From Deltaproteobacteria bacterium (lineage in GTDB: Bacteria; UBA10199; JACPAL01; JACOUP01): a DNA stretch of 64,000 bases. Shown in pieces: positions 1 through 64,000 of the stretch. Each line of letters starts with the position of its first letter. Position 1 is the first letter of the stretch. A model generated the notes under the pieces. The model was not told the DNA's origin. It made no database searches and was given only the letters and a program-made list of their open reading frames with translations. The translations under genes were made by a program, and so were the position numbers. The stretch covers positions 1 to 64,000 of the forward strand of contig JACOUP010000002.1 in the NCBI GenBank assembly GCA_016177765.1, read 5' to 3'.

Positions 1-1
1 G

Positions 2-142
2 GAGATGGTGATGCCTGGGGACCGTGTGGACATTGATGTGGAGTTGATCACGCCGATTGCGATGGAGAAGGAGCTCAGGTTTGCGATTCGTGAGGGGGGT
101 CATACGGTCGGCGCCGGAGTCATCTCCCAGGTGGTGGAATAG
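2..142 (+). CDS. tuf: elongation factor Tu, C-terminal end (partial)
   Basis: The window opens inside this gene, and the last 46 codons and the TAG stop are present. The residues include the domain 3 end pattern [17 protein letters not shown] followed by [17 protein letters not shown], which is the highly conserved C-terminus of EF-Tu, the GTPase that delivers aminoacyl-tRNA to the ribosome. It lies directly upstream of rpsJ, the classic str-S10 junction. Identification is secure; the 5' part lies outside the window. Confidence 0.97.
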
Positions 143-145
143 GGA

Positions 146-173
146 TGTAGGGGCGAGGTCACCTCGCCCGTAC
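146..173. repeat. family B palindrome between tuf and rpsJ
   Basis: A hairpin-forming element, GGGCGAGGT followed by ACCTCGCCC, flanked by TGTAG and GTACG. It belongs to the TGTAGGGG...CCCCTACA family that recurs inside tsaB, in leuB and before truA. Here it fills most of the short gap between the tuf stop and the rpsJ start and leaves no clear Shine-Dalgarno sequence for rpsJ. Confidence 0.8.
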
Positions 174-181
174 GAAAAAAT

Positions 182-517
182 ATGGCGACACACACAACAT
201 CTTACGAGCAGGGGCAGAAGATCCGGATTCGACTCAAAGGATTCGATCACAAGCTGTTGGACCAGTCGACCCAGGAGATTGTCGAGACGGTGAAAAGGAC
301 CGGCGCCCGTATTGCCGGACCGATCCCGTTGCCGACAAAGATTGAGAAATACTGTGTCCTCCGCTCGCCGCATGTGGACAAAAGATCCCGGGAGCATTTT
401 GAGATCCGGACACATAAAAGGTTTATCGATATTTTGGAGCCGACTCAAGCGACGATTGATTCACTCATGAAACTGGAGCTCTCGGCAGGGATCGATGTCG
501 AGATTAAAATGATATGA
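182..517 (+). CDS. rpsJ: 30S ribosomal protein S10
   Basis: Encodes 111 aa with the S10 core [16 protein letters not shown] near the N-terminus and the conserved RTHKRFIDI segment near residues 77-86. S10 binds the head of the 30S subunit and also acts with Nus factors in antitermination. It is a few residues longer at the N-terminus than usual; the ATG at 182 is the only good candidate. Its stop overlaps the start of rplC. Confidence 0.97.
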
Positions 518-1236
518 TGGGATTGTTAGGAAAAAAATTAGGAATGACCCAGATCTTTGATACCCAGGGGAATGAGATCCCGGTGACTGTCATCCAGGCC
601 GGCCCTTGTGTGGTGACTCAAAAGAAGCTCACCGCCAAGGAAGGGTACGATGCCGTTCAGGTTGGTTTTGAAGAGGTGCCTGAAAAGAAAACGGCCCGGT
701 TGGGAAAACCGCGGGTGGGTCATTTCAAAAAGAACAACCTGAAGGCCCATCGGGTTCTTAAAGAGTTCCGGACAACCGCTGAACCCTACCTCATCGGCCA
801 GGTCCTGACGGTCGGTCATTTTAAGGTTGGGGATGCGGTTGATGTCATCGGGGTTAGCAAGGGGAAGGGGTTCCAGGGGGTCATTAAAAGGCATGGCAAG
901 CACGGTGGACCGGCTTCCCACGGTTCAACCCTCCACCGTTCGACAGGGTCCATCGGTCAAAGGACCTCTCCTGGAGAGGTTTTTAAAAACATGAAACTGC
1001 CGGGGCATATGGGGGACGATCAGGTAACGGTCCGCAATCTCAAGGTGGTTCAACTCCGCCCCGAAGAAAATCTCCTCTTCGTCAGGGGAGCCGTCCCAGG
1101 GGCCAACAAAGGGTTATTGGTCGTCAAGAATAGGGCGGCTGATTTTGAAAAGAGACTGGTTATTGAGAAAAAAGAGGAGAGCAAGGATGTTTCACCCAAG
1201 AGCGATTCGCTCAAGGGTGATTCACCCAAGGCCTAA
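517..1236 (+). CDS. rplC: 50S ribosomal protein L3 with repeat-encoded tail
   Basis: Encodes about 239 aa starting [14 protein letters not shown]; a second ATG three bases upstream (514) is equally possible. The L3 signature around GVIKRHGKHGGPASHGS is intact. L3 is an early assembly protein near the peptidyl transferase centre. The typical length is about 205-215 aa. The excess is a C-terminal tail (about residues 215-239) containing DVSPK, SDSLK and GDSPK units that come from three tandem family A palindromes. The tail would lie on the subunit surface. Confidence 0.96.
   Translation: MGLLGKKLGMTQIFDTQGNEIPVTVIQAGPCVVTQKKLTAKEGYDAVQVGFEEVPEKKTARLGKPRVGHFKKNNLKAHRVLKEFRTTAEPYLIGQVLTVGHFKVGDAVDVIGVSKGKGFQGVIKRHGKHGGPASHGSTLHRSTGSIGQRTSPGEVFKNMKLPGHMGDDQVTVRNLKVVQLRPEENLLFVRGAVPGANKGLLVVKNRAADFEKRLVIEKKEESKDVSPKSDSLKGDSPKA
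1186..1232 (+). repeat. family A palindromic repeat, three 15-nt units, in rplC
   Basis: Three tandem 15-nt units code for DVSPK, SDSLK and GDSPK. The third core is GGGTGATTCACCC. The second is GAGCGATTCGCTC, in which both arms have changed but still pair. The first (GATGTTTCACCC) is degenerate. Confidence 0.85.
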
Positions 1237-1238
1237 AA

Positions 1239-1853
1239 ATGTCGAACCCGGTTTATAATCTGCAGAAAAAGAAAGTGGGTGAGCTGGAGCTCCTTTCTGC
1301 TGTCTTTGACAAGCCGCTCAAATCGGTCCTGCATCAGGTGATTCTCGGCTATCAGACAAATCAACGACAGGGGACCTCTTCGGTCCTGACACGGCACTTT
1401 GTGACCGGAAGTACACGAAAGATTTATCGGCAAAAGGGGACCGGACAGGCACGGCATGGGGATATCAAGGCGCCGATCTTTGTGGGAGGGGGGAACGCCT
1501 TTGGGCCTCACCCGCGCGATTGGTCTTCCCCGATACCAGTTAAACTGCGGCATGAGGCACTCCGTGAGGCCCTTTCGCTGAAGAAAAAACAGGAGCAATT
1601 AATGATTGTCGATAAGTTTGAACTTTCAAAGGTCAAGACCAAAGAGGCCTTTAAGACCCTCAAAGGGCTTGGGCTAGACAACGCCCTGGTTGTCCTCGAT
1701 GAGGTGACGCCGGAGGCGGTCAAGTCGGTCAGAAACCTGGCCCATTTCAAGGTTTGCCGATCGACCGATCTGAATGCCCTGGAAGTGATGCGGTATGACA
1801 ATCTCTTGATGACAGTGGGCGCTGTCGGAAAGGTGCAGAAATGGCTGTCTTGA
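1239..1853 (+). CDS. rplD: 50S ribosomal protein L4
   Basis: Encodes 204 aa. The conserved loop GSTRKIYRQKGTGQARHGDIKAP (residues about 48-70) is the L4 extended loop that lines the exit tunnel and binds 23S rRNA. The order rplC-rplD-rplW-rplB is the standard S10 operon order. The 3' end overlaps rplW by 13 nt, so translation is probably coupled. In enterobacteria L4 autoregulates the operon; nothing in this sequence shows that here. Confidence 0.97.
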   Translation: MSNPVYNLQKKKVGELELLSAVFDKPLKSVLHQVILGYQTNQRQGTSSVLTRHFVTGSTRKIYRQKGTGQARHGDIKAPIFVGGGNAFGPHPRDWSSPIPVKLRHEALREALSLKKKQEQLMIVDKFELSKVKTKEAFKTLKGLGLDNALVVLDEVTPEAVKSVRNLAHFKVCRSTDLNALEVMRYDNLLMTVGAVGKVQKWLS

Positions 1854-2131
1854 AGAGACCGCTTGTGACGGAGAAGTCGACCCAGGAGAGGGAGACGGGA
1901 AACCTCTACTCTTTTGAAGTCGATTTGAGGGCGACCAAGGGACAGATCCAAAGCGCCGTTCAACAGGTCTTTAAAGTGAAGGTCAAAGATGTCAAAACGA
2001 TGGTCGTACGCGGCAAGACAAGACGGGTTGGCCGTTATCAGGGTCAGCGCCCCAATTGGAAAAAGGCGATGGTTCGTCTTCAACCCGGGAACACGATCGA
2101 ATTTGGGGCGCATTCGCCCGAGGCGAAATAA
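1841..2131 (+). CDS. rplW: 50S ribosomal protein L23
   Basis: Encodes 96 aa. The pattern [12 protein letters not shown] at the N-terminus and [20 protein letters not shown] in the middle are typical of L23, which forms the docking site at the exit tunnel for trigger factor and SRP. Length is normal. It overlaps rplD upstream and shares one base with the rplB start (TAATG). Confidence 0.96.
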
Positions 2132-2964
2132 TGGGAATAAAAACCTTTAGACCATTGACACCGTCCCTTCGTTACACGACGAGGCTCGACTTCTCGGAGC
2201 TGAGCAAAAAGAAAGATCCGGAGAAGAGTCTGCTTCGTTCACTTCGGAAGTCAGGTGGGCGCAACAACAGCGGCCGTGTCACGATGCGATTTATCGGCGG
2301 TGGGCACAAGCGCCGGTATCGCATCATCGACTTCAGGCGGGACAAACGGGGTGTCCCTGGACGTATTGATTCCATCCAGTATGACCCGAACCGGTCTTGT
2401 TTTATTGCCCTGGTTTTTTACAAGGATGGGGAAAAGAGATACATCCTGGCCCCTCTTGGCTTAAAGGTTGGGGATGAAGTGGTGGCCTCAGCGGAGGCGG
2501 AGATTCGTATCGGTAATTCACTCCCTCTGCAGAATATCCCGGTCGGCACAGAGATCCATAATCTGGAACTCTCCGAGGGACGAGGGGGGCAGGTTGTCCG
2601 TTCCGCCGGTTCTTTTGCACAGCTTCTGGCCAAGGAGGGGGAATGGGCACAGGTCAAACTCCCTTCAGGTGAGGTCAGGGCGGTCTCCATCAAATGTCAG
2701 GCAACGATTGGCCAGTTGGGAAATCTGGATCATGAAAATATCTCGTTTGGAAAAGCGGGAAGGAGTCGTTGGTTGGGGATCCTGCCGCATAACCGTGGCG
2801 TGGCAATGAACCCTGTCGATCATCCCCACGGTGGGGGTGAAGGGAAGTCCAAGGGGGGGAATCATCCAACCTCTCCCTGGGGGTTACCAACTAAGGGGTA
2901 CAAGACGCGTCAAAACAAGAGGACTGAACGTTTCATTGTGAAGGATCGAAGGGCGAAACTATGA
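2131..2964 (+). CDS. rplB: 50S ribosomal protein L2
   Basis: Encodes 277 aa starting [14 protein letters not shown], the usual N-terminus; an in-frame ATG further upstream would add residues unlike L2. The C-terminal [18 protein letters not shown] segment holds the conserved histidine needed near the peptidyl transferase centre. L2 is required for subunit association. Start and stop overlap the neighbours. Confidence 0.98.
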
Positions 2965-3317
2965 GATCGATAAAAAAGGGGCCGTGTGTTGATGAGTCGC
3001 TGACAAAAAAGGTGACTGAGGCGATCAACTCCAAGAGCAAGAAGGTGATCAAGACCTGGTCACGAAAATCCACGGTGACCCCCGATTTTGTCGGCATGAC
3101 CTTCGCCGTTCATAATGGACGGAAGTTCATCCCTGTCTATGTGACGGAGAATATGGTGGGTCATCGGCTGGGAGAGTTCGCCCCGACGAGAACATTCAAA
3201 GGGCACTCCGGAATTCGTAAAGAAGCAGCGGCCCCGGGAGGTGCCCCGGTAGCGGGAGCGGTCGGGGCAACGGCAGCAGCACCGGCAGGAGCGGCGCCCG
3301 CGGCGGCCGCAAAATAA
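2961..3317 (+). CDS. rpsS: 30S ribosomal protein S19 with Ala/Pro-rich tail
   Basis: Encodes 118 aa. Residues 1-90 are a normal S19 ([14 protein letters not shown], then [23 protein letters not shown] and the TFKGHSG motif). S19 sits in the 30S head with S13. Most S19 proteins end near residue 92. This one carries about 28 extra residues made almost only of Ala, Gly, Pro and Val, coded by very GC-rich DNA. The tail is low complexity and probably disordered. Confidence 0.96.
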
Positions 3318-3339
3318 AAGATATTTTAAGGAGTGAAAA

Positions 3340-3675
3340 ATGGCAGAGGTGAAGGCAAAATTAAATTACTTGAGAGTCGCCCCGAGAAAGGTTCGGTTGG
3401 TGGCCGATATGGTCCGTGGCCGGAGGGTTCAGGAGGCGCTGGATCTCCTCCACTTTGCCCAGAAGTCATCGGCGGTGGATGTTTATAAATTGCTCCGTTC
3501 AGCGGTCTCCAATGCGACGGTTAAAGGGGGCATTGATGTTGATAATCTCTATGTGAAAAAGATTACTGTCGATCAGGGGCCGACGCTCCGCCGTTTTATG
3601 GCACGGGCACGAGGGCGGGCCGACCGGGTCAATAAAAAATCGAGCCATATAAAGGTAGTACTTTCAGAAAGGTAA
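3340..3675 (+). CDS. rplV: 50S ribosomal protein L22
   Basis: Encodes 111 aa starting MAEVKAKLNYLRVAPRKVRLVADMVRG, the standard L22 N-terminus. The C-terminal beta-hairpin FMARARGRADRVNKKSSHI reaches into the exit tunnel. A clear Shine-Dalgarno (AAGGAG) lies upstream. Length is normal. Confidence 0.97.
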   Translation: MAEVKAKLNYLRVAPRKVRLVADMVRGRRVQEALDLLHFAQKSSAVDVYKLLRSAVSNATVKGGIDVDNLYVKKITVDQGPTLRRFMARARGRADRVNKKSSHIKVVLSER

Positions 3676-3718
3676 AGAACGCAAGCCTTGGCAAAGCCTA
3701 AGGCGCGCAGAAAAACCG

Positions 3719-3738
3719 AAGGGTGAATTCACCCAAGG
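3719..3738. repeat. family A palindrome, intergenic rplV-rpsC
   Basis: Core GGGTG-AATT-CACCC lies in the 82-bp gap between rplV and rpsC. It is the only non-coding copy of family A seen here and its centre is four nucleotides rather than three. Upstream in the same gap GCAAGCCTTGGC is partly self-complementary. Because the copy is untranslated, the element is not purely a protein motif. Confidence 0.75.
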
Positions 3739-3757
3739 TTTTGCGGAGTAAAAAGAT

Positions 3758-4429
3758 ATGGGTCAAAAGACACACCCGACAGGTTTTAGACTGGGAATCA
3801 CCAAGCCGTGGATTTCTCGCTGGTATGCCCGTGCGGATTACCCCAAGTATGTGGAGGAAGATTTTTACTTGAGACGTCTTGTCAAGGAAAAGCTGGCTCA
3901 TGCCGGTGTTTCCAAAGTGGAGATTGAGAGAACGGCTGGTGTCATCAAGGTGAACATCTTTACAGCCCGTCCCGGTCTCGTGATCGGAAAGAAAGGGACA
4001 GGGATTGATTCATTGAAGGGTGATCTTTCCAAGTTTGCTTCCAAAGAGGTGACGGTGAATATTCATGAGGTGAGGAAGCCGGAACTGGATGCCCAGCTGG
4101 TTTGTGAAAATATTGCCCTTCAGCTGGAACGACGTATCGCCTTTCGTCGGGCGATGAAAAAGGCGGTCCAGTCCGCCCGGAAGTTTGGAGCCTTGGGGAT
4201 CAAGATCCGTTGTGGCGGGCGTTTGGCAGGATCCGAAATTGCCCGTTCGGAGTGGTATCGTGAAGGGCGGGTTCCTTTGCACACCCTTCGGGCCGATATC
4301 GATTACGGTCAGGCCGAATCGCTGACGACTTATGGCAAGATTGGGGTGAAATGCTGGATTTACAGGGGAGAGATTTTGACCTCCTCGGCTTTGAGTGAAC
4401 TTCCTTCGAAAAAAGGGACGGTGGACTAA
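3758..4429 (+). CDS. rpsC: 30S ribosomal protein S3
   Basis: Encodes 223 aa. [14 protein letters not shown] is the standard start. A KH domain follows, with [12 protein letters not shown] around residues 76-87, and then the C-terminal S3 domain ([31 protein letters not shown]). S3 lines the mRNA entry channel and has helicase activity with S4. Length is normal and no repeat is inserted. Confidence 0.97.
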
Positions 4430-4870
4430 ATGTTACAGCCGGCAAAGACAAAGTACCGCAAGGTTCAGAAAGGGCGCATTCGCGGCAAGGCCTATCGCGG
4501 TTGTAACTTGACAACGGGGGAGTTTGGATTGCAGGCCCTGGAATCAGGGTTGGTGACCTCCCGGCAGATTGAGGCCTCCCGTATCGCCATGGCCCGTTTT
4601 ATCAAGAGGGGGGGAAAGATCTTGATCCGTATTTTTCCTGACCGTCCGGTGACGAAAAAACCGGCGGAAACCCGGATGGGGAAGGGAAAAGGTCCGGTTG
4701 AATACTATGCCGCTGTGGTGAAAACAGGACGGATTCTTTTTGAGATGGAAGGGGTAACCTCCGAGATTGGTCGTGAGGCGCTGATGCTGGCGGCCCATAA
4801 GTTGCCGGTTCGTACGCAGATTGTTTCACGGGAAAGGGATTTGCACAGAGGAGTTTACCGTGACGCCTAA
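4430..4870 (+). CDS. rplP: 50S ribosomal protein L16
   Basis: Encodes 146 aa starting [16 protein letters not shown]. The motifs [25 protein letters not shown] and [23 protein letters not shown] are characteristic. L16 binds next to the A-site tRNA elbow. It starts directly after the rpsC stop, and its 3' end overlaps rpmC by 11 nt. Confidence 0.97.
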
Positions 4871-5048
4871 AGAACTGAGAGAGAAAAAACCGGAGGAGTT
4901 GGAGGATTTGGAGAAACAATTCCGGGTGGAGAGGGATGCCCTTGCCTTACAACACAGGATGGGGCAACTCAAGGATACGTCGAGGCTGACAAAGATGAAA
5001 AAAGATATCGCCAGGATTTTAACTATTCGTGGGGTTAAAAATGGATAA
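4860..5048 (+). CDS. rpmC: 50S ribosomal protein L29
   Basis: Encodes 62 aa from a GTG start: GTG ACG CCT AAA reads [14 protein letters not shown], the usual L29 opening. An AGAGGAG Shine-Dalgarno lies just upstream, inside rplP. L29 is a small helical protein next to the tunnel exit. Its last codons overlap the rpsQ start. Confidence 0.94.
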
Positions 5049-5328
5049 GGTTATCAAGAAGTTTATCGGGATCGTCGTCAGCAACAAGATGCAGAAAACG
5101 GTTGTGGTTGAGGTTCGTTCGCGCGTCCGGGATCGTGTTTTTGGGAAATATGTGACCCACCGCGAAAAGTTCCATGCCCACGACGAAAAAGGGGAATGTC
5201 GGCAGGGGGACCAGGTTTCGATTGCCGAGTGCCGGCCTCTTTCCCGGTTAAAGAGGTGGCGTGTGGAACGGGTTGTTGCCAAGTCAGTCGGTGGAAATGA
5301 TCTGATTACTGAAGAGGTTCCGTCATGA
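5041..5328 (+). CDS. rpsQ: 30S ribosomal protein S17
   Basis: Encodes 95 aa. The OB-fold protein contains [18 protein letters not shown] and the conserved [14 protein letters not shown] segment. The ATG at 5041 fits family alignments; a GTG at 5029 would add four residues. S17 is a primary 16S rRNA binder. It overlaps rpmC by 8 nt and rplN by 4 nt. Confidence 0.95.
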
Positions 5329-5693
5329 TCCAGCCCCGGACCATTTTTGATTCGGCCGACAATTCCGGCGCCCGGAAATTGATGTGCATTCGTGTGCTGG
5401 GAGGTTCCAAGCGGAAGTACGGCACGCTGGGGGATATCGTTGTTGTCGCGGTCAAGGAGGCGTTGCCAAACTCCAAGGTGAAAAAGGGGGATGTCAAAAA
5501 GGGGGTTGTGGTCCGGACGGTCAAGGAAGTCCGCCGCCACGACGGTTCTTACATTCGGTTTGACGATAACTCGGTGGTGTTGATCAATGAACAGGGGGAG
5601 CCGGTTGGGACCCGTATCTTCGGACCGGTGGCCCGGGAACTGCGCGCCAAAAAGTTTATGAAGATTATTTCATTAGCCCCGGAGGTATTGTGA
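5325..5693 (+). CDS. rplN: 50S ribosomal protein L14
   Basis: Encodes 122 aa, the standard length. [32 protein letters not shown] is a typical start, and the C-terminus [20 protein letters not shown] is conserved. L14 forms part of the intersubunit bridge and the RsfS binding site. It overlaps both neighbours by 4 nt. Confidence 0.98.
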
Positions 5694-6001
5694 TTCGTAA
5701 GAATGACACAGTCATGGTGATCGCCGGAAGAGAGAAGGGAAAGACCGGAAAGGTTATTTCGGTGCTGGTCCAGGAAGGACGGGCCCTTGTTGAGAAGCTC
5801 AATATTGTCAAAAAGCACCAGAAGCCGACACCGAAAATGAAACAGGGGGGGATTGTCGAAAAGGAGGCCTCGATTCATCTCTCCAACCTGATGATTTATT
5901 GTTCCAAGTGTATGAAGCCGGTCAGAACGGGGCTTAAAATTTCTAAAGATGGGAAAAAGACAAGGGTTTGCAAGAAATGTAGGGGGGAGATCGGTCAATG
6001 A
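5690..6001 (+). CDS. rplX: 50S ribosomal protein L24
   Basis: Encodes 103 aa from a GTG start preceded by GGAGG. The KOW motif [18 protein letters not shown] lies near residues 8-25. Residues about 74-99 carry CSKCMKPV...CKKC, a four-cysteine zinc-ribbon-like tail found in a subset of L24 proteins. L24 initiates 50S assembly. Confidence 0.96.
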
Positions 6002-6555
6002 AGTTTCAAGAACAGTTTCAAAAAAAGTTGATCCCCGAGGTGATGAAAGAATTGGGGATCACGAACCCGATGCGGGCCCCCCGCATTGAAAAGGTTGTCG
6101 TTTCTTCATCGTTGAAAGAGGCGGTTCAGGATGTCAAAGTCCTGGATCGTGCGGCCGACGAAATTGCCCAGATTACCGGTCAGAAGCCGGTGATCACCAG
6201 GGCGAAGAAATCGATTGCCGCTTTTAAGCTAAGGAAGGGGATCCCGATCGGTTGCAAGGTGACCCTTCGCCGGAGGAGAATGTACGAGTTTCTAAATCGT
6301 CTGATCAATATTGCCCTACCGCGCGTGCGTGATTTCAAAGGAGTCCCCGATAGAGGATTCGATGGGCGAGGAAATTATACGCTGGGGATCACCGAACAGA
6401 TTGTCTTTTCGGAGATCCAGTTTGATAAAGTGGACAAGGTCCGCGGCATGAATGTCACCATTGTGACAACGGCGCATGATGATCAGGAAGCCAAGGTCTT
6501 GCTCAAGGCGATTGGGATGCCTTTTTCCGCCAAAGGCGGATCAGCCTCCGGCTGA
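5998..6555 (+). CDS. rplE: 50S ribosomal protein L5
   Basis: Encodes 185 aa. The conserved blocks [21 protein letters not shown] and [26 protein letters not shown] are present. L5 binds 5S rRNA and contacts the P-site tRNA. The final residues SAKGGSASG and the TGA stop are formed by two adjacent perfect hairpins (6526-6555), which add or replace a few C-terminal residues. Confidence 0.97.
6526..6555. repeat. double hairpin at the rplE stop codon
   Basis: TCCGCC-AAA-GGCGGA (6526-6540) is followed immediately by TCAGCC-TCC-GGCTGA (6541-6555). Both have perfect 6-bp arms with three-nucleotide centres, and the TGA stop of rplE is the last arm of the second hairpin. No T-run follows, so it is not a normal intrinsic terminator. 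It looks like a dispersed repeat. Confidence 0.7.
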
Positions 6556-6588
6556 AGAAGGGGTGGAGGTTTAACAAAGGATTATACT

Positions 6589-6774
6589 ATGGCGAAGAAA
6601 TCATTGATTGCGAAGGCCAAGCGGAAGCCAAAATTCAAGGTGAGGGGGTATAAACGATGTCCTCTTTGCGGCCGGCCGAGGGCCTTTATTCGCCGCTTTG
6701 GGCTTTGCCGGCTCTGTTTCCGTGGTATGGCACTCCGGGGAGAGCTCCCGGGAGTCATGAAGTCTAGTTGGTAG
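6589..6774 (+). CDS. rpsN: 30S ribosomal protein S14, zinc-binding type
   Basis: Encodes 61 aa. The motifs [10 protein letters not shown] and CRLCFR form the four-cysteine zinc site of the short (C+) S14 type, and LPGVMKSSW is the conserved end. S14 binds in the 30S head near the decoding region. The short zinc form is the usual one in many deltaproteobacteria and Gram-positives. Confidence 0.97.
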
Positions 6775-6786
6775 AATGGAGATATT

Positions 6787-7179
6787 ATGGTGACTGACCC
6801 GATAGCCGATATGTTGACCCGTTTGCGGAACGGGATGATGGCACGTCACGATAACGTGTTGGTGCCCTATTCCAAGCTGAAGGAGAGCCTGCTCAGCTGC
6901 CTGAAGAAGAGCGGGTATATCCAAGGGTATGAAAAAACCGGTGAAAAGGCGAGCAAAATGGTCGTTCATTTGAGGTACACCCACGACAAGCGGCCGATTG
7001 TTACCGGGATTGCTCGCGTGAGCACGCCCGGACGAAGAGTTTATAAGGGGTACAGCGAGATTAAACCGGTGATGAGCGGGCTGGGCGTTCTCCTTCTCTC
7101 GACACCCCAGGGGATTTTGACCGATCGCGAGGCCCGGGAGAAAAAGGTGGGGGGCGAGGTCCTCTGCAAGATTTGGTAA
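6787..7179 (+). CDS. rpsH: 30S ribosomal protein S8
   Basis: Encodes 130 aa: [14 protein letters not shown] at the N-terminus and the C-terminal [26 protein letters not shown] pattern. S8 binds the central domain of 16S rRNA and represses the spc operon in E. coli. Regulation here cannot be read from the sequence. Length is normal. Confidence 0.97.
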
Positions 7180-7186
7180 AAAGGTT

Positions 7187-7744
7187 ATGTCACGAATAGG
7201 AAAACAAATTATTAAGGTTCCGGATAAGGTGAAGGTCAACCTTTCTGGTTCAGAGATGAAGGTTCAAGGGCCGTTGGGCGAACTCAAGCTCACCGTGGAC
7301 CCTCTCTTGGAGGTTATGGTGACCCAGGGACAAATCACGGTGAAACGGCGTGAAGAAACGGATCTGGCCCGCGCCCGCCACGGACTGGGACGGACCCTGA
7401 TCGCGAATATCGTCCATGGTGTTTCCGAGGGGTTCAAGAAGGAGTTGGAAATCACCGGTGTCGGTTATCGGGCGGAAGTTAAAGGGCAAACCCTGGTCTT
7501 GGCCCTGGGGCATTCCCACCCGATTCTCTTTCCCCTCCCTCAGGGGATCAAGGCCCAGGTGGAAAAACAGACCCGGATTACGTTGACCGGTTATTCGAAA
7601 GCCGTGGTTGGAGAGGCGGCGGCCACATTGAGAAGGAAATACCGTCCTGTCGAGCCGTACAAGGGCAAAGGGGTCCGGTATGTGGGTGAGGTTGTCATCC
7701 GCAAGGTCGGCAAGGCGGCGGTCGGTTCAGGAGGAGGAAAGTAA
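7187..7744 (+). CDS. rplF: 50S ribosomal protein L6
   Basis: Encodes 185 aa. MSRIGKQIIKVPDKVKVNL opens the protein, and the second domain has EITGVGYRAEVKGQTLVL and PEPYKGKGVRY-like PVEPYKGKGVRY. L6 lies near the factor-binding GTPase centre. Length is normal. Confidence 0.97.
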   Translation: MSRIGKQIIKVPDKVKVNLSGSEMKVQGPLGELKLTVDPLLEVMVTQGQITVKRREETDLARARHGLGRTLIANIVHGVSEGFKKELEITGVGYRAEVKGQTLVLALGHSHPILFPLPQGIKAQVEKQTRITLTGYSKAVVGEAAATLRRKYRPVEPYKGKGVRYVGEVVIRKVGKAAVGSGGGK

Positions 7745-7747
7745 ACT

Positions 7748-8131
7748 ATGGATAAGTTGGAAGCACGACTAAGGAGGAAAGAGAGGATTCGAAAAAAGGT
7801 GTCCGGCTCCGCGGAACGTCCGCGGCTTTCGGTCTATCGGAGCCTCTCCAATATCTTTGCCCAGCTGATCGACGATCAGGCCGGACGGACAATTTTAGCC
7901 GCCTCGACCCTCTCCAAAGATTTTAAGGGTGGTTCACCCAAGGGTGCTTCACCCAAGAATAAAAAAGATGCCGGAAATCTGAAAGGGGCCAAGCTTTTGG
8001 GAACGTTGGTGGCCAAGAAGGCAAAGGCTCAAGGGATTGAAAGGGTGGTTTTTGACCGTGGTGGATTTTTGTTCCACGGGAGAATCAAGGCGTTTGCCGA
8101 CGGGGCTCGTGAAGGAGGGTTGAAATTCTAA
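7748..8131 (+). CDS. rplR: 50S ribosomal protein L18 with internal repeat insert
   Basis: Encodes 127 aa. [20 protein letters not shown] and [32 protein letters not shown] are typical L18. L18 escorts 5S rRNA into the 50S subunit. Between the ASTLSKDFK segment and the NLKGAKLLG helix it carries [10 protein letters not shown], coded by two family A units (7925-7957). This is an internal insertion in a core protein rather than a tail; it sits at a loop that varies in length in the family. Confidence 0.96.
7925..7957 (+). repeat. family A palindromic repeat, two units, inside rplR
   Basis: Two tandem 15-nt units with cores GGGTGGTTCACCC and GGGTGCTTCACCC encode [10 protein letters not shown]. 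The two differ only at the centre of the palindrome, which is the variable second codon of the unit. Confidence 0.88.
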
Positions 8132-8601
8132 TGGCTACAGAAGAATCAGGACTCAAAGAACGAATTGTCAGTATCAGCCGCGTGGCCAAGGTGGTCAAGG
8201 GAGGGCGGAGGTTCAGCTTTTCAGCCCTCGCGGTGGTTGGGAACGGGGCCGGTTCGGTCGGTTTTGGGCTCGGCAAGGCGGCCGAGGTGCCGGATGCGAT
8301 CCGCAAGGCCACCGATCGGGCCAAAAAGAATCTGAAAACAGTTTCCTTAAGAAACCGGACGATCCCGCATGAAGTGGTGGGTCATTTTGGTGCTGGCATG
8401 GTCTTTTTGAAGCCGGCCTCTGAAGGGACCGGGGTGATCGCGGGTGGCGCCGTCCGGGCGGTGGTTGAATCGGCGGGGATTCATAATATTTTGACCAAGT
8501 GCCTCGGAACCCATAACCCCCACAACGCGGTGAAGGCGACCATGGATGCATTGGAACAATTACGGAACCCGGAAGAATTTACTAAAAAGAGGATGAGTTA
8601 A
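8131..8601 (+). CDS. rpsE: 30S ribosomal protein S5
   Basis: Encodes 156 aa. [23 protein letters not shown] starts the double-stranded RNA-binding domain, and [19 protein letters not shown] the C-terminal domain. S5 contributes to decoding accuracy with S4. Its start shares one base with the rplR stop. rplO follows 4 nt later, so the usual rpmD (L30) between them is missing. Confidence 0.97.
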
Positions 8602-8605
8602 GATA

Positions 8606-9088
8606 ATGCCAACAGCGAAGAAAAAGATGGAAATAGGTTTGGGGAATTTTCCCTCATTTCCCGGGACCCGTTTTAAACGGAAACGGCTCGGGCGCGGGGA
8701 TGCCTCGGGTCAAGGAAGCACCTCTGGAAAAGGGCACAAGGGACAAAAGGCCCGTGCCGGTGGTTACCACAAGGTTGGTTTTGAAGGGGGACAAATGCCT
8801 CTTTCCAGAAGGGTGCCCAAGAGGGGCTTTACCAATATTTTCAGGAAGGAATTTGCCATTGTCAATCTTGGGGATTTTGACAAGATTCCGGCCAACACCG
8901 TTGTGGATGCCCAGTTTCTTAAAAAAGAGGGGAAGATTCGCAAGAATTCGGCAAAACTGAAGGTGTTGGGGGGAGGGGAGCTCAAGAAAAAGTTGACGAT
9001 TCGTGCCGATAGTTTCAGTGCGTCGGCAAGGAAAAAGATTGCAACGGCCGGCGGCAAGGCTGAAACGATTCAGGGCACCAATGGCTGA
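8606..9088 (+). CDS. rplO: 50S ribosomal protein L15
   Basis: Encodes 160 aa. The Gly-rich N-terminus (RLGRGDASGQGSTSGKGHKGQ) and EGGQMPLSRRVPKRGF are diagnostic. L15 reaches through the 50S core with its N-terminal extension. The last 8 nt overlap the secY start. Confidence 0.96.
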   Translation: MPTAKKKMEIGLGNFPSFPGTRFKRKRLGRGDASGQGSTSGKGHKGQKARAGGYHKVGFEGGQMPLSRRVPKRGFTNIFRKEFAIVNLGDFDKIPANTVVDAQFLKKEGKIRKNSAKLKVLGGGELKKKLTIRADSFSASARKKIATAGGKAETIQGTNG

Positions 9089-10382
9089 AGGATCTGTTTT
9101 AAATATTGCGAGGGTCCCTGAACTTCGCAAGAGGATTTTGTTTACGTTGGCCCTCTTGGCGATCTACCGGATCGGTGTTTTTGTTCCGACGCCGGGGATC
9201 AATGTAGAGGCCCTTCAGAAGTTTATTTCTGGAGGAACGGTCTTTGAAATTTTTAATCTCTTTTCCGGTGGCGCCTTGGAACGGTTTTCCGTGTTTGCCC
9301 TGGGGATCATGCCGTATATCTCCGCTTCGATCATTCTCCAGTTATTGACGGTTGTTTTGCCGGGCCTGGAGAGGCTTTCGAAGGAAGGGGCCGCGGGAAG
9401 ACATAAGATCACCCAGTACACGCGGTATGGGACGGTAATCCTCTGCTTTGTTCAGGGGTTTGGGATCAGCTTTGGTCTGGAGAGTCAGGGGATTCTCCTT
9501 CCGGGGGTTGGCGGTCTTTCGTTTTTCGTCGTGACGGTGCTGACTTTGACGGCAGGAACGGTCTTTGTCATGTGGCTTGGAGAACAGATCTCGGAGAGGG
9601 GGATCGGTAACGGGATCTCTCTCATCATCTTTGCCGGGATTGTGACTCGGATTCCGAGTTCCTTCCGCGATGCCTGGGGAACCAAAGAGCAGTTTGGAGG
9701 CTTTTTCGGTTTTCTGCTGTTGCTCGGGTTTATCTGTGTGGTGATCGGGGTGATCCTTTTCTGTGAACGGGGTCAAAGGAAGATCCCGATACAGTACGCC
9801 AAGAGGGTTATCGGGCGGAAACTGTACGGGGGTCAAAGCACGCATCTTCCGCTAAAGATCAACTCAGCGGGGGTTATCCCTCCGATCTTTGCCTCTTCCC
9901 TGATCCTCTTTCCGGCCACCATCGGGCAGTTTGTTCATGGGGGGGTGGTCCAGCAACTGGCCAATATCCTGACTACCGGCTGGCTTCATACCGGGCTTTA
10001 CGTGGCGCTGATCATTTTCTTCACCTATTTTTACACAGCGGTGACGTTTAACCCGGTGGATGTCTCGCAGAATATCCAGAAGTATGGGGGATTCATCCCC
10101 GGGATACGACCGGGTCAGAGTACCTCGGATTATCTGGACCGGATCTTGTCGCGGATTACCTTGGGAGGGGCGATTTATATTGCGACGATTTGCATCCTCC
10201 CGGAGATTTTGATCACCCGGTTTGGTATTCCCTCGTCACTGGCCTCCACATTTGGAGGAACGTCGCTTCTGATTGTCATCGGTGTGGCGATGGATACGCT
10301 GGCCCAGGTTGAGGCGCACCTCCTGACCCGGAATTATGACGGGCTCTTGGGGGACAAGGCCGGAAAGTTCAGGGGGCGGTGA
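9081..10382 (+). CDS. secY: preprotein translocase subunit SecY
   Basis: Encodes 433 aa from ATG 9081 (MAEGSVLNIARVPELRKRILFT). Ten hydrophobic segments can be followed. The plug region after TM1 reads FVPTPGINVEAL, and the family signatures GIMPYISASIILQLL and GIGNGISLIIFAGIV are present. SecY is the protein-conducting channel of the inner membrane. Its location in the spc part of the operon, followed by adk and map, is standard. Confidence 0.97.
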   Translation: MAEGSVLNIARVPELRKRILFTLALLAIYRIGVFVPTPGINVEALQKFISGGTVFEIFNLFSGGALERFSVFALGIMPYISASIILQLLTVVLPGLERLSKEGAAGRHKITQYTRYGTVILCFVQGFGISFGLESQGILLPGVGGLSFFVVTVLTLTAGTVFVMWLGEQISERGIGNGISLIIFAGIVTRIPSSFRDAWGTKEQFGGFFGFLLLLGFICVVIGVILFCERGQRKIPIQYAKRVIGRKLYGGQSTHLPLKINSAGVIPPIFASSLILFPATIGQFVHGGVVQQLANILTTGWLHTGLYVALIIFFTYFYTAVTFNPVDVSQNIQKYGGFIPGIRPGQSTSDYLDRILSRITLGGAIYIATICILPEILITRFGIPSSLASTFGGTSLLIVIGVAMDTLAQVEAHLLTRNYDGLLGDKAGKFRGR

Positions 10383-10924
10383 TGAATCTGATTCTCTTGG
10401 GTCCCCCCGGTTCCGGCAAAGGGACTCAAGGGGCCAGGTTGGCCAAGGTTTTAAAAATCCCCCAGATTTCGACGGGGGAGATCCTCCGTCGGGCATTGGC
10501 GGAGAAGACAACGCTGGGACTGGAGGCTGAGAAGTATATGAAGCAGGGGGCCTTGGTCCCTGATGCCGTGATTGTCGGTGTGATGGCGGAAAGGCTGAAG
10601 GCCGCCGATTGTCGGGATGGTTATCTGTTGGATGGATTCCCAAGGACGGTGCCCCAGGCCCAGGCCTTGGGGGAGATCCTTGGAGAGACCGGTCGGGTAA
10701 TGGTTCTCTCCCTGGTGGTTCCGCAGAATGAGTTGGTCAACCGGATGATTCATCGGGGACGGGATGATGACAAGGAGGAGGTGGTACGGCAACGATTGAA
10801 GGTTTACGAAGCCGAGACCGCTCCCCTGATTGAGTATTATCGAAAAAAGGGGATTTTAAAAATGGTGGAGGGGACAGGGACGGTTGAAGAGATTACGGAG
10901 CGTCTTCTGAAGAGTTTGCGATGA
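10382..10924 (+). CDS. adk: adenylate kinase, short form
   Basis: Encodes 180 aa from ATG 10382 (a GTG precedes it directly). It catalyses AMP + ATP to 2 ADP. The P-loop GPPGSGKGTQ lies at residues 7-16, and DGFPRTVPQAQ and the LID arginines (RMIHRGRDDDKEEVVRQRL) are present. The LID domain is the short version without the four-cysteine zinc knuckle, so the protein is shorter than the 214-aa E. coli enzyme. It overlaps map by 4 nt. Confidence 0.95.
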   Translation: MNLILLGPPGSGKGTQGARLAKVLKIPQISTGEILRRALAEKTTLGLEAEKYMKQGALVPDAVIVGVMAERLKAADCRDGYLLDGFPRTVPQAQALGEILGETGRVMVLSLVVPQNELVNRMIHRGRDDDKEEVVRQRLKVYEAETAPLIEYYRKKGILKMVEGTGTVEEITERLLKSLR

Positions 10925-11667
10925 TTGAACTAAAGTCACCGCAGGAAATTGAGAAGATGCGCCGTGCCGGCAGGATTGTGGCGGAGATCCTTGAAATTTT
11001 GAAAGAAAAGGTGGTTCCTGGCGTTACGACCAGTGAGCTGGACAAGATTGCCGAGGAGTTAATGACCCAGAGAGGGGCAAAGCCGGCATTCAAGGGGTAC
11101 CGTGGTTATCGACACTCCCTTTGTACCTCGGTGAATGAGGAGGTGGTTCACGGTATCCCCGGGAAGAGGGCCCTGAAAGAGGGGGATATTATCGGTCTTG
11201 ATTGTGGCGTCATCGTCGACGGTTTTTATGGGGATGCCGCCAGAACCTGCCCGGTCGGGAAGGTGGATGCCGACCGAAATGACTTGATTGAAGTGACCCG
11301 GGAGTCTCTGAATAAAGGGCTTGCCCAGGTGGTCATGGGGAACAGGATTCATGATATCTCCTGGGCTGTCCAGTCGTATGCCGAGAAAGAAGGGTACTCG
11401 GTCGTGCGTGACTTTGTAGGGCATGGGATCGGCCGGCAATTACACGAGGACCCGCAGGTGCCTAACTTTGGAGAACCCCACACGGGACCGCGGCTCGGTG
11501 TCGGGATAGTTTTAGCGATTGAGCCGATGGTGAACCAGGGAGGGCCGGAGGTCAAGATTTTGGAGGATGGTTGGACGGCAGTGACGGTTGACAGCCGTTT
11601 CTCAGCCCATTTTGAGGATACGATAGCGTTAACAGAAAAAGGACCAGAAATACTAACGCGAGTTTGA
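10921..11667 (+). CDS. map: methionine aminopeptidase, type I
   Basis: Encodes 248 aa. It removes the initiator methionine from nascent proteins. The metal ligands of the pita-bread fold are visible: D in GLDCGVIVDGFYGDAART (two aspartates), H in GHGIGRQLHEDP, E in AIEPMV and E in HFEDTIALTE. The N-terminus IELKSPQEIEKMRRAGRIVAEIL is typical. It lies between adk and infA as in many genomes. Confidence 0.97.
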   Translation: MIELKSPQEIEKMRRAGRIVAEILEILKEKVVPGVTTSELDKIAEELMTQRGAKPAFKGYRGYRHSLCTSVNEEVVHGIPGKRALKEGDIIGLDCGVIVDGFYGDAARTCPVGKVDADRNDLIEVTRESLNKGLAQVVMGNRIHDISWAVQSYAEKEGYSVVRDFVGHGIGRQLHEDPQVPNFGEPHTGPRLGVGIVLAIEPMVNQGGPEVKILEDGWTAVTVDSRFSAHFEDTIALTEKGPEILTRV

Positions 11668-11685
11668 AAAGGAGTTTATTTTTTA

Positions 11686-11904
11686 ATGGCAAAAGAAGGT
11701 TCAATTGAGGTTGAAGGGACAGTGATTGAGCCGTTGCCGAATGCCATGTTTCGGGTGCAGTTGGAGAATGGGCACAAGATTTTGGCCCATATTTCAGGAA
11801 AAATGAGGATGCATTTTATTAAAATTTTACCGGGAGACAAGGTCAAGGTGGAATTATCCCCCTATGACCTGACCCGCGGAAGGATTACGTTTAGGGCGAA
11901 GTGA
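11686..11904 (+). CDS. infA: translation initiation factor IF-1
   Basis: Encodes 72 aa with a single OB fold: [41 protein letters not shown] and the C-terminal [14 protein letters not shown]-1 occupies the 30S A site during initiation. A Shine-Dalgarno (AAAAGGAG) is upstream. Length matches the family exactly. Confidence 0.97.
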
Positions 11905-11910
11905 TCTTTT

Positions 11911-12024
11911 ATGAAAATACGATCATCGGTTAAAAAAATATGTGCCAAATGCAGGATCATCCGCCGGCAGGGGATTGTCCGTGTGATTTGCAAGAACCCG
12001 AAGCACAAGCAGAAACAAGGATGA
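11911..12024 (+). CDS. rpmJ: 50S ribosomal protein L36
   Basis: A 37-aa protein between infA and rpsM. It starts [15 protein letters not shown] and continues [22 protein letters not shown]. The C-x2-C and C-x4-H ligands of the zinc ribbon (CAKC, then CKNPKH) are complete. L36 stabilises the 23S rRNA near domain VI. The infA-rpmJ-rpsM order is standard. Confidence 0.96.
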
Positions 12025-12046
12025 GGGTTTTTTAAAGGAGGATTTT

Positions 12047-12433
12047 ATGCCGCGTATTGCGGGAGTCGACATTCCGGCGAAGAAAAGGATCGAGGTGGCA
12101 CTGACCTATATCTATGGGATCGGTCGGCCGATCTCCAATGATATTTTATCACGGGCCGGGATCGATCCGAATACCCGGGCAGAGGCGCTGTCGGATGCGC
12201 AGCTGGCCAAGATCCGCGAGTTAATTGATAGCACCTTCAAGGTGGAAGGGGATCTCCGTAAAGAGATTTCGATGAATATCAAACGGCTGATTGATCTTGG
12301 GGCTTATCGCGGGTTGCGTCACAAGGCAAACCTCCCGGTTCGCGGGCAAAGGACACACACGAACGCCCGCACCAGAAAAGGAAAGCCGCGCATTGCGATT
12401 GCGGGTAAGAAACAGGCACCGACATCTAAATAA
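12047..12433 (+). CDS. rpsM: 30S ribosomal protein S13
   Basis: Encodes 128 aa. [26 protein letters not shown] at the start and [26 protein letters not shown] near the end identify S13, which contacts the P-site tRNA through its tail and forms intersubunit bridges. AAAGGAGG precedes the start. Length is normal. Confidence 0.98.
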
Positions 12434-12450
12434 GGAGAGGGCAAGGTTTT

Positions 12451-12927
12451 ATGGCTAAAGAGACAGTAACCAAAGTAGAAAAACCAGGGACCCCCGAGGT
12501 TGCCGCATCGGCAACAGCCAAGGGTGATTCCCCCAAGACAGAGGCTCCTGCCAAAAAGGTGAAGAAAAAGGTGAAGAAGAATGTGGCTATTGGGGTTGTC
12601 CATATCCATGCCTCGTTTAATAACACCGTGGTGACTATTTCAGATCCTGTGGGGAACACCCTTTCCTGGTCCTCAGCGGGGGCATGTGGTTTTAAGGGAT
12701 CCCGGAAAGGGACCCCTTTTGCTGCCCAGGTTGCCTCCGAGGGGGCGGCCCGCAAGGCGATGGAGCACGGTGTTCGGACAGTTTCCGTTTTCATCAAGGG
12801 ACCAGGCGCTGGCCGAGAATCAGCCTTGAGGGCTCTTTCAGTGACAGGGATTCGGGTGACGCAGATTCAGGATGTGACGCCGATCCCCCACAATGGCTGT
12901 CGCCCTGCAAAAAGGAGGAGAGTGTAA
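12451..12927 (+). CDS. rpsK: 30S ribosomal protein S11 with N-terminal extension
   Basis: Encodes 158 aa. The S11 core begins near residue 46 ([21 protein letters not shown]) and ends with [13 protein letters not shown]11 is part of the 30S platform. The family is usually about 125-130 aa. The extra N-terminus is rich in Ala, Lys and Pro and contains KGDSPK from a family A unit (12520-12537), followed by [10 protein letters not shown]. Extended N-termini occur in S11, but the repeat makes this one distinctive. Confidence 0.96.
12520..12537 (+). repeat. family A palindromic repeat, one unit, in rpsK
   Basis: Core GGGTGATTCCCCC, one substitution from the perfect GGGTGATTCACCC palindrome, read as KGDSPK in the N-terminal extension of S11. 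The phase is the same as in rplC and rplR. Confidence 0.75.
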
Positions 12928-12930
12928 TTT

Positions 12931-13557
12931 ATGGCACGTTATCTAGAATCAGCCTGTCGACTCTGCCGCAGGGAAGGGATCAAACTCTTTCTAAAGGGGG
13001 GGCGTTGTTACACCGAAAAGTGTGCTATTGAGCGGAGGGCCTACGCCCCAGGCCAGCATGGCCAGAGGCGGACCAAAAACTCTGAGTATGCTACGCAGCT
13101 TCGTGAAAAACAGAAGATGAAGAGACTCTATGGCCTTCTGGAGAGGCAATTCCGTCATTACTTCAGGAGGGCCGAGAGGATGAGGGGGATTTCCGGCGAA
13201 AATCTTCTCCTCCTTCTGGAACGCCGTCTGGATAATATGGTTTACCGTTTTGGGTTTGCCAGTTCCCGGGCCGAGGCGAGGCAATTGATCAACCATGGTC
13301 ATTTTCAGGTGAACGGGAAAAAGGTCGATATCGCCTCTTACCTCGTGGATGTAGGGGACAAGATTCAGGTCAAGGAGCGGAGTCGTTCCGTTGTTCCCAT
13401 TGTTCAGTCGATGGAGGCGGTCGAACGGCGCGGCGTTCCGGCCTGGCTACAGTTGGACAGGGAGAATTTTATCGGTGTGATACAGAGTTTCCCAGCACGG
13501 GAAGAGTTGACAATGCCGATGCAGGAACAGTTGGTGGTTGAATTGTATTCGAAATGA
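12931..13557 (+). CDS. rpsD: 30S ribosomal protein S4, zinc-binding type
   Basis: Encodes 208 aa. The N-terminus holds CRLCRREG and later CYTEKC, a four-cysteine zinc site, then APGQHGQRR. The S4 RNA-binding domain is [40 protein letters not shown]4 starts 30S assembly and often regulates the alpha operon. Its stop codon lies in the hairpin at 13555-13571. Confidence 0.97.
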
Positions 13558-13592
13558 CCCCGAAGGGGTCATCCCGAGCGTAAGCGAGGGAT
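13555..13592. repeat. hairpin plus ATCCCGAGCG repeat before rpoA
   Basis: TGACCCC-GAA-GGGGTCA (13555-13571) includes the rpsD stop. It is followed by ATCCCGAGCGTAAGCGAGGGAT, abbreviated here as arms ATCCC and GGGAT around GAGCG...GCGAG. From general familiarity, sequences like TCATCCCGAGCGAAGCGAGGG recur in many bacterial genomes as dispersed repeats. It occupies the spacer between rpsD and rpoA, leaving a free Shine-Dalgarno (AAGGAGG) just before rpoA. Confidence 0.7.
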
Positions 13593-13617
13593 CTCTATTT
13601 TATAAGGAGGATGTTAT

Positions 13618-14628
13618 ATGCATCGCAATTGGCGCAATCTGATCAAACCGAAGGGCCTGGAGTTCGAGAGGGAAGGAGGGACTCCCCATTATGGAAAGTT
13701 TGTGGCCAGGCCTCTTGAGCGTGGTTTTGGGCTTACCTTGGGGAATGCTCTTCGACGAGTTCTCCTGTCGTCTCTTCAAGGGGCGGCGATTACCTCAGTC
13801 AAGATTGAAGGGGTCCTTCATGAATTTGCGACGATCCCCGGTGTCGTTGAGGATGTTGCCGACTTCCTTCTTAACCTGAAACAGGTTCGCCTCAAACTTC
13901 ACTCGGGCGACCAAGATACGATACGGATTGACCTGAAGGGAGAGAGGGAGATCAAGGCGGGAGATATCATTACCGGGGAGAATGTTACTATCCTGAACCC
14001 GGATCTGGTCATTGCCCATCTTTCTCATGACGGGAAGCTGAAGGTGGAGATGACTGTCAAGATGAACAAGGGGTATGTCCCCTCGGAACGGAACAAGTCC
14101 GAGAAGGATGCCATTGGCACAATTCCCGTTGATTCGATCCATTCTCCGATCGTTCGGGTGAATTATACGGTGACCAACGCCCGTGTCGGGCAGATGACCG
14201 ACTATGATCGTCTGACCCTGGAGATCTGGACGGACGGTTCGATCCAGTCGGTGGATGCCTTGGCCTTTGCCGCCAAGATTTTAAAGGAACAGCTCCAGAT
14301 CTTTATCAATTTTGAGGAGCTTCCGGAACCGGTTATTGAGGAGATTGTGGAGGAAAGACCTCAGTGGAACGAAAATCTCAATCGTCGTGTCGATGAACTG
14401 GAACTCTCTGTCCGTTCCGCCAACTGCCTGCAAAATGCCGCTATTCGCTATATTGGTGAACTGTGCCAGAAAACGGAGGCGGAGATGCTCAAGACAAAAA
14501 ACTTTGGGCGCAAATCCTTGAATGAGATCAAAGAAATCCTGTCTGAAATGGGGCTGGCCCTCGGGATGAAGCTGGAGGGTTGGATGCCGCCGCCCCAGGA
14601 CGTGAAACCCAAGGAAGAAATCGAATAA
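13618..14628 (+). CDS. rpoA: RNA polymerase alpha subunit
   Basis: Encodes 336 aa. The N-terminal assembly domain has [37 protein letters not shown], and the C-terminal domain (from about residue 255) has [47 protein letters not shown] with the helix-hairpin-helix pattern that contacts UP elements and activators. Length is normal, with a strong Shine-Dalgarno upstream. rplQ starts one nucleotide after the stop. Confidence 0.98.
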
Positions 14629-14629
14629 T

Positions 14630-15148
14630 ATGCGCCACCTTGTTGACAACAAAAAATTTGGCCGGATGGGTTCTCACCGGAAGGCCCTTTTCCGGAATCT
14701 GGCAACATCGCTGATTTTGCACGAGCGAATTGAGACAACCCTGCCCAAGGCGAAGGAGTTGCGCCGCACCGCCGACCGGATGATCACCCTCGGCAAGAAG
14801 GGGTCCCTTCACGCCCGAAGACAGGCGCTGGCCTACCTCCAAACGCCTGAGGCGGTGGCCAAGCTGTTTGATGGTCTCTCGGCACGGTTCAAGGACCGTC
14901 ACGGGGGGTATACCCGGATTTTTAAACTGGGTTTTCGCCGCGGTGACGCGGCCCCGATGGCGATGATCGAATACCTGCCTGGCCCGGAGGGGCGTCTCAA
15001 GGGTGGTTCACCCAAGGGTGCGTCACACAATGGTGTGTCACCCAAGGCGGCGCCAAAGCCGGAAAAAGCCAAAAAGGTTAAAAAGAAGGCTGGGAAAAAG
15101 GAAGGCTTCTTTTCCCGACTGACAGGGCACAAAAAGAAAGAAGATTGA
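14630..15148 (+). CDS. rplQ: 50S ribosomal protein L17 with long repeat-bearing tail
   Basis: Encodes 172 aa, against about 115-135 for most L17. Residues 1-118 are ordinary L17 ([37 protein letters not shown]). The tail begins near residue 122 and holds [16 protein letters not shown] from family A (14999-15046), then a Lys-rich stretch ([14 protein letters not shown]) and a final [13 protein letters not shown]17 lies at the tunnel exit side of the 50S, so a flexible basic tail is sterically possible. Confidence 0.96.
14999..15046 (+). repeat. family A compound repeat (SHNGVSP type) in rplQ
   Basis: A GGGTGGTTCACCC unit is followed by the compound GGGTGCGTCACAC-AATG-GTGTGTCACCC. Inside it CACAC and GTGTG form an inner hairpin with an AATG loop, while GGGTG and CACCC can pair outside. 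It is read as [15 protein letters not shown]. The same compound occurs in rpsB and in the minus-strand gene ending at 25928. Confidence 0.85.
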
Positions 15149-15663
15149 AGAAACTCCTTGTTTCAGCCTTGGTCCTGATTGCCGGTGTTTTTCTCGTTTA
15201 TCTTTCAAGTCATTCGACAGGAATCAAGGCCGGTCAGCCGGCACCGGACTGGTCTTTAGTCAATAACAGGGGGAACACCGAAAAATTGTCGGATTACCAG
15301 GGGCAGGTGGTCCTGCTCAACTTCTGGGCGACCTGGTGCCCTCCCTGCGTCTTTGAAATGCCCTCAATGCAACGCCTTTACCGCCGGTTTGAGGGGAAAA
15401 AATTTAGGGTGCTGGCCGTTGCCGTTGATGAAGGAGGGTGGGGGGCTATCCGCTCTTTTCTGAAGAGGATCCCTGTCGAATTTCCTCTCTTTTGGGATCA
15501 GACAGGCTCTGTTGCTGATTTATACGGTGTTTCCCGTCTTCCAGAATCCTATCTTATTGACTCGAAGGGGATTGTGGTGAGGCGTTTTTCCGGCCCTGTG
15601 GAGTGGGATTCCCCGGAAATAGTTCGCTTGATTGAACAATTGACAGGACCGTTGCGAAATTGA
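15145..15663 (+). CDS. TlpA/ResA-like thiol-disulfide oxidoreductase
   Basis: Encodes 172 aa from a TTG start that overlaps the rplQ stop by 4 nt. An N-terminal hydrophobic anchor (residues 4-20, [17 protein letters not shown]) points to a membrane-tethered periplasmic protein. The thioredoxin fold has its active site WCPPC at residues 64-68 after LLNFWAT. TlpA/ResA proteins reduce apocytochrome c or other extracytoplasmic thiols. The heme-motif (CXXCH) genes 3 kb downstream make a cytochrome maturation role plausible, but that is inference. Confidence 0.9.
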
Positions 15664-15681
15664 TAACTGTTTTCAAGATCT

Positions 15682-16122
15682 ATGTCGCTCACTGCGGATA
15701 AAAAGAGAATTCTTGCCTCCTACCTGAAGGAAAAGGGGCTTCATGCAACACGCCAACGGGACCTGATCATCAAGGAGTTTTTTAAAAAACACCGCCACCT
15801 CACGATCGAGGAGTGGCTTGGCCTCTTTCGAAAGAGCGATCCCAAGATCGGTTATGCGACCGTTTACCGGACCCTCAAGCTCCTGGGGGAGTGTGGCCTG
15901 GCCCACAAAAGGGAGTTTGGGGGGCAGGTGCGGTATGAGCATGTCACCGATCACCACCATGACCATCTCATCTGTCTTAAGTGCGGGAAAATAATAGAAT
16001 TTGAGGATGATCGCATTGAGGCACTCCAGAAAACCGTCTGCCGATCCCATCAGTTCCGTCTGATCAATCACAAAATGGAACTCTACGGCTACTGCGCCCG
16101 TTGTTCCCATTCAAAAAAGTAG
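15682..16122 (+). CDS. Fur-family metal-responsive regulator
   Basis: Encodes 146 aa. The winged helix lies in residues about 15-85, with the recognition region IGYATVYRTLKLL. The metal sites include HHHDH (91-95), CLKC (98-101), E-rich FEDD, H130 and CARC (138-141), so the structural zinc site and the Fur-type regulatory site are both complete. It could be Fur, Zur or PerR; the second cysteine pair and the HHHDH motif fit Fur. A Fur-box-like palindrome stands 65 bp downstream at the next gene, suggesting local control. Confidence 0.93.
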   Translation: MSLTADKKRILASYLKEKGLHATRQRDLIIKEFFKKHRHLTIEEWLGLFRKSDPKIGYATVYRTLKLLGECGLAHKREFGGQVRYEHVTDHHHDHLICLKCGKIIEFEDDRIEALQKTVCRSHQFRLINHKMELYGYCARCSHSKK

Positions 16123-16142
16123 TCCACCTGATTAAAATCATC

Positions 16143-16205
16143 TTGACAACGTCACTCTTGGTCGGTTAGTCCCTATCAAATATGAAAATGAAAACTATTT
16201 TCATT
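16143..16205 (+). promoter_or_regulatory. candidate Fur box with possible -35 element
   Basis: AATGAAAA-CTA-TTTTCATT (16187-16205) is a 19-bp inverted repeat with perfect 8-bp arms; the inner TGAAAACTATTTTCA fits the 7-1-7 form of a Fur site. It overlaps the start of the next gene. A TTGACA (16143-16148) lies upstream with a poor -10 candidate 17 nt later. Placement just downstream of a promoter would suit repression. The palindrome is seen in the sequence; Fur binding is inferred. Confidence 0.55.
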
Positions 16206-17063
16206 ATCGTATTATCTCTTGCCTCCCTTATACGGACACGAACGGTGGAGGCCGGAAACAATGGTTACTTTGTGACCTACAACTCGGAGGTTGAAAAAGG
16301 GGAGTTGGAATTGATGCTGATGAATGATATCACGGCCCCTTCCCATTTTCGACGGGAGGAGGGATTTGGAAACTACCTCTCCCATATGATCGAACTGGAG
16401 TACGGGATCACCCATCAACTGGCGACGGAATTCATGATTGAGTGGTTTGAAGACCTCGAGACCAGCGATGCCGCCTTTACCGGTTTTCGGTGGGAGAACC
16501 GCTTTCGCCTCTTCCGGAGGGAGGTTCCTTTAAATCCGATGATCTATGCAGAATACGAGGATCTCGATCCCAAGACTCGATACAAGATGGAGGTTTCCGG
16601 ATGGATCAACCCTCCTTATACGGACACGGGAGGGGAACCCGATCGGGAAAGGATCATTGAGAGCCGGCTGGTCCTTTCCGAAGATTTTGGCCCCGTCAAT
16701 GTTGCCTTTAACTGGATCAACGAGACCGATCTCGGTTCCGGGGGGGCTACGGCCTTCGGGTACGCCCTTGGGACCATCTGGATGCTTCATGGTGGGCATT
16801 CTGAGGAATCTCTCGAGTCCTCAGAGGGGGGGCAAGAGAAAGAAGCAGATCACGGGAAAGGGGTTGGGGTCGGGCTGGAGATGTATGGTGCCCTCGGGGA
16901 TACGAAATCGTTTGGTTTCAAACCGGGTCGACAGGAGCACTACCTCGGGCCGATTATCATGGTCCATTTCAACAAACATTGGATGGCCCATACCCAGCTG
17001 GCGATTGGGTTATCGAAGGCCAGTGACAATCTGGTGCGTCTCAATTTCGGGTATGAATTTTGA
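16182..17063 (+). CDS. predicted outer-membrane beta-barrel protein
   Basis: Encodes 293 aa. A signal peptide ends around VEA-GNN (residue 25). The rest alternates polar and hydrophobic residues with many aromatic positions (MIELEYGITHQLATEFMIEW, FRWENRFRLF), and the protein ends in YEF, with the terminal aromatic residue used for outer-membrane barrel insertion. An acidic and His-containing loop lies near residues 206-224. No family is recognised. It is the first gene after the Fur-like regulator and has the Fur-box-like palindrome over its start. No clear Shine-Dalgarno is visible. Confidence 0.75.
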   Translation: MKMKTIFIIVLSLASLIRTRTVEAGNNGYFVTYNSEVEKGELELMLMNDITAPSHFRREEGFGNYLSHMIELEYGITHQLATEFMIEWFEDLETSDAAFTGFRWENRFRLFRREVPLNPMIYAEYEDLDPKTRYKMEVSGWINPPYTDTGGEPDRERIIESRLVLSEDFGPVNVAFNWINETDLGSGGATAFGYALGTIWMLHGGHSEESLESSEGGQEKEADHGKGVGVGLEMYGALGDTKSFGFKPGRQEHYLGPIIMVHFNKHWMAHTQLAIGLSKASDNLVRLNFGYEF

Positions 17064-17113
17064 AAAGAGAGAAAAAATAACACGGTTTCTTAAATAAAAA
17101 AGGAGGGAGAATC

Positions 17114-18334
17114 ATGAAGAGGAATCTAGGGTTGCCGGTCCTGATCGGCCTGTTGGTCTTGATGACGGGTTCGGTGTCAGCCGGGGAGAAGAAGGGAGAG
17201 GGGCCGGAGATTCAGGTTCCCGAGGCGGAACTGGAATCGGTGGTGAGGGATGAGGAGGGGCTTGAACGGCACGGGAAGTTCGGACCTTTGAGCCTCTTTG
17301 GTTACGGGGAGCTTCATTACAACAATCCGATCGGCAGTAGCAACGACCAGATTGACTTTCACCGGATGGTGGTCGGCGTTGGTTATGAATTTACAAAGAC
17401 AATTCGTTTGAGAATGGAGCTTGATTTTGAGCATGCCTTTAAAGAACCAGAGCTAGAATACGCTTATATTGAATGGCAACCGAAGGAACAGTTCGGGTTG
17501 AGAGGGGGGGCGCTCCTTGTGCCGATGGGGGTGATTAATGAGCATCATGAACCGCCGCTCTTCTACAGTGTGGAACGACCGGAACTCTACCGGGTCATTA
17601 TCCCGACGACATGGCAGGAGGGAGGGGGTGGCTTCTTTGGGAAACTTCCCTTCGGACTCTCGTATCAGGCCTATGCGATCTCGATGCCAACAGCCCTTCA
17701 GGTTAGTGGGACGACGGTGACCAGTTTCAACGGTTCCACCGGGATCCGAAGCGGCCGTGGTCATGTCGGGGGGGCACCGGGACGGGACTTTGGCGGAGCG
17801 GTCAGGCTCGAGCACAAAGGCCTCCCCGGTCTGAGGGTTGGGACCTCGGCCGTTGTTGGCAACACCGGTCAGGGGAATGGGGCAGTCGGCGGCGGTCTCC
17901 TTTCGATGATGGAGGCGGATGCTAAATACAGTATTGAAGGGATTGATCTTGAGGGGATCTTTGCCTTTTCTCATCTCAAGGATGCTGGGAACATCAATGC
18001 GGCAGTTGTGGCCGCCAGCCCTACCTTCACCAATTTTGTAGCCAGTCAGATGCTAGGCTTTTATTTTGAGGGGGCGTACCATCTGTTCCATCACCTGATG
18101 CCGGAGACCAGGCATGACCTTGTCCTTTTTGGCCGTTACGAAAAATTGGATACCCAGTTCAGCATGCCGGCAGGGTATGCCAAGAATTATGCCAATAAGC
18201 GGCAGGTGATTACAGCAGGCCTCTCTTATCTGCCGATCCCCCAGGTGGCGATCAAAGCAGATTACACCTTTAACAAGAATGCCGCCAATACCGGCACGGA
18301 TCAGTTCAACATGGGTCTCGGTTTCTATTACTAG
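17114..18334 (+). CDS. porin-like outer-membrane beta-barrel protein
   Basis: Encodes 406 aa with a signal peptide ending near VSA-GEK (residue 24) and the terminal sequence MGLGFYY, a typical barrel-end aromatic. Internal strands such as IRLRMELDFEHAF, LEYAYIEWQP and FGLRGGALLVPMGVINEHHEP resemble the porin family related to phosphate-selective porins. A GGAGG Shine-Dalgarno is upstream. It lies in line with the preceding barrel and the following heme-motif proteins, so it could form an outer-membrane path for a substrate or electrons. Substrate unknown. Confidence 0.75.
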   Translation: MKRNLGLPVLIGLLVLMTGSVSAGEKKGEGPEIQVPEAELESVVRDEEGLERHGKFGPLSLFGYGELHYNNPIGSSNDQIDFHRMVVGVGYEFTKTIRLRMELDFEHAFKEPELEYAYIEWQPKEQFGLRGGALLVPMGVINEHHEPPLFYSVERPELYRVIIPTTWQEGGGGFFGKLPFGLSYQAYAISMPTALQVSGTTVTSFNGSTGIRSGRGHVGGAPGRDFGGAVRLEHKGLPGLRVGTSAVVGNTGQGNGAVGGGLLSMMEADAKYSIEGIDLEGIFAFSHLKDAGNINAAVVAASPTFTNFVASQMLGFYFEGAYHLFHHLMPETRHDLVLFGRYEKLDTQFSMPAGYAKNYANKRQVITAGLSYLPIPQVAIKADYTFNKNAANTGTDQFNMGLGFYY

Positions 18335-18375
18335 AGCATTTTGACTCTCAGTTTCAAAATAAAAGGAGGAGTTCC

Positions 18376-19323
18376 GTGGCCAGTATTGCTTTAGGAGTGT
18401 TTTTACAAAGGTTTGATTCTCATCCTGCCGATGGGAGGTTCGACCTTGTGGAGATCAACACCCGTTTTGCGAGGGAGTTTGAAAAACTTCCGATGGCCGA
18501 TCAGAACAGGCTTCAAGACTACTTTGCCGGAAAAGAGGAAAAGGATTATTTTCAGGCCCTGCAGAGGGCCATTCATCTTAAGGAAAACCCGCCCGCAACC
18601 ACTGATGCGCGTCGCTTTGCGGCAACCTGTTCCGCCTGTCATTCATTGAGCATCCCTTTGGGTTTCCGCTGGGAGAGTGGAGAAACTGCTCGGGATATCG
18701 TTAAAGAGATGACCGCTTTCGCCCAACGGACACTCGTTTATGAGGAAGGTGAGATTACCGAGGAAGATCGTCAGGCTATCGTCCGTTTTCTTCTGACCCT
18801 AAAGGACCCGAAGCTGCCTGTTCTCGTGGAGGAAGAGGAGAAAGAGGGAGAATCGAATGAAGTGCCGGAAGGGAAGGAGAGGGCAACTCCTCTAGAAAGA
18901 GAGCGGATCCGGGCCACCTGCCGTGAACTGGCCAAAGCCTATACGGACCTTGTCACAAACTTTCCCAAGGTGGCCTGTGGCCAACCCTTGAATTTTAACT
19001 ATCCGGTGAATAACCGTTGCGATATCCGCGGGTCCGATCTGAAGGTTCAGCAACAGGCCGTCGTCAGGGCCGCCGGACAAATGGCCGAACTGGCGTCAAG
19101 GCTTGCTTTTTACCGCCCCTCCCATCATGCGGATGATTATAAAGTCTATCAGGCCTTTTCCAACAATCTGGAGCACCTCGCTCTTTTGGTCGCCGAGAGG
19201 ATTGAAGCCAACAACTGGATTGGAGGTTACAATATGATTGTCCAGATTGCGCGCCATATGCGAGGCGCCCACGAGGTCTTTCAGCGCGGTTTGTCCCCGG
19301 ATGACCCGAATCCAAAACCCTAA
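18376..19323 (+). CDS. CXXCH-motif (putative monoheme c-type) protein, no clear signal peptide
   Basis: Encodes 315 aa from GTG 18376, preceded by a strong AAAAGGAGGA. One heme-attachment motif, CSACH, lies at residues 85-89. An acidic linker (EEEEKEGE, about 155-165) separates this part from a helical C-terminal domain with conserved-looking His residues (HHADDYK, HMRGAHEVF). The N-terminus MASIALGVFLQRFDSH has only a short hydrophobic run. No upstream in-frame start restores a signal peptide, which is odd for a c-type heme protein. A helical cytochrome or iron-binding role is possible. Confidence 0.6.
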   Translation: MASIALGVFLQRFDSHPADGRFDLVEINTRFAREFEKLPMADQNRLQDYFAGKEEKDYFQALQRAIHLKENPPATTDARRFAATCSACHSLSIPLGFRWESGETARDIVKEMTAFAQRTLVYEEGEITEEDRQAIVRFLLTLKDPKLPVLVEEEEKEGESNEVPEGKERATPLERERIRATCRELAKAYTDLVTNFPKVACGQPLNFNYPVNNRCDIRGSDLKVQQQAVVRAAGQMAELASRLAFYRPSHHADDYKVYQAFSNNLEHLALLVAERIEANNWIGGYNMIVQIARHMRGAHEVFQRGLSPDDPNPKP

Positions 19324-19334
19324 AGGAGGATTTG

Positions 19335-19583
19335 ATGAACCCAAGCCCCACTCATTCCGCCGGCAGGATAACCACTGAAGACGAGTTTCTTATTCAACTT
19401 GCTGAAGCGGCCTATCTGGTTGTTTCAAAATCCGGTTTCCGAGGCTCGTTTCTGGCCTTTTTGTGTGATTTTAAAAAGGCGCTGGATGAGATTCTTTGCA
19501 GAAACATCGAAGGGTTGTTCAACCCTCTCCCGCACTCTGATTTTGACATTCCAAAAAATTCTGATAGTCCTTGTCAGGGATGA
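19335..19583 (+). CDS. small protein of unknown function
   Basis: Encodes 82 aa from ATG 19335 with a near-perfect Shine-Dalgarno (AAAGGAGGA), so it is probably translated. Residues about 16-60 look helical (EDEFLIQLAEAAYLVVSKSGF, then FKKALDEILCRNIEG). It has no heme motif, signal peptide or membrane span that I can see. It overlaps the next gene by 4 nt and lies inside the heme/flavin cluster. Confidence 0.55.
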   Translation: MNPSPTHSAGRITTEDEFLIQLAEAAYLVVSKSGFRGSFLAFLCDFKKALDEILCRNIEGLFNPLPHSDFDIPKNSDSPCQG

Positions 19584-19981
19584 AGATTCTTGCACTTTTG
19601 GGAGGGCTTCTTTTTTTCATGATGCCGTTCAAACTCTCCTTAGCCAACCAGCTCTATAGGCAAAACGTCAGACCGATTTTTGAGACCAAATGTTTCGACT
19701 GTCATTCCGATCAAACGCGGTATCCGTGGTATTACCGTTTGCCGGGGGTTCGGCAATTGATGGATCATGATATTGAAGAGGCACGGGAACATATAGACCT
19801 TTCCCATGATTTTCCGTTCGGTGGGCATCACCCCCTCAAGGAACAGCTCAAGGATCTGAAAGAGGTTGTTGAGGAGAATGAAATGCCGCTTTGGCGTTAC
19901 CGACTCCTCCACTGGAATTCTGGGCTCACCGACGAGGAAAGAAGAATCATTCTGGAGTGGCTTGAAAAAAGCCAATTCTAA
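19580..19981 (+). CDS. periplasmic heme-binding-domain protein
   Basis: Encodes 133 aa from ATG 19580, with a signal peptide (MKILALLGGLLFFMMPFKLSLA). The heme motif CFDCH (38-42) is followed by SDQTRYPWYYRLP, the pattern of the Haem_bd family, small proteins with one c-type heme. A conserved-type region follows (DHDIEEAREHIDLSHDFPFGG). It probably carries electrons or senses redox state in the periplasm together with its neighbours. The stop overlaps the next gene. Confidence 0.8.
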   Translation: MKILALLGGLLFFMMPFKLSLANQLYRQNVRPIFETKCFDCHSDQTRYPWYYRLPGVRQLMDHDIEEAREHIDLSHDFPFGGHHPLKEQLKDLKEVVEENEMPLWRYRLLHWNSGLTDEERRIILEWLEKSQF

Positions 19982-20528
19982 AGTGAGAAAAAGACCGCTT
20001 TTCTTCTTGTGGTTCTTCTTCGTCTGTCCGCTGGGACTCCGGGCTGAAACGGTTTATTTGACCCCCAAGGATGCCTTAAAGTTATTCTTTAAGGATTCTG
20101 AGAAAGTGACCAGTGAAAAAAAGGAAATTACCGGTGATCTTAAAGTAAAAGTGGAAAAGGCCTTGGGGGTTTCTCTCCCCAAAGAGAACTACACTTTTTA
20201 TATTGGTTCCACGAAAGGGGGGACCGATGGGTATGCCCTGATTGACAATCAGATCGGAAAGACCGAGCCTATCACCTTTATGACGATTCTGGATCCTCAA
20301 GGAAAAGTTAGAGCAGTTGAAATTTTGGTTTATCGGGAGAGTCACGGAGGGGAAGTGCAATCGAGGCGGTTCTTGAAACAGTTTGATAAAAAGACGGTCA
20401 GAGACCCGATCCGGGTTGGCCAAGATATTGATAACATCAGTGGCGCTACTCTTTCCGCCCGTGCCCTGGCTACCGGTGTGAAAAGGGCCGTGATCCTCTG
20501 GCAGGCGTTGTATGGAGGGGGGGTATGA
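19962..20528 (+). CDS. periplasmic FMN-binding (flavinylated) protein
   Basis: Encodes about 188 aa from TTG 19962 (GGAG four bases upstream); GTG 19983 is an alternative. A basic n-region and hydrophobic stretch (RPLFFLWFFFVCPLGLRA) form a signal peptide. The C-terminal FMN-binding domain carries DNISGAT (157-163), the motif in which ApbE attaches FMN to the threonine, as in RnfG and NqrC. No ApbE gene is in this window. It likely relays single electrons outside the cytoplasm. It overlaps the next gene by 4 nt. Confidence 0.82.
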   Translation: MKKANSKVRKRPLFFLWFFFVCPLGLRAETVYLTPKDALKLFFKDSEKVTSEKKEITGDLKVKVEKALGVSLPKENYTFYIGSTKGGTDGYALIDNQIGKTEPITFMTILDPQGKVRAVEILVYRESHGGEVQSRRFLKQFDKKTVRDPIRVGQDIDNISGATLSARALATGVKRAVILWQALYGGGV

Positions 20529-21016
20529 AACTTAATCGCCAGCCTCTGGCTGTCAAAGTTTTGATCAGTGGCTTCCTTTTTTCCCTTTTGGTCGGTTTTG
20601 GTATCTCTGTTTTTCAGATCCATGACCGGACCGGTTTTAGCGTTGCCAAGACGGTGGTGCATTATCGGGGAGTGGAAGGAGGGTCGCTCGACGGCGAGCT
20701 TCACCTCCCTCCGACTTATCAAACCCTCCTTTCGGTGGCCCATGTCCACACGATGAGCCAGCCGGTCATGTTTTTTCTGGTCGGTTTCCTCTTTGTCGGA
20801 ACCGCTCTTTCCGAAAGACTCAAGATCTTTTTCATCGTTCTTTTATTTGGCTCAAGCCTCTTGTCCAACGCCTCCCCCTGGCTGGTTCGTTATCTGTCCG
20901 TCAAGACAGTTGTCCTTTTCCCGTTATCGGCAAGTCTGATGATCGGTTTGTTTCTTTTGATGTCCGGCGTCATTTTTTATGATCTCTGGAGGAGCGATGA
21001 TGACAGCACTCTTTGA
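20525..21016 (+). CDS. four-helix inner-membrane protein, unknown
   Basis: Encodes 163 aa with four predicted helices (about residues 8-31, 65-95, 97-122 and 127-155). An extracytoplasmic loop follows helix 1. Helix 2 begins with AHVHTMSQPVMFF, whose paired histidines could ligate heme or metal. It is translationally coupled to the flavin protein by ATGA. By analogy with other gene clusters that pair extracytoplasmic FMN proteins with small membrane proteins, it may pass electrons across the membrane, but no family could be named. Confidence 0.6.
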   Translation: MKLNRQPLAVKVLISGFLFSLLVGFGISVFQIHDRTGFSVAKTVVHYRGVEGGSLDGELHLPPTYQTLLSVAHVHTMSQPVMFFLVGFLFVGTALSERLKIFFIVLLFGSSLLSNASPWLVRYLSVKTVVLFPLSASLMIGLFLLMSGVIFYDLWRSDDDSTL

Positions 21017-21629
21017 AAGGGTTTTTTATTATTTCCAGGTCGGTGGCTGGACGATGGGGGCCATTTTGGCCTGTTCTGTTTTAGGACTGGCCGTTTCCTT
21101 AGAAAGGCTTTGGACCCTCCGGTGGCCAGTGGTGGTCCCCAAGGGGTTGCCGGTAGAGGTGGAGGATCTGATCGGACGCGGGAAGATACCGGAAGCGGTA
21201 ACCCTGTGCAAAAAGGATGGTTCTCCCCTGGCGGCGGTTATCCGTGCCGGAGTTGACTGTACCGGCAAGAGCCGGGAACAGATCAAGGAGATCATCAATG
21301 AGGTAGGGCGGGTGGAGACCGCCTCCCTGGAAAAGGGGCTGACAATCCTGCATACGATTATCGTTTTGTCCCCGATGCTTGGGTTCCTGGGGACGGTCCT
21401 GGGGATGGTCGACCTTTTTTCCTCCATCGCCTCTGCCGGTGAGGTTGCCAATATTGGCGTCGTGGCGGATGGTGTCTATAAGGCGCTTTACACCACGGTC
21501 TTTGGTTTGACGGTGGCGATCCCGATCACGATTTTCTACAAAATGATCAGCTCCAAAGTGGACCGGTTGGTACTGGCAATGGAGGAGATTTCTCTCCGGA
21601 TCGTCGATCTGGTTCAGGAGAAAAAATAA
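21000..21629 (+). CDS. exbB: ExbB/TolQ/MotA-family proton channel protein
   Basis: Encodes 209 aa from ATG 21000; a GGAGGAG six bases upstream favours it over ATG 20997. There are three membrane helices: WTMGAILACSVLGLAVSLERLW near the N-terminus, then ILHTIIVLSPMLGFLGTVLGMVDLF and VYKALYTTVFGLTVAIPITIFY. The latter two carry the family pattern of ExbB, which with ExbD uses the proton gradient to energise TonB or Tol. It directly precedes exbD. TonB itself is encoded about 11 kb downstream. Confidence 0.92.
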   Translation: MTALFERVFYYFQVGGWTMGAILACSVLGLAVSLERLWTLRWPVVVPKGLPVEVEDLIGRGKIPEAVTLCKKDGSPLAAVIRAGVDCTGKSREQIKEIINEVGRVETASLEKGLTILHTIIVLSPMLGFLGTVLGMVDLFSSIASAGEVANIGVVADGVYKALYTTVFGLTVAIPITIFYKMISSKVDRLVLAMEEISLRIVDLVQEKK

Positions 21630-22031
21630 ATGGCCTTTGGGCAGAAAAAGAAGAGGGAGGTGTTGGAATCCAACACGATCTCCCTCATGGATATCATGTT
21701 CAACCTTCTGATCTTTGTCCTCGTGACTGCCCAGTACAGCAATGTGAGCGCCCTCAAGGTAAATCTTCCCAAGGCCCAGAGCGGGATGAGTGTTGAAAAG
21801 ACAGACAACATCGTGATTGCCGTGACCCCTTCCGAAGAATTGTTCTTGAACGGAAAACCGGTCTCGTTTGAAGGCTTGCAGGCCTCCTTGGCCGAAGCTG
21901 GAAAACGGAAAAAGCAACCGTTCGTCCTGATCCAAGCGGATGAAAAGACTTCAACCGGGCAGTTGGTCAAGCTGATGGACACCGCCTCCAAATCGGGGCT
22001 TGCAAAAATCTCAATTGAAACCAAGAAATAA
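21630..22031 (+). CDS. exbD: ExbD/TolR-family protein
   Basis: Encodes 133 aa that starts right after the exbB stop. One N-terminal membrane helix follows the conserved NTISLMDIMFNLLIFVLVTA, where D22 is the essential proton-path aspartate of ExbD/TolR. The periplasmic domain has LPKAQSG and the typical C-terminal ILIQADEKTS-like VLIQADEKTSTGQLVKLMD. It partners with ExbB and is the last protein gene of the cluster. Confidence 0.92.
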   Translation: MAFGQKKKREVLESNTISLMDIMFNLLIFVLVTAQYSNVSALKVNLPKAQSGMSVEKTDNIVIAVTPSEELFLNGKPVSFEGLQASLAEAGKRKKQPFVLIQADEKTSTGQLVKLMDTASKSGLAKISIETKK

Positions 22032-22061
22032 ACCTGATACACCAAGCTCGTTTAAGGGGAT

Positions 22062-22134
22062 GGGGACGTAGCTCAGCTGGGAGAGCGCCTGCATGGCATG
22101 CAGGAGGTCAGGGGTTCGATCCCCCTCGTCTCCA
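22062..22134 (+). tRNA. tRNA-Ala (anticodon GGC)
   Basis: A 73-nt cloverleaf: acceptor GGGGACG paired with CGTCTCC, D arm with AGCTCAGCTGGGAGAGC, anticodon arm CCTGC-ATGGCAT-GCAGG with GGC at positions 34-36, and T arm with GGTTCGATCC. GGC reads GCC and GCU alanine codons. The 3' CCA is not encoded (the sequence continues CAAATTTT). A T-run follows the gene. Confidence 0.95.
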
Positions 22135-22159
22135 CAAATTTTTTTCCTGAAATCTCTGC

Positions 22160-23185
22160 ATGTCACTCCCCAACATCAAAAACCTCTCACTCCCCGCGCT
22201 TGAAGAAAAAATTCTCTCCTGGGGGGTCAAGTCGTATGTGCGCGATCAAATTTTGATTTGGCTCTACCGGGAACGGGTGACCTCGTTTGATGAGATGACT
22301 AACCTCTCCAAGGAGCTCCGGAGGCGATTGGCCGAGACGTTTGTCATCGACCGGATGGAGGTTGAAAGAACACTCCATTCAGTGGATGGCTCCCAGAAAT
22401 TTCTTTTTAAACTTGCCGACGGGCAGAAGATCGAAAGCGTCCTGATGCCGCAGAAGAACGACCGGCTTACTCTTTGCATCTCCAGTCAGGTCGGTTGTGC
22501 GATCGGTTGTTGCTTTTGTAAAACGGCGGAGATGGGTTTAATGCGCAACCTCACACAGGGTGAAATTTTGGGCCAGGTCCTTGAGGTCCAACAGACCCTT
22601 CCTCACAAGAAGCGGATCTCGAACATCGTCTTCATGGGGATGGGGGAGCCGTTCCATAATTATGAAACGGTGATCAGCGCCCTGAAGCTCCTCAGGGACC
22701 CACGCTGTTTTAATTTTGGCAAACGGAAAATTACCGTTTCCACCTCCGGGTTGGCGCCGGAGATTGAAAAATTTGGCAAGGATGCCGATGTGAAGCTTGC
22801 CCTTTCGCTCAATGCCACGACTGATCCTTCGCGAACTGAGATCATGCCGATCAACAAGGCTTTCCCGATGGAACGATTGCAAAAGGCCTGCCGAACCTAC
22901 AATGACCTGACCGGCCTCACGATCACGATTGAGTACGTCCTGTTTGCCGGCCTCAACGATTCCAGGGAGGATGCCAAAAGACTCGTCCGGTTTCTCTCTC
23001 CCCTGAATACCAAGATCAATGTCATCCCTTACAATGAATATCCCGGTTCCCCCTTCAAGAGACCTTCCGATGAAAAGATCCGCGACTTTCATCACACCTT
23101 GGCCGATCACAATTTTCAGGTGAATATCCGGTATTCGAAAGGGCTGGATATCATGGGGGCCTGTGGGCAGTTAGCTACCGCTTAA
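22160..23185 (+). CDS. rlmN: dual-specificity rRNA/tRNA adenine C2 methyltransferase
   Basis: Encodes 341 aa. The radical SAM cysteines are C113, C117 and C120 in VGCAIGCCFCKTAEMGL, and the C-terminal MGACGQL holds the methyl-carrying cysteine. RlmN methylates A2503 in 23S rRNA and A37 in some tRNAs. The patterns ISNIVFMGMGEPFHNYE and ITVSTSGLAPEI are typical. Length is normal for the family. Confidence 0.96.
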   Translation: MSLPNIKNLSLPALEEKILSWGVKSYVRDQILIWLYRERVTSFDEMTNLSKELRRRLAETFVIDRMEVERTLHSVDGSQKFLFKLADGQKIESVLMPQKNDRLTLCISSQVGCAIGCCFCKTAEMGLMRNLTQGEILGQVLEVQQTLPHKKRISNIVFMGMGEPFHNYETVISALKLLRDPRCFNFGKRKITVSTSGLAPEIEKFGKDADVKLALSLNATTDPSRTEIMPINKAFPMERLQKACRTYNDLTGLTITIEYVLFAGLNDSREDAKRLVRFLSPLNTKINVIPYNEYPGSPFKRPSDEKIRDFHHTLADHNFQVNIRYSKGLDIMGACGQLATA

Positions 23186-23232
23186 AAACCGATTGCACTG
23201 AGATCCGTGCAATGCTAATCAGTCCCCCCATC

Positions 23233-24099
23233 ATGAAAGACGAAATTATCGGTGTCATCGGAGGCAGTGGCCTGTACGGGATGAAGGATCTGAAAGTCCT
23301 GGAAGAGGTAAACCTGGAGACGCCGTTCGGCAAGCCCTCCGATGCCTATCTTGTTGGGGAGTTAGAGGGGAGAAGGGTGATCTTCCTGCCGCGGCATGGC
23401 CGGGGACACCGGATCAGTCCCTCGGAACTCAACTTTCGTGCGAACATCTGGGGGATGAAAAAACTGGGGGTTTCCGCCATTGTGGCGGTCTCCGCGGTGG
23501 GGAGTCTTAAAGAAGAGATCCACCCGGGAGAGATTGTCGTTGTCGACCAGTTCATCGACCGGACCCGCGGCCGGATCTCCACCTTTTTTGAAAAAGGGAT
23601 TGTCGCCCATCTCTCTTTTGCCGATCCCCTTTGCCCTTCCTTGAGACAATCCCTGATTCCTTCGGCACGGGAGTCAGGAGCGACCGTGCATGAAAAGGGG
23701 ACCTATATTTGCATGGAGGGGCCCCAGTTTTCTACCAAGGCGGAATCCCGTCTCTACCGTGCTTGGGGGGCGGACGTGATCGGTATGACCAACCTACAGG
23801 AGGCCAAACTGGCCCGTGAGGCGGAGGTCTGTTACGCGACACTGGCCCTCTCCACCGATTATGATTGCTGGCATGAGGGGCACGACTCGGTAACCATTGA
23901 AGCGATTATTGCCGTCTTGAACCAGAATGTGACGATGGCCCAGTCAATCATTCGGAAGGTTGTTCGAAAAATTGCCCCGGGAAGGGAATGTGGTTGTCGG
24001 GAGGCACTCAAGAACGCCATACTGACTGATCGCCAGAAGATCCCGCAGGGAGTCAAGGAACGTCTCTCTGTGATTGCCGGCAGGTACTTGGAAAAATGA
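23233..24099 (+). CDS. mtnP: S-methyl-5'-thioadenosine phosphorylase
   Basis: Encodes 288 aa from ATG 23233; ATG 23212 would add seven residues and lies in a small hairpin (TTGCAC...GTGCAA, 23193-23212). It splits methylthioadenosine with phosphate, feeding methionine salvage. Motifs: GVIGGSGLYGM, LPRHGRGHRISPSELNFRANIW, and the substrate region CMEGPQFSTKAESRLYRAWG followed by GMTNLQEAKLAREAE and STDYDCWH. It overlaps the next gene by 4 nt. Confidence 0.93.
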   Translation: MKDEIIGVIGGSGLYGMKDLKVLEEVNLETPFGKPSDAYLVGELEGRRVIFLPRHGRGHRISPSELNFRANIWGMKKLGVSAIVAVSAVGSLKEEIHPGEIVVVDQFIDRTRGRISTFFEKGIVAHLSFADPLCPSLRQSLIPSARESGATVHEKGTYICMEGPQFSTKAESRLYRAWGADVIGMTNLQEAKLAREAEVCYATLALSTDYDCWHEGHDSVTIEAIIAVLNQNVTMAQSIIRKVVRKIAPGRECGCREALKNAILTDRQKIPQGVKERLSVIAGRYLEK

Positions 24100-25010
24100 G
24101 TCTCCTGGTTGTTGGCACAGTGGCCTTAGACGATCTCAAGACCCCTTTCGGGGAGAGGGCCAATGTCCTGGGAGGCTCGGCCACCCATTTTGCCATTGCC
24201 GCCAGTTTTTTCACCGACGTCGCCATCTCTGGCGTGATCGGCGAAGATTTTCCGGAAGAGCACCAAACCTACCTCCGTTCACGCGGGATCAATCTCGATG
24301 CCGTTGAAAAGAAAAATGGCAAGACCTTTCACTGGAAGGGGGAGTACGGGTTTGACCTGAACACCGCGATCACGCGGGGGACGGAACTGGGTGTTTTAGA
24401 GGCTTTTCATCCCAGGGTTCCCGCCACTCTTCAGGCAACGCCGTTTGTCTTTCTGGCCAATGTGGCTCCAGGAGTTCAAAACGAGTTTTTAACGCAGATC
24501 CGTCAACCAAAATTTCTGGCCCTCGATTCGATGAACCTCTGGATCAAAAACTGCAAGGAAGAGTTGATCCAGGTGATCCGAAAGGTGGATGCGGTCTTCC
24601 TGAACGAGGGGGAGACGCGCCAATTGACAGAAGAGCCGATTTTGGCCAAGGCGGCCCGAAAGATCCTTTCCTGGGGGCCGAAGGCCCTTTTTGTCAAACA
24701 GGGGGAATATGGGGCGCTTCTTTTTCAGGGGAGTCGTGTTTTTTCGGCACCGGGACTTCCTTTGGAATCGGTTTTTGATCCGACCGGGGCGGGGGACAGT
24801 TTTGCCGGTGGGGCGATGGGGTATCTCGCACGAACCGGAGACCTCTCTTTTGAAAATCTGCAGAAGGCGGTGATTGTGGGGAGTGTGATGGCCTCTTTTA
24901 ATGTGGAGGATTTTGGACCGGATCGCTTGCGAACCGTTTCGCTTGCTGAAATCCGAAAACGGGCCGGTGATTTTAGGGAACTCGCCCATTTTGAAGAAGT
25001 GGTTTTATAA
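24096..25010 (+). CDS. PfkB-family sugar or nucleoside kinase
   Basis: Encodes 304 aa. The C-terminal PfkB signature DPTGAGDSFAGGAMGYL holds the catalytic aspartate and the GAGD anion hole. The N-terminal region has GGSATHFAIAASFF. It overlaps mtnP by 4 nt, so it may act in nucleoside or methylthioribose salvage; the substrate cannot be read from sequence. It is cytoplasmic and of normal length. Confidence 0.88.
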   Translation: MSLLVVGTVALDDLKTPFGERANVLGGSATHFAIAASFFTDVAISGVIGEDFPEEHQTYLRSRGINLDAVEKKNGKTFHWKGEYGFDLNTAITRGTELGVLEAFHPRVPATLQATPFVFLANVAPGVQNEFLTQIRQPKFLALDSMNLWIKNCKEELIQVIRKVDAVFLNEGETRQLTEEPILAKAARKILSWGPKALFVKQGEYGALLFQGSRVFSAPGLPLESVFDPTGAGDSFAGGAMGYLARTGDLSFENLQKAVIVGSVMASFNVEDFGPDRLRTVSLAEIRKRAGDFRELAHFEEVVL

Positions 25011-25379
25011 ATGGAAACACTGGGTCAGTATTTAAAAAGGGAAAGAGAGTTTCGCAAGATCACACCGCAAGAGGTAGCGACGGCAACGCGGATCAAGGTT
25101 GGTTATCTGGAAGCGCTGGAGGCCGACCGTTTTGCCGAATTGCCGGGGTCTGTTTTTATCAAGGGGTTTTTGAGGTCCTATGCCTGTTTTGTGGGGCTCA
25201 ATGTGGATGAGGTCCTTCTGCGATACGAAGACCAGTTGCAACATGGCGAGGAGCAGCCTTCGGACAGACCCCCGAGCTACAAGAAGTTTGCCGGCCTCAA
25301 ACCCAGGAGGAAGGCCCTGGCTATCACCGTTATCCTTTTTCTGCTACTTCTCGTTGCGATTTATGTCGCTTCCAGATAA
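25011..25379 (+). CDS. RodZ-like helix-turn-helix membrane protein
   Basis: Encodes 122 aa. The N-terminal HTH domain (LGQYLKREREFRKITPQEVATATRIKVGYLEALEADRF, then LPGSVFIKGFLRSYACFVGL) matches the cytoplasmic domain of RodZ, which links MreB to the membrane. One membrane helix (AITVILFLLLLVAIYVAS) ends the protein. The periplasmic C-terminal domain of full RodZ is missing, making this a short form. It starts directly after the PfkB gene stop. Confidence 0.85.
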   Translation: METLGQYLKREREFRKITPQEVATATRIKVGYLEALEADRFAELPGSVFIKGFLRSYACFVGLNVDEVLLRYEDQLQHGEEQPSDRPPSYKKFAGLKPRRKALAITVILFLLLLVAIYVASR

Positions 25380-25389
25380 TCCTTAAGTC

Positions 25390-25953
25390 ATGTTGCCTTC
25401 GATCACCGAGGCGATTGTCCTCAGGAGCCGCGAATTTCAGGAGGCCGATCGTTTGGTAACCCTTTTTTCACCGGATATTGGAAAGTTTACGGGGATTGCC
25501 AAACATGCCAAAAAAAGCGTCAGACGATTTGGCCCTCTTCTGGAATCACCCTTGCTTCTCCAGGTTCATTTTAAGGAGAAAAGGAACCACGCGCTGTTTT
25601 TTTTGGAAAAGGTGGCCTTGCAACAGGGGTTCCCCGGGCTCTTTCAGGATCTTAAGAGGATAGCCACTGCCTGGTATTTTTTGGAAATGGTTGATCTGTT
25701 GACGGTGGAGAAAGATCCCTCTCCGGGAATATTCGGCCTTTTAAAAACCGGTATTCTTTCCCTGGAGAAAGAAGGATCCTCTTCCATTCTTGTCGGTGCT
25801 TTTCAGTACGAGTTATTGAAACTGGCCGGTTTTGCCCCCACTCCCGATCACTGTCTGCACTGTCATCTCCGGGAGCATTTGCCAAGACCTTCCAAGAGTG
25901 CCATTTTTCTAGCCCGTTGGCCTGAACTTATTCCCTCCCATCAAAAAAATTGA
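25390..25953 (+). CDS. recO: DNA repair protein RecO, shortened
   Basis: Encodes 187 aa; most RecO proteins have 230-260. The OB-fold N-terminus (ITEAIVLRSREFQEADRLVTLFSPDIGKFTGIAKHAKK) and the helical middle are clear. RecO loads RecA on SSB-coated DNA with RecR. The zinc region begins with CLHCHLREH near residue 157, but the second cysteine pair and last helices are missing; the ORF ends in SHQKN. The last 26 nt overlap the convergent minus-strand gene. It may be a true short form or a truncated gene. Confidence 0.85.
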   Translation: MLPSITEAIVLRSREFQEADRLVTLFSPDIGKFTGIAKHAKKSVRRFGPLLESPLLLQVHFKEKRNHALFFLEKVALQQGFPGLFQDLKRIATAWYFLEMVDLLTVEKDPSPGIFGLLKTGILSLEKEGSSSILVGAFQYELLKLAGFAPTPDHCLHCHLREHLPRPSKSAIFLARWPELIPSHQKN

Positions 25954-28348
25954 ACGGGTAGATCTGGAGGTCTCCCTCTCCCAGAAACCATCTCCAGAAG
26001 GATTGGGGAGAATTGCCCTCCGTTCCCTCTTCGATAATCAATCTTTTGTAGCCATCTCTGTCTTCCACCAAACGGACCCGATTGAAGAAAAGGCGGAAAT
26101 TTTGGGTCACCTCGGGGGCCACCAGGACGCCGACCGGGCTTCGCCGCCTGCCAATGAAGAGTTCGTTATCGGTACTCCCTGTTTGTGCCGCCATCCTGAG
26201 ATTGGAACAGTCGAGGTACGGCTCCTCCCCCTTTTTATCGTTGGGTGAATCACCCTTGAGTGAAAAGGAGCAATGATCGATGGAGACATTCAGGGTTGAA
26301 TTGGCACCGATCTCTGTTTTCAGACGACCCGGCATGGAGAGACCGAATCGGGTTCCGGAAAGATGGATCCCATTCCATTGGGCGCGGGAGAGTGTTCCAT
26401 GAGGCATGTCCAGTTCTGTGAAGTGATCAATCCCCAGACGACTGGTCATTTCAATGATATCGTCGTTGGGCCGTTTAACCGTTGTAATGTTCTGCGCCTT
26501 GACGCGGATGTCGCCGGAGAACCGGAGTCCATGGTTGTTGAAGACGAGGCTTTCGAAACGGCCGGCATACTCGGCATCCACCATTCTGTTGTCAATGGCA
26601 ACGGGGAACTGGAAGAGCTGTTGGAGGAAGAGGATGCTGAACCAGACCTTTGTCCGGCCTTCCCCCTTCAGTTCGAATCCCCCCTCAGGCAAAGGGTTCA
26701 AAACAACGTGTGTGAAAGAGGTTTCTTCCAGGCTGAGTGCCCTTTGGGTCGGTCTCTTGTCGAAATAGAGCACCCCCTTGCCGATGTTGAGGGAGGCGGC
26801 TTCGATTCGGGGGAGTTCGGAAGAGAGATCAACAACGACAGGGCCAAGAGAGGCTTCAGAGGCCTCCATGTGAAAATCGGACCCTTTCACAAGAACTCGC
26901 GACCCCCGGATCTCCCTCACAGAAAGGACGGAGGTGTCTGTGTCGGAGAGGACGATAGGGTTGTTAAAAACTATCGGCGGGCTCCCCTCAGGTGGTCTGA
27001 AGGTGAATCGGGTAGGCTCTTGGCCTTCCGGTTTTTTCTTGAGACTGATTGAATTGGCAGAGAGACTCTCTGCCTGCAGGCGAAAACCAGAGGGACCGAA
27101 ATGGAAAAAGGCGTTGGAGAATCTCCCTTTGAGTTCGGTCTCAAAATTTTCATCCCTGTCACGATAAGCAAGATTACCAACGGCAACCGAGGGGGCTTGG
27201 CCGACCATCCCTTCCTCATTCAGGCTCACCTGTAATTCCGGTGCTTGAGCCTCCCGGATCTTCATGAAGAGGCGGCCTCCTGATTTGCCGATCTGGAGAT
27301 CCTTGGCGGTCAGTTCCTCGAACCTGAACAAAAGGCCTTCCTGGGGGATTCTTGAGGGGGGATGGGTGAACGGAAGGGTGAGCGAGAGGGAGGAGAAAGA
27401 GATCTCTTCCGCCGCCAACGTCGGAAGGACTCCTGTCCCTTCTATACGGACGGATGAGGCGTGGATCTTTTGGCCGTTAGCCGACTTGAGGGTGAACGCC
27501 TCACCGGATCGTTCGAACAGAAATTTTTGGTCAGGGGCCGGTTGAATGGTTAAGGCACCAAAACGGATCGGTTTGTCCCGCGTGGTAAAGGTAATCCTTA
27601 GTTTCATCTCTCCCCATTCGATGAGGGAGAGCCACTTTTTGAGAGGGTTTTCCTCCACACGGTCCATTCTGGCAAGTACCCACGGGGCTAGCTCGTCCAG
27701 CTTTAGGGGAAGTGGTTCCCCGAGAAATTTCTCGGTAAGGTCACGGTCAAACCAGAGGGAGATCCGGATGATAAGCCTTCCGGTTTGGCCGGAGGGGTCT
27801 GGCACCAGCTCGATCCCCTTGACGAGGGGGAGACAGAGACACCCGAGACAGGCCCCGAGGGGGTCATGGTACACCGACTCCAATCTTTGAAGATGATCAT
27901 TGGCCACGGATCCCGAAAGGTGCATATGGGTCGGTTTGGATGGTCCACCCGAGGGTGAACCACCCTCGTCAGAAAACGGTGGGACATGGATCGAGAAGAG
28001 CTCTTCAGGGATGTCATGGTGACCTGGTTTCAGAGGGATCTCGACGTCGATCAATTCGGCATTCTCCAGGAGATCGGGATTCTCTTTGAGAAAGGAGACG
28101 AGAAACCGGATCATCAGGAGGATCAGATCGTCATTCCCTTTCGGTTTCGTGAAGGCATCCGGGAAGAGGCCGAGAAAGAGGGGAGAGGGGGAGAATGGAG
28201 AAAAAGAACCCTTGGGTGACACACCATTGTGTGACGCACCCTTGGGTGGAGCACCCTCGGGTGGAGGGGGAGCTAAGACCGGCTCATCGGTTGTTCCTGT
28301 CTGGGCGATGACCGATTGCATGAATTCTTGCAGACCAACAGGGATCAT
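25928..28348 (-). CDS. large unrecognised protein, second of a pair
   Basis: Encodes 806 aa from ATG 28348 (MIPVGLQEFMQSVIAQ) with GGGAGAG about 12 bases upstream; the frame is open further upstream but that overlaps the preceding gene. No signal peptide or catalytic motif is visible. Much of the protein consists of short alternating beta-type segments (IEAASLNIGKGVLYFDKRP, FELKGEGRTKVWFSIL), suggesting AsmA- or DUF748-like envelope architecture; that is a guess from composition. The N-terminal third has an acidic and Pro-rich part. Three family A repeat sites lie in it ([26 protein letters not shown] and KGDSPN). It starts 5 nt after the stop of its upstream partner. Confidence 0.6.
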   Translation of the reverse strand: MIPVGLQEFMQSVIAQTGTTDEPVLAPPPPEGAPPKGASHNGVSPKGSFSPFSPSPLFLGLFPDAFTKPKGNDDLILLMIRFLVSFLKENPDLLENAELIDVEIPLKPGHHDIPEELFSIHVPPFSDEGGSPSGGPSKPTHMHLSGSVANDHLQRLESVYHDPLGACLGCLCLPLVKGIELVPDPSGQTGRLIIRISLWFDRDLTEKFLGEPLPLKLDELAPWVLARMDRVEENPLKKWLSLIEWGEMKLRITFTTRDKPIRFGALTIQPAPDQKFLFERSGEAFTLKSANGQKIHASSVRIEGTGVLPTLAAEEISFSSLSLTLPFTHPPSRIPQEGLLFRFEELTAKDLQIGKSGGRLFMKIREAQAPELQVSLNEEGMVGQAPSVAVGNLAYRDRDENFETELKGRFSNAFFHFGPSGFRLQAESLSANSISLKKKPEGQEPTRFTFRPPEGSPPIVFNNPIVLSDTDTSVLSVREIRGSRVLVKGSDFHMEASEASLGPVVVDLSSELPRIEAASLNIGKGVLYFDKRPTQRALSLEETSFTHVVLNPLPEGGFELKGEGRTKVWFSILFLQQLFQFPVAIDNRMVDAEYAGRFESLVFNNHGLRFSGDIRVKAQNITTVKRPNDDIIEMTSRLGIDHFTELDMPHGTLSRAQWNGIHLSGTRFGLSMPGRLKTEIGANSTLNVSIDHCSFSLKGDSPNDKKGEEPYLDCSNLRMAAQTGSTDNELFIGRRRSPVGVLVAPEVTQNFRLFFNRVRLVEDRDGYKRLIIEEGTEGNSPQSFWRWFLGEGDLQIYPFNFFDGRE
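26241..26262 (-). repeat. family A repeat (KGDSPN) in the minus-strand gene
   Basis: Plus-strand TTGGGTGAATCACCCTTG; on the coding strand the core is GGGTGATTCACCC, read as KGDSPN near the C-terminus of the large protein. One unit, perfect 13-nt palindrome. Confidence 0.85.
27942..27968 (-). repeat. family A repeat (GGSPSGGPS) in the minus-strand gene
   Basis: Coding strand shows GAGGGTGGTTCACCC followed by TCGGGTGGACC. The first unit is a palindrome with 5-bp arms and GTT centre; the second is cut short. Same frame as the other copies (G-G-S-P). Confidence 0.8.
28210..28264 (-). repeat. family A compound repeat (SHNGVSP type) in the minus-strand gene
   Basis: On the coding strand CCACCCGAGGGTGCTCCACCC leads into AAGGGTGCGTCACAC-AATG-GTGTGTCACCC, the compound also present in rplQ and rpsB. 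It is read as [16 protein letters not shown] in the N-terminal part of the protein. Confidence 0.85.
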
Positions 28349-28353
28349 GGTGG

Positions 28354-30549
28354 CTATTTCTCTCCCGGGGTTCTGATCATTCTTCCTGAGGCCCGGCTTC
28401 CTTTTTTGATCCTGATCGGCGGGATTCCGGGTCCTGGTCTTTGCAAAACCACGCCGGTGGCGGTACCACACCAGAGAAAATCAAGGGGCTGGCTCTGATA
28501 ACCGGATGTCCCTGGGTGAACCACTCTCGGGTGGACCACCCGCCGGAGATCGACAATGATTTTGCTCCTGGCCCTTTCTGTCGCCGACAGGATGGAATCG
28601 TGACTGACGCGGAAGCAGCCGTTCATCTCTGAGGTGATGTCCAGGAGGGGAGGGTTGATGCCCCCCCGGACTTCAGTGGTGTTGAAGGAGCCGCTGAAGG
28701 TTGTGGTGATCCCCCCGGCGCAGACGTTTCCTTCCTCCACCCGGGAACGGGCAAAGACCTCTGTGGTTTTTAGGTTTGTCTCTTGAGGACCCAAGTGGAA
28801 GGAACGGTCTTTTCGGACAACGAGCCTCGCCTTTTTGATTTGGTCAATCCTTCCTTTCATATGGTGGCTGGCCAGGATTGAACCACTGGCATGGTTCGGC
28901 TTCAGATAGAGGGCATGCTCCACGGCGACCGGCTGTGCCTCGTTCAAATCCACGATGAACAGGGGATCGGTGGCCCCCGAGGCAAAATGGAGTCCTCCCA
29001 GATCGAGAGAGGGGTAGCCTGAAGCGGTCGGAAAAAAACGGACGAGGTCGTTAAAGGCCCCTCCCAGATGGGGAAGGTGGAAATACCCCTCTCCGTAGAT
29101 GGCTGTCCTTTGGAAATTCCATTCAAAACGGGGCTGGTCTTGGGTGTAAATTCCGTTCATCCCCAGGAATTCTACCCGTCCCCGATCCTCGGTTTCCCGG
29201 GCCTCTCGGATTCCGGCGGCAAAGAGGAGACGTCGGTCTGCATTATAGACCTTGAGGGCCCCTCCAAAGATTGTGCAGTCACCATTGAACTGAATGACTT
29301 CTCCTTTGGCACTGACTTGAAGGGTCCCGTTGTTACAGGCCGTTTCTGCCCCATCGATGTGGTAGTGCTCGAATCGTCCCTCGTGGATCTTGAGACCCAG
29401 ATGACCAAAACGGATAGTGTTGTTGTCCCCTTCACGGGCCCACTCAATCTGAACCAGATGAGGATCTTCTACGAGTGACTCGATCCCTTGCGGACCGTTG
29501 GGGAGGCGAATGAGGGAGGAGAGTGCCATATGAGGTATTTCCACCAAACTCCTCCCGGTTCCTGTTCCTTTTATAGTGAATGAGGGGAGAGAGACAGGAA
29601 GGGGACTGATGCTGGATAGATTATCGTTCAAGGCCCCCTCCGGTGAGAATTCAAATCGGGCCTCGTAGACAGCTTGATCCCACTCAGTCGCCTTCAAAAG
29701 GGAGGGACGGTCAGGGTCATCGGCAAGAAACTCCTCGTGTCGTCTGTCCGTCCAGAGTCCAACCAGAAGTGTGAAGAGACTGTCATACCGGAGCGGGATT
29801 TCATCGATCCCCTCTTTGAGGAGGGAACCGGTGATCGTTCGTGTGACAATGTGAGGAGGAGATTTTCGATCAGATCTCGTGAAAAACCGGGTGACACCCC
29901 TGACCAGCTGATGGGCTCCGTTGATCCAGGAATAAGGGAACCGGTGATCGTCCGGCTCCAGTGAAAAATCAAAAAAGTAGGGAGGGTGAAAGGCAACCTG
30001 GACCACCACTGTTCCATCTTCCCGGAGATGGGCATGCCGGATAGTGGCATCCAGCCATAAAAAGGCATCTTCCCGGACCAGGGTTCCCTCGACAGTGACG
30101 GTTGCCTTTCTGACTGCCCCCGGTTTTGTCTCCAGGTTAAGGCTGACAACCGCATTTTCATTCCTGACAAAAATGCCGCTCGCCAATTCTCCTGCCTTGA
30201 GAGGAACCTCTCCATTCAAGGTCAGACGCTGGAGGTCATTCTGGAGAAAACGGTCCGGGTGAAAATAGACGGTTTTGGGGCCGGAGACGGTCTCCATCTT
30301 TCCTATCGGGACCGGGTTCATCCCATTGATGATCTGGTTGAGGAGACTCGCCTCCGATCGGAATCGTTTCCTGACCTCTTCGGACAGTTCTGCGAATTCT
30401 TCCGGTTCCACCCTCAGGACCGGTTTTCCATGAGTCGCCTCGACCGGTTTCGGAAAATCGGGAGAGAAAAGCGGTTCGGTATTAGGTCGGAGTGGAGAAG
30501 GGATAGGGCAGACGCGCAGGGCGTGGTTGGCGGGACTTGGAGGAGCCAT
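28354..30549 (-). CDS. large unrecognised protein, first of a pair
   Basis: Encodes 731 aa. N-terminal residues 1-45 are Pro-rich (MAPPSPANHALRVCPIPSPL), without a signal peptide. Beyond residue 90 the sequence alternates short beta-type strands with Gly turns (FGHLGLKIHEGRFEHYHIDG, CTIFGGALKVYNADRRLLFAAG), suggesting a repetitive beta structure like AsmA or TamB-type proteins; I cannot assign a family. It includes a cysteine pattern (CNNG...CTIF, MNGCF). One family A site near the C-terminus is read out of the usual frame as VVHPRVVHPG. A larger partner gene starts 5 nt after its stop. Confidence 0.6.
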   Translation of the reverse strand: MAPPSPANHALRVCPIPSPLRPNTEPLFSPDFPKPVEATHGKPVLRVEPEEFAELSEEVRKRFRSEASLLNQIINGMNPVPIGKMETVSGPKTVYFHPDRFLQNDLQRLTLNGEVPLKAGELASGIFVRNENAVVSLNLETKPGAVRKATVTVEGTLVREDAFLWLDATIRHAHLREDGTVVVQVAFHPPYFFDFSLEPDDHRFPYSWINGAHQLVRGVTRFFTRSDRKSPPHIVTRTITGSLLKEGIDEIPLRYDSLFTLLVGLWTDRRHEEFLADDPDRPSLLKATEWDQAVYEARFEFSPEGALNDNLSSISPLPVSLPSFTIKGTGTGRSLVEIPHMALSSLIRLPNGPQGIESLVEDPHLVQIEWAREGDNNTIRFGHLGLKIHEGRFEHYHIDGAETACNNGTLQVSAKGEVIQFNGDCTIFGGALKVYNADRRLLFAAGIREARETEDRGRVEFLGMNGIYTQDQPRFEWNFQRTAIYGEGYFHLPHLGGAFNDLVRFFPTASGYPSLDLGGLHFASGATDPLFIVDLNEAQPVAVEHALYLKPNHASGSILASHHMKGRIDQIKKARLVVRKDRSFHLGPQETNLKTTEVFARSRVEEGNVCAGGITTTFSGSFNTTEVRGGINPPLLDITSEMNGCFRVSHDSILSATERARSKIIVDLRRVVHPRVVHPGTSGYQSQPLDFLWCGTATGVVLQRPGPGIPPIRIKKGSRASGRMIRTPGEK
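28511..28542 (-). repeat. family A repeat, alternative frame, in the minus-strand gene
   Basis: Coding strand reads GGGTGGTCCACCC-GAGAGTGGTTCACCC. Here the units are shifted in phase and translated as VVHPR-VVHPG. It is the one coding copy that does not follow the G-x-S-P frame. Confidence 0.75.
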
Positions 30550-30590
30550 GGCTTTGGCCCCCTTATCGCAGTTAACTAATTGAGGTTGCT

Positions 30591-30722
30591 TTAAAAACTA
30601 GGCCCAAAGGGCCGTTGATTAGAAAGCTCGTAAAAGAGGACCCCCACCCAAAACTGGTAGCTGTTGATCAGAATCGCAAGGGCTAGGTATCGGAGGGCTA
30701 TTTTGACGATCTTAAATCTCAT
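30591..30722 (-). CDS. putative small membrane protein
   Basis: A 43-codon ORF upstream of the large minus-strand pair. It starts MRFKIVKIALRYLALAIL and continues INSYQFWVGVLFYELSN. A basic start followed by one hydrophobic segment (residues 6-31) suggests a single-span membrane peptide. The Shine-Dalgarno is weak (AGAAG). It fills most of the gap between 30549 and 30846. It may be real or chance; no homologue can be recalled. Confidence 0.35.
   Translation of the reverse strand: MRFKIVKIALRYLALAILINSYQFWVGVLFYELSNQRPFGPSF
30594..30613 (-). terminator. possible weak intrinsic terminator
   Basis: On the minus strand GGCCC-TTT-GGGCC is followed by TAGTTTTTAA, a short hairpin plus T-run. It overlaps the end of the small ORF and lies upstream of the large minus-strand pair. 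The stem is only 5 bp, so support is slight. Confidence 0.25.
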
Positions 30723-30845
30723 CTTCTGAACCTATTATCGGCTTCTTGATACAAAAGTTGCTTTTGACGCAATAACTAAAAAATAACCTGAAAACAATAA
30801 CTTACCAGTTGATTTGGTCTTGACAATAAGGTATCTTTCACCCCC

Positions 30846-32486
30846 ATGTCGACTTCCCAATCTCTTTCCAGTTTCAGGTTTGTCAGGGCCTACCGGGCGA
30901 CATTCCGGATACTTTCTTCCTACCTTTGGCTTTGGGCCAAGAAGGGGCTTTTTGGAGACCGGATCTCCCCTGAAAAGGTGAGGGAGACCCATCGGCGGAA
31001 CGCCCTTCGGATTGAAAAGACCGTTTTGGAGCTCAAGGGGATCTTTATCAAGGTCGGTCAGATGATCTCGATCATGACCAATTTTCTCCCTGAAGAGCTG
31101 ACCCAGGGGCTCGAAAAACTTCAGGATGCAGTTCCTCCCCATCCGTATGGGGCTATTGAAGAGCGGTTCGTTCAGGAGTTTGGCAAGAAGCCGTCAGAGA
31201 TTTTTGAAAAGTTTGAATCGGTTCCGATCGCCTCCGCCTCCCTCGGTCAGGTGCATACCGCCTTTCTTAAAGAGGGCACAAAGGTTGCGGTGAAGATTCA
31301 ATACCCGGAGATAGACCGGATCGTTCAGATTGACCTGAAGATTTTGAGGAGGATCTTTGGACTCTTCCATCTCTTCTTTCCCTCCTACGGTTTGAGAGAT
31401 GTTTTTAGGGAAATTGCCGTCGTGATCAATCAAGAGCTTGATTACCAGTATGAGGGAAAGAATCTTGAGTTGATCAAGAAAAATTTTATTGAGGAAACCG
31501 GCTTTCTCTTTCCCACCGTTTGTTGGAATTTCTCCACCAGAAAAATCCTGACGCTCCATTTCATGGAGGGGATCAAGATTTCTTCCCTGGAAACACTGCG
31601 GAAGGCCGGCGTTGATACGACTGAAATAGCGACGCGTCTGATTCATGCCTATTGCAAACAGATCTTTCTGGATGGGGTTTATCACGCCGATCCACACCCT
31701 GGAAACTTGTTAGTTCAGGTAGGGGCGGACAAGAAAGCCAGGCTCGTCCTTGTCGATTTTGGGGCGACCGCCCGGATCTCGCCGGCGATGCAGCAGGGGA
31801 TTGTCCAATTTGCCGAAGGGCTGATCAAGAAGGATACCCGGCTTCTCTCCTCCGCCATGCGCCAGATGGGGTTTGTCGCCAAGAAGGGGGACTTTGAGGC
31901 GTTCGATAAATTGGTGGATTACTTCTACGAGAAGCTCCGGAATCTGAAGATCGAAAATTTCAAGAATCTGGAAAATTTGCAGAACATTGAAAACCTGTTT
32001 GAACTCAAAAAGCTGAACATCAGTTTTCGTGACCTGATGACCTCGTTTCATGTCCCGCAGGACTGGATTTTACTGGAAAGGACCCTCCTTCTGGTGATGG
32101 GGCTTTGTGCCCACCTGGACCCCCAGTTGAATCCGGTTCATACGATCCTGCCGTATGTGGAGAAGTTCGTCCTCAAAGACAAATCGTTTACCGATTACTT
32201 TGTGGAACTAACCAAGGAGATCGGGATTTCCTACCTTCAACTCCCGCATGAGATCCACAAAACGCTGAAAAAACTAAATGATGGCCGGATTGAGGTCCGA
32301 CTAGCCGGGCTTAATCATCACACCGAGCGGCTCACCCTTTTAGTCCACCAGCTGATCTATTCCGCCTTTGCGCTTACTGGAACGACCCTTTGGTTTCTCG
32401 GGTATGGGGTGGTTCCGGGGTACGGGGCGTTTTTCTTTGGTTGCCTACTTTTTATTTCAATGATTAAAAATCGCCGCCAGTCATGA
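30846..32486 (+). CDS. ABC1/AarF/UbiB-family atypical kinase
   Basis: Encodes 546 aa. The KxGQ motif is in GIFIKVGQMISIMTNFLPEEL, followed by the QLQD-like EKLQDAVPPH; the AAAS-like ASASLGQVHTAFLKEGTKVAVKIQYP corresponds to the A-rich loop and lysine. The catalytic region DGVYHADPHPGNLLV and LVDFGATARI are present. Two membrane segments end the protein (HQLIYSAFALTGTTLWFLGYGVV). UbiB proteins support isoprenoid quinone synthesis or lipid transfer at the membrane. It overlaps tonB by 4 nt. Confidence 0.9.
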   Translation: MSTSQSLSSFRFVRAYRATFRILSSYLWLWAKKGLFGDRISPEKVRETHRRNALRIEKTVLELKGIFIKVGQMISIMTNFLPEELTQGLEKLQDAVPPHPYGAIEERFVQEFGKKPSEIFEKFESVPIASASLGQVHTAFLKEGTKVAVKIQYPEIDRIVQIDLKILRRIFGLFHLFFPSYGLRDVFREIAVVINQELDYQYEGKNLELIKKNFIEETGFLFPTVCWNFSTRKILTLHFMEGIKISSLETLRKAGVDTTEIATRLIHAYCKQIFLDGVYHADPHPGNLLVQVGADKKARLVLVDFGATARISPAMQQGIVQFAEGLIKKDTRLLSSAMRQMGFVAKKGDFEAFDKLVDYFYEKLRNLKIENFKNLENLQNIENLFELKKLNISFRDLMTSFHVPQDWILLERTLLLVMGLCAHLDPQLNPVHTILPYVEKFVLKDKSFTDYFVELTKEIGISYLQLPHEIHKTLKKLNDGRIEVRLAGLNHHTERLTLLVHQLIYSAFALTGTTLWFLGYGVVPGYGAFFFGCLLFISMIKNRRQS

Positions 32487-33298
32487 TCAATCACGAGCCC
32501 CAACAAAGGAAGGTGGAGATTTTTTTAGTTGTTTCCCTTCTCCTTCATCTTCTTTTTCTGTTCCTCTTCAGTGCCGGCATCTCTCTGCCGGTAGCCAAAA
32601 AGCCGCCAGAACTGGAGGTGATCCTTCAAAGGCCGTATCAAATTGCCGATATCGCCCCTCCCTTGAAAGAGGAGAGGCCGGATAAGGCCAAATTTGCCGG
32701 GCTTTATGACAGCCGTGTGGAAGAGGAAAAAGTAGCGGTTTCGCCACCTCAAGTGCAGTCTACTCCTTCAAAACCAGCGGGAGAGAAACAGCAAGAAAGG
32801 CCGGTCCGGGACAAAGCAAGGGGCGATTCACCCAGGGCCAAAAAAGGGGAGCTGGCGATGAAATCCCCGACGGAAGAAGAAAGCCTTGAGGAAAAACTAA
32901 AGAGGGCGGGGGCCGCTGAGTTAGAAATTCCGGAGGATTTTTACCCCAACACTAAAGTCGGGGATCACACTTACCTGAATGTCCTCCGCTTCCCGAATGT
33001 CTCTTACTTTGTCCGGTTGAAAAAGATTTTTAAAACTACCTTCAATCCTGTCGCCGCTCTTCGGGCCAGTTCTTTTCAGATCAGTCGGGGGCAGATTGAG
33101 GTCGTGTTGGGGGTGGCTGTCGACAGGGGAGGGCAGTTGGCCAAACTTTTTGTGATCCGTTCCTCAGGAGTCTCTGACTATGACCAGGAGGCGCTTCGGA
33201 CAATCCGTGATTCAGCCCCTTTTTCCGCCCCTCCAGAGGAATTTCTGGATCCTGAGGGTCAGTTACGGATGAGCTGGACATTTACGGTCTATTTGTGA
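32483..33298 (+). CDS. tonB: TonB-family energy transducer
   Basis: Encodes 271 aa. An N-terminal anchor (residues 11-34, VEIFLVVSLLLHLLFLFLF) carries the His typical of TonB. A long charged and Pro-containing spacer follows (about 35-150), including RGDSPR from a family A unit. The C-terminal TonB fold is IEVVLGVAVDRGGQLAKLFVIRSSGVSDYDQEALRTIRDSAPF. TonB passes ExbB-ExbD energy to outer-membrane transporters. exbB and exbD are located 11 kb upstream; no TonB-dependent receptor is in the window. Confidence 0.88.
   Translation: MINHEPQQRKVEIFLVVSLLLHLLFLFLFSAGISLPVAKKPPELEVILQRPYQIADIAPPLKEERPDKAKFAGLYDSRVEEEKVAVSPPQVQSTPSKPAGEKQQERPVRDKARGDSPRAKKGELAMKSPTEEESLEEKLKRAGAAELEIPEDFYPNTKVGDHTYLNVLRFPNVSYFVRLKKIFKTTFNPVAALRASSFQISRGQIEVVLGVAVDRGGQLAKLFVIRSSGVSDYDQEALRTIRDSAPFSAPPEEFLDPEGQLRMSWTFTVYL
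32818..32837 (+). repeat. family A repeat (RGDSPR) in tonB
   Basis: Core GGGCGATTCACCC with one mismatch in the stem (C opposite A), read as RGDSPR in the flexible spacer of TonB. The usual frame is kept. Confidence 0.7.
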
Positions 33299-33375
33299 TC
33301 TAAGAGTCCGCCATGTCCGGTCCCGCGAGTGCCTTAGAAAACAATATTGTCACCAGTGACCAAGGAGAGCAGGCG

Positions 33376-36165
33376 ATGACCAGCGAACTATTTTCTTCTC
33401 GTCATATCGGCCCGAATGAACAAGAGATTGAAGAGATGCTCAAGCTCCTTGGGCTCGGCTCTCTGGATGAGTTAATAGACCAGACGGTCCCGAAGCAGAT
33501 CCGGATGAAAGGGGTTCTCTCGTTGCCCCCGGCTCAAACAGAATTTGAATGGCTTGCCAGCGCCCGGAAGATTGCTGAAGAGAACAAGGTTTTAAAATCG
33601 CTCCTCGGTTTGGGTTATTACAACACGGTAACCCCTCCCGTCATTCAGCGCAATGTTTTGGAAAACCCCGGATGGTATACTGCCTACACGCCGTACCAAC
33701 CTGAAATTTCCCAAGGGAGACTAGAGGCGTTGCTGAATTTTCAGACGATGGTGATGGAGATGACCGGCATGCCGATTGCCAACGCCTCGCTTCTCGATGA
33801 AGCGACGGCCGCCGCGGAGGCGATGACAATGGCTCTTGCCGTCCAGACGAAGGAAAACCGGTCCCGTTCCTTTTTTGTCTCAAGTGACCTGTTCCCCCAG
33901 ACGATTGAGGTCCTCAAGACAAGGGGTGAACCGCTGGGCCTGAAGCTAATCATCGGGGACCCCCAGAGTTTTAATTTCAAGGAGGACTGTTTTGGGGCGA
34001 TTGTCCAATACCCCAATCGGGACGGGTTTGTTGTTGATTACGAGAATTTTATCCAGAAGGCGCATGCCCGGAAGACCCTTGTGGTGGTTGCCGCGGATAT
34101 CTTGAGTCTTGCCTTGCTGAAACCTCCGGGAGAGATGGGGGCCGACGTTGTCGTTGGTTCCACGCAACGGTTCGGGGTGCCGGTCGGTTTTGGAGGGCCT
34201 CATGCCGCCTACTTTGCGACTCGCCTGGAATACAAACGTCAGATGCCGGGGCGGATTGTTGGCGTCTCGAAGGATCATGAGGGACGCCCCGCCCTCCGTT
34301 TGTCCCTGCAGACGCGAGAGCAACATATCCGTCGGGAGAAGGCGACAAGCAATATTTGCACCTCTCAGGTCTTGCTCGCGGTGATGGCCAGCATGTACGC
34401 GATCTATCATGGGCCTGAAGGGATCAGGAGGATCGCCACCCGCGTCCACCAGCTCGCCTGCCGATTTGCCGAAGGGTTGAAGCGTCTCGGCATCCCGGTC
34501 AAGGGGATTTTCTTTGATACACTTCTTGTTCCACTTCAGAAAGAGGCTACTTTCATCATTCAGAAGGCGAGAGAGTGTGGTTTTAATCTGCGCCGGGCTG
34601 ATGAGAAAACAGTTTCGATCTCCTTTGACGAAACCTGCACGGAGGTGGAGGTGGAAACCCTGCTAAAGGTTTTTGGTTCTTTGTGTCGGTGGGCCGATTT
34701 AAAAGGAATGGATCTCATCCCCTCGTCGCTCCAACGCCGGTCTGATTATCTCACCTCTCCAGTTTTCAACAGTTACCATTCAGAAACAGAGATGCTCCGG
34801 TACCTTTTCCGTCTCCAGAACAAGGATTTGACCTTGGCCCAATCGATGATCCCGCTCGGTTCCTGCACGATGAAACTCAACGCGACGACGGAGATGCTTC
34901 CGATCACATGGCCGGAATTTTCTCAAATTCACCCGTTTGCCCCAGAAGACCAGACAAAGGGTTATGAAACAATGATCCGGCAGTTGGGGGAGTGGCTTTG
35001 CACCATCACCGGATTTGATGCCGTTTCTTTGCAACCGAATGCCGGTTCTCAAGGGGAATACGCCGGTCTTCTGGCGATCCGTGAGTATCACAAAAGTCGG
35101 GGGGAGGGAGGTCGCAAGGTCTGTCTTATCCCAAGTTCAGCCCATGGGACAAACCCGGCGAGTGCTGTAATGAGTGGATTTCAGGTCGTGGTTGTCGGTT
35201 GTGATGATAACGGCAATGTCGATCTCCATGACTTGAAGGAAAAGGCGTTGGCCCATTCCAAGGATCTGGCGGCCTTGATGATCACCTACCCCTCAACCCA
35301 CGGGGTTTTTGAAGAGGGGATTCGTGAAATTTGCGAAGTTGTTCATCACCAGGGCGGGCAGGTCTATATGGATGGCGCCAATATGAATGCCCTGGTCGGT
35401 CTCTGTCGGCCGGGGGAGTTTGGGCCGGATGTCGCCCATCTCAATTTGCACAAGACCTTTTGCATCCCGCACGGGGGAGGCGGCCCCGGGGTAGGACCGA
35501 TTGTGGTGAAGAGTCATCTCTCCGGGTTTCTTCCTGGTCCTTCCAGATCTATTTCGGCGGCTCCTTTCGGGAGTGCCGGCATCTTGCCGATCTCCTGGAC
35601 CTATATCGCCTTGATGGGGGGGGATGGGTTGAAGAAGGCGACCGAGGTGGCGATCCTCAATGCCAACTACATTGCCCAACGACTGGAACGGCATTACCCG
35701 GTCCTCTATCAGGGGAAAAATGGCCGGGTCGCCCATGAGTGCATCATTGACCTGCGCGAATTTAAAAAAACCTCCGGTGTGGCTGTGGATGATGTGGCCA
35801 AGAGATTAATGGACTTTGGCTTCCATGCCCCGACGATGTCGTTTCCGGTGGCGGGGACACTGATGATCGAGCCGACGGAGTCTGAATCCAAGGCTGAACT
35901 TGACCGGTTCTGTGAGGTGATGATTACGATTCGGGAGGAGATCCGGGAGATCGAACAGGGAAAGATGCCGCAGGATAATAATCCCCTCAAGAATGCACCG
36001 CACACCTCTCACGATCTGGTACGTGAAAACTGGGACCGTCCTTATTCCCGTGAGAAGGCCCTCTTTCCCCTACCTTGGGTCCGAGAGAACAAATACTGGG
36101 TTCCGGTCGGTCGTGTGGACAACGCGTATGGGGACAAGAACCTTGTCTGTTCTTGTTTATTCTGA
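33376..36165 (+). CDS. gcvP: glycine dehydrogenase (decarboxylating), P protein
   Basis: Encodes 929 aa from ATG 33376, which has AAGGAGAG eight bases upstream; ATG 33313 would add 21 residues without a good site. It is the full-length fused P protein (both halves in one chain). The PLP lysine lies in [20 protein letters not shown], and [15 protein letters not shown] is the usual N-terminus. It decarboxylates glycine and transfers the aminomethyl group to GcvH lipoate. It converges with gcvH, overlapping by 9 nt, an unusual split of the system over both strands. Confidence 0.97.
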
Positions 36166-36546
36166 CTCTTCCTTGATGAAGGCCTCGTACTGCTTGGCGG
36201 TCATGAGGTCTTTGAGTTCTTTAGCATCGGCAACCTCCATCCGGATCAGCCAACCTTCACCGTAAGAATCCTCGTTGATGATCTCCGGACCGTCGCTCAG
36301 AGGATCGTTGACCTCAATAACCTTGCCGCCGATCGGGGCGTAGACATCGTTCACTGATTTTACCGATTCGACGACGCCAAAGACATCTTCCTTACCGAAT
36401 TCTTCCCCCTCACTAGGGAGTTCCACGAAGACGATCTCTCCCAACTGGTCCTGGGCATAATCGGTGATGCCGATGGTGGCAACACTACCCTCTACCTTGA
36501 CCCATTCATGCTCCTTGGAATATTTAAGATCATCGGGGAATGTCAT
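36157..36546 (-). CDS. gcvH: glycine cleavage system H protein
   Basis: Encodes 129 aa. The lipoylated lysine is K63 in [42 protein letters not shown] opens the protein. GcvH shuttles the aminomethyl group between GcvP and GcvT. Its start overlaps the gcvT stop by one base; gcvT and folD follow upstream in the same transcript direction. Confidence 0.98.
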
Positions 36547-37664
36547 CAGCTTTTCTTCCTTATGAAAGGGGCGGTGACGATCTCAGCCCTCTTTTTTTGC
36601 CCACGAATATCAACGGCAATTTGGGTCCCTGTCTTGGCCCGTGAGAGTGTGACATAGCCGATCCCAATCGGTTTCTCCAGACTGGGAGAAAAGGTACCGC
36701 TGGTGACAACCCCAATGGGTGAAGCTTCCGAGTGAAGAGAGTAACCTTGTCGCGGAATACCGGTTTCTTTCATGAGAAAACAGACCAACTTTCTTTCAAT
36801 TCCTTTTTGTTTAGAAACTAATTCCTCTTTACCGATAAAATCACCTTTGTCAAGTTTTACTACCCATCCCAGACCAGCCTCAAAAGGGTTCGTCGATTCA
36901 TTGATTTCATGCCCATACAGACAGTATTTCATCTCAATCCGGAGGGTGTCTCTGGCGGCAAGGCCGATCGGCCGGAGGTCTTCCTTTCTCCCCGATTCCA
37001 TCAGTAAATTCCACAGGTCTACCGTTTTTTCCCAAGGGGTAAAGATTTCGAACCCATCTTCACCAGTGTAACCGGTTCGTGATAAAAGAACCGGAATTCC
37101 CCCAGGGGAACCACCCTTGGGTGAACCACCCCTCAAGGACAATTCAATAAAGGAAAACGGTTTCATGGCGGAGGGCTCGACAGGACTGATCTTCTCCATA
37201 ATGGAGAGTGCGAGAGGCCCTTGGATTGCAAGCAGGCCGTAGGAGGAACTCTTGTCTTCGATGGTGACGCCTTCGAATCTTGAGGCCGCTATCTTTTTCA
37301 TCCATTCAAAATCTTTGATGGTATTAGAGGCATTCACACAAAGAAAAAAATCTTCGGGACCGCGACGATAAACGATCAGGTCGTCGAGGGTATTCCCCTC
37401 GTGGTTGAGAAGGAGTGTGTATTGGGCGTCGCCATCTTTGAGCGTCCTCACGTCGTTAGTGGTGAGGAACTGGATCGCTTCGAGGGCTTTTTTACCTTTG
37501 ATCGTGATCTCCCCCATATGGCTGACATCGAAGAGGCCGGCCTTCTCACGGACATGGCGGTGTTCCTCCATGATGCTGGTGTACTGGACCGGCATCTCCC
37601 AGCCGGCAAAGTCAACGATCCTGGCCTTCAGCGATTTGTGGATTTCGTAGAGAGGCGTTTTCAT
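36546..37664 (-). CDS. gcvT: aminomethyltransferase (T protein) with repeat insert
   Basis: Encodes 372 aa. It transfers the methylene group to tetrahydrofolate and releases ammonia. Motifs: GWEMPVQYTSIMEEHRHVREKAGLFDVSHMGEI and the catalytic region SRTGYTGEDGFEIF. Between SFIELSLR and GIPVLLSRTGY it carries GGSPKGGSPG, coded by two family A units (37101-37137) in a loop just before a strongly conserved segment. It lies between folD and gcvH, matching one-carbon metabolism. Confidence 0.96.
   Translation of the reverse strand: MKTPLYEIHKSLKARIVDFAGWEMPVQYTSIMEEHRHVREKAGLFDVSHMGEITIKGKKALEAIQFLTTNDVRTLKDGDAQYTLLLNHEGNTLDDLIVYRRGPEDFFLCVNASNTIKDFEWMKKIAASRFEGVTIEDKSSSYGLLAIQGPLALSIMEKISPVEPSAMKPFSFIELSLRGGSPKGGSPGGIPVLLSRTGYTGEDGFEIFTPWEKTVDLWNLLMESGRKEDLRPIGLAARDTLRIEMKYCLYGHEINESTNPFEAGLGWVVKLDKGDFIGKEELVSKQKGIERKLVCFLMKETGIPRQGYSLHSEASPIGVVTSGTFSPSLEKPIGIGYVTLSRAKTGTQIAVDIRGQKKRAEIVTAPFIRKKS
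37101..37137 (-). repeat. family A repeat, two units, inside gcvT
   Basis: Coding strand: GGGTGGTTCACCC then GGGTGGTTCCCCT, read as GGSPK-GGSPG. The second unit has a mismatched arm. Confidence 0.8.
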
Positions 37665-38512
37665 GAGGTCTGTTTCCTGGCCGCTTCCAGTGTGTTGGCG
37701 AGTAGCATCGCAATGGTCATCGGGCCGACGCCACCGGGGACCGGGGTGATGAAAGAGGCCTTCCCGCCCGCCGACTTTTCTACATCACCAACCAGGGATC
37801 CATCAGGCCTGCGGTTCATCCCGACATCGATAACCACCGCCCCCGGTTTGATCCAGTCCCCCTTGATGAATTCGGACTGGCCGATGGCGGCAACCACGAG
37901 ATCGGCCTGACGGATTTTTTCCGCCAGATTTTTCGTCTTTGAATGGCAAATGGTGACGGTGGCATGCCGCATCAGAAGAAGAACGGCCATCGGCTTTCCG
38001 ACGATGGTACTCCTTCCGATAACCACAGCTTCTTTTCCGGCGGGGTCGAATGAGATTGATTCGAGCAGACGGATTACCCCGAGGGGGGTGCAAGGGAGAA
38101 TTTCGGGGTTTCCAGCCAGCAGTTTCCCCAGATTGATCGGATGGAAACCGTCAACATCCTTTTCTGGAGCGACGGCGGAGAGGATCTTTTGCGTATTTAG
38201 GAAAGGGGGAAGGGGGAGCTGAATCAGGATACCATGGATCAACGGGTCGAGGTTGAGGTTGTTGATCAGTTCCAGGAGTTCTTCTTCCCGGGTGGAACCT
38301 GGTAATTTTTTCTCAATGCTGTAGATCCCGACCTTCTCGCAGGCGATCCGTTTGTTCCGAACGTAGATCTTTGAGGCCGCGTTATCTCCGACCAGGACGG
38401 CGGCCAACCCCGGGGTTATCCTTTTCTCTTTTTTGAGCCGTTCAACCCCTTGGGTGATTTCCGCCATCACCTTTTGGGCCACCGCCTTGCCATCGATTAT
38501 TCTTCCTGACAT
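37661..38512 (-). CDS. folD: methylenetetrahydrofolate dehydrogenase / cyclohydrolase
   Basis: Encodes 283 aa. It interconverts methylene-, methenyl- and formyl-tetrahydrofolate with NADP. The catalytic Tyr and Lys are in SKIYVRNKRIACEKVGI. The signatures LPLPPFLNTQKILSAVAPEKDVDGFHPINLGKL, GRSTIVGKPMAVLL and PVPGGVGPMTIAMLLANT are intact. It overlaps gcvT by 4 nt, coupling one-carbon units from glycine to the folate pool. Confidence 0.97.
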   Translation of the reverse strand: MSGRIIDGKAVAQKVMAEITQGVERLKKEKRITPGLAAVLVGDNAASKIYVRNKRIACEKVGIYSIEKKLPGSTREEELLELINNLNLDPLIHGILIQLPLPPFLNTQKILSAVAPEKDVDGFHPINLGKLLAGNPEILPCTPLGVIRLLESISFDPAGKEAVVIGRSTIVGKPMAVLLLMRHATVTICHSKTKNLAEKIRQADLVVAAIGQSEFIKGDWIKPGAVVIDVGMNRRPDGSLVGDVEKSAGGKASFITPVPGGVGPMTIAMLLANTLEAARKQTS

Positions 38513-38545
38513 CCGGAAGGGCTTAACAGGAAATGAAAACGGCTG

Positions 38546-39442
38546 TCAACCCGCAGTCGTTACCCTATTGCGGCCGCCATTTTTAGATTGATAGAGAAGG
38601 GTGTCGGTCAACTTCATCATCGCCTCAGAATCCGCAAAATTCTGCCCCTTGAGGGTGGTGACGCCGATGCTGATGGTGACCCTGATAATTTTGTCATCAA
38701 AGGTGAAGTCACATTCTTCAATCAAACGCCTGAGGCGTTCCGCCAGTATGGCGGCGCCTGTCTCTTCGGTTCCTTTGAGGAGGACGCAAAATTCCTCACC
38801 ACCATAGCGGCAGTAGATATCTTCCTGGCGGATGATGGAACGGGTCAGTGTGGAAATATGGGTTAGGACGAAATCCCCGGCCCGGTGACCGTGGGTATCG
38901 TTGATCTGCTTGAAAAAGTCGATATCGAACATCAGGAGAGAGAGGGAGACTTTGTTCCGGAGGCAATAGCTGAACTCCTCCTTGAGACGTCCCTCGAAGA
39001 AACGTTTGTTGTAGGCACCGGTCAAGGCATCGACGACCGCCATCTTGTACAGTTCCTTGTGAAAAATATTTTCAATGCTGTCCTGGTGAGCAAACTTGAT
39101 GATGGTGGAACTGGAAATCTGGATCTTGTCCCCATCCTGCAGGACCTGTTCCTTGACCTTGTGGCCGTTCACGTAGGTCCCGTTGGTACTCCCCATATCC
39201 TGGACGGTAACGACCCCCTTTTTACAGTGGAGTGTGATGTGGTGGCGTGAGATCCCGAGGTCGGCGATGGTGATACTGACATCCGTTCCTCGTCCCAAGG
39301 TGACATTCCCTTCTTCAAGGAGATGGATCTTACCGACGAGGGGCCCCGAAAGAAAGATAATGTAGGCCTGTTTTTCTTTGTAGGCGCCGGAGGTCTCCGG
39401 GATATTGGTGACAACCGTCTGTTCTTTAAATTCTTCTGCCAT
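38546..39442 (-). CDS. FHA-GGDEF diguanylate cyclase
   Basis: Encodes 298 aa. The FHA domain (about residues 28-115) has VTLGRGTDVSITIADLGISRHHITL and DMGSTNGTYVNG, which bind phosphothreonine. The GGDEF domain (about 130-295) has the active site GGEEF and the inhibitory RxxD (RQED) five residues before it. It makes cyclic di-GMP, probably controlled by a phosphorylated partner. A Ser/Thr kinase is the next upstream gene on the same strand, so the two likely signal together. Confidence 0.93.
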   Translation of the reverse strand: MAEEFKEQTVVTNIPETSGAYKEKQAYIIFLSGPLVGKIHLLEEGNVTLGRGTDVSITIADLGISRHHITLHCKKGVVTVQDMGSTNGTYVNGHKVKEQVLQDGDKIQISSSTIIKFAHQDSIENIFHKELYKMAVVDALTGAYNKRFFEGRLKEEFSYCLRNKVSLSLLMFDIDFFKQINDTHGHRAGDFVLTHISTLTRSIIRQEDIYCRYGGEEFCVLLKGTEETGAAILAERLRRLIEECDFTFDDKIIRVTISIGVTTLKGQNFADSEAMMKLTDTLLYQSKNGGRNRVTTAG

Positions 39443-39455
39443 TCCCTTTAGTTTA

Positions 39456-41234
39456 TCACAGCCTTTCCCCCTTTTGAACCTTTTTGAGGCTTGTATTGAT
39501 GACCGTTTGCCTTCCAGAAAACACCTTTATATTACTTGAGAAATCATCATATCCTTCAAGTTTTAGTTTAATACTAAAAGTGCTTTCCGGAATCAATTTT
39601 TCGTGGACCCAGGGAGTCTTGCCGACCAGGACGTCATTCAAGTAAACGGAGGCCCCTTCCGGGAGGCTTTGAACCGAAAGACCGCCGTAGTTGATTTCCA
39701 GTTCGGCCTTCAATTCGTTCTTGGCCCCCTCCTTATAAGGGATCTCTTTTTCCCAGAATTTATACCCTTCTAAATGGAGACCGATCTTGTGGCGGGCCTC
39801 TTTTAAGTTTTCAATCATCGTTGGGGTTCGCCACTCCGTTTCCGCCTCGTCGATAAAAACCTTTGCCCCCGGAGGGTTCGATTGAACGACAAGCCCGGTG
39901 ATGATCGGAGAAGGGGCAGGCGGGGAGGGTGAAGGAGGGGGTGAGGGAGGGGAGAAGGGAGCCGCCACCCGCCCGACAGGTTCCAGGGGAGGTGGTCCTT
40001 CTTTTTTTTCTAAGGGATGGTTTCCCCAAGGGTTCGGTCCAAAGAGGAACCAGAGGACCAATCCAAGAATGGAAACGAGTCCGATGGATTTTAACCACTT
40101 TTGTCTTTTGTAGGGTGGTGGCAGTACAGAAATTTCGGAAGAAATGCTCAGTTCCTTGACAACTGAGGCAGAGGGTTCTAATTCCTTTAGTTCCCCCATC
40201 TCCCTTCGGATGACCGAAGAATCGGCCTGCCCGGTTTCCTCCCCCTCCTTTCTCAGGCGTTCTTCTTCCCCATTGGCAGAGAGGGAGACGCTAGTGGGGG
40301 TTTCTTCGGCGAAGAGGCGGCTGACAAAGTTGACCAGGTCCTGCGGTTTGAAATCAGGATAATGGGTGATGAGGAGCCGGGTCAGGTCCTCGCGGAGGAG
40401 GCCGGCCTGCTGGTACCGTTTTTCACGGTCCCGGGCCAGGGCCTTGAGCACAATCTCGTCCAGTTCCGGTGGGATCTCGGGCCGGTCCAGAGAAGGGGGG
40501 CGGACCTTTGCCTTTTTGACCTTCCGGATCGTCTCCGCGTTGTTTTTCCCCTTGAAGAGGCGCTGACCCACCAGGAGTTCGTCAAGGATGATCCCCAGGG
40601 AAAAAATGTCAGACCGGTAATCCAGTTTTTCCCCCTCGGCATGTTCGGGGGACATGTAGGCAAATTTCCCCTTTACCACACCGGAATCGGTAGTGGTCAC
40701 CTTTGTCTTGGCCTTGGCGATGCCGAAATCAATGATCTTGATCGTTGCCGATTCGGAGACGATGATATTTTGCGGTGAAATGTCCCGGTGGATGATCCCG
40801 AGTGGGTTTCCTTCTTCATCCCTTTTACGGTGCATGTAATCAAGCCCCGCCGCCACCTCGCTCACGATGAAACAGGCAACCGGCAGGGGACACGGTCTGA
40901 CCAGATGCCGAAGGCGACGGGCGATCTGGCTCACACTCTTGCCCGCGACATACTCCATCACAATGAAGTAGTCTTCGCCGACCTTTCCCAGGTCGTAGAT
41001 CTGGGCGATATTACCGTGGGAAAGCTGGACGGCGATCTTCGCCTCGTCGACCAGCATCGCTATAAATTCGGTGCTGGCGGCGATATGGGGCAGAATCCTC
41101 TTGATGACGACGGTCTTTTCCAGGCCGTTCGCATCCACGGTCCGCCCCTTAAAGATCTCGGCCATCCCCCCCTGGGCGATCTTTTCGGTCAGGTGATACT
41201 GCCCAAAGGGTGCTCCACCCGAGGGTGCTTCCAT
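39456..41234 (-). CDS. PEGA-domain serine/threonine protein kinase
   Basis: Encodes 592 aa. The kinase domain covers about residues 10-290: GGMAEIF glycine loop, K45, catalytic HRDISPQN (149-156) and DFG (169-171), with SPEHAEGEKLDYRSDIFSLG. One membrane helix follows (WLKSIGLVSILGLVLWFLFG, about 376-395). A Pro-rich stretch leads to two PEGA repeats (SNPPGAKVFIDE and SLPEGASVYLND) outside the membrane. The first nine residues, MEAPSGGAPF, come from a family A repeat. PEGA kinases are common in myxobacteria-like lineages. It lies next to an FHA-GGDEF gene. Confidence 0.92.
   Translation of the reverse strand: MEAPSGGAPFGQYHLTEKIAQGGMAEIFKGRTVDANGLEKTVVIKRILPHIAASTEFIAMLVDEAKIAVQLSHGNIAQIYDLGKVGEDYFIVMEYVAGKSVSQIARRLRHLVRPCPLPVACFIVSEVAAGLDYMHRKRDEEGNPLGIIHRDISPQNIIVSESATIKIIDFGIAKAKTKVTTTDSGVVKGKFAYMSPEHAEGEKLDYRSDIFSLGIILDELLVGQRLFKGKNNAETIRKVKKAKVRPPSLDRPEIPPELDEIVLKALARDREKRYQQAGLLREDLTRLLITHYPDFKPQDLVNFVSRLFAEETPTSVSLSANGEEERLRKEGEETGQADSSVIRREMGELKELEPSASVVKELSISSEISVLPPPYKRQKWLKSIGLVSILGLVLWFLFGPNPWGNHPLEKKEGPPPLEPVGRVAAPFSPPSPPPSPSPPAPSPIITGLVVQSNPPGAKVFIDEAETEWRTPTMIENLKEARHKIGLHLEGYKFWEKEIPYKEGAKNELKAELEINYGGLSVQSLPEGASVYLNDVLVGKTPWVHEKLIPESTFSIKLKLEGYDDFSSNIKVFSGRQTVINTSLKKVQKGERL
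41202..41234 (-). repeat. family A repeat forming the kinase N-terminus
   Basis: The start codon of the kinase gene abuts a GAAGCACCC-TCGGGTGGAGCACCC stretch, read as EAPSGGAP. GGGTGGAGCACCC keeps 5-bp arms with a changed centre. The repeat supplies the residues before the kinase domain. Confidence 0.7.
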
Positions 41235-41316
41235 GGGAACAATCTACTTGAGAAGGTGGCATAAAATCAATCGATATGGTAACTTGGCAGGGGAGAAAGG
41301 ACGATAATACCCTTAT

Positions 41317-42411
41317 ATGGCCCAGGGTGGCAGTGACAAGGGGAGTCAGGAAAAGACCGAAGAGGCGACGCCAAAACGGCTCCGGGACGCCCGCAAGAAG
41401 GGACAAGTCTGGCAAAGCCGTGACTTGACCACCTTGGCGGTGATGATTCTTTCTTTTATGGCCTTCGGGTTTTCCGTTTCCTTCCTCTCCTCTGAAATCA
41501 AAAGAATCATGAGAATGACCTTTGAGGCGATCGCCCGGCCAGAGATCCCGATAGAGACACTCTTCAAACTGGCCGAGGCCTCTTTTGTTGTCCTGATCAC
41601 TGTCTCAGCCCCCGTTGTGGCGGCGGCGGTCCTGGGAGGCCTCGTGGTCGGGTATCTCCAGGTCGGGCCTGTTTTTGCGATGGAGCCCCTGAAACCGGAC
41701 ATCAACAAACTGAACGCCGTTGAAGGGCTGAAGAACATGTTCAAGATGAAGACCTTTGTGGAGCTGGTGAAAAACATCCTTAAGATCAGTTTCATCTTCT
41801 TTATTGCCTACTGGTTGATCAAGGGGATTTTAAGTGATTTTCTGATGACGGTGACCCTTCCGCTCGAGCAATCGATCCAGGTCGGTTCCGTTTTGGTGAC
41901 CCGTTTTCTGATCCGGGTCTTCATCCTGTTCTTGATCCTGGCGATCATGGATATGTATATTCAGCGGCGGGATTTCATGAAACAGCTCAAGATGACGAAG
42001 GAAGAGGTCAAGCGGGAATACAAGGAAGACGAAGGGGATCCGCTGATCAAGAGCGCCCGTAAACAGATCCATATGGAGATGGCGATGGGGGATACGCGCC
42101 AAGCGGTCAAGACGGCCGATGTGGTGGTGACCAACCCGACCCATCTGGCGGTGGTGATTAAGTACGACGGCCAGGAGATGGCGGCTCCCCAGATTGTGGC
42201 CAAAGGACAGCGGCTCTTTGCCGAATATATCCGGGAACTGGCCAAAGAATTCAACGTGCCGGTCATGCAAAACATCCCGCTTGCCTGGTCGCTCATCGAA
42301 CTGGAAATTGGGGACGAAATCCCAGAAAATCTCTATCAGGCAGTGGCCGAGATCCTGACGTTTGTCTACCAGATGCGGGAAAAGAACCCATTGCCCAGGA
42401 CCCAAAATTAA
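41317..42411 (+). CDS. SctU/FlhB-family type III export switch protein
   Basis: Encodes 364 aa. The N-terminus QEKTEEATPKRLRDARKKGQV is the family signature. Four membrane helices follow (about 38-56, 88-113, 150-172 and 190-210). The cytoplasmic domain has the autocleavage NPTH at residues 273-276 (TNPTHLAVVIKYDGQEMAAPQIVAKG). LKPDINKLNAVEGLKNMFKMKTFVELVKNILKI points to SctU rather than flagellar FlhB, but the split is not certain. No other type III genes are in this window. Confidence 0.88.
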   Translation: MAQGGSDKGSQEKTEEATPKRLRDARKKGQVWQSRDLTTLAVMILSFMAFGFSVSFLSSEIKRIMRMTFEAIARPEIPIETLFKLAEASFVVLITVSAPVVAAAVLGGLVVGYLQVGPVFAMEPLKPDINKLNAVEGLKNMFKMKTFVELVKNILKISFIFFIAYWLIKGILSDFLMTVTLPLEQSIQVGSVLVTRFLIRVFILFLILAIMDMYIQRRDFMKQLKMTKEEVKREYKEDEGDPLIKSARKQIHMEMAMGDTRQAVKTADVVVTNPTHLAVVIKYDGQEMAAPQIVAKGQRLFAEYIRELAKEFNVPVMQNIPLAWSLIELEIGDEIPENLYQAVAEILTFVYQMREKNPLPRTQN

Positions 42412-42429
42412 GTCATAATAGACCTCATC

Positions 42430-43359
42430 ATGTCATCCGGACTGGTACAAGGCGCGAGGTTTATAGGGGATGGAGTGGTGGCCGGTACCCCGCGGGATGG
42501 GGAATCGATGACGGAAGAGGGGGCCCCTTCGAGTTTTAACCGCGTAGATCTGGATCACTATACCAACTCCCCTGATCCCCGTTATGTGATCTGCAAGACC
42601 TATTTTGAAAGAATGATTCGCCCAAAAGCGGCTGATCGTAAGGACGGCGGTCCGACCGGTATCGAGGAAGTAGAGGGGCCGTCGATTGAGGTCTTAAGAG
42701 GGGAGATCCCTTCTCTGGTTGCGCGATTTGTACAGGGAGGGGAGAGGATGGTAAGCATGCAAAATCTGGACCCCTGGGAGTGGCGCCCCGCGGTTCGGGA
42801 TCCGTCGAGGGGGCCGAATGGGCAAACAATCTCGATTACCCGGGAGTCTTTGCCCCGTCAATTTGAACACCTCCCAACCCTTACCGATATCCGGGCCTAC
42901 AAAACCAGTGATTTCTACGCTACCACGCGCCTGTTGAAAACCTGGTTGGAAGATGCCGAGATTCTTCAATTGAGTGCCGACAATCCGGATGATCAGCCTC
43001 TCATCGATCAACAGGATCAAGTCCTCGCCCGGTATGAGGCGCTTCGGGTTCAAAAGGATTTTATCGAGGGATTGAGCTACCTCCAGAATCAGTGGATGGA
43101 GAGGCTTGATCGTTTATCAGCGAGGCCGGCGATGATGGTCCCGAATGAGGTTACGCCAGAGGAAAAAGATGATTTTAGGAGGGAAGCGGTAGACCTTCTG
43201 GAAGCCCTTAAGGCGTTGTCCGATTTCAAAAAGAAGAATCGTATTACAACCCCCATCGATCTGGATGCGGATGGGATAGAGGATACCCGGAGGCTGACGA
43301 CCAAGATTACCGATCTGATGATCCGGGTGGCCAATATCTCCCCCAAACTCCCCAAATAA
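42430..43359 (+). CDS. protein of unknown function downstream of SctU-like gene
   Basis: Encodes 309 aa. I do not recognise a family. No signal peptide or membrane helix is visible. The N-terminal 60 residues are Gly/Pro-rich, followed by a largely helical region (about 160-240, TTRLLKTWLEDAEILQLSADN; YEALRVQKDFIEGLSYLQNQ) and a C-terminal segment IDLDADGIEDTRRLTTKIT. The gene follows the SctU-like gene by 18 bp on the same strand and may belong to the secretion function, for instance as a regulator or secreted protein. An ATG at 42508 is a possible alternative start. Confidence 0.55.
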   Translation: MSSGLVQGARFIGDGVVAGTPRDGESMTEEGAPSSFNRVDLDHYTNSPDPRYVICKTYFERMIRPKAADRKDGGPTGIEEVEGPSIEVLRGEIPSLVARFVQGGERMVSMQNLDPWEWRPAVRDPSRGPNGQTISITRESLPRQFEHLPTLTDIRAYKTSDFYATTRLLKTWLEDAEILQLSADNPDDQPLIDQQDQVLARYEALRVQKDFIEGLSYLQNQWMERLDRLSARPAMMVPNEVTPEEKDDFRREAVDLLEALKALSDFKKKNRITTPIDLDADGIEDTRRLTTKITDLMIRVANISPKLPK

Positions 43360-43363
43360 CCGC

Positions 43364-43440
43364 TTGCATTTGCAGGGCCTGTCTGCTAAACCCGCCCAGT
43401 TTTAAGTGGTTTAAATTCAGATAGTTAAGGAGGCATTTTT
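43364..43440 (+). promoter_or_regulatory. weak promoter candidate before rpsB
   Basis: TTGCAT (43364-43369) is followed after 17 nt by TAAACC, a poor -10. An A+T-rich stretch lies closer to the start, and AAGGAGG gives a strong ribosome binding site. A promoter is expected here because rpsB heads the operon, but the elements are not convincing. Confidence 0.25.
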
Positions 43441-44342
43441 ATGGTCGAAGGACCAATGAAGCAGATGCTGGAAGCGGGCGCCCACTTCGGGCATCAGAAG
43501 GGGCGATGGAATCCGAAGATGAAACCGTACATCTTCGGTGTTCGCGGTGGGATCCATATCATTGACCTGCAAAAAACGGTGCCGATGGCCCACGAGGCCT
43601 GCCAATTCATCAGCCGCACGGTGGCCCACGGGGGGGAGATCCTCTTTGTCGGCACCAAGAAACAGGCCCAGGAGATCGTTGAGGCCGGCGCCAAAAGGTG
43701 CGGTGCCTTTTATGTCAACAACCGCTGGCTCGGTGGGACCCTGACGAACTTCAAGACGATCAAGAGTTCCATCGACCGCCTGAAGGAGATGGAGAAGAAG
43801 CGGGACGAAGGGAAACTGGAAGGGCTGACGAAAAAGGAAAAACTCTGGATCGAAAGGGAGATTATCAAGCTGACCAAGGCGCTGGGGGGGATCAAGGAGA
43901 TGAACAAGGTCCCGTCCTGCCTCTTTGTGGTAGATCCGAAGAAGGAACATATCGCGCTGATGGAGGCCAAAAGACTGAACATCCCTGTCGTGGCGTTGGC
44001 GGATACCAATTGTGACCCTGACGGGATCGATTACCTGATCCCGGCCAATGACGATGCGCTCAAGGCGATCCGCTACTTTGTGGAAAGGGTTGCGGAGGCC
44101 TGTCAGGAAGGTCACGAACAGCGGGACCAGGTTTTACGTTCAAAGATAACCCAGGAAATGGAAGACAAGGCGGGCAAAAAGGAGACAGTCATCGGCGGGC
44201 GCGGCGTTGCCTACGTTTCCAAACCGGATGAGTATGAAGAAGAGGCCAAGGGGACCTTTAGCTCAGAGGGTGCTTCACCCGAGGGTGATTCACCCAAGGG
44301 TGAGTCACACAATGGTGTGTCACCCACGGGGGAGGTTAAGTA

Positions 44343-44343
<1 letters not shown>
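43441..44343 (+). CDS. rpsB: 30S ribosomal protein S2 with long repeat-bearing tail
   Basis: Encodes 300 aa, against about 230-260 for most S2. MKQMLEAGAHFGHQKGRWNPKMKPYIFGVRGGIHIIDLQKT and VNNRWLGGTLTNFKTIKSSI are standard. The tail after residue 270 contains EGASPEGDSPKGESHNGVSP from four family A units (44265-44330). S2 sits on the back of the 30S subunit near S1. It starts the rpsB-tsf-pyrH-frr operon; tsf overlaps its end by one base. Confidence 0.97.
44265..44330 (+). repeat. family A tandem repeat, including SHNGVSP compound, in rpsB
   Basis: GGGTGCTTCACCC, GGGTGATTCACCC and the compound GGGTGAGTCACAC-AATG-GTGTGTCACCC follow each other. The read-out is GASPE-GDSPK-GESHNGVSPT. This is the longest array seen and again keeps the 15-nt period and frame. 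Confidence 0.88.
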
Positions 44344-45943
<1,600 letters not shown>

Positions 45944-45949
45944 ACCAAG

Positions 45950-46504
45950 GTGACTAAAATCCTGTCCGACCTTAAGGTCAAAATGGCCAAAAGTCTGGAG
46001 TCGCTCCAGGTGGAGATGGGGAAGCTACGTACCGGCCGTGCCAGTGTGGCGATTTTAGACGAAATCCGGGTGGAGTGTTATGGAAGTGCGATGCCTTTAA
46101 ATCAGGTGGCGACCCTTTCCGTGCCGGAGAGTCGGCTGATTACCATTTCCCCATGGGACAAGGGGTTGATCCAGGAGATTGAGAAGGCGATCATGAAGTC
46201 CGGCCTCGGTCTCCAGCCGGCCAACGATGGCAAACTGATCCGCCTCCCGATCCCGACCCTGACTGAAGAAAGACGGAAGGACCTGGTCAAGCTGGTCAAG
46301 AAGGGGGCTGAGGAATCCCGGGTCAGTCTCCGTAACCTCCGTCGTGAGGCGAACGAAACGCTCAAGAAGAATCAGAAGGAGGGGATTATCTCCGAAGACG
46401 ACCTTCGTAAGGGGGAGACCGAGGTTCAGAAGATGACGGATGAGTTCATTGCCAGGGTCGATCAGACCGTTGCCCACAAGGAAAAAGAGATCATGGAGGT
46501 CTGA
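45950..46504 (+). CDS. frr: ribosome recycling factor
   Basis: Encodes 184 aa from a GTG start. MAKSLESLQVEMGKLRTGRASVAILDEIRVECYGSAMPLNQVATL and LTEERRKDLVKLVKKGAEESRVSLRNLRREAN are characteristic of the three-helix and hinge domains. RRF splits post-termination ribosomes with EF-G. Length is normal. It overlaps uppS by one base. Confidence 0.97.
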   Translation: MTKILSDLKVKMAKSLESLQVEMGKLRTGRASVAILDEIRVECYGSAMPLNQVATLSVPESRLITISPWDKGLIQEIEKAIMKSGLGLQPANDGKLIRLPIPTLTEERRKDLVKLVKKGAEESRVSLRNLRREANETLKKNQKEGIISEDDLRKGETEVQKMTDEFIARVDQTVAHKEKEIMEV

Positions 46505-47238
46505 TGGACCTCGATTTCAAAAAACTCCCCCAACATATCGCGATTATCATGGATGGGAACGGCCGTTGGGCCAAGAGGCGGGACCTTCCCCGGATTGAAG
46601 GCCACCGGCGCGGGGTCAATGCCGTTGACGAGATTGTCACCGACTGCCGCGAACTGGGGGTCCGGTATTTGACCCTTTATTCTTTTTCGATGGAAAACTG
46701 GGGCCGGCCGAGGGATGAGATCGAGGCCCTGATGGAACTTCTGAAAGAGTTTCTTATCGGCAAGCGCGAAAAGATGATCAAAAATGAAATCCGGTTTGAG
46801 ACGATCGGCGACATCGCCCGTCTCCCCGATTTTATCCGGAGAGAAATCTCGATCACCAAAGAAGCGACGGCGTCGCTGAACAAGATGGTTTTGACCCTGG
46901 CCCTTTCTTACAGTGCCCGGGATGAAATTATCCGGGCGGTGAATGCCCTGATCAAGGAGAAAGGTTCGGGGAGGTTCAAGGACGATTTTATCTCGCAGGA
47001 ACGGTTTGCCTCTTATCTGGATACACGGGAGATGCCTGATCCGGATCTTCTGATCCGAACGAGCGGGGAAAAGAGGATCAGCAATTTCCTGCTCTGGCAG
47101 ACCGCTTACACGGAACTCTATTTTTCGGATGTTTTATGGCCTGATTTTAACCGTGAAGAACTCCGACGGATCCTTGAGGTCTACCAGACGAGAGAAAGGC
47201 GGTTCGGCAAGACCTCCGAGCAGGTGGGAGAGGCCTGA
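46504..47238 (+). CDS. uppS: undecaprenyl diphosphate synthase
   Basis: Encodes 244 aa. AIIMDGNGRWAKRRDLPRIEGHRRG holds the catalytic Asp and the Arg pair for the cis-prenyltransferase; PDPDLLIRTSGEKRISNFLLWQTAYTELYF is the second signature. It makes the lipid carrier for peptidoglycan and other envelope polymers. It overlaps frr and cdsA by one base each. Confidence 0.97.
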   Translation: MDLDFKKLPQHIAIIMDGNGRWAKRRDLPRIEGHRRGVNAVDEIVTDCRELGVRYLTLYSFSMENWGRPRDEIEALMELLKEFLIGKREKMIKNEIRFETIGDIARLPDFIRREISITKEATASLNKMVLTLALSYSARDEIIRAVNALIKEKGSGRFKDDFISQERFASYLDTREMPDPDLLIRTSGEKRISNFLLWQTAYTELYFSDVLWPDFNREELRRILEVYQTRERRFGKTSEQVGEA

Positions 47239-48047
47239 TGCTTTTCAAAAGGATTGTGAGTTTTGTGATCGGGGCGCCGGTTCTGCTGGCCACCCTTTTC
47301 TATCCTGAACCGGTTCTCTTCAAGGTTTTGGTTGGCCTCTCTTCTCTTTTCGCCCTGAACGAATTTTATACAATGACTTTTGCCGTACGCAGCAAGAGGT
47401 TTTTTGGACTGGTCTTGGGGGCCTTTTACGGTCTCACCGTTCTTTTTTCAGCCCGTGGGGAACTGTTTTTCATGGTCCCGGTGGCGTTGGTGATTGTCAG
47501 CTCCTTTGCCTACACCCTTCTCGAGGCCCAATCCCCCTCAGAACCGTTGGCCGAGAGTACCCACCAGGTGGCCCTCTACCTGTTGGGGACGTTTTATGTG
47601 ACCGGTTTTACGCTCTACATTGGCTTGCTTCGAGAACTCCCGATGGGGATTTTTTGGGTTCTTGCGCTACTGGTCGGGACCTGGATGAATGACAGTTGTG
47701 CTTTTTTTGTCGGAAAGGGGATCGGCCGCCATAAATTGTCGCCGCGAGTCAGCCCCGGCAAGACCGTTGAGGGTTTTATCGGTGGTCTCCTGGGGACGGC
47801 CGCGGGGCTCTTTATCTTGAGAGGCCTGTTTCACGAACCGATTTCGTTTCAACAGACAATCCTTCTTGCGTTGATCATCGGATTTTTGGGGCCGGCCGGT
47901 GATCTGGCAGAGTCTCTCATCAAACGAAGTTACCAGGTCAAAGATTCCGGCAGTCTGATCCCCGGGCATGGCGGGGTATTAGACCGGATTGACGCCTTGA
48001 TTTTTAACGCCCCATTTGTCTACACTCTGGCTCTTATATTAAAATGA
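47238..48047 (+). CDS. cdsA: CDP-diglyceride synthetase
   Basis: Encodes 269 aa with about eight hydrophobic segments. The C-terminal signature LIKRSYQVKDSGSLIPGHGGVLDRIDALIF is diagnostic. It makes CDP-diacylglycerol, the branch point for phospholipids, which feeds the psd/pssA pair encoded about 7 kb downstream. It overlaps dxr by 4 nt. Confidence 0.95.
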   Translation: MLFKRIVSFVIGAPVLLATLFYPEPVLFKVLVGLSSLFALNEFYTMTFAVRSKRFFGLVLGAFYGLTVLFSARGELFFMVPVALVIVSSFAYTLLEAQSPSEPLAESTHQVALYLLGTFYVTGFTLYIGLLRELPMGIFWVLALLVGTWMNDSCAFFVGKGIGRHKLSPRVSPGKTVEGFIGGLLGTAAGLFILRGLFHEPISFQQTILLALIIGFLGPAGDLAESLIKRSYQVKDSGSLIPGHGGVLDRIDALIFNAPFVYTLALILK

Positions 48048-49180
48048 CCTCTAAACGTCTCGTCATTCTCGGCAGTACCGGCTCTATCGGCACGCAGGCG
48101 CTCGATTTTGTGGCGCGCCATCCGGACCGGTTTAAAGTGGCTGGGCTTGTGGCCGGCAAGAATTTAGGCCTTTTGAAAAAGCAGATTCATCTCTTTCATC
48201 CCCGCCTTGTTTCTGTTGCCGGAGAGAAAGAGGCCTTGTCCCTGCAAAAAGAAACAAAAGGGGTAGAGATTCTTTTTGGTCAGAAGGGGGCCTGTCAGGT
48301 CGCCTCGATGGAAGGGGTCGATCTGGTCCTTTCTGCAATCGTCGGGGCCGCCGGTCTTCTGCCGACTTATGAGGCTTTGAAGAAGGGACGTCCTGTGGCC
48401 TTGGCCAACAAGGAGAGTTTGGTCATTGCCGGTGAGGTAATGACCTCGATCGCACGGCAAAAAAAGGTTCCGATTTTCCCTGTCGACAGTGAGCACAGCG
48501 CCATTTTCCAATCGATGGTTGGTAATAACAAGGGAGACGTGAAGAGGATCATCCTGACCGCCTCCGGGGGTCCGTTCCTGAAGAAGAGCCGATCGGAGCT
48601 TGCCTCCGTGACCGTGGAAGAGGCGCTGAAACACCCCAACTGGAACATGGGGGCGAAGGTAACGATCGACAGCGCCACTTTGATGAACAAGGGGTTGGAG
48701 GTGATTGAGGCCTCCTGGCTCTTTGACCTGCCGCCGGAAAAGGTGGCGATTCATATCCACCCGCAAAGCATCGTTCACTCCATGGTGGAATACCGGGATG
48801 GTTCTGTGATGGCGCAGATGGGGGTGCCGGATATGCGGTGCGCGATCGGCTATGCCTTGTCTTACCCGGAACGGATCGAGACCGGCGTCGCCTCTCTCGA
48901 TCTTTTGGCCCTTGAGAATTTGTCTTTTTACAAACCGGACCCCGTCCGGTTTCGTTGCCTGGATCTCGCCTATCAGGCGGCCAAGACGGGAGGCTCGTTG
49001 CCGGCGGTCCTTAATGCCGCCAATGAAATTGCCGTGGAAAAGTTTTTGAAGAAAGAGATCGGTTTCTTAGATATTGCGGACCTCATTGAAAAAACCCTCT
49101 CCCGTCACTCGGTATCCCCCGTCAGGACTCTCGATGATGTCCTGGAGGCGGATCGCTGGGCCAGAAAGGCGGCTTCTTAA
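48044..49180 (+). CDS. dxr: 1-deoxy-D-xylulose 5-phosphate reductoisomerase
   Basis: Encodes 378 aa. GSTGSIGTQALDF is the NADPH-binding loop, VDSEHSAIFQ holds metal-binding residues, and HPQSIVHSMVEY follows. It makes MEP for isoprenoid synthesis, upstream of UppS substrate supply. Length is normal; rseP starts directly after the stop. Confidence 0.97.
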   Translation: MTSKRLVILGSTGSIGTQALDFVARHPDRFKVAGLVAGKNLGLLKKQIHLFHPRLVSVAGEKEALSLQKETKGVEILFGQKGACQVASMEGVDLVLSAIVGAAGLLPTYEALKKGRPVALANKESLVIAGEVMTSIARQKKVPIFPVDSEHSAIFQSMVGNNKGDVKRIILTASGGPFLKKSRSELASVTVEEALKHPNWNMGAKVTIDSATLMNKGLEVIEASWLFDLPPEKVAIHIHPQSIVHSMVEYRDGSVMAQMGVPDMRCAIGYALSYPERIETGVASLDLLALENLSFYKPDPVRFRCLDLAYQAAKTGGSLPAVLNAANEIAVEKFLKKEIGFLDIADLIEKTLSRHSVSPVRTLDDVLEADRWARKAAS

Positions 49181-50542
49181 ATGATGACTATTGTCTATTT
49201 TATCATTTCCCTCGGGCTCCTTGTTTTTATCCACGAGTTTGGTCATTTCCTCGTGGCCAAGTTGTCGGGGATCCGTGTTGAAAAATTTTCCCTGGGCTTC
49301 GGACCGAAACTCATCAGTTTTCGAAAAGGGGAGACGGAGTACCTATTGTCTCTCTTACCCCTCGGTGGTTATGTCAAGCTGACCGGAGAGGACCCGGACT
49401 CCCCGGAGGCGTCGGCGGCCGATTCCTACAGCCAGAAATCGATTGCCCAAAGGCTTCGGGTGGTTGTCGCCGGGCCGTTTATGAATCTCCTCCTGGCCCT
49501 CTTCTTCATGCCGCTGGTTTTCATGATCGGCAAGATGGAGCCGATCTACCTGGACCAAAAACCGGTAGTGCTCGGGGTTTTGGCCGACTCCGCTGCGGCC
49601 AAGGCTGGTCTTCAAAAAGGGGACGAGTTTCTCCGAGTCAACGGCAGGGGTTATTCCCGGTGGCGTGATCTGCTGGATTACATCCTTTTGCATCCCGAAG
49701 AGGAGGTTGTTGTTGATATTCAACGTGCCGGCGGGACCGTGCAGAAAAAAATTGTTATTGAATCACACCCCTCCAACAGAAGTGGCTTCCTGGGGGTGGA
49801 GCCCGGTCAGTTTGTCGGGAATGACCCGGTGGTGGATGAGGTCAGTCCTGATTCTCCGGCGGCAGAGGCCGGATTCCGAAAGGGGGATCGTGTCCTTTCG
49901 ATTAATGGAAAGTCGGTGATGACCTGGACGGAGATGTCCCAGATTGTCTCCGCCTCGGAAGGAAGGCCGTTGGCAGTTGTGGTGGGACGGTCAGAAGGTC
50001 CGAAGGACCTTTCACTCACCCCTTTTCAGGATCAAGCCTCCAGGAAGTGGCTGATGGGGGTCAGGAAGGAGGCCTCGGCTTCCAGCGAAACGATGGTTCT
50101 CAAGAAGTACCCGATGGGTCAGGCGGTCGTGAAGGGGATGGAGGAGAACTGGAAGCTGACCAAACTGACCTTTGGCGTCCTCTACCGGCTTGTCTCGCTC
50201 AAACTTTCTTACAAGGCGCTGGGGGGACCGATCCGGATAGCCCAGGGGGCGGCGATGGCGGCGGAATCAGGGGTTGCCTATTTCCTCTATTTTATCGCTT
50301 TCTTAAGCCTTCAGCTGGCGGTGTTGAATATCCTGCCGATCCCGGTTTTGGACGGCGGGCATGTCTTGTACCTCTTTCTGGAGAAGGTCCGTCGCCGGCC
50401 GGTCTCGATGCGGGTTCGTTCCATTGCCGACCAGACCGGGATGGGGCTTCTGCTCCTTCTGATGTTTTTCGTCACCTTCAATGATATTGATGCGGTCTGG
50501 GGTCTGAAGAGTTTATTCGAGAAGGTCCGCGGGATTTTCTAA
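49181..50542 (+). CDS. rseP: site-2 zinc metalloprotease RseP
   Basis: Encodes 453 aa (ATG 49181 or 49184). The zinc motif HEFGHFLVAK lies near residue 18, and LDGGHVLYLFLEK in the last membrane segment gives the third ligand. Two PDZ domains are visible (about 125-195 and 205-285). RseP cleaves anti-sigma factors and signal peptides inside the inner membrane. It overlaps tsaB by one base. Confidence 0.95.
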   Translation: MMTIVYFIISLGLLVFIHEFGHFLVAKLSGIRVEKFSLGFGPKLISFRKGETEYLLSLLPLGGYVKLTGEDPDSPEASAADSYSQKSIAQRLRVVVAGPFMNLLLALFFMPLVFMIGKMEPIYLDQKPVVLGVLADSAAAKAGLQKGDEFLRVNGRGYSRWRDLLDYILLHPEEEVVVDIQRAGGTVQKKIVIESHPSNRSGFLGVEPGQFVGNDPVVDEVSPDSPAAEAGFRKGDRVLSINGKSVMTWTEMSQIVSASEGRPLAVVVGRSEGPKDLSLTPFQDQASRKWLMGVRKEASASSETMVLKKYPMGQAVVKGMEENWKLTKLTFGVLYRLVSLKLSYKALGGPIRIAQGAAMAAESGVAYFLYFIAFLSLQLAVLNILPIPVLDGGHVLYLFLEKVRRRPVSMRVRSIADQTGMGLLLLLMFFVTFNDIDAVWGLKSLFEKVRGIF

Positions 50543-51258
50543 TGAAAATCCTGGCCCTGGAGTCCGCTACCCTGACCGGCAGTGTTGCCCTTGTCGACGT
50601 AGGGGCGCAGGGCGGTGCGCCCTTACACGTTGAAAAAACCCTGGATGCCTCTCTCCAACACTCCGAGAAATTGTTGCCTGCCGTGATGGAGATTGTCGGT
50701 GATCGGTTGTCATCGATCGACCTATTCGCCGTTGATATCGGCCCTGGTTCCTTTACCGGCCTGCGCGTCGGGGTGGCGTTGATGAAAGGGTTGGCATTTG
50801 CGACCGGAAAACCGCTGGTCGGTGTTTCGTCACTGGAAGCATTGGCGATGAATGCTGTAGGGGCGCAATTAATTGCGCCCCTACATATCGTTCCGATGCT
50901 CGATGCCTATCGCGGTGAAGTGTATACGGCGGTCTATAATGTAGGGGCGGGGTTTCCCCGCCCGGGCGCGGTGACCGCGCCCCTACAACAGATTGAACCG
51001 GAACAGGCGACCCCACCGGAGAAATGGTTGAAATATCTTGTAGGGGTCGTTCGCGAACGACCCCTACAATTCATCGGCGATGGCGCTGTGAAATATCAGG
51101 ATTTAATTCAAAAAATTGTAGGGGCGCGATTCATCGCGCCCGTCAACGATCACCAGATCCATGCTACTAATGTCGCCTTTTTGGCAAAAAAAACAGGGGC
51201 GGTGGATCTACCGCCCCTGCATGAATTAAAACCGAGATACTTGAGACCTGGCGTTTGA
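50542..51258 (+). CDS. tsaB: tRNA threonylcarbamoyladenosine protein TsaB with six palindromes
   Basis: Encodes 238 aa. MKILALESATLTGSVALVDV, HSEKLLPAVMEI and DIGPGSFTGLRVGVALMKGLA identify TsaB, which pairs with TsaD to make t6A37 in tRNAs. The length is close to normal, but six family B palindromes are embedded in the coding sequence, all read in one frame as VGAx...APL-type peptides (for example VGAQLIAPLH and VGARFIAPVN; the last copy reads TGAVDLPPLH). They fill loops and the C-terminal half, which has lost most family likeness. No frameshift is visible and the ORF is intact. The stop lies 1 nt from the convergent lipoprotein gene. Confidence 0.93.
   Translation: MKILALESATLTGSVALVDVGAQGGAPLHVEKTLDASLQHSEKLLPAVMEIVGDRLSSIDLFAVDIGPGSFTGLRVGVALMKGLAFATGKPLVGVSSLEALAMNAVGAQLIAPLHIVPMLDAYRGEVYTAVYNVGAGFPRPGAVTAPLQQIEPEQATPPEKWLKYLVGVVRERPLQFIGDGAVKYQDLIQKIVGARFIAPVNDHQIHATNVAFLAKKTGAVDLPPLHELKPRYLRPGV
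50599..50626. repeat. family B palindrome 1 in tsaB
   Basis: GTAGGGGCGCA...TGCGCCCTTAC with a GGGCGG-type centre; one side has lost one C. Read as VGAQGGAPLH. Confidence 0.8.
50856..50885. repeat. family B palindrome 2 in tsaB
   Basis: TGTAGGGGCGCAATT followed directly by its exact reverse complement: 15-nt arms, no spacer, 30 nt in total. Read as VGAQLIAPLH. Confidence 0.9.
50940..50987. repeat. family B double palindrome 3 in tsaB
   Basis: Two hairpins back to back: GGGGCGGGG-TTT-CCCCGCCC and GGGCGCGG-TGA-CCGCGCCC, enclosed by TGTAG and CTACA. Read as VGAGFPRPGAVTAPLQ. Confidence 0.85.
51039..51068. repeat. family B palindrome 4 in tsaB
   Basis: TGTAGGGGTCGTTCG followed directly by its exact reverse complement, 30 nt. 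Read as VGVVRERPLQ. Confidence 0.9.
51117..51146. repeat. family B palindrome 5 in tsaB
   Basis: TGTAGGGGCGCGAT-T-CATCGCGCCC, with a decayed right end (CGTCAA instead of CCTACA). Read as VGARFIAPVN. Confidence 0.8.
51194..51219. repeat. family B palindrome 6 in tsaB
   Basis: CAGGGGCGGT-GGATCT-ACCGCCCCTG, 10-nt perfect arms, near the 3' end of tsaB. The end triplets are CAG/CTG rather than TAG/CTA. Read as TGAVDLPPLH. Confidence 0.8.
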
Positions 51259-51259
51259 C

Positions 51260-52726
51260 TTAAGGCGTACAACTACTCGAGACCTCAAAGACAAGGTAGT
51301 GCAAGACCCTTTCCTGCGGCCAGAAGCCGGTTGTTGGGCAACTGTGGGAGTTGTGGTAAGAACTGTAGAGGAGACACCCGCCGCTGGAACCAACCTTGCG
51401 GCTGGCGGTCAGGGGACGACTGTCCCCGTTGGTGGTGTCGGTGGCGCCGGAAAACTTCACCTTTCCGGTGATCCAGACAAAGGTATCGGCATCATACGCC
51501 GCCTTCATCACCCCCCACCCGGAGAGGAAGTCGCCGATCCGGATCGTTCCGTCACTGTTGAGATTTTGACTCCCGGAATTTCCGTTGGCCGTTGTTGTGC
51601 AGGCGCTTGAGTTGGGTGATGTCGTGCTGTTGATCGTGTTGGTCTTGATGGACGAACCGGAGACCCAGGATTTCATCGCGGCGTTGTTGAGGGTGGCGTC
51701 CGACTTGATGCCGGAGGTCCCGTCCTGAGCGGCATCCTCTGTTTCGGCCGTCGTTGAACTGCCGTCACCGCCATCCTGAAAGTCCATAAAGCCGGGGAAG
51801 GTCTGCTCAACGAAGTCGTAGGCCAGGTCGGTGGCATACATCTTCCCGCCGGCATTGACGTAATCCTTGATGTTACTGACGACGGAGCTGTTCATCAGTT
51901 TGGTTTTGAGGTATTTATGATATTCCGCATGGGAGAGCTTGGGTGAATCACCCTTGGCGGTCAGCGCCGGTGATTCGGAGGAAGAAGGGGAAACATCTTC
52001 ATTAGAACCGCAGTTGATGAAGATAATGTCGTATTTTTTCATCTCCGTCAGGCTCCCGAAGAGGGCGGAGCTGGCCTTGTATTTTGTCGTATCCGTGTAA
52101 CCGCTATAATCCCGGCTTCCACCACCGCGGAAGATGGTGAACTTCTCCGTCCCGATCTTGAGAACCCCTGTCGATGTCTCAAGCTCTCCGAGGCCCAGCT
52201 TGGCCAGGGTGTTTTCGATCTCATCGTAGGCGCCGGTCACGACGGCGATGGCGAGGTTCTTGTCCGTTGCGACTTTGAATTTATCAGCGAGTGTACAAAC
52301 CCCGCTGGTCGTGTTACTGGCGCAATCCAGGGTCTGCTCGCCTGTAAAAGTCCCCTTCTTGAATTTGAGCTTTGTAGAACCGCAGGTCGAGGGGTCCCCG
52401 GGGGTCAGCGTGAATTTACCGTTCTCGTCGGTACAGACCGAGCCGCAGGAGGTTTCCGACGGCTCCTCGCAGGTGGCGCTGGCAGACTTGCTGACGATGG
52501 CGCTCAGACTGGAACTCTCCGAGGAGTCCTCCGTCGGGATATAAACGACCGCCCCGGAGATCGGGTCAGTCCCGTTGGCGGCATAGACGGTCCCTTCAAC
52601 CGATGTGGCGTCTCCCAGGCCGCCGCTACTGCTACTCCCCCCTCCACCGCAACTGCTGAACTGTGTCGTGAGAAGGGCCATCAGGCCAAAAACAAACAAC
52701 TTTCCTGCGGTGAGCTGTTTCTTCAT
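51260..52726 (-). CDS. lipoprotein with carboxypeptidase-regulatory-like domain
   Basis: Encodes 488 aa from ATG 52726 (MKKQLTAGKLFVFG), with a GGGGGAT Shine-Dalgarno. A signal sequence ends at a probable lipobox before C26 (LLTTQFSSC), followed by a Gly/Ser linker. A cysteine-bearing region starting VEGTVYAANGTDPISGAVVYIP resembles a carboxypeptidase-regulatory-like beta domain. The second half (VTGAYDEIENTLAKLG; YDIIFINCGSNED; IKDYVNAGGKMYATDLAYDFVEQ) looks like an alpha/beta fold of the glutamine-amidotransferase-like kind. One family A unit (KGDSPK) lies near residue 255. Such proteins are common in deltaproteobacteria-like genomes. Function unknown. Confidence 0.75.
   Translation of the reverse strand: MKKQLTAGKLFVFGLMALLTTQFSSCGGGGSSSSGGLGDATSVEGTVYAANGTDPISGAVVYIPTEDSSESSSLSAIVSKSASATCEEPSETSCGSVCTDENGKFTLTPGDPSTCGSTKLKFKKGTFTGEQTLDCASNTTSGVCTLADKFKVATDKNLAIAVVTGAYDEIENTLAKLGLGELETSTGVLKIGTEKFTIFRGGGSRDYSGYTDTTKYKASSALFGSLTEMKKYDIIFINCGSNEDVSPSSSESPALTAKGDSPKLSHAEYHKYLKTKLMNSSVVSNIKDYVNAGGKMYATDLAYDFVEQTFPGFMDFQDGGDGSSTTAETEDAAQDGTSGIKSDATLNNAAMKSWVSGSSIKTNTINSTTSPNSSACTTTANGNSGSQNLNSDGTIRIGDFLSGWGVMKAAYDADTFVWITGKVKFSGATDTTNGDSRPLTASRKVGSSGGCLLYSSYHNSHSCPTTGFWPQERVLHYLVFEVSSSCTP
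51938..51957 (-). repeat. family A repeat (KGDSPK) in the lipoprotein gene
   Basis: Coding strand AAGGGTGATTCACCCAAG; perfect 13-nt palindrome. Read as KGDSPK in the usual frame, between ALTA and LSHAEY. Confidence 0.87.
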
Positions 52727-52857
52727 AAGATTATCCCCCTTTTGATCGGGCCAATATCTCACGGTTCGGAGAGAAGATCAACACGATTTTTGAAAAACCG
52801 TATCCTGGTCGAACCGCTTGACAAATCGTGCCATTTCCCTCAGCCTCAAAGGCTCCA

Positions 52858-54558
52858 ATGAAAATGACCGGGGCCCAGATTTTTATCAAAACGATGGAAG
52901 ACCTTGGGGTCGAGTACCTCTTTGGCTATCCGGGCGGGGTTGTCCTCTACCTTTACGACGAACTGTACCAACAGAAAAAATTGAAACACATCCTTGTCCG
53001 CCACGAACAGGGGGCGACCCATATGGCGGATGGTTACGCCCGGGTGACCGGCAAGCCGGGGGTGGTTTTAGTAACCTCAGGACCAGGGGCGACCAATACG
53101 GTGACCGGCCTTGCGACCGCGATGATGGATTCGATCCCGATGGTTTGTATCACCGGTCAGGTCCCGGTCCATCTGATCGGGAATGACGCCTTTCAGGAGG
53201 CGGATATTGTCGGGATCACCCGTCCCTGCACCAAGCACAATTATCTGGTGAAAGAGGTGAACGACCTGGAAAGGATCTTGAGGCAGGCGTTTTATATTGC
53301 GACGACCGGCCGGCCGGGACCGGTATTGGTGGATATCCCCAAGGATGTGACGACCGCCACGGGAGAGTATCAGGGGACGAGGAAGGTGGAACTGCGCGGC
53401 TACAAACCGCCGGTCCCCCCGAAACCGGAGAATCTGGAGAAGGCGCTCGAACTGATCTATGCCTCCCGAAAGCCGGTCCTTTATATGGGGGGAGGAGTCG
53501 TGGCGGCCGGTGCGGGTGACGGGGTCCGCCAGTTTGCCGAAAAATTGGGTTTGCCGGTCGGGATTACCCTGATGGGTTTGGGCGGTTTTCCCGGGAATCA
53601 TTCACAGTCCCTCGGGATGATCGGGATGCATGGCGGTTACTGGGCCAATATGGCGTTAAACTCCGCGGACCTTTTGGTCGCCCTTGGCCCCCGGTTTGAT
53701 GACCGGGTGACCGGTGACGTCAAAAAGTTTTCCGTCAAATCCAAAAAAATCCACCTCGACATCGATGCCACCTCCATCGGTAAAAACGTGAATGTCGATC
53801 TCCCCTTGATCGGTGATGCCAAAGAGGTCTTGGGCCGATTGAACGACTTGGTCGACAAGGATCCGGCGAGGGCCAAAAAATATCGTGAAATGATCAAACC
53901 ATGGCATGACCAGATCCGGGAGTGGAAGGAAAAACACCCGATCTATTATGACCAGGATTTCAGCAAACTCCTCCGACCTCAGTATGTCATCCAGAAGATC
54001 TATGATGTGACGGAGGGGGAGGCGATTATCACGACCGATGTCGGCCAGCACCAGATGTGGGCGGCCCAGATTTTTCAATTTAACAAGCCACGCCATTGGT
54101 GCACGTCGGGAGGGTTGGGGACGATGGGGTACGGCTTTCCAGCGGCGATCGGCGCTCAGCTGGCCCACCCCAAAGAGACGGTTTTCTGCATCTCCGGCGA
54201 TGGCAGTATCCAGATGAACATCCAGGAGATGGCGACAGCGGTCCAGTACAAACTCCCTGTCAAGACGGCGATCATCAACAATCGTTGTTTGGGGATGGTC
54301 CGCCAGTGGCAACAGTTTTTTTATGAGCGGCGGTATTCGGAGTCAGAAATGACAATACTGCCTGATTTTGTCAAACTGGCCGAGGCCTACGGCGCCGTCG
54401 GTTTTGCCACCAACAAGCCCTCCGAGGTGGAGCCGATCCTGAAGGAATCGCTCAAGGTAAAAGGTCCTGTGTTGATTGATTTTCAGGTGATTCAAGAGGA
54501 GAACGTCCTCCCGATGGTCCCGGCCGGGAAGGGACTCGATGAGATGTTGTTGGCGTAG
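52858..54558 (+). CDS. ilvB: acetolactate synthase large subunit
   Basis: Encodes 566 aa from ATG 52858 ([20 protein letters not shown]); an upstream GTG would add ten atypical residues. The ThDP glutamate is in [15 protein letters not shown], and the ThDP/Mg motif is [29 protein letters not shown]. It condenses pyruvate in branched-chain amino acid synthesis. ilvN starts 5 nt after the stop. The upstream 130 bp contains no clear attenuator. Confidence 0.96.
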
Positions 54559-54562
54559 AAAA

Positions 54563-54808
54563 ATGAAACACACGATTTCCATCCTTGTTGAAAATGAATT
54601 CGGCGTCCTGGCCCGAATTGCGAATCTTTTTGCGGCAAAGGGGTATAATATTGACAGCCTCTCAGTGGCACCGACCGCTGACCCGACGCTCTCCCAGATG
54701 ACGATCGTTACCCACGGGACTGATTCGGTGATCGAGCAGATCCTGAAACAATTAAATAAGCTCATTAACGTCATCAAGGTCGAGAGTCTGAAAGAAGGGG
54801 GAGTTTGA
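54563..54808 (+). CDS. ilvN: acetolactate synthase small subunit, ACT-domain only
   Basis: Encodes 81 aa starting [38 protein letters not shown]. The regulatory ACT domain is complete, but the C-terminal domain of the usual 160-aa subunit is absent, like short forms such as E. coli IlvN/IlvM. It gives feedback sensitivity to valine in full enzymes. It overlaps psd-proximal bases only by start context. Confidence 0.92.
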
Positions 54809-54810
54809 AA

Positions 54811-55440
54811 ATGACTATTGCCAAGGAAGGATTCCCCTTTATTGGTGGGGGAGCCTTGCTCACGATTTTTTCCTTTGGACTGATCCATTGGGGTTTGGGC
54901 CTCGTTTTTCTCGCACCCACCCTTTTTGCCCTTTTTTTCTTTCGAAACCCGGCAAGGGTTATCCCTCAGGAGCCGGGACTGATTGTCTCACCGGCTGATG
55001 GCAAAATCCTGGCGGTGGCAGAGGTGGACGAGACAAGGTACCTCCAGGAGCGGAGGAGAAAGATCAGCATCTTCATGTCCCCGCTGAATGTTCATGTTAA
55101 TCGGTCACCCCTTGCCGGCAGGGTCAGGGATCTCCATTACAGCCCGGGGAAATACCTGATGGCCTTTCATGAAAAGTCATCCTTGGAAAACGAACAGAAC
55201 GCCATCATTGTGGATGGTGAAAAATCGGCATCGGTTCTTTTTATCCAGATTGCCGGTTTTATCGCCCGGAGGATCGTTTGTTATCTTAAAAAAGGGGACC
55301 CTGTGGAAAGAGGGGCCCTTTGCGGCCTCATCCGTTTTGGTTCGCGTGTGGATGTTTATCTCCCCCTCTCGATTGCTGTTACCGTGAAAGTGGGTGACCG
55401 GGTCAGGGGAGGGGAGACTATTTTAGGGAGGGTTCCATGA
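54811..55440 (+). CDS. psd: phosphatidylserine decarboxylase, short form
   Basis: Encodes about 209 aa from ATG 54811 (GGGGGAG eight bases upstream); the nearby TTG 54805 is less well placed. The protein is self-cleaving: the GS bond in RFGSRVDVYLP gives the pyruvoyl group. It has a hydrophobic N-terminus (LLTIFSFGLIHWGLGLVFLAP) and the family patterns FFRNPARVIP and SPADGKILAV. It makes phosphatidylethanolamine. It overlaps pssA by 4 nt. Confidence 0.94.
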   Translation: MTIAKEGFPFIGGGALLTIFSFGLIHWGLGLVFLAPTLFALFFFRNPARVIPQEPGLIVSPADGKILAVAEVDETRYLQERRRKISIFMSPLNVHVNRSPLAGRVRDLHYSPGKYLMAFHEKSSLENEQNAIIVDGEKSASVLFIQIAGFIARRIVCYLKKGDPVERGALCGLIRFGSRVDVYLPLSIAVTVKVGDRVRGGETILGRVP

Positions 55441-56237
55441 GACGGCCAGCTCAGTTGCAAAAAGGGGTTTACCTCTTGCCTAATCTTTGTACCACCGCGA
55501 GTCTCTTCTGCGGCTTCTATTCCGTTGTTAAATCACTCTCCGGCGATTTTTTCCACGCCACCTGGGCGATCCTTGTCGCTGGCCTCCTGGATTTTCTGGA
55601 CGGGCGGATTGCCCGGCTGACAAAAACTCAGAGTGCCTTTGGAATCCAGTACGATTCCCTGGTCGATCTGGTCTCCTTCGGTTTTGCGCCGGGGTTGTTG
55701 GTCTATACCTGGAGCCTCTATCAATTCAAGAGGGTCGGTTGGCTGGCCGCTTTTCTTTTTGTGGCGTGCGGGGCGCTTAGGCTCGCTCGCTTCAATGTCC
55801 AGACCGGCACCATGGAAAAAAGATATTTTCAGGGACTCCCGATCCCGTCAGCCGCCTATACCCTTGTGGGGCTGGTCCTTTTTTACCAGTTCCTCTATGG
55901 AGAGGTGGAGGTGAGAGGCTGGTTTCCCCTTTTTCTCACGATCACTCTGGCCCTCCTGATGGTCAGCAAGGTTCGTTACCGGAGTTTCAAGGATATCGAC
56001 TGGGGAAGCCGCCAGTCCTTTTATTATCTGGTCTTTGGTCTGGCCCTGCTCACGCTGGTGGCACTGGCGCCGGATATTGTCATCTTTTTTGGGGGGATAG
56101 TCTTTGCCTCCTCCGGTCCTGTCCTTGAAATTTTAAATCTGAGGAAAAAGGTTGCGGAAGCAGAACAACGGCGGAAGGGAAAAGCCCGGCGTTTTCAGGT
56201 TCTGTCGCTTGAGGAAAAACATGACGGAACGGGTTAA
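55437..56237 (+). CDS. pssA: CDP-diacylglycerol-serine O-phosphatidyltransferase
   Basis: Encodes 266 aa. The CDP-alcohol phosphotransferase motif runs DGRIARLTKTQSAFGIQYDSLVD (about residues 51-73), giving DG-x2-AR-x8-G-x3-D-x3-D. About seven membrane helices. It joins serine to CDP-diacylglycerol, and Psd, encoded just upstream, decarboxylates the product. It overlaps leuA by 17 nt. Confidence 0.95.
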   Translation: MRRPAQLQKGVYLLPNLCTTASLFCGFYSVVKSLSGDFFHATWAILVAGLLDFLDGRIARLTKTQSAFGIQYDSLVDLVSFGFAPGLLVYTWSLYQFKRVGWLAAFLFVACGALRLARFNVQTGTMEKRYFQGLPIPSAAYTLVGLVLFYQFLYGEVEVRGWFPLFLTITLALLMVSKVRYRSFKDIDWGSRQSFYYLVFGLALLTLVALAPDIVIFFGGIVFASSGPVLEILNLRKKVAEAEQRRKGKARRFQVLSLEEKHDGTG

Positions 56238-57765
56238 GATCTTTGACACCACCCTCCGGGATGGGGAGCAATCCCCCGGGTATTCGATGGACCTGGCGGA
56301 AAAGGTGAGAATGGCAGAACAACTCGCCCGGTTGAATGTTGATGTCATTGAGGCCGGTTTTCCGGTCGCCTCGCGCGGCGATTTTGAAGCGGTTAAAGGA
56401 GTGGCCGAGAAGGTAAAGGGTGGGGTGGTGGTTGCCGGTCTTTCGCGTGCGAACGCGAAGGATATTGATGTCTGCTGGGAGGCGGTTCGGTCAGCCGTTC
56501 AGCCGCGGATTCATACCTTTATTGCGACCTCGGATATTCACCTTCAATACAAACTGCGAAAATCCCGGGAACAGGTTTTGGAAGAGGCGGTCGCGGCGGT
56601 TCGCTATGCCAGGAAGTACACGCCTGATGTCGAGTTTTCTGCGGAGGATGCGACACGGAGCGACCCTGATTATTTGGCCCAAGTGATTCAAGCGGTGATT
56701 GCGGCCGGGGCGACCACCGTGAATATTCCGGACACCGTCGGTTACACCATCCCTTCTGAATACGCCCGTCTGATCGCCCATCTCAAAAAAGAGGTTCCCG
56801 ACATCCACAAGGCGGTCATCAGTGTCCATTGTCACAACGATCTGGGGCTGGCTGTCGCCAATTCTTTGGTGGCCGTGGAACAGGGGGCGCGTCAAGTGGA
56901 GTGCACCATTAACGGTATTGGGGAGAGGGCGGGCAACGCCTCGTTGGAAGAGATTGTGATGGCCTTCAAGGTGCGCGAAGAAAAACTCGGTCTGGTTACC
57001 CGCATCGTGACGGAGCAGATCGTTCCCTCCAGTCGTCTGCTGACGCACATCACCGGCGTGGGGGTTCAGCCGAACAAGGCGATCGTCGGGGCGAATGCGT
57101 TTGCCCACGAGTCGGGGATCCACCAGGACGGCCTGCTCAAATCGGAGCTGACCTATTCGATCATGACGCCGGCCCAGGTTGGTCTGACCCGACACCAGTA
57201 TGTTTTGGGCAAGCATTCCGGCCGTCATGCCCTGCGCAAGCAGCTGGAACAGATGGGACACAAACCCTCCGAAGAGGATCTGGGTAAAATTTTCGTTCGG
57301 TTCAAGGAACTGGCGGACAAAAAGAAGCAGGTCTTTGATGAGGACCTGGAGGTGTTGGTGGCTGGTCTCCTTTCTCAGGGACCGGAGAAATTTCATCTGC
57401 AGGATGTCATCTTTCAAAGTGGCACGAAAAAAACACCGAAGGCTTATGTGACTCTCCATATCGAGGGAAAGAAGAAAAAAGCCAGTGAAACTGGCTCAGG
57501 CCCGGTGGACGCGATTTTCAAGGCGATCCAGAAACTGGCCGGTTTTAAAGGGGCCCTCTCCAAGTTTAGCATCAACGCGATTACCGGCGGGATGGATGCG
57601 CAAGGAGAAGTCATGGTGGCGATTACGGAGGAAGGGGGGAGGACGGTCCGCGGGACCGGATCGCATACCGATATTGTCATCGCCTCGGCCCTCGCCTATG
57701 TGAACGCCCTGAACCGGTTGGAGTTGTTTAAGAAATTACCTAAAGGGCCCAAACAGGGGGTTTGA
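56221..57765 (+). CDS. leuA: 2-isopropylmalate synthase
   Basis: Encodes 514 aa from ATG 56221 (MTERVKIFDTTLRDGEQSPGY); an earlier in-frame ATG would overlap pssA deeply. The HMGL-like barrel has HCHNDLGLAVANSL, and the C-terminal leucine-binding regulatory domain ends the protein (NAITGGMDAQGEVMVAI; GTGSHTDIVIASALAYVNALN). First committed step of leucine synthesis. Confidence 0.96.
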   Translation: MTERVKIFDTTLRDGEQSPGYSMDLAEKVRMAEQLARLNVDVIEAGFPVASRGDFEAVKGVAEKVKGGVVVAGLSRANAKDIDVCWEAVRSAVQPRIHTFIATSDIHLQYKLRKSREQVLEEAVAAVRYARKYTPDVEFSAEDATRSDPDYLAQVIQAVIAAGATTVNIPDTVGYTIPSEYARLIAHLKKEVPDIHKAVISVHCHNDLGLAVANSLVAVEQGARQVECTINGIGERAGNASLEEIVMAFKVREEKLGLVTRIVTEQIVPSSRLLTHITGVGVQPNKAIVGANAFAHESGIHQDGLLKSELTYSIMTPAQVGLTRHQYVLGKHSGRHALRKQLEQMGHKPSEEDLGKIFVRFKELADKKKQVFDEDLEVLVAGLLSQGPEKFHLQDVIFQSGTKKTPKAYVTLHIEGKKKKASETGSGPVDAIFKAIQKLAGFKGALSKFSINAITGGMDAQGEVMVAITEEGGRTVRGTGSHTDIVIASALAYVNALNRLELFKKLPKGPKQGV

Positions 57766-57980
57766 TGAAGGGGAGTTGTTTTTCCTGCGGCCGGGAAATT
57801 GAGTCCAGTGACCGGATTGGCCGTTCAGAATCATGCCCTGGTTGTCATGCGGATCTTCACTGTTGCCGGAATTGCGAGTTTTATGACCCCTCCGCCTACA
57901 ACGAATGCCATGAACCGGTGGCGGAGAGGGTTTTGGACAAGGAGAGGTCGAATTTTTGCGACTGTTTTAAATTAAAATGA
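57765..57980 (+). CDS. small zinc-ribbon-like protein in the leu operon
   Basis: Encodes 71 aa from ATG 57765, preceded by CAGGGGG. Cysteines occur in pairs: CFSC, CPGC, then [20 protein letters not shown] and CDCF at the end. This suggests one or two zinc or Fe-S sites. From memory, similar proteins with FYDP-AYNxC-E motifs occur in deltaproteobacterial genomes, without a known function. It is placed between leuA and leuB, overlapping leuB by 4 nt. Confidence 0.75.
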
Positions 57981-59083
57981 CCTACAACATTCTTATTCTC
58001 CCTGGTGATGGCATTGGCCCCGAAGTTGTCGGGGAGGCGGTGGCAACGCTCAAACAGGTGGCGTCTTTAAAGGGGTCCGCCTCAGGCGGACCCCTACCGG
58101 AATTTGTTTTTGAAGAGGCGTTGGTCGGTGGTGCCGCGATTGAGGCAACCGGCGTACCGATTACCGGAAAGACCCTCGATCTGGCCAAAAAGAGCGATGC
58201 CGTTTTGTTGGGAGCGGTCGGGGGACCTGCCTGGGACAATCTCCCCCACGACAAGAGACCGGAACAGGCGCTTCTGAAACTGAGGAGTTACCTCGGGCTT
58301 TATGCCAATCTCCGCCCGGTGAAGGTTTATACACCGCTCGTCAAGGCCTCGACCCTCAAAGAAGATGTCGTTCTCGGGACCGATATCCTCGTTGTTCGGG
58401 AACTGACCGGTGGGATCTATTTTGGTGAACCTCGCGGCAAGGAAGCAAAAAAAGGGTACAATACGGAAATTTATAGCACGGAGGAGGTGGAAAGAATCGC
58501 CTACCGTGCCTTTGAGGCGGCGTTGAAGCGGCGTAAAAAAGTCACCTCGGTCGATAAGGCGAACATTCTGGAGTCTTCCATCCTCTGGCGTGAGGTGGTG
58601 ACGGAGGTTCACAAGGAGTTTCCCGAGGTGGAACTCTCCCATCTGTATGTCGATAACTGTGCCATGCAACTCATCAGAAATCCCCGCCAGTTTGATGTCA
58701 TCGTGACGACGAACCTGTTCGGCGATATCCTGTCGGACGAGGCCTCCATGCTGACCGGATCGATCGGGATGTTGCCTTCAGCCTCCGTTGGAGGATTCAG
58801 GAACAAGGCCGGCCGCCCTTCCGGCCTGTATGAACCGATTCATGGATCGGCCCCGGATATTGCCGGCAAGGGGATCGCGAATCCGATGGCCACTATCCTT
58901 TCGATCGCCATGATGCTGGAGTACTCTTTCGGCCTTTCAGAGGCGGCTGGAAAAGTGGAAAAAGCGGTTGAAAATGTCCTCCATCAGGGGTATCGAACGG
59001 CGGATATTTTTGAGGACGGAAAGAAACAGGTGGGGACTCAGGCGATGGGAGAATTAATCCGTCGGGAACTGGAGAAGGGATGA
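57977..59083 (+). CDS. leuB: 3-isopropylmalate dehydrogenase with palindrome insert
   Basis: Encodes 368 aa. [15 protein letters not shown] and the metal/NAD region [26 protein letters not shown] identify it, with [15 protein letters not shown]. It oxidises and decarboxylates isopropylmalate. Between the first helix (TLKQVASL) and [11 protein letters not shown] it has the insert [10 protein letters not shown], coded by a perfect palindrome at 58071-58095. It overlaps asd by 4 nt. Confidence 0.96.
58071..58095. repeat. family B-like palindrome inside leuB
   Basis: AGGGGTCCGCCT-C-AGGCGGACCCCT: 12-nt perfect arms around one base. The outer TA...CCCCTA context matches the family B ends. It codes for GSASGGPL in a surface-loop position. 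Confidence 0.85.
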
Positions 59084-60096
59084 AGAAGGAAAAATACAAC
59101 ATTGCGATTATCGGGGCAACCGGTGTGGTCGGCCGGGAGATGGTCGAAATCCTGGGACAAAGGAAATTCCCTGTGGGGGAATTGCGCCTCTTGGCCTCGG
59201 AGCGGTCGGTTGGCCAGGAGATCGGATGGAAGGGAAAACAGATCAAGGTCCGTCTGGCGGAGGAAAAGGAGTTTATCGGGATGGACCTCGTGATGGGAGA
59301 TACGCCGTCGGAGGTCTCCCGAAAATTTGTCCCGATGGCGGTCAAAAAAGGGGCCATCGCCATTGATTGTTCCAGCGCCTACCGCGCCGATCCGAAGATC
59401 CCGCTCATTGTCCCTGAGGTGAACGCCCATGCGATCGCGCGTCACCAAGGGATCATCGCCGGTCCCAACTGTTCGGCGATTCCCGTGGCAGTCGCGGCCA
59501 AACCGATCCATGAACGGTATGGAATCAAAAGGATGGTGATTGCCACCTACCAATCGGCCTCCGGTGCCGGCAAGGGGGGAACGGACGAGTTGGCCGAGCA
59601 GACCCGTGCCCTGTTTAATCAGGAAGAGGTGGTGATCAAGACGTTCCCGCACCGGCTCGCCTTCAATGTGATTCCCCAGATCGATTCGTTCCTGCCCAAC
59701 GGTTACACCAAGGAAGAGTCGAAGATCATGGAGGAGCTTCGAAAGATGCTAGAACTGCCGAATCTCGGTCTTGCGGTGACGGCGGTGCGCGTCCCGGTCT
59801 TTTGTGGTCATTCAGCGGCGGTGGCGATCGAGACAGAAAAAAAGATCAATGCCGAAGAGGTGCGTCGTCTCCTGAAAGAGTCGCCGGGGATTATTGTGCA
59901 AGACAACCCGTCCAAAAAGGAATACCCGCTCCCCTCTCAGGTGGCAGGGACTGATGCTGTCTATGTCGGCCGGATCCGTCAGGACGATTCTGTTCCAAAC
60001 GGGATTGTCTTGTGGGCGGTTGCCGACAACCTCCGCAAAGGGGCCTCCCTCAACGCGGTCCAGATTGCCGAGATCCTCATTCAAAAATATTTGTAA
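59080..60096 (+). CDS. asd: aspartate-semialdehyde dehydrogenase
   Basis: Encodes 338 aa. [18 protein letters not shown] is the NADP loop; the catalytic cysteine is in [12 protein letters not shown], and [15 protein letters not shown] follows. It acts on aspartyl phosphate for Lys, Met, Thr and diaminopimelate. It sits at the end of the leucine run with a 4-nt overlap; a leuC/leuD pair is not in the window. Confidence 0.97.
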
Positions 60097-60130
60097 TTTG
60101 GTGGGACATAGGTAGAATGGGCCCGCCTTC

Positions 60131-61963
60131 ATGAATCGGACCCTTCTCTTTTTCTCCATTATTTCCCTTTTTGCCGCGGCTGTTTTCGCCTTTCCCAATA
60201 GGGAAAAGGCGGCCCTCAATCTTGTCTCGGCACAGGGTGCCTCGCTCCTTGTCTCCGAGGATGACCGGTATCTGTATGTCGGGTTTACCAGTGCCATCAA
60301 GAGGATCGATACCGAGACCTGGTTGTTGACCGGTGATCAGGTTCCCGATCTGACGGAGAGTAAAGAGAAAGAGGCCGATCTTGCCGGCAACCTCAAGGGG
60401 CTGGCCCTGAGGGGGGGGTTCCTCTTTGCGAGCCAGGATGACGGGGATCTGGTCAAGGTGGACCTCTCGAAGATTGGTGACAAGCCGGTGGTCTACCCGG
60501 TCGGTCAGGGGGAGCTGGGGCCTCTGGTGGCCGATCCGGAGACCGGTGGCGAAGATGGCAAGGTTTATGTCGCCGACAAGACGGGAAACAAGATCCAGGT
60601 TTTTGATATCAGCGCGGGCAAGGCGACGGCGGTAGAACTCAAAGATTCGCAGAACAAGCCGGTTTCTCCCGTAGCGATCGCCTTTGTCCCGTTCCCGACA
60701 ACCGCCGGAGAGGGGGGGGAGGCCGACAAGATTTTTGTGACCAGCAACGAGGGACTGGTCTTTGTGATCGGGGAAGGGGGAACCACACCGGCCCTGATTG
60801 ATGTCGATTTTGCCCATCGCGACGATCTCTCTTCAATCGCGGTGACTCCGGACGGAAACTTTGTCCTGGTGACCAACAGCTCCGATGCCACAGTGCACGT
60901 GATCAGCACCTTGACCAACAATCTGGTGGATACAGACGGGAATGCTGCTAACGGGATCACGCCGATCTCCCTGGCCAAAAACGGGTCGCCTGTCGGGGTT
61001 GCCGTGGCTTCGGTTTCCAACCCTGAGGATACCTACGCCTTTGTGACAGGGACCAATGGTGTTTCAGTCATTGATCTTGATCTGAGCGGGACCACCTTTG
61101 TGAAGGCTGTTGTCACCGACAGGAACGATCAGGGGGCGAGTGACACCGAGGATGACCCCTTGGCTGTTTCGTCAACCCCGGGGCCTGTTGTTGCCAGTTC
61201 CGATGGCTACGTTTACACCTCCAACATCAACGGATCAATTTCGGTCATTACCGAAAAACCGTTTCTCACCATCGCCAAGGCGACGATTCTGGATTCCGCC
61301 GGGGCGGAAACCGACAAGCTCAAAAGGGGAGGGAGTTTTACGCTGACCTTTTCATCGAGCGATACCGGCAATTATTCTATCAAGGTGGGGGGAAACAGAT
61401 CAGGAAACGGGACAGAAATCGTCACCGGTACGGTGGACACGGCGGCGACCGATCTGACAACGGCTTCGATCCCGTATGACGCCAATTCGTCAAAATTTGC
61501 GGAAGGGGTCAACCGGGTTTTTGTCTTTCAGGCCGGTTCGGGCAACAAATCGGGGTGGGACGGGATCGATATGACCGTGGATACCCCTCCTGCGGTGGTT
61601 ACCATAACCGGTGTCGATTTTGGGAACGAGAGTATTTACGTCAAATTTACGAGGCTTGATCTGGCGGACATGGATCATTACAACATCACTGTGGACCGTG
61701 ACCCTGCGGTTGTTTTGACCAAGACCGACGTGGCCTCGGCTGTTTCTCAACCGTCTAGCGGGGATGTTTCGGAAAAGATCCAGTACCTGACTAACGGCGT
61801 TGTTTATTACGCGGCTGTCGAAGGGGTGGACAAGGCGGGGAATGTCGGGGCTCGGACCAATACCCTGGCCGATGGGACCCTCGCCTTTAATACCCCGGAG
61901 GAGACAGTCGGGCTTGCCGGGGCGAGCGGGGAGGACGGGGGATGCGCATTAATACCCGAATAA
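60131..61963 (+). CDS. exported beta-propeller protein
   Basis: Encodes 610 aa with a signal peptide ending near VFA-FPN (residue 21). Residues about 30-370 contain repeated short beta motifs typical of YncE-like seven-bladed propellers (KVYVADKTGNKIQVFDIS; NFVLVTNSSDATVHVIS; DTYAFVTGTNGVSVIDLD). A C-terminal part about 400-590 looks like Ig/fibronectin-type domains. The last residues GEDGGCALIPE hold a lone cysteine. It probably acts at the cell surface or periplasm. It overlaps the next gene by 22 nt. Confidence 0.7.
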   Translation: MNRTLLFFSIISLFAAAVFAFPNREKAALNLVSAQGASLLVSEDDRYLYVGFTSAIKRIDTETWLLTGDQVPDLTESKEKEADLAGNLKGLALRGGFLFASQDDGDLVKVDLSKIGDKPVVYPVGQGELGPLVADPETGGEDGKVYVADKTGNKIQVFDISAGKATAVELKDSQNKPVSPVAIAFVPFPTTAGEGGEADKIFVTSNEGLVFVIGEGGTTPALIDVDFAHRDDLSSIAVTPDGNFVLVTNSSDATVHVISTLTNNLVDTDGNAANGITPISLAKNGSPVGVAVASVSNPEDTYAFVTGTNGVSVIDLDLSGTTFVKAVVTDRNDQGASDTEDDPLAVSSTPGPVVASSDGYVYTSNINGSISVITEKPFLTIAKATILDSAGAETDKLKRGGSFTLTFSSSDTGNYSIKVGGNRSGNGTEIVTGTVDTAATDLTTASIPYDANSSKFAEGVNRVFVFQAGSGNKSGWDGIDMTVDTPPAVVTITGVDFGNESIYVKFTRLDLADMDHYNITVDRDPAVVLTKTDVASAVSQPSSGDVSEKIQYLTNGVVYYAAVEGVDKAGNVGARTNTLADGTLAFNTPEETVGLAGASGEDGGCALIPE

Positions 61964-62589
61964 AACGGTTTTTGTTTTTTTCCCTCTTCTTTTTTCCGCT
62001 TGTCCTCCATGCCGAAGAACGGACCCCCCAGTGGTTTTCCCTGGAGCTGAAAGGGGGGTTCTGGCTCCCGCAGGACAAGACGACAGACTCGCTACTGGGG
62101 CTCTGTTGTCATGGGACGATCGGGACGGAGTTCGGATTCTTGTGGCAATCCAAATTCGGGGCTGAAATCGGCGTCGGTTTTCTCAAAGATGGCGGCCATG
62201 CCCTTGGGAAGGGCAGCGGTCGTGTTTCCGGCGACACCTTTGATCTTCTTTTGCTCCCGATGAAGAACAATTTCACCTTCCGCGCCGATTTTCAGGAGAA
62301 CCAGATCGTCGTTCCCTACGTGAAGAGTGGTTTTGATTACGTCTATTATCGCGAGAACCTGGAGGGAAAGGTCACCCAGGGGCTCAAGACCGGTTATCAC
62401 GGGACGGCGGGGGTCCAGTTCCTGATGGAGTTTGCGGAATCGCTGACCCATGAGATGGAGCAGGAGATGGGGATTAACGACCTTTACCTGACCCTGGAGG
62501 GACAGTTTGCCAAGGTGGATAGTTTCGGCAAAACGGGGCTGGATCTTTCCGGCTGGACCTTACAGGCGGGACTCCTCTTTGAATTTTAA
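61942..62589 (+). CDS. predicted outer-membrane beta-barrel protein
   Basis: Encodes 215 aa with a signal peptide (FLFFSLFFFPLVLHA) and the opening WFSLELKGGFWLPQDK. The C-terminus ends LLFEF, the aromatic terminus used for barrel assembly. Pattern and length suit an eight-stranded barrel (OmpA/OmpW-like size). It is translationally coupled to the preceding propeller gene, so the two may act together at the outer membrane. Function unknown. Confidence 0.7.
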   Translation: MRINTRIKRFLFFSLFFFPLVLHAEERTPQWFSLELKGGFWLPQDKTTDSLLGLCCHGTIGTEFGFLWQSKFGAEIGVGFLKDGGHALGKGSGRVSGDTFDLLLLPMKNNFTFRADFQENQIVVPYVKSGFDYVYYRENLEGKVTQGLKTGYHGTAGVQFLMEFAESLTHEMEQEMGINDLYLTLEGQFAKVDSFGKTGLDLSGWTLQAGLLFEF

Positions 62590-62644
62590 TGTACGGGCGG
62601 CCCCATGTGGCCGCCCTGGGCAGACACGTAGGTCTGCCCCTACA
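62590..62644. repeat. family B compound palindrome upstream of truA
   Basis: TGTACGGGCGGCC-CCATGT-GGCCGCCC is joined to GGGCAGAC-ACGTAG-GTCTGCCC and ends CTACA. It fills the whole gap between the outer-membrane gene and truA, leaving no Shine-Dalgarno for truA. It has the same double-hairpin plan as copy 3 in tsaB. Confidence 0.85.
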
Positions 62645-62648
62645 ACCA

Positions 62649-63446
62649 ATGGAAAAAACATTCAGGATGATTCTGGAATACGATGGCACCGACTTCAACG
62701 GCTGGCAGTCCCAGGCCAGGGGGCGGACCGTCCAGCAGGTTCTGGAGAAAGGGTTGCATCGGCTCCTCCGGCAAAAAATAAAGGTGGTCGGGGCCAGCCG
62801 GACCGATTCCGGGGTTCATGCCTTGGGACAGGTGGCGCATTTCAAGGTCAATTGGAGCGGGTCCTGTCTCGGGTTCCGCCCAGCCGTGCTCACCCGTTCC
62901 GCTCGGCTGGGCGCCCGACCCTCGCCACCCGCTCCAATGTCTCGCCTCCGCCACTCCCTCAACGCCGTCTTGCCCGACGACGTTGTCGTCAGACAGATTG
63001 AAGAAATGGGGGCTTCTTTTCACGCCATCCGGTTGGCCAGGGAAAAGACCTATCTCTACCGGATCTGGAACCACTGGTCTCGCCCGGTCCTGGAAAAGGA
63101 TTTTGTCTGGCATGTTCGAGAACCTCTGGATTCACGGGCGATGAGGAAGGGGGCAAGGTATTTGGTTGGGCGGCATGATTTCTCGGCATTTAAAGGAAGG
63201 AACAGCGAAACCAAAACAAAAGTGAGAACAATTTATAAAATTAAAATATCCCCTTCCCTGATTCAAATCACCGGCAACGGTTTTTTAAAATATATGGTTC
63301 GCAATATTGTCGGGACTTTGGTAGAGGTAGGAAAGGGGAGGCGGTTGCCAGCCGAGGTGGGCAAAATTTTGTCGTCGAAGGATCGCAGAAAAGCGGGGAT
63401 GACTGCTCCCGCCCACGGGCTATTTTTGAAGGAGGTGGTTTACTGA
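62649..63446 (+). CDS. truA: tRNA pseudouridine synthase A with palindromic insert
   Basis: Encodes 265 aa from ATG 62649 (MEKTFRMILEYDGTDFNGWQSQ). The catalytic aspartate is in GASRTDSGVHALGQVAHF. TruA makes pseudouridine at positions 38-40 of tRNAs. Between HFKVN and LRHSLNAVLPDDVVV about 30 residues are inserted, starting SGSCLGFRPAV and ending PAPMS. They are coded by an 88-bp nested palindrome (62851-62938). The surrounding motifs are intact, so activity is likely kept. murD overlaps its stop by 1 nt. Confidence 0.95.
   Translation: MEKTFRMILEYDGTDFNGWQSQARGRTVQQVLEKGLHRLLRQKIKVVGASRTDSGVHALGQVAHFKVNWSGSCLGFRPAVLTRSARLGARPSPPAPMSRLRHSLNAVLPDDVVVRQIEEMGASFHAIRLAREKTYLYRIWNHWSRPVLEKDFVWHVREPLDSRAMRKGARYLVGRHDFSAFKGRNSETKTKVRTIYKIKISPSLIQITGNGFLKYMVRNIVGTLVEVGKGRRLPAEVGKILSSKDRRKAGMTAPAHGLFLKEVVY
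62851..62938. repeat. 88-bp nested palindrome inside truA
   Basis: Outer arms ATTGGAGCGGGT and ACCCGCTCCAAT (12 nt, exact). Inner arms TCGGG...CCGCCCAGCCG and CGGCTGGGCG...CCCGA, with a 17-nt centre. The sequence is different from families A and B but follows the same coding-palindrome plan. It would form a long cruciform or RNA stem. Confidence 0.85.
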
Positions 63447-64000
63447 TGGAGCTGGCAGGGAAAAGGGTATTTATTTTAGGACTCGACCAAGGGGTTGTTT
63501 CTGCGGCTCAGTTCCTGACGGATCAGAAAGTTCGTGTGACTGTTTTTGCCAGAACGCCGCGTAGCATCCATGAAAAGGTCCTCGCTTCGTTAAAAAAGAT
63601 CTCTTGCGATGTCCAATGGGGAGAGGTGGAGGAAAAGAGATTGTGTGAGGCGGGTCTCTTGGTTGCCGCCCCCGGTTATCGGTTTTACCGCTGGCCGCTT
63701 TCATTGGCCCGCCGCAAGGGAGTTCCGATCTGCAGTCTTTTGGAACTGGCCGGCTCCTTTTACAAAAAACCGGTGATTGCCGTGACCGGTTCGAATGGAA
63801 AAACAAGCACCATTGTCCTTTTACAGGCCTTTCTTAAAAAAGGGGGGGTCTCCCATGCCGTGGCGGGGGGTAGCTTTGCCTCTTATTTTGATCTTCTGCA
63901 GGAAAAGGGGAATGTTGATTATTTTGTTCTGGAAACGGGGAGTTTTGAACTGGAAGGGACGCAGAAGTTCCATCCCTGGATTGCCGTTTTTCTGAATGTC
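63446..64000 (+). CDS. murD: UDP-N-acetylmuramoylalanine-D-glutamate ligase (5' part)
   Basis: The gene runs off the window end; 185 codons are visible. The ATP P-loop is in VIAVTGSNGKTSTIVLL (about residues 112-128), and VLETGSFELEG matches the MurD ELSSFQLE-type motif. MurD adds D-glutamate to UDP-MurNAc-Ala in peptidoglycan synthesis. Its placement next to truA rather than in a cell-wall gene cluster is uncommon, and the N-terminal Rossmann motif reads LGLDQGV, which departs from the usual Gly-rich loop. MurC-like or other Mur ligases are less likely. Confidence 0.85.
   Translation, partial: MELAGKRVFILGLDQGVVSAAQFLTDQKVRVTVFARTPRSIHEKVLASLKKISCDVQWGEVEEKRLCEAGLLVAAPGYRFYRWPLSLARRKGVPICSLLELAGSFYKKPVIAVTGSNGKTSTIVLLQAFLKKGGVSHAVAGGSFASYFDLLQEKGNVDYFVLETGSFELEGTQKFHPWIAVFLNV

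Follow-up and report, generated by a model that had tools for sequence, protein, structure and literature searches.

About one quarter of the tsaB gene analysed here (REPs cover about 191 of its 717 bases) consists of six palindromic elements that are translated in frame and match GTAG-tagged double-foot REPs of the TnpAREP subclass 2.4 (RAYT group 4) type, an assignment that rests on motifs, REP type and REP position in the RAYT. The most probable explanation, to which we give a probability of about 0.88, is that RAYT-mobilised REPs accumulated in a tolerant tsaB and were kept where they were harmless. The kind of element is known, namely intragenic and translated GTAG REPs (PMC3733652, PMC6006769), whereas so high a density within a single essential gene is uncommon.

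An intact tsaB gene with six translated hairpins

The window, i.e. the whole stretch of 64,000 nucleotides that was analysed (genome G000), contains tsaB at 50542-51258 on the + strand, with an intact reading frame for 238 amino acids. The gene is the final one of a dxr-rseP-tsaB run, and its start overlaps the end of the RseP-like gene. The six elements lie inside it as claimed in the first-pass annotation, but the gene extends beyond the 50599-51219 given there. The assignment as TsaB is based on a match to the TIGR03725 model over the whole length (E=3e-42, 144.9 bits versus a cut-off of 69.3), a Pfam TsaD/ASKHA match and a predicted structure with a mean pLDDT of 88.1 that matches YeaZ/TsaB crystal structures with E values down to 2e-17. 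For comparison we used G001, an independently assembled genome of a sister genus and the sole same-family genome compared. Outside the elements, dN between the two tsaB genes is 0.15 and dS 1.6, and the resulting ratio of about 0.09 indicates that tsaB is under purifying selection. No second tsaB copy was found in G000, and TsaD and TsaE are present. TsaC/Sua5 (PF01300) was not found in G000, which is 96.5% complete, and is present in 14 of 14 control genomes; its lack may be due to incomplete assembly.

The elements in tsaB and the further copies of the same family in the window are:

Element 1: 50598-50627, + strand; VGAQGGAPLH, degenerate feet, z -3.2; site common to the sister genus; in the model, loop between strands 14-19 and 28-33
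Element 2: 50856-50885, + strand; exact 30-nt double-foot palindrome, VGAQLIAPLH, z -7.8; in the model, loop connecting helix 97-105 with strand 114-121
Element 3: 50940-50987, + strand; perfect double hairpin, head-to-head REP dimer VGAGFPRPGAVTAPLQ, z -5.7; site common to the sister genus; in the model, loop between strands 127-134 and 149-157
Element 4: 51039-51068, + strand; exact 30-nt palindrome, VGVVRERPLQ, z -7.1; in the model, end of helix 159-169 plus the loop that precedes strand 175-178
Element 5: 51117-51141, + strand; VGARFIAPV, 3' foot lost, z -4.7; in the model, end of helix 186-193 and following loop
Element 6: 51194-51221, + strand; feet decayed to CAGGGG/CCCCTG, GAVDLPPLHE, z -6.3; site common to the sister genus; in the model, loop after helix 208-218
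Further REP: 146-175, + strand
Further double REP: 62590-62644, + strand; intergenic

All six tsaB elements have the hairpin ends TGTAGGGG/CCCCTACA or decayed forms of them, and each folds far better than its shuffles (z -3.2 to -7.8). They are read in one frame (VGA...APL, with GAVDLPPL in the sixth) and contain no stop, and their interiors differ (GCAATTAATTGC, GTCGTTCGCGAACGAC, CGGGGTTTCCCCG and others). Hence, the initial description of six in-frame hairpins, among them two exact 30-nt palindromes and one double hairpin, that together fill about a quarter of the gene, was confirmed. Rfam returned no match for the hairpins.

In the predicted TsaB fold, the element residues (20-28, 106-114, 134-148, 167-175, 193-200 and 219-226) all lie in or at loops. 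Coil is assigned to 48 of the 58 element residues, whereas random placement gives 23 +/- 5 and none of 20000 placements reached 48. Helices 40-52 and 71-88 of the model are free of elements; their position suggests that they make up the N-terminal helical bundle through which TsaB and TsaD pair (PMC10792529). The C-terminal domain of TsaB is without the nucleotide site of TsaD (PMC10792529). The length of the protein is normal, since relatives have about 226-260 amino acids, and outside the elements about 40 native residues fewer are left than the 212 positions of the TIGR03725 model. This normal length argues that the REP-encoded loops replaced native TsaB loops and were not added to them. 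The replacement could have proceeded by insertion followed by trimming or by overwriting.

REP class and the cognate RAYT

The repeated unit comprises a GTAG foot and a GGGC...GCCC hairpin, and it is found as single copy, as head-to-head dimer or reduced to one palindrome with two feet. The GTAG foot, the GC-rich hairpin of 20-40 nt and the many dispersed copies are those of GTAG-tagged REPs (PMC3733652), and the double-foot form, with GTAG at the 5' and CTAC at the 3' end, is complete in elements 2, 3 and 4 and degenerate in elements 1, 5 and 6. Double-foot REPs and REPs in frame inside the transposase between the HuH and Y motifs are the hallmark of subclass 2.4, the only TnpAREP subclass that has been described with REPs in frame inside the transposase gene (PMC6006769).

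A search with an alignment of RAYTs from related genomes identified an intact-looking RAYT in G000 (C2:131532-132047, E=4.5e-46), which is situated on the same contig about 80 kb from tsaB. The RAYT motifs NH[IFV]H, WQ and YI/V-x-x-NP are present in it as MPNHIHG, WQRNYYEHIIRD and QYVRDNP. Two in-frame copies of GTAGGGGCGCAATTTATTGCGCCC lie within it and encode VGAQFIAPI, to be compared with VGAQLIAPL and VGARFIAPV in tsaB, and element 2 differs by one base from the REP inside this gene. The cognate RAYT had been missed by Pfam Y1_Tnp because the REPs split its domain. NCBIfam REP_Tyr_transpos matches the related RAYTs below its cut-off. In-frame REPs that separate the HuH motif (MPNHxH) from the Y region (WQRNYYE) occur in 22 of 23 RAYT ORFs with both motifs, which were collected from the class and from other phyla including Chloroflexota and Omnitrophota genomes. 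Three transposases of G000 that do match Pfam Y1_Tnp were also considered as source of the REPs and were rejected, as they have no GTAGGGG flanks.

Among genomes of the class, the median TGTAGGGGCG count is 34.5 with and 2 without this RAYT (p=6e-5), which supports our preferred explanation, although this is a correlation across related genomes, uncorrected for kinship. Against the explanation counts that in some REP-rich genomes (G019, G037) no RAYT of this type was detected.

Abundance in the source genome

In the window, TGTAGGGGCG with at most one mismatch occurs 14 times versus 3.1 expected, and none of 100 shuffles reached 14. The genome-wide search for the family proposed in the first-pass annotation yielded 24 exact TGTAGGGGCG half-sites in 1.92 Mb, compared to 5 for the reversed-pattern control, a census that undercounts decayed copies because it is restricted to exact matches. 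Five of these 24 half-sites are in tsaB, where an even spread predicts 0.009, and the gene holds 3 of the 4 intact palindromes (TGTAGGGG-N2..32-CCCCTACA) present in the genome. Thus, tsaB is the hot spot of G000 for these REPs.

According to the first-pass annotation such repeats usually lie between genes, which does not apply here, because 17 of 25 sampled elements of G000 are inside family-supported genes. In-frame copies were found in the Pfam-supported genes miaA, trpE, trpC (two copies), rnr, accC, prmC, tsaD, folC, ribD and an aminotransferase gene; those in accC, rnr and trpE occupy the region that separates two Pfam domains. The view of tsaB as a single essential gene built heavily from palindromes therefore stands with regard to the absence of a stop, a frameshift or a second tsaB, but the gene is not singular. 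The use of one frame holds true for tsaB as well; it was rejected as strong evidence for a special feature, since outside this gene about 14 copies are read in the VGA and 10 in the CRG frame. One of the three frames through an element is always closed by the TAG of GTAG.

Two observations on individual copies may be added. REPs are in frame also in the gene of the TsaB partner TsaD (L054 1519-1547) and in the A37 tRNA-modification gene miaA (L008). The double REP at 62590-62644 begins directly behind the stop codon of ORF 61942-62589 and is located just upstream of an ORF that is TruA-like, as named from its start sequence.

Elements in related genomes

The tsaB gene of G001 carries elements at 3 of the 6 sites occupied in G000, with diverged interiors, and the hairpin of its element 3 is decayed (z -1.75). 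Further copies were found in priA, nadE, carA, leuB, purH, larC, trpE and other genes of G001, and the trpE copy is at the same place in both genomes, just before LNWSPAAF. No element was present in the tsaB genes of about 28 other relatives read (L011-L038). These include G004, which has 197 TGTAGGGGCG sites in its genome and none in tsaB. The sequences of these relatives therefore suggest that tsaB is a hot spot in the family of G000 and G001 only. Presumably, the perfect elements are young, while the decayed elements 1 and 6 occupy sites that were already filled before the two genera split.

The G001 gene shows some peculiarities of its own. At its element-3 site (L010 1929-1981) a second, unrelated-looking repeat, CGACCGAAGGAAGTCCCTGTGGGAT, lies within the REP as a nested repeat insertion; the same repeat is also found near L119 1460-1500. 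A further short insert, GCGAGCAGAGCGAGCGAAGCGAGTGG, belongs to another type of repeat, keeps the frame and encodes SRASEAS (L010 1797-1822). Moreover, the G001 protein (L010 1501-2214) is without the segment that matches FIGDGAVKYQDLIQKI of the window protein and is otherwise conserved among relatives.

Origin of the tsaB elements

According to our preferred explanation, the RAYT would recognise the GTAG foot together with the GGGC...GCCC hairpin in single-stranded DNA and would act in trans, pasting single-stranded REP copies elsewhere, as may be assumed from other TnpAREP proteins, for which recognition and cleavage of single-stranded REP has been shown (PMC8266576). Because an element usually leaves two of the three frames open, many landings in genes would just add a short loop, and copies would be translated as loops of 10 or 16 residues. 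Selection would remove insertions that break the fold, so that only those between secondary-structure elements are retained. The C-terminal half of TsaB may be structurally tolerant and could have accepted many insertions, accumulating them over at least the time since the two genera diverged, and trimming of native loop residues would have kept the overall length normal. We infer in particular that it was the RAYT of G000 that transposed the elements and that the inserts are neutral.

Tolerance alone is insufficient to explain the clustering of six elements in one gene, and a local multiplication step may be needed. Hence, it is conceivable that the RAYT inserts REPs, but that the pile-up in tsaB arose from local copying, such as gene conversion between REPs, instead of six independent landings. 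The large excess of half-sites in tsaB over the even spread and the two copies in trpC are in line with this possibility. However, the six interiors differ from each other, which is not explained by simple duplication, and we consider it rather doubtful that the pile-up came from local copying. Far less probable is an origin in place, in which template-switch or slippage mutagenesis would have turned quasi-palindromes into perfect ones and no transposition would have been involved. The unchanged net length of TsaB, the gap-free alignment of elements 4 and 5 to relatives and the fact that stems vary yet stay complementary would agree with it, but the feet TGTAGGGG and the interiors recur across genes, genomes and phyla, up to an identical 28-mer. 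This recurrence requires a common source, and such a source is carried by the RAYT.

The strong folding (z to -7.8) and the three sites occupied in two genera could also indicate that the hairpins are selected regulatory elements acting on mRNA stability, translation rate or transcription pausing. Since the interiors differ at the shared sites, where one G001 hairpin has even decayed, the other relatives do without the elements, the same elements occur in many unrelated genes, the Rfam search gave no match and the positions track protein loops, a regulatory role is improbable, though slightly less so than the origin in place. Least credible of all is that tsaB is a decaying pseudogene or that the palindromes are an artefact of MAG assembly, both of which the first-pass annotation had named as possible refutations. 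The missing TsaC/Sua5 might point to an incomplete t6A pathway, but the open frame with full TsaB match, the low dN/dS, the lack of a second TsaB next to the presence of TsaD and TsaE and the confident predicted fold speak against decay. An assembly error is unlikely because three of the sites are likewise occupied in the independent sister-genus assembly.

RAYT-mobilised REPs kept in a tolerant gene thus remain our preferred reading. It is tempting, albeit speculative, to go one step further and assume that this REP family is adapted to translation, because it resides in frame in its own transposase gene, where selection acting on the transposase would have kept the palindromes stop-free in two frames and the encoded loop peptides mild. 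We consider this adaptation possible rather than likely. If true, copies could enter genes as ready-made loops and thereby drive the turnover of loops in essential proteins, TsaB being one of them. Among 123 distinct units, 105 have both frames open, whereas palindrome-preserving shuffles give 93.6 +/- 4.4, and for the CRG frame the numbers are 118 and 106.8 +/- 3.4; this excess is only suggestive of selected translatability, because intragenic copies make up much of the sample and the copies are related to each other.

Relation to known REP systems

The closest match are the REPtrons of TnpAREP subclass 2.4 (PMC6006769), with which the present system shares the NH[IFV]H, WQ and YIxNNP-type motifs, perfect palindromes whose two ends are GTAG and CTAC, in-frame REPs in the transposase between HuH and Y, and the occurrence in scattered phyla. 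In contrast to these REPtrons, the REPs are here mostly in host genes, with six in one 717-bp essential gene. The intragenic GTAG REPs reported by Di Nocera et al. 2013 (PMC3733652) are likewise GTAG-tagged singles and dimers; they are translated as in-frame parts of housekeeping genes, some of them for tRNA modification, and clusters reach up to 43-82 encoded residues. However, those REPs are mainly intergenic, and clustered arrays aside they occupy at most two insertion sites per gene, compared to six separate loops of one gene in tsaB. The Rickettsia palindromic elements (RPE) are similar as short palindromes in frame in many unrelated genes, but RPE-1 exceeds the present elements in length and has an unrelated sequence; for R. 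conorii, PMC3733652 lists RPE-4 and RPE-6 as intragenic repeats. REP/BIME of E. coli with its TnpAREP (subclass 2.2) has the GTAG foot, the hairpin and the RAYT association in common with our elements, but differs by bulged, imperfect hairpins, extragenic location and a transposase gene without REP. Searching the literature for the bare motif GTAGGGGC gave only noise.

The present case illustrates the extent to which mobile DNA can remodel an essential protein, with both length and, in the model, fold being kept. Moreover, it ties intragenic REPs to a specific transposase group with the same REPs in its own ORF, and this tie offers a testable reason why, in this lineage, palindromes regarded as extragenic lie mostly inside genes and in frame.

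The exact element 2 palindrome was found in 19 stretches of other genomes. In Ca. Aquidulcis (unrelated Chloroflexota) it is in frame as VGAQLIAPL in ORFs without family support, and in an Anaerolineaceae genome it is outside long ORFs. Finally, a RAYT of Ca. Aquidulcis (L192) shares a single open frame with a long and different N-terminal part that looks NTPase-like by eye, and this ORF carries runs of REP-derived NCAPT repeats.
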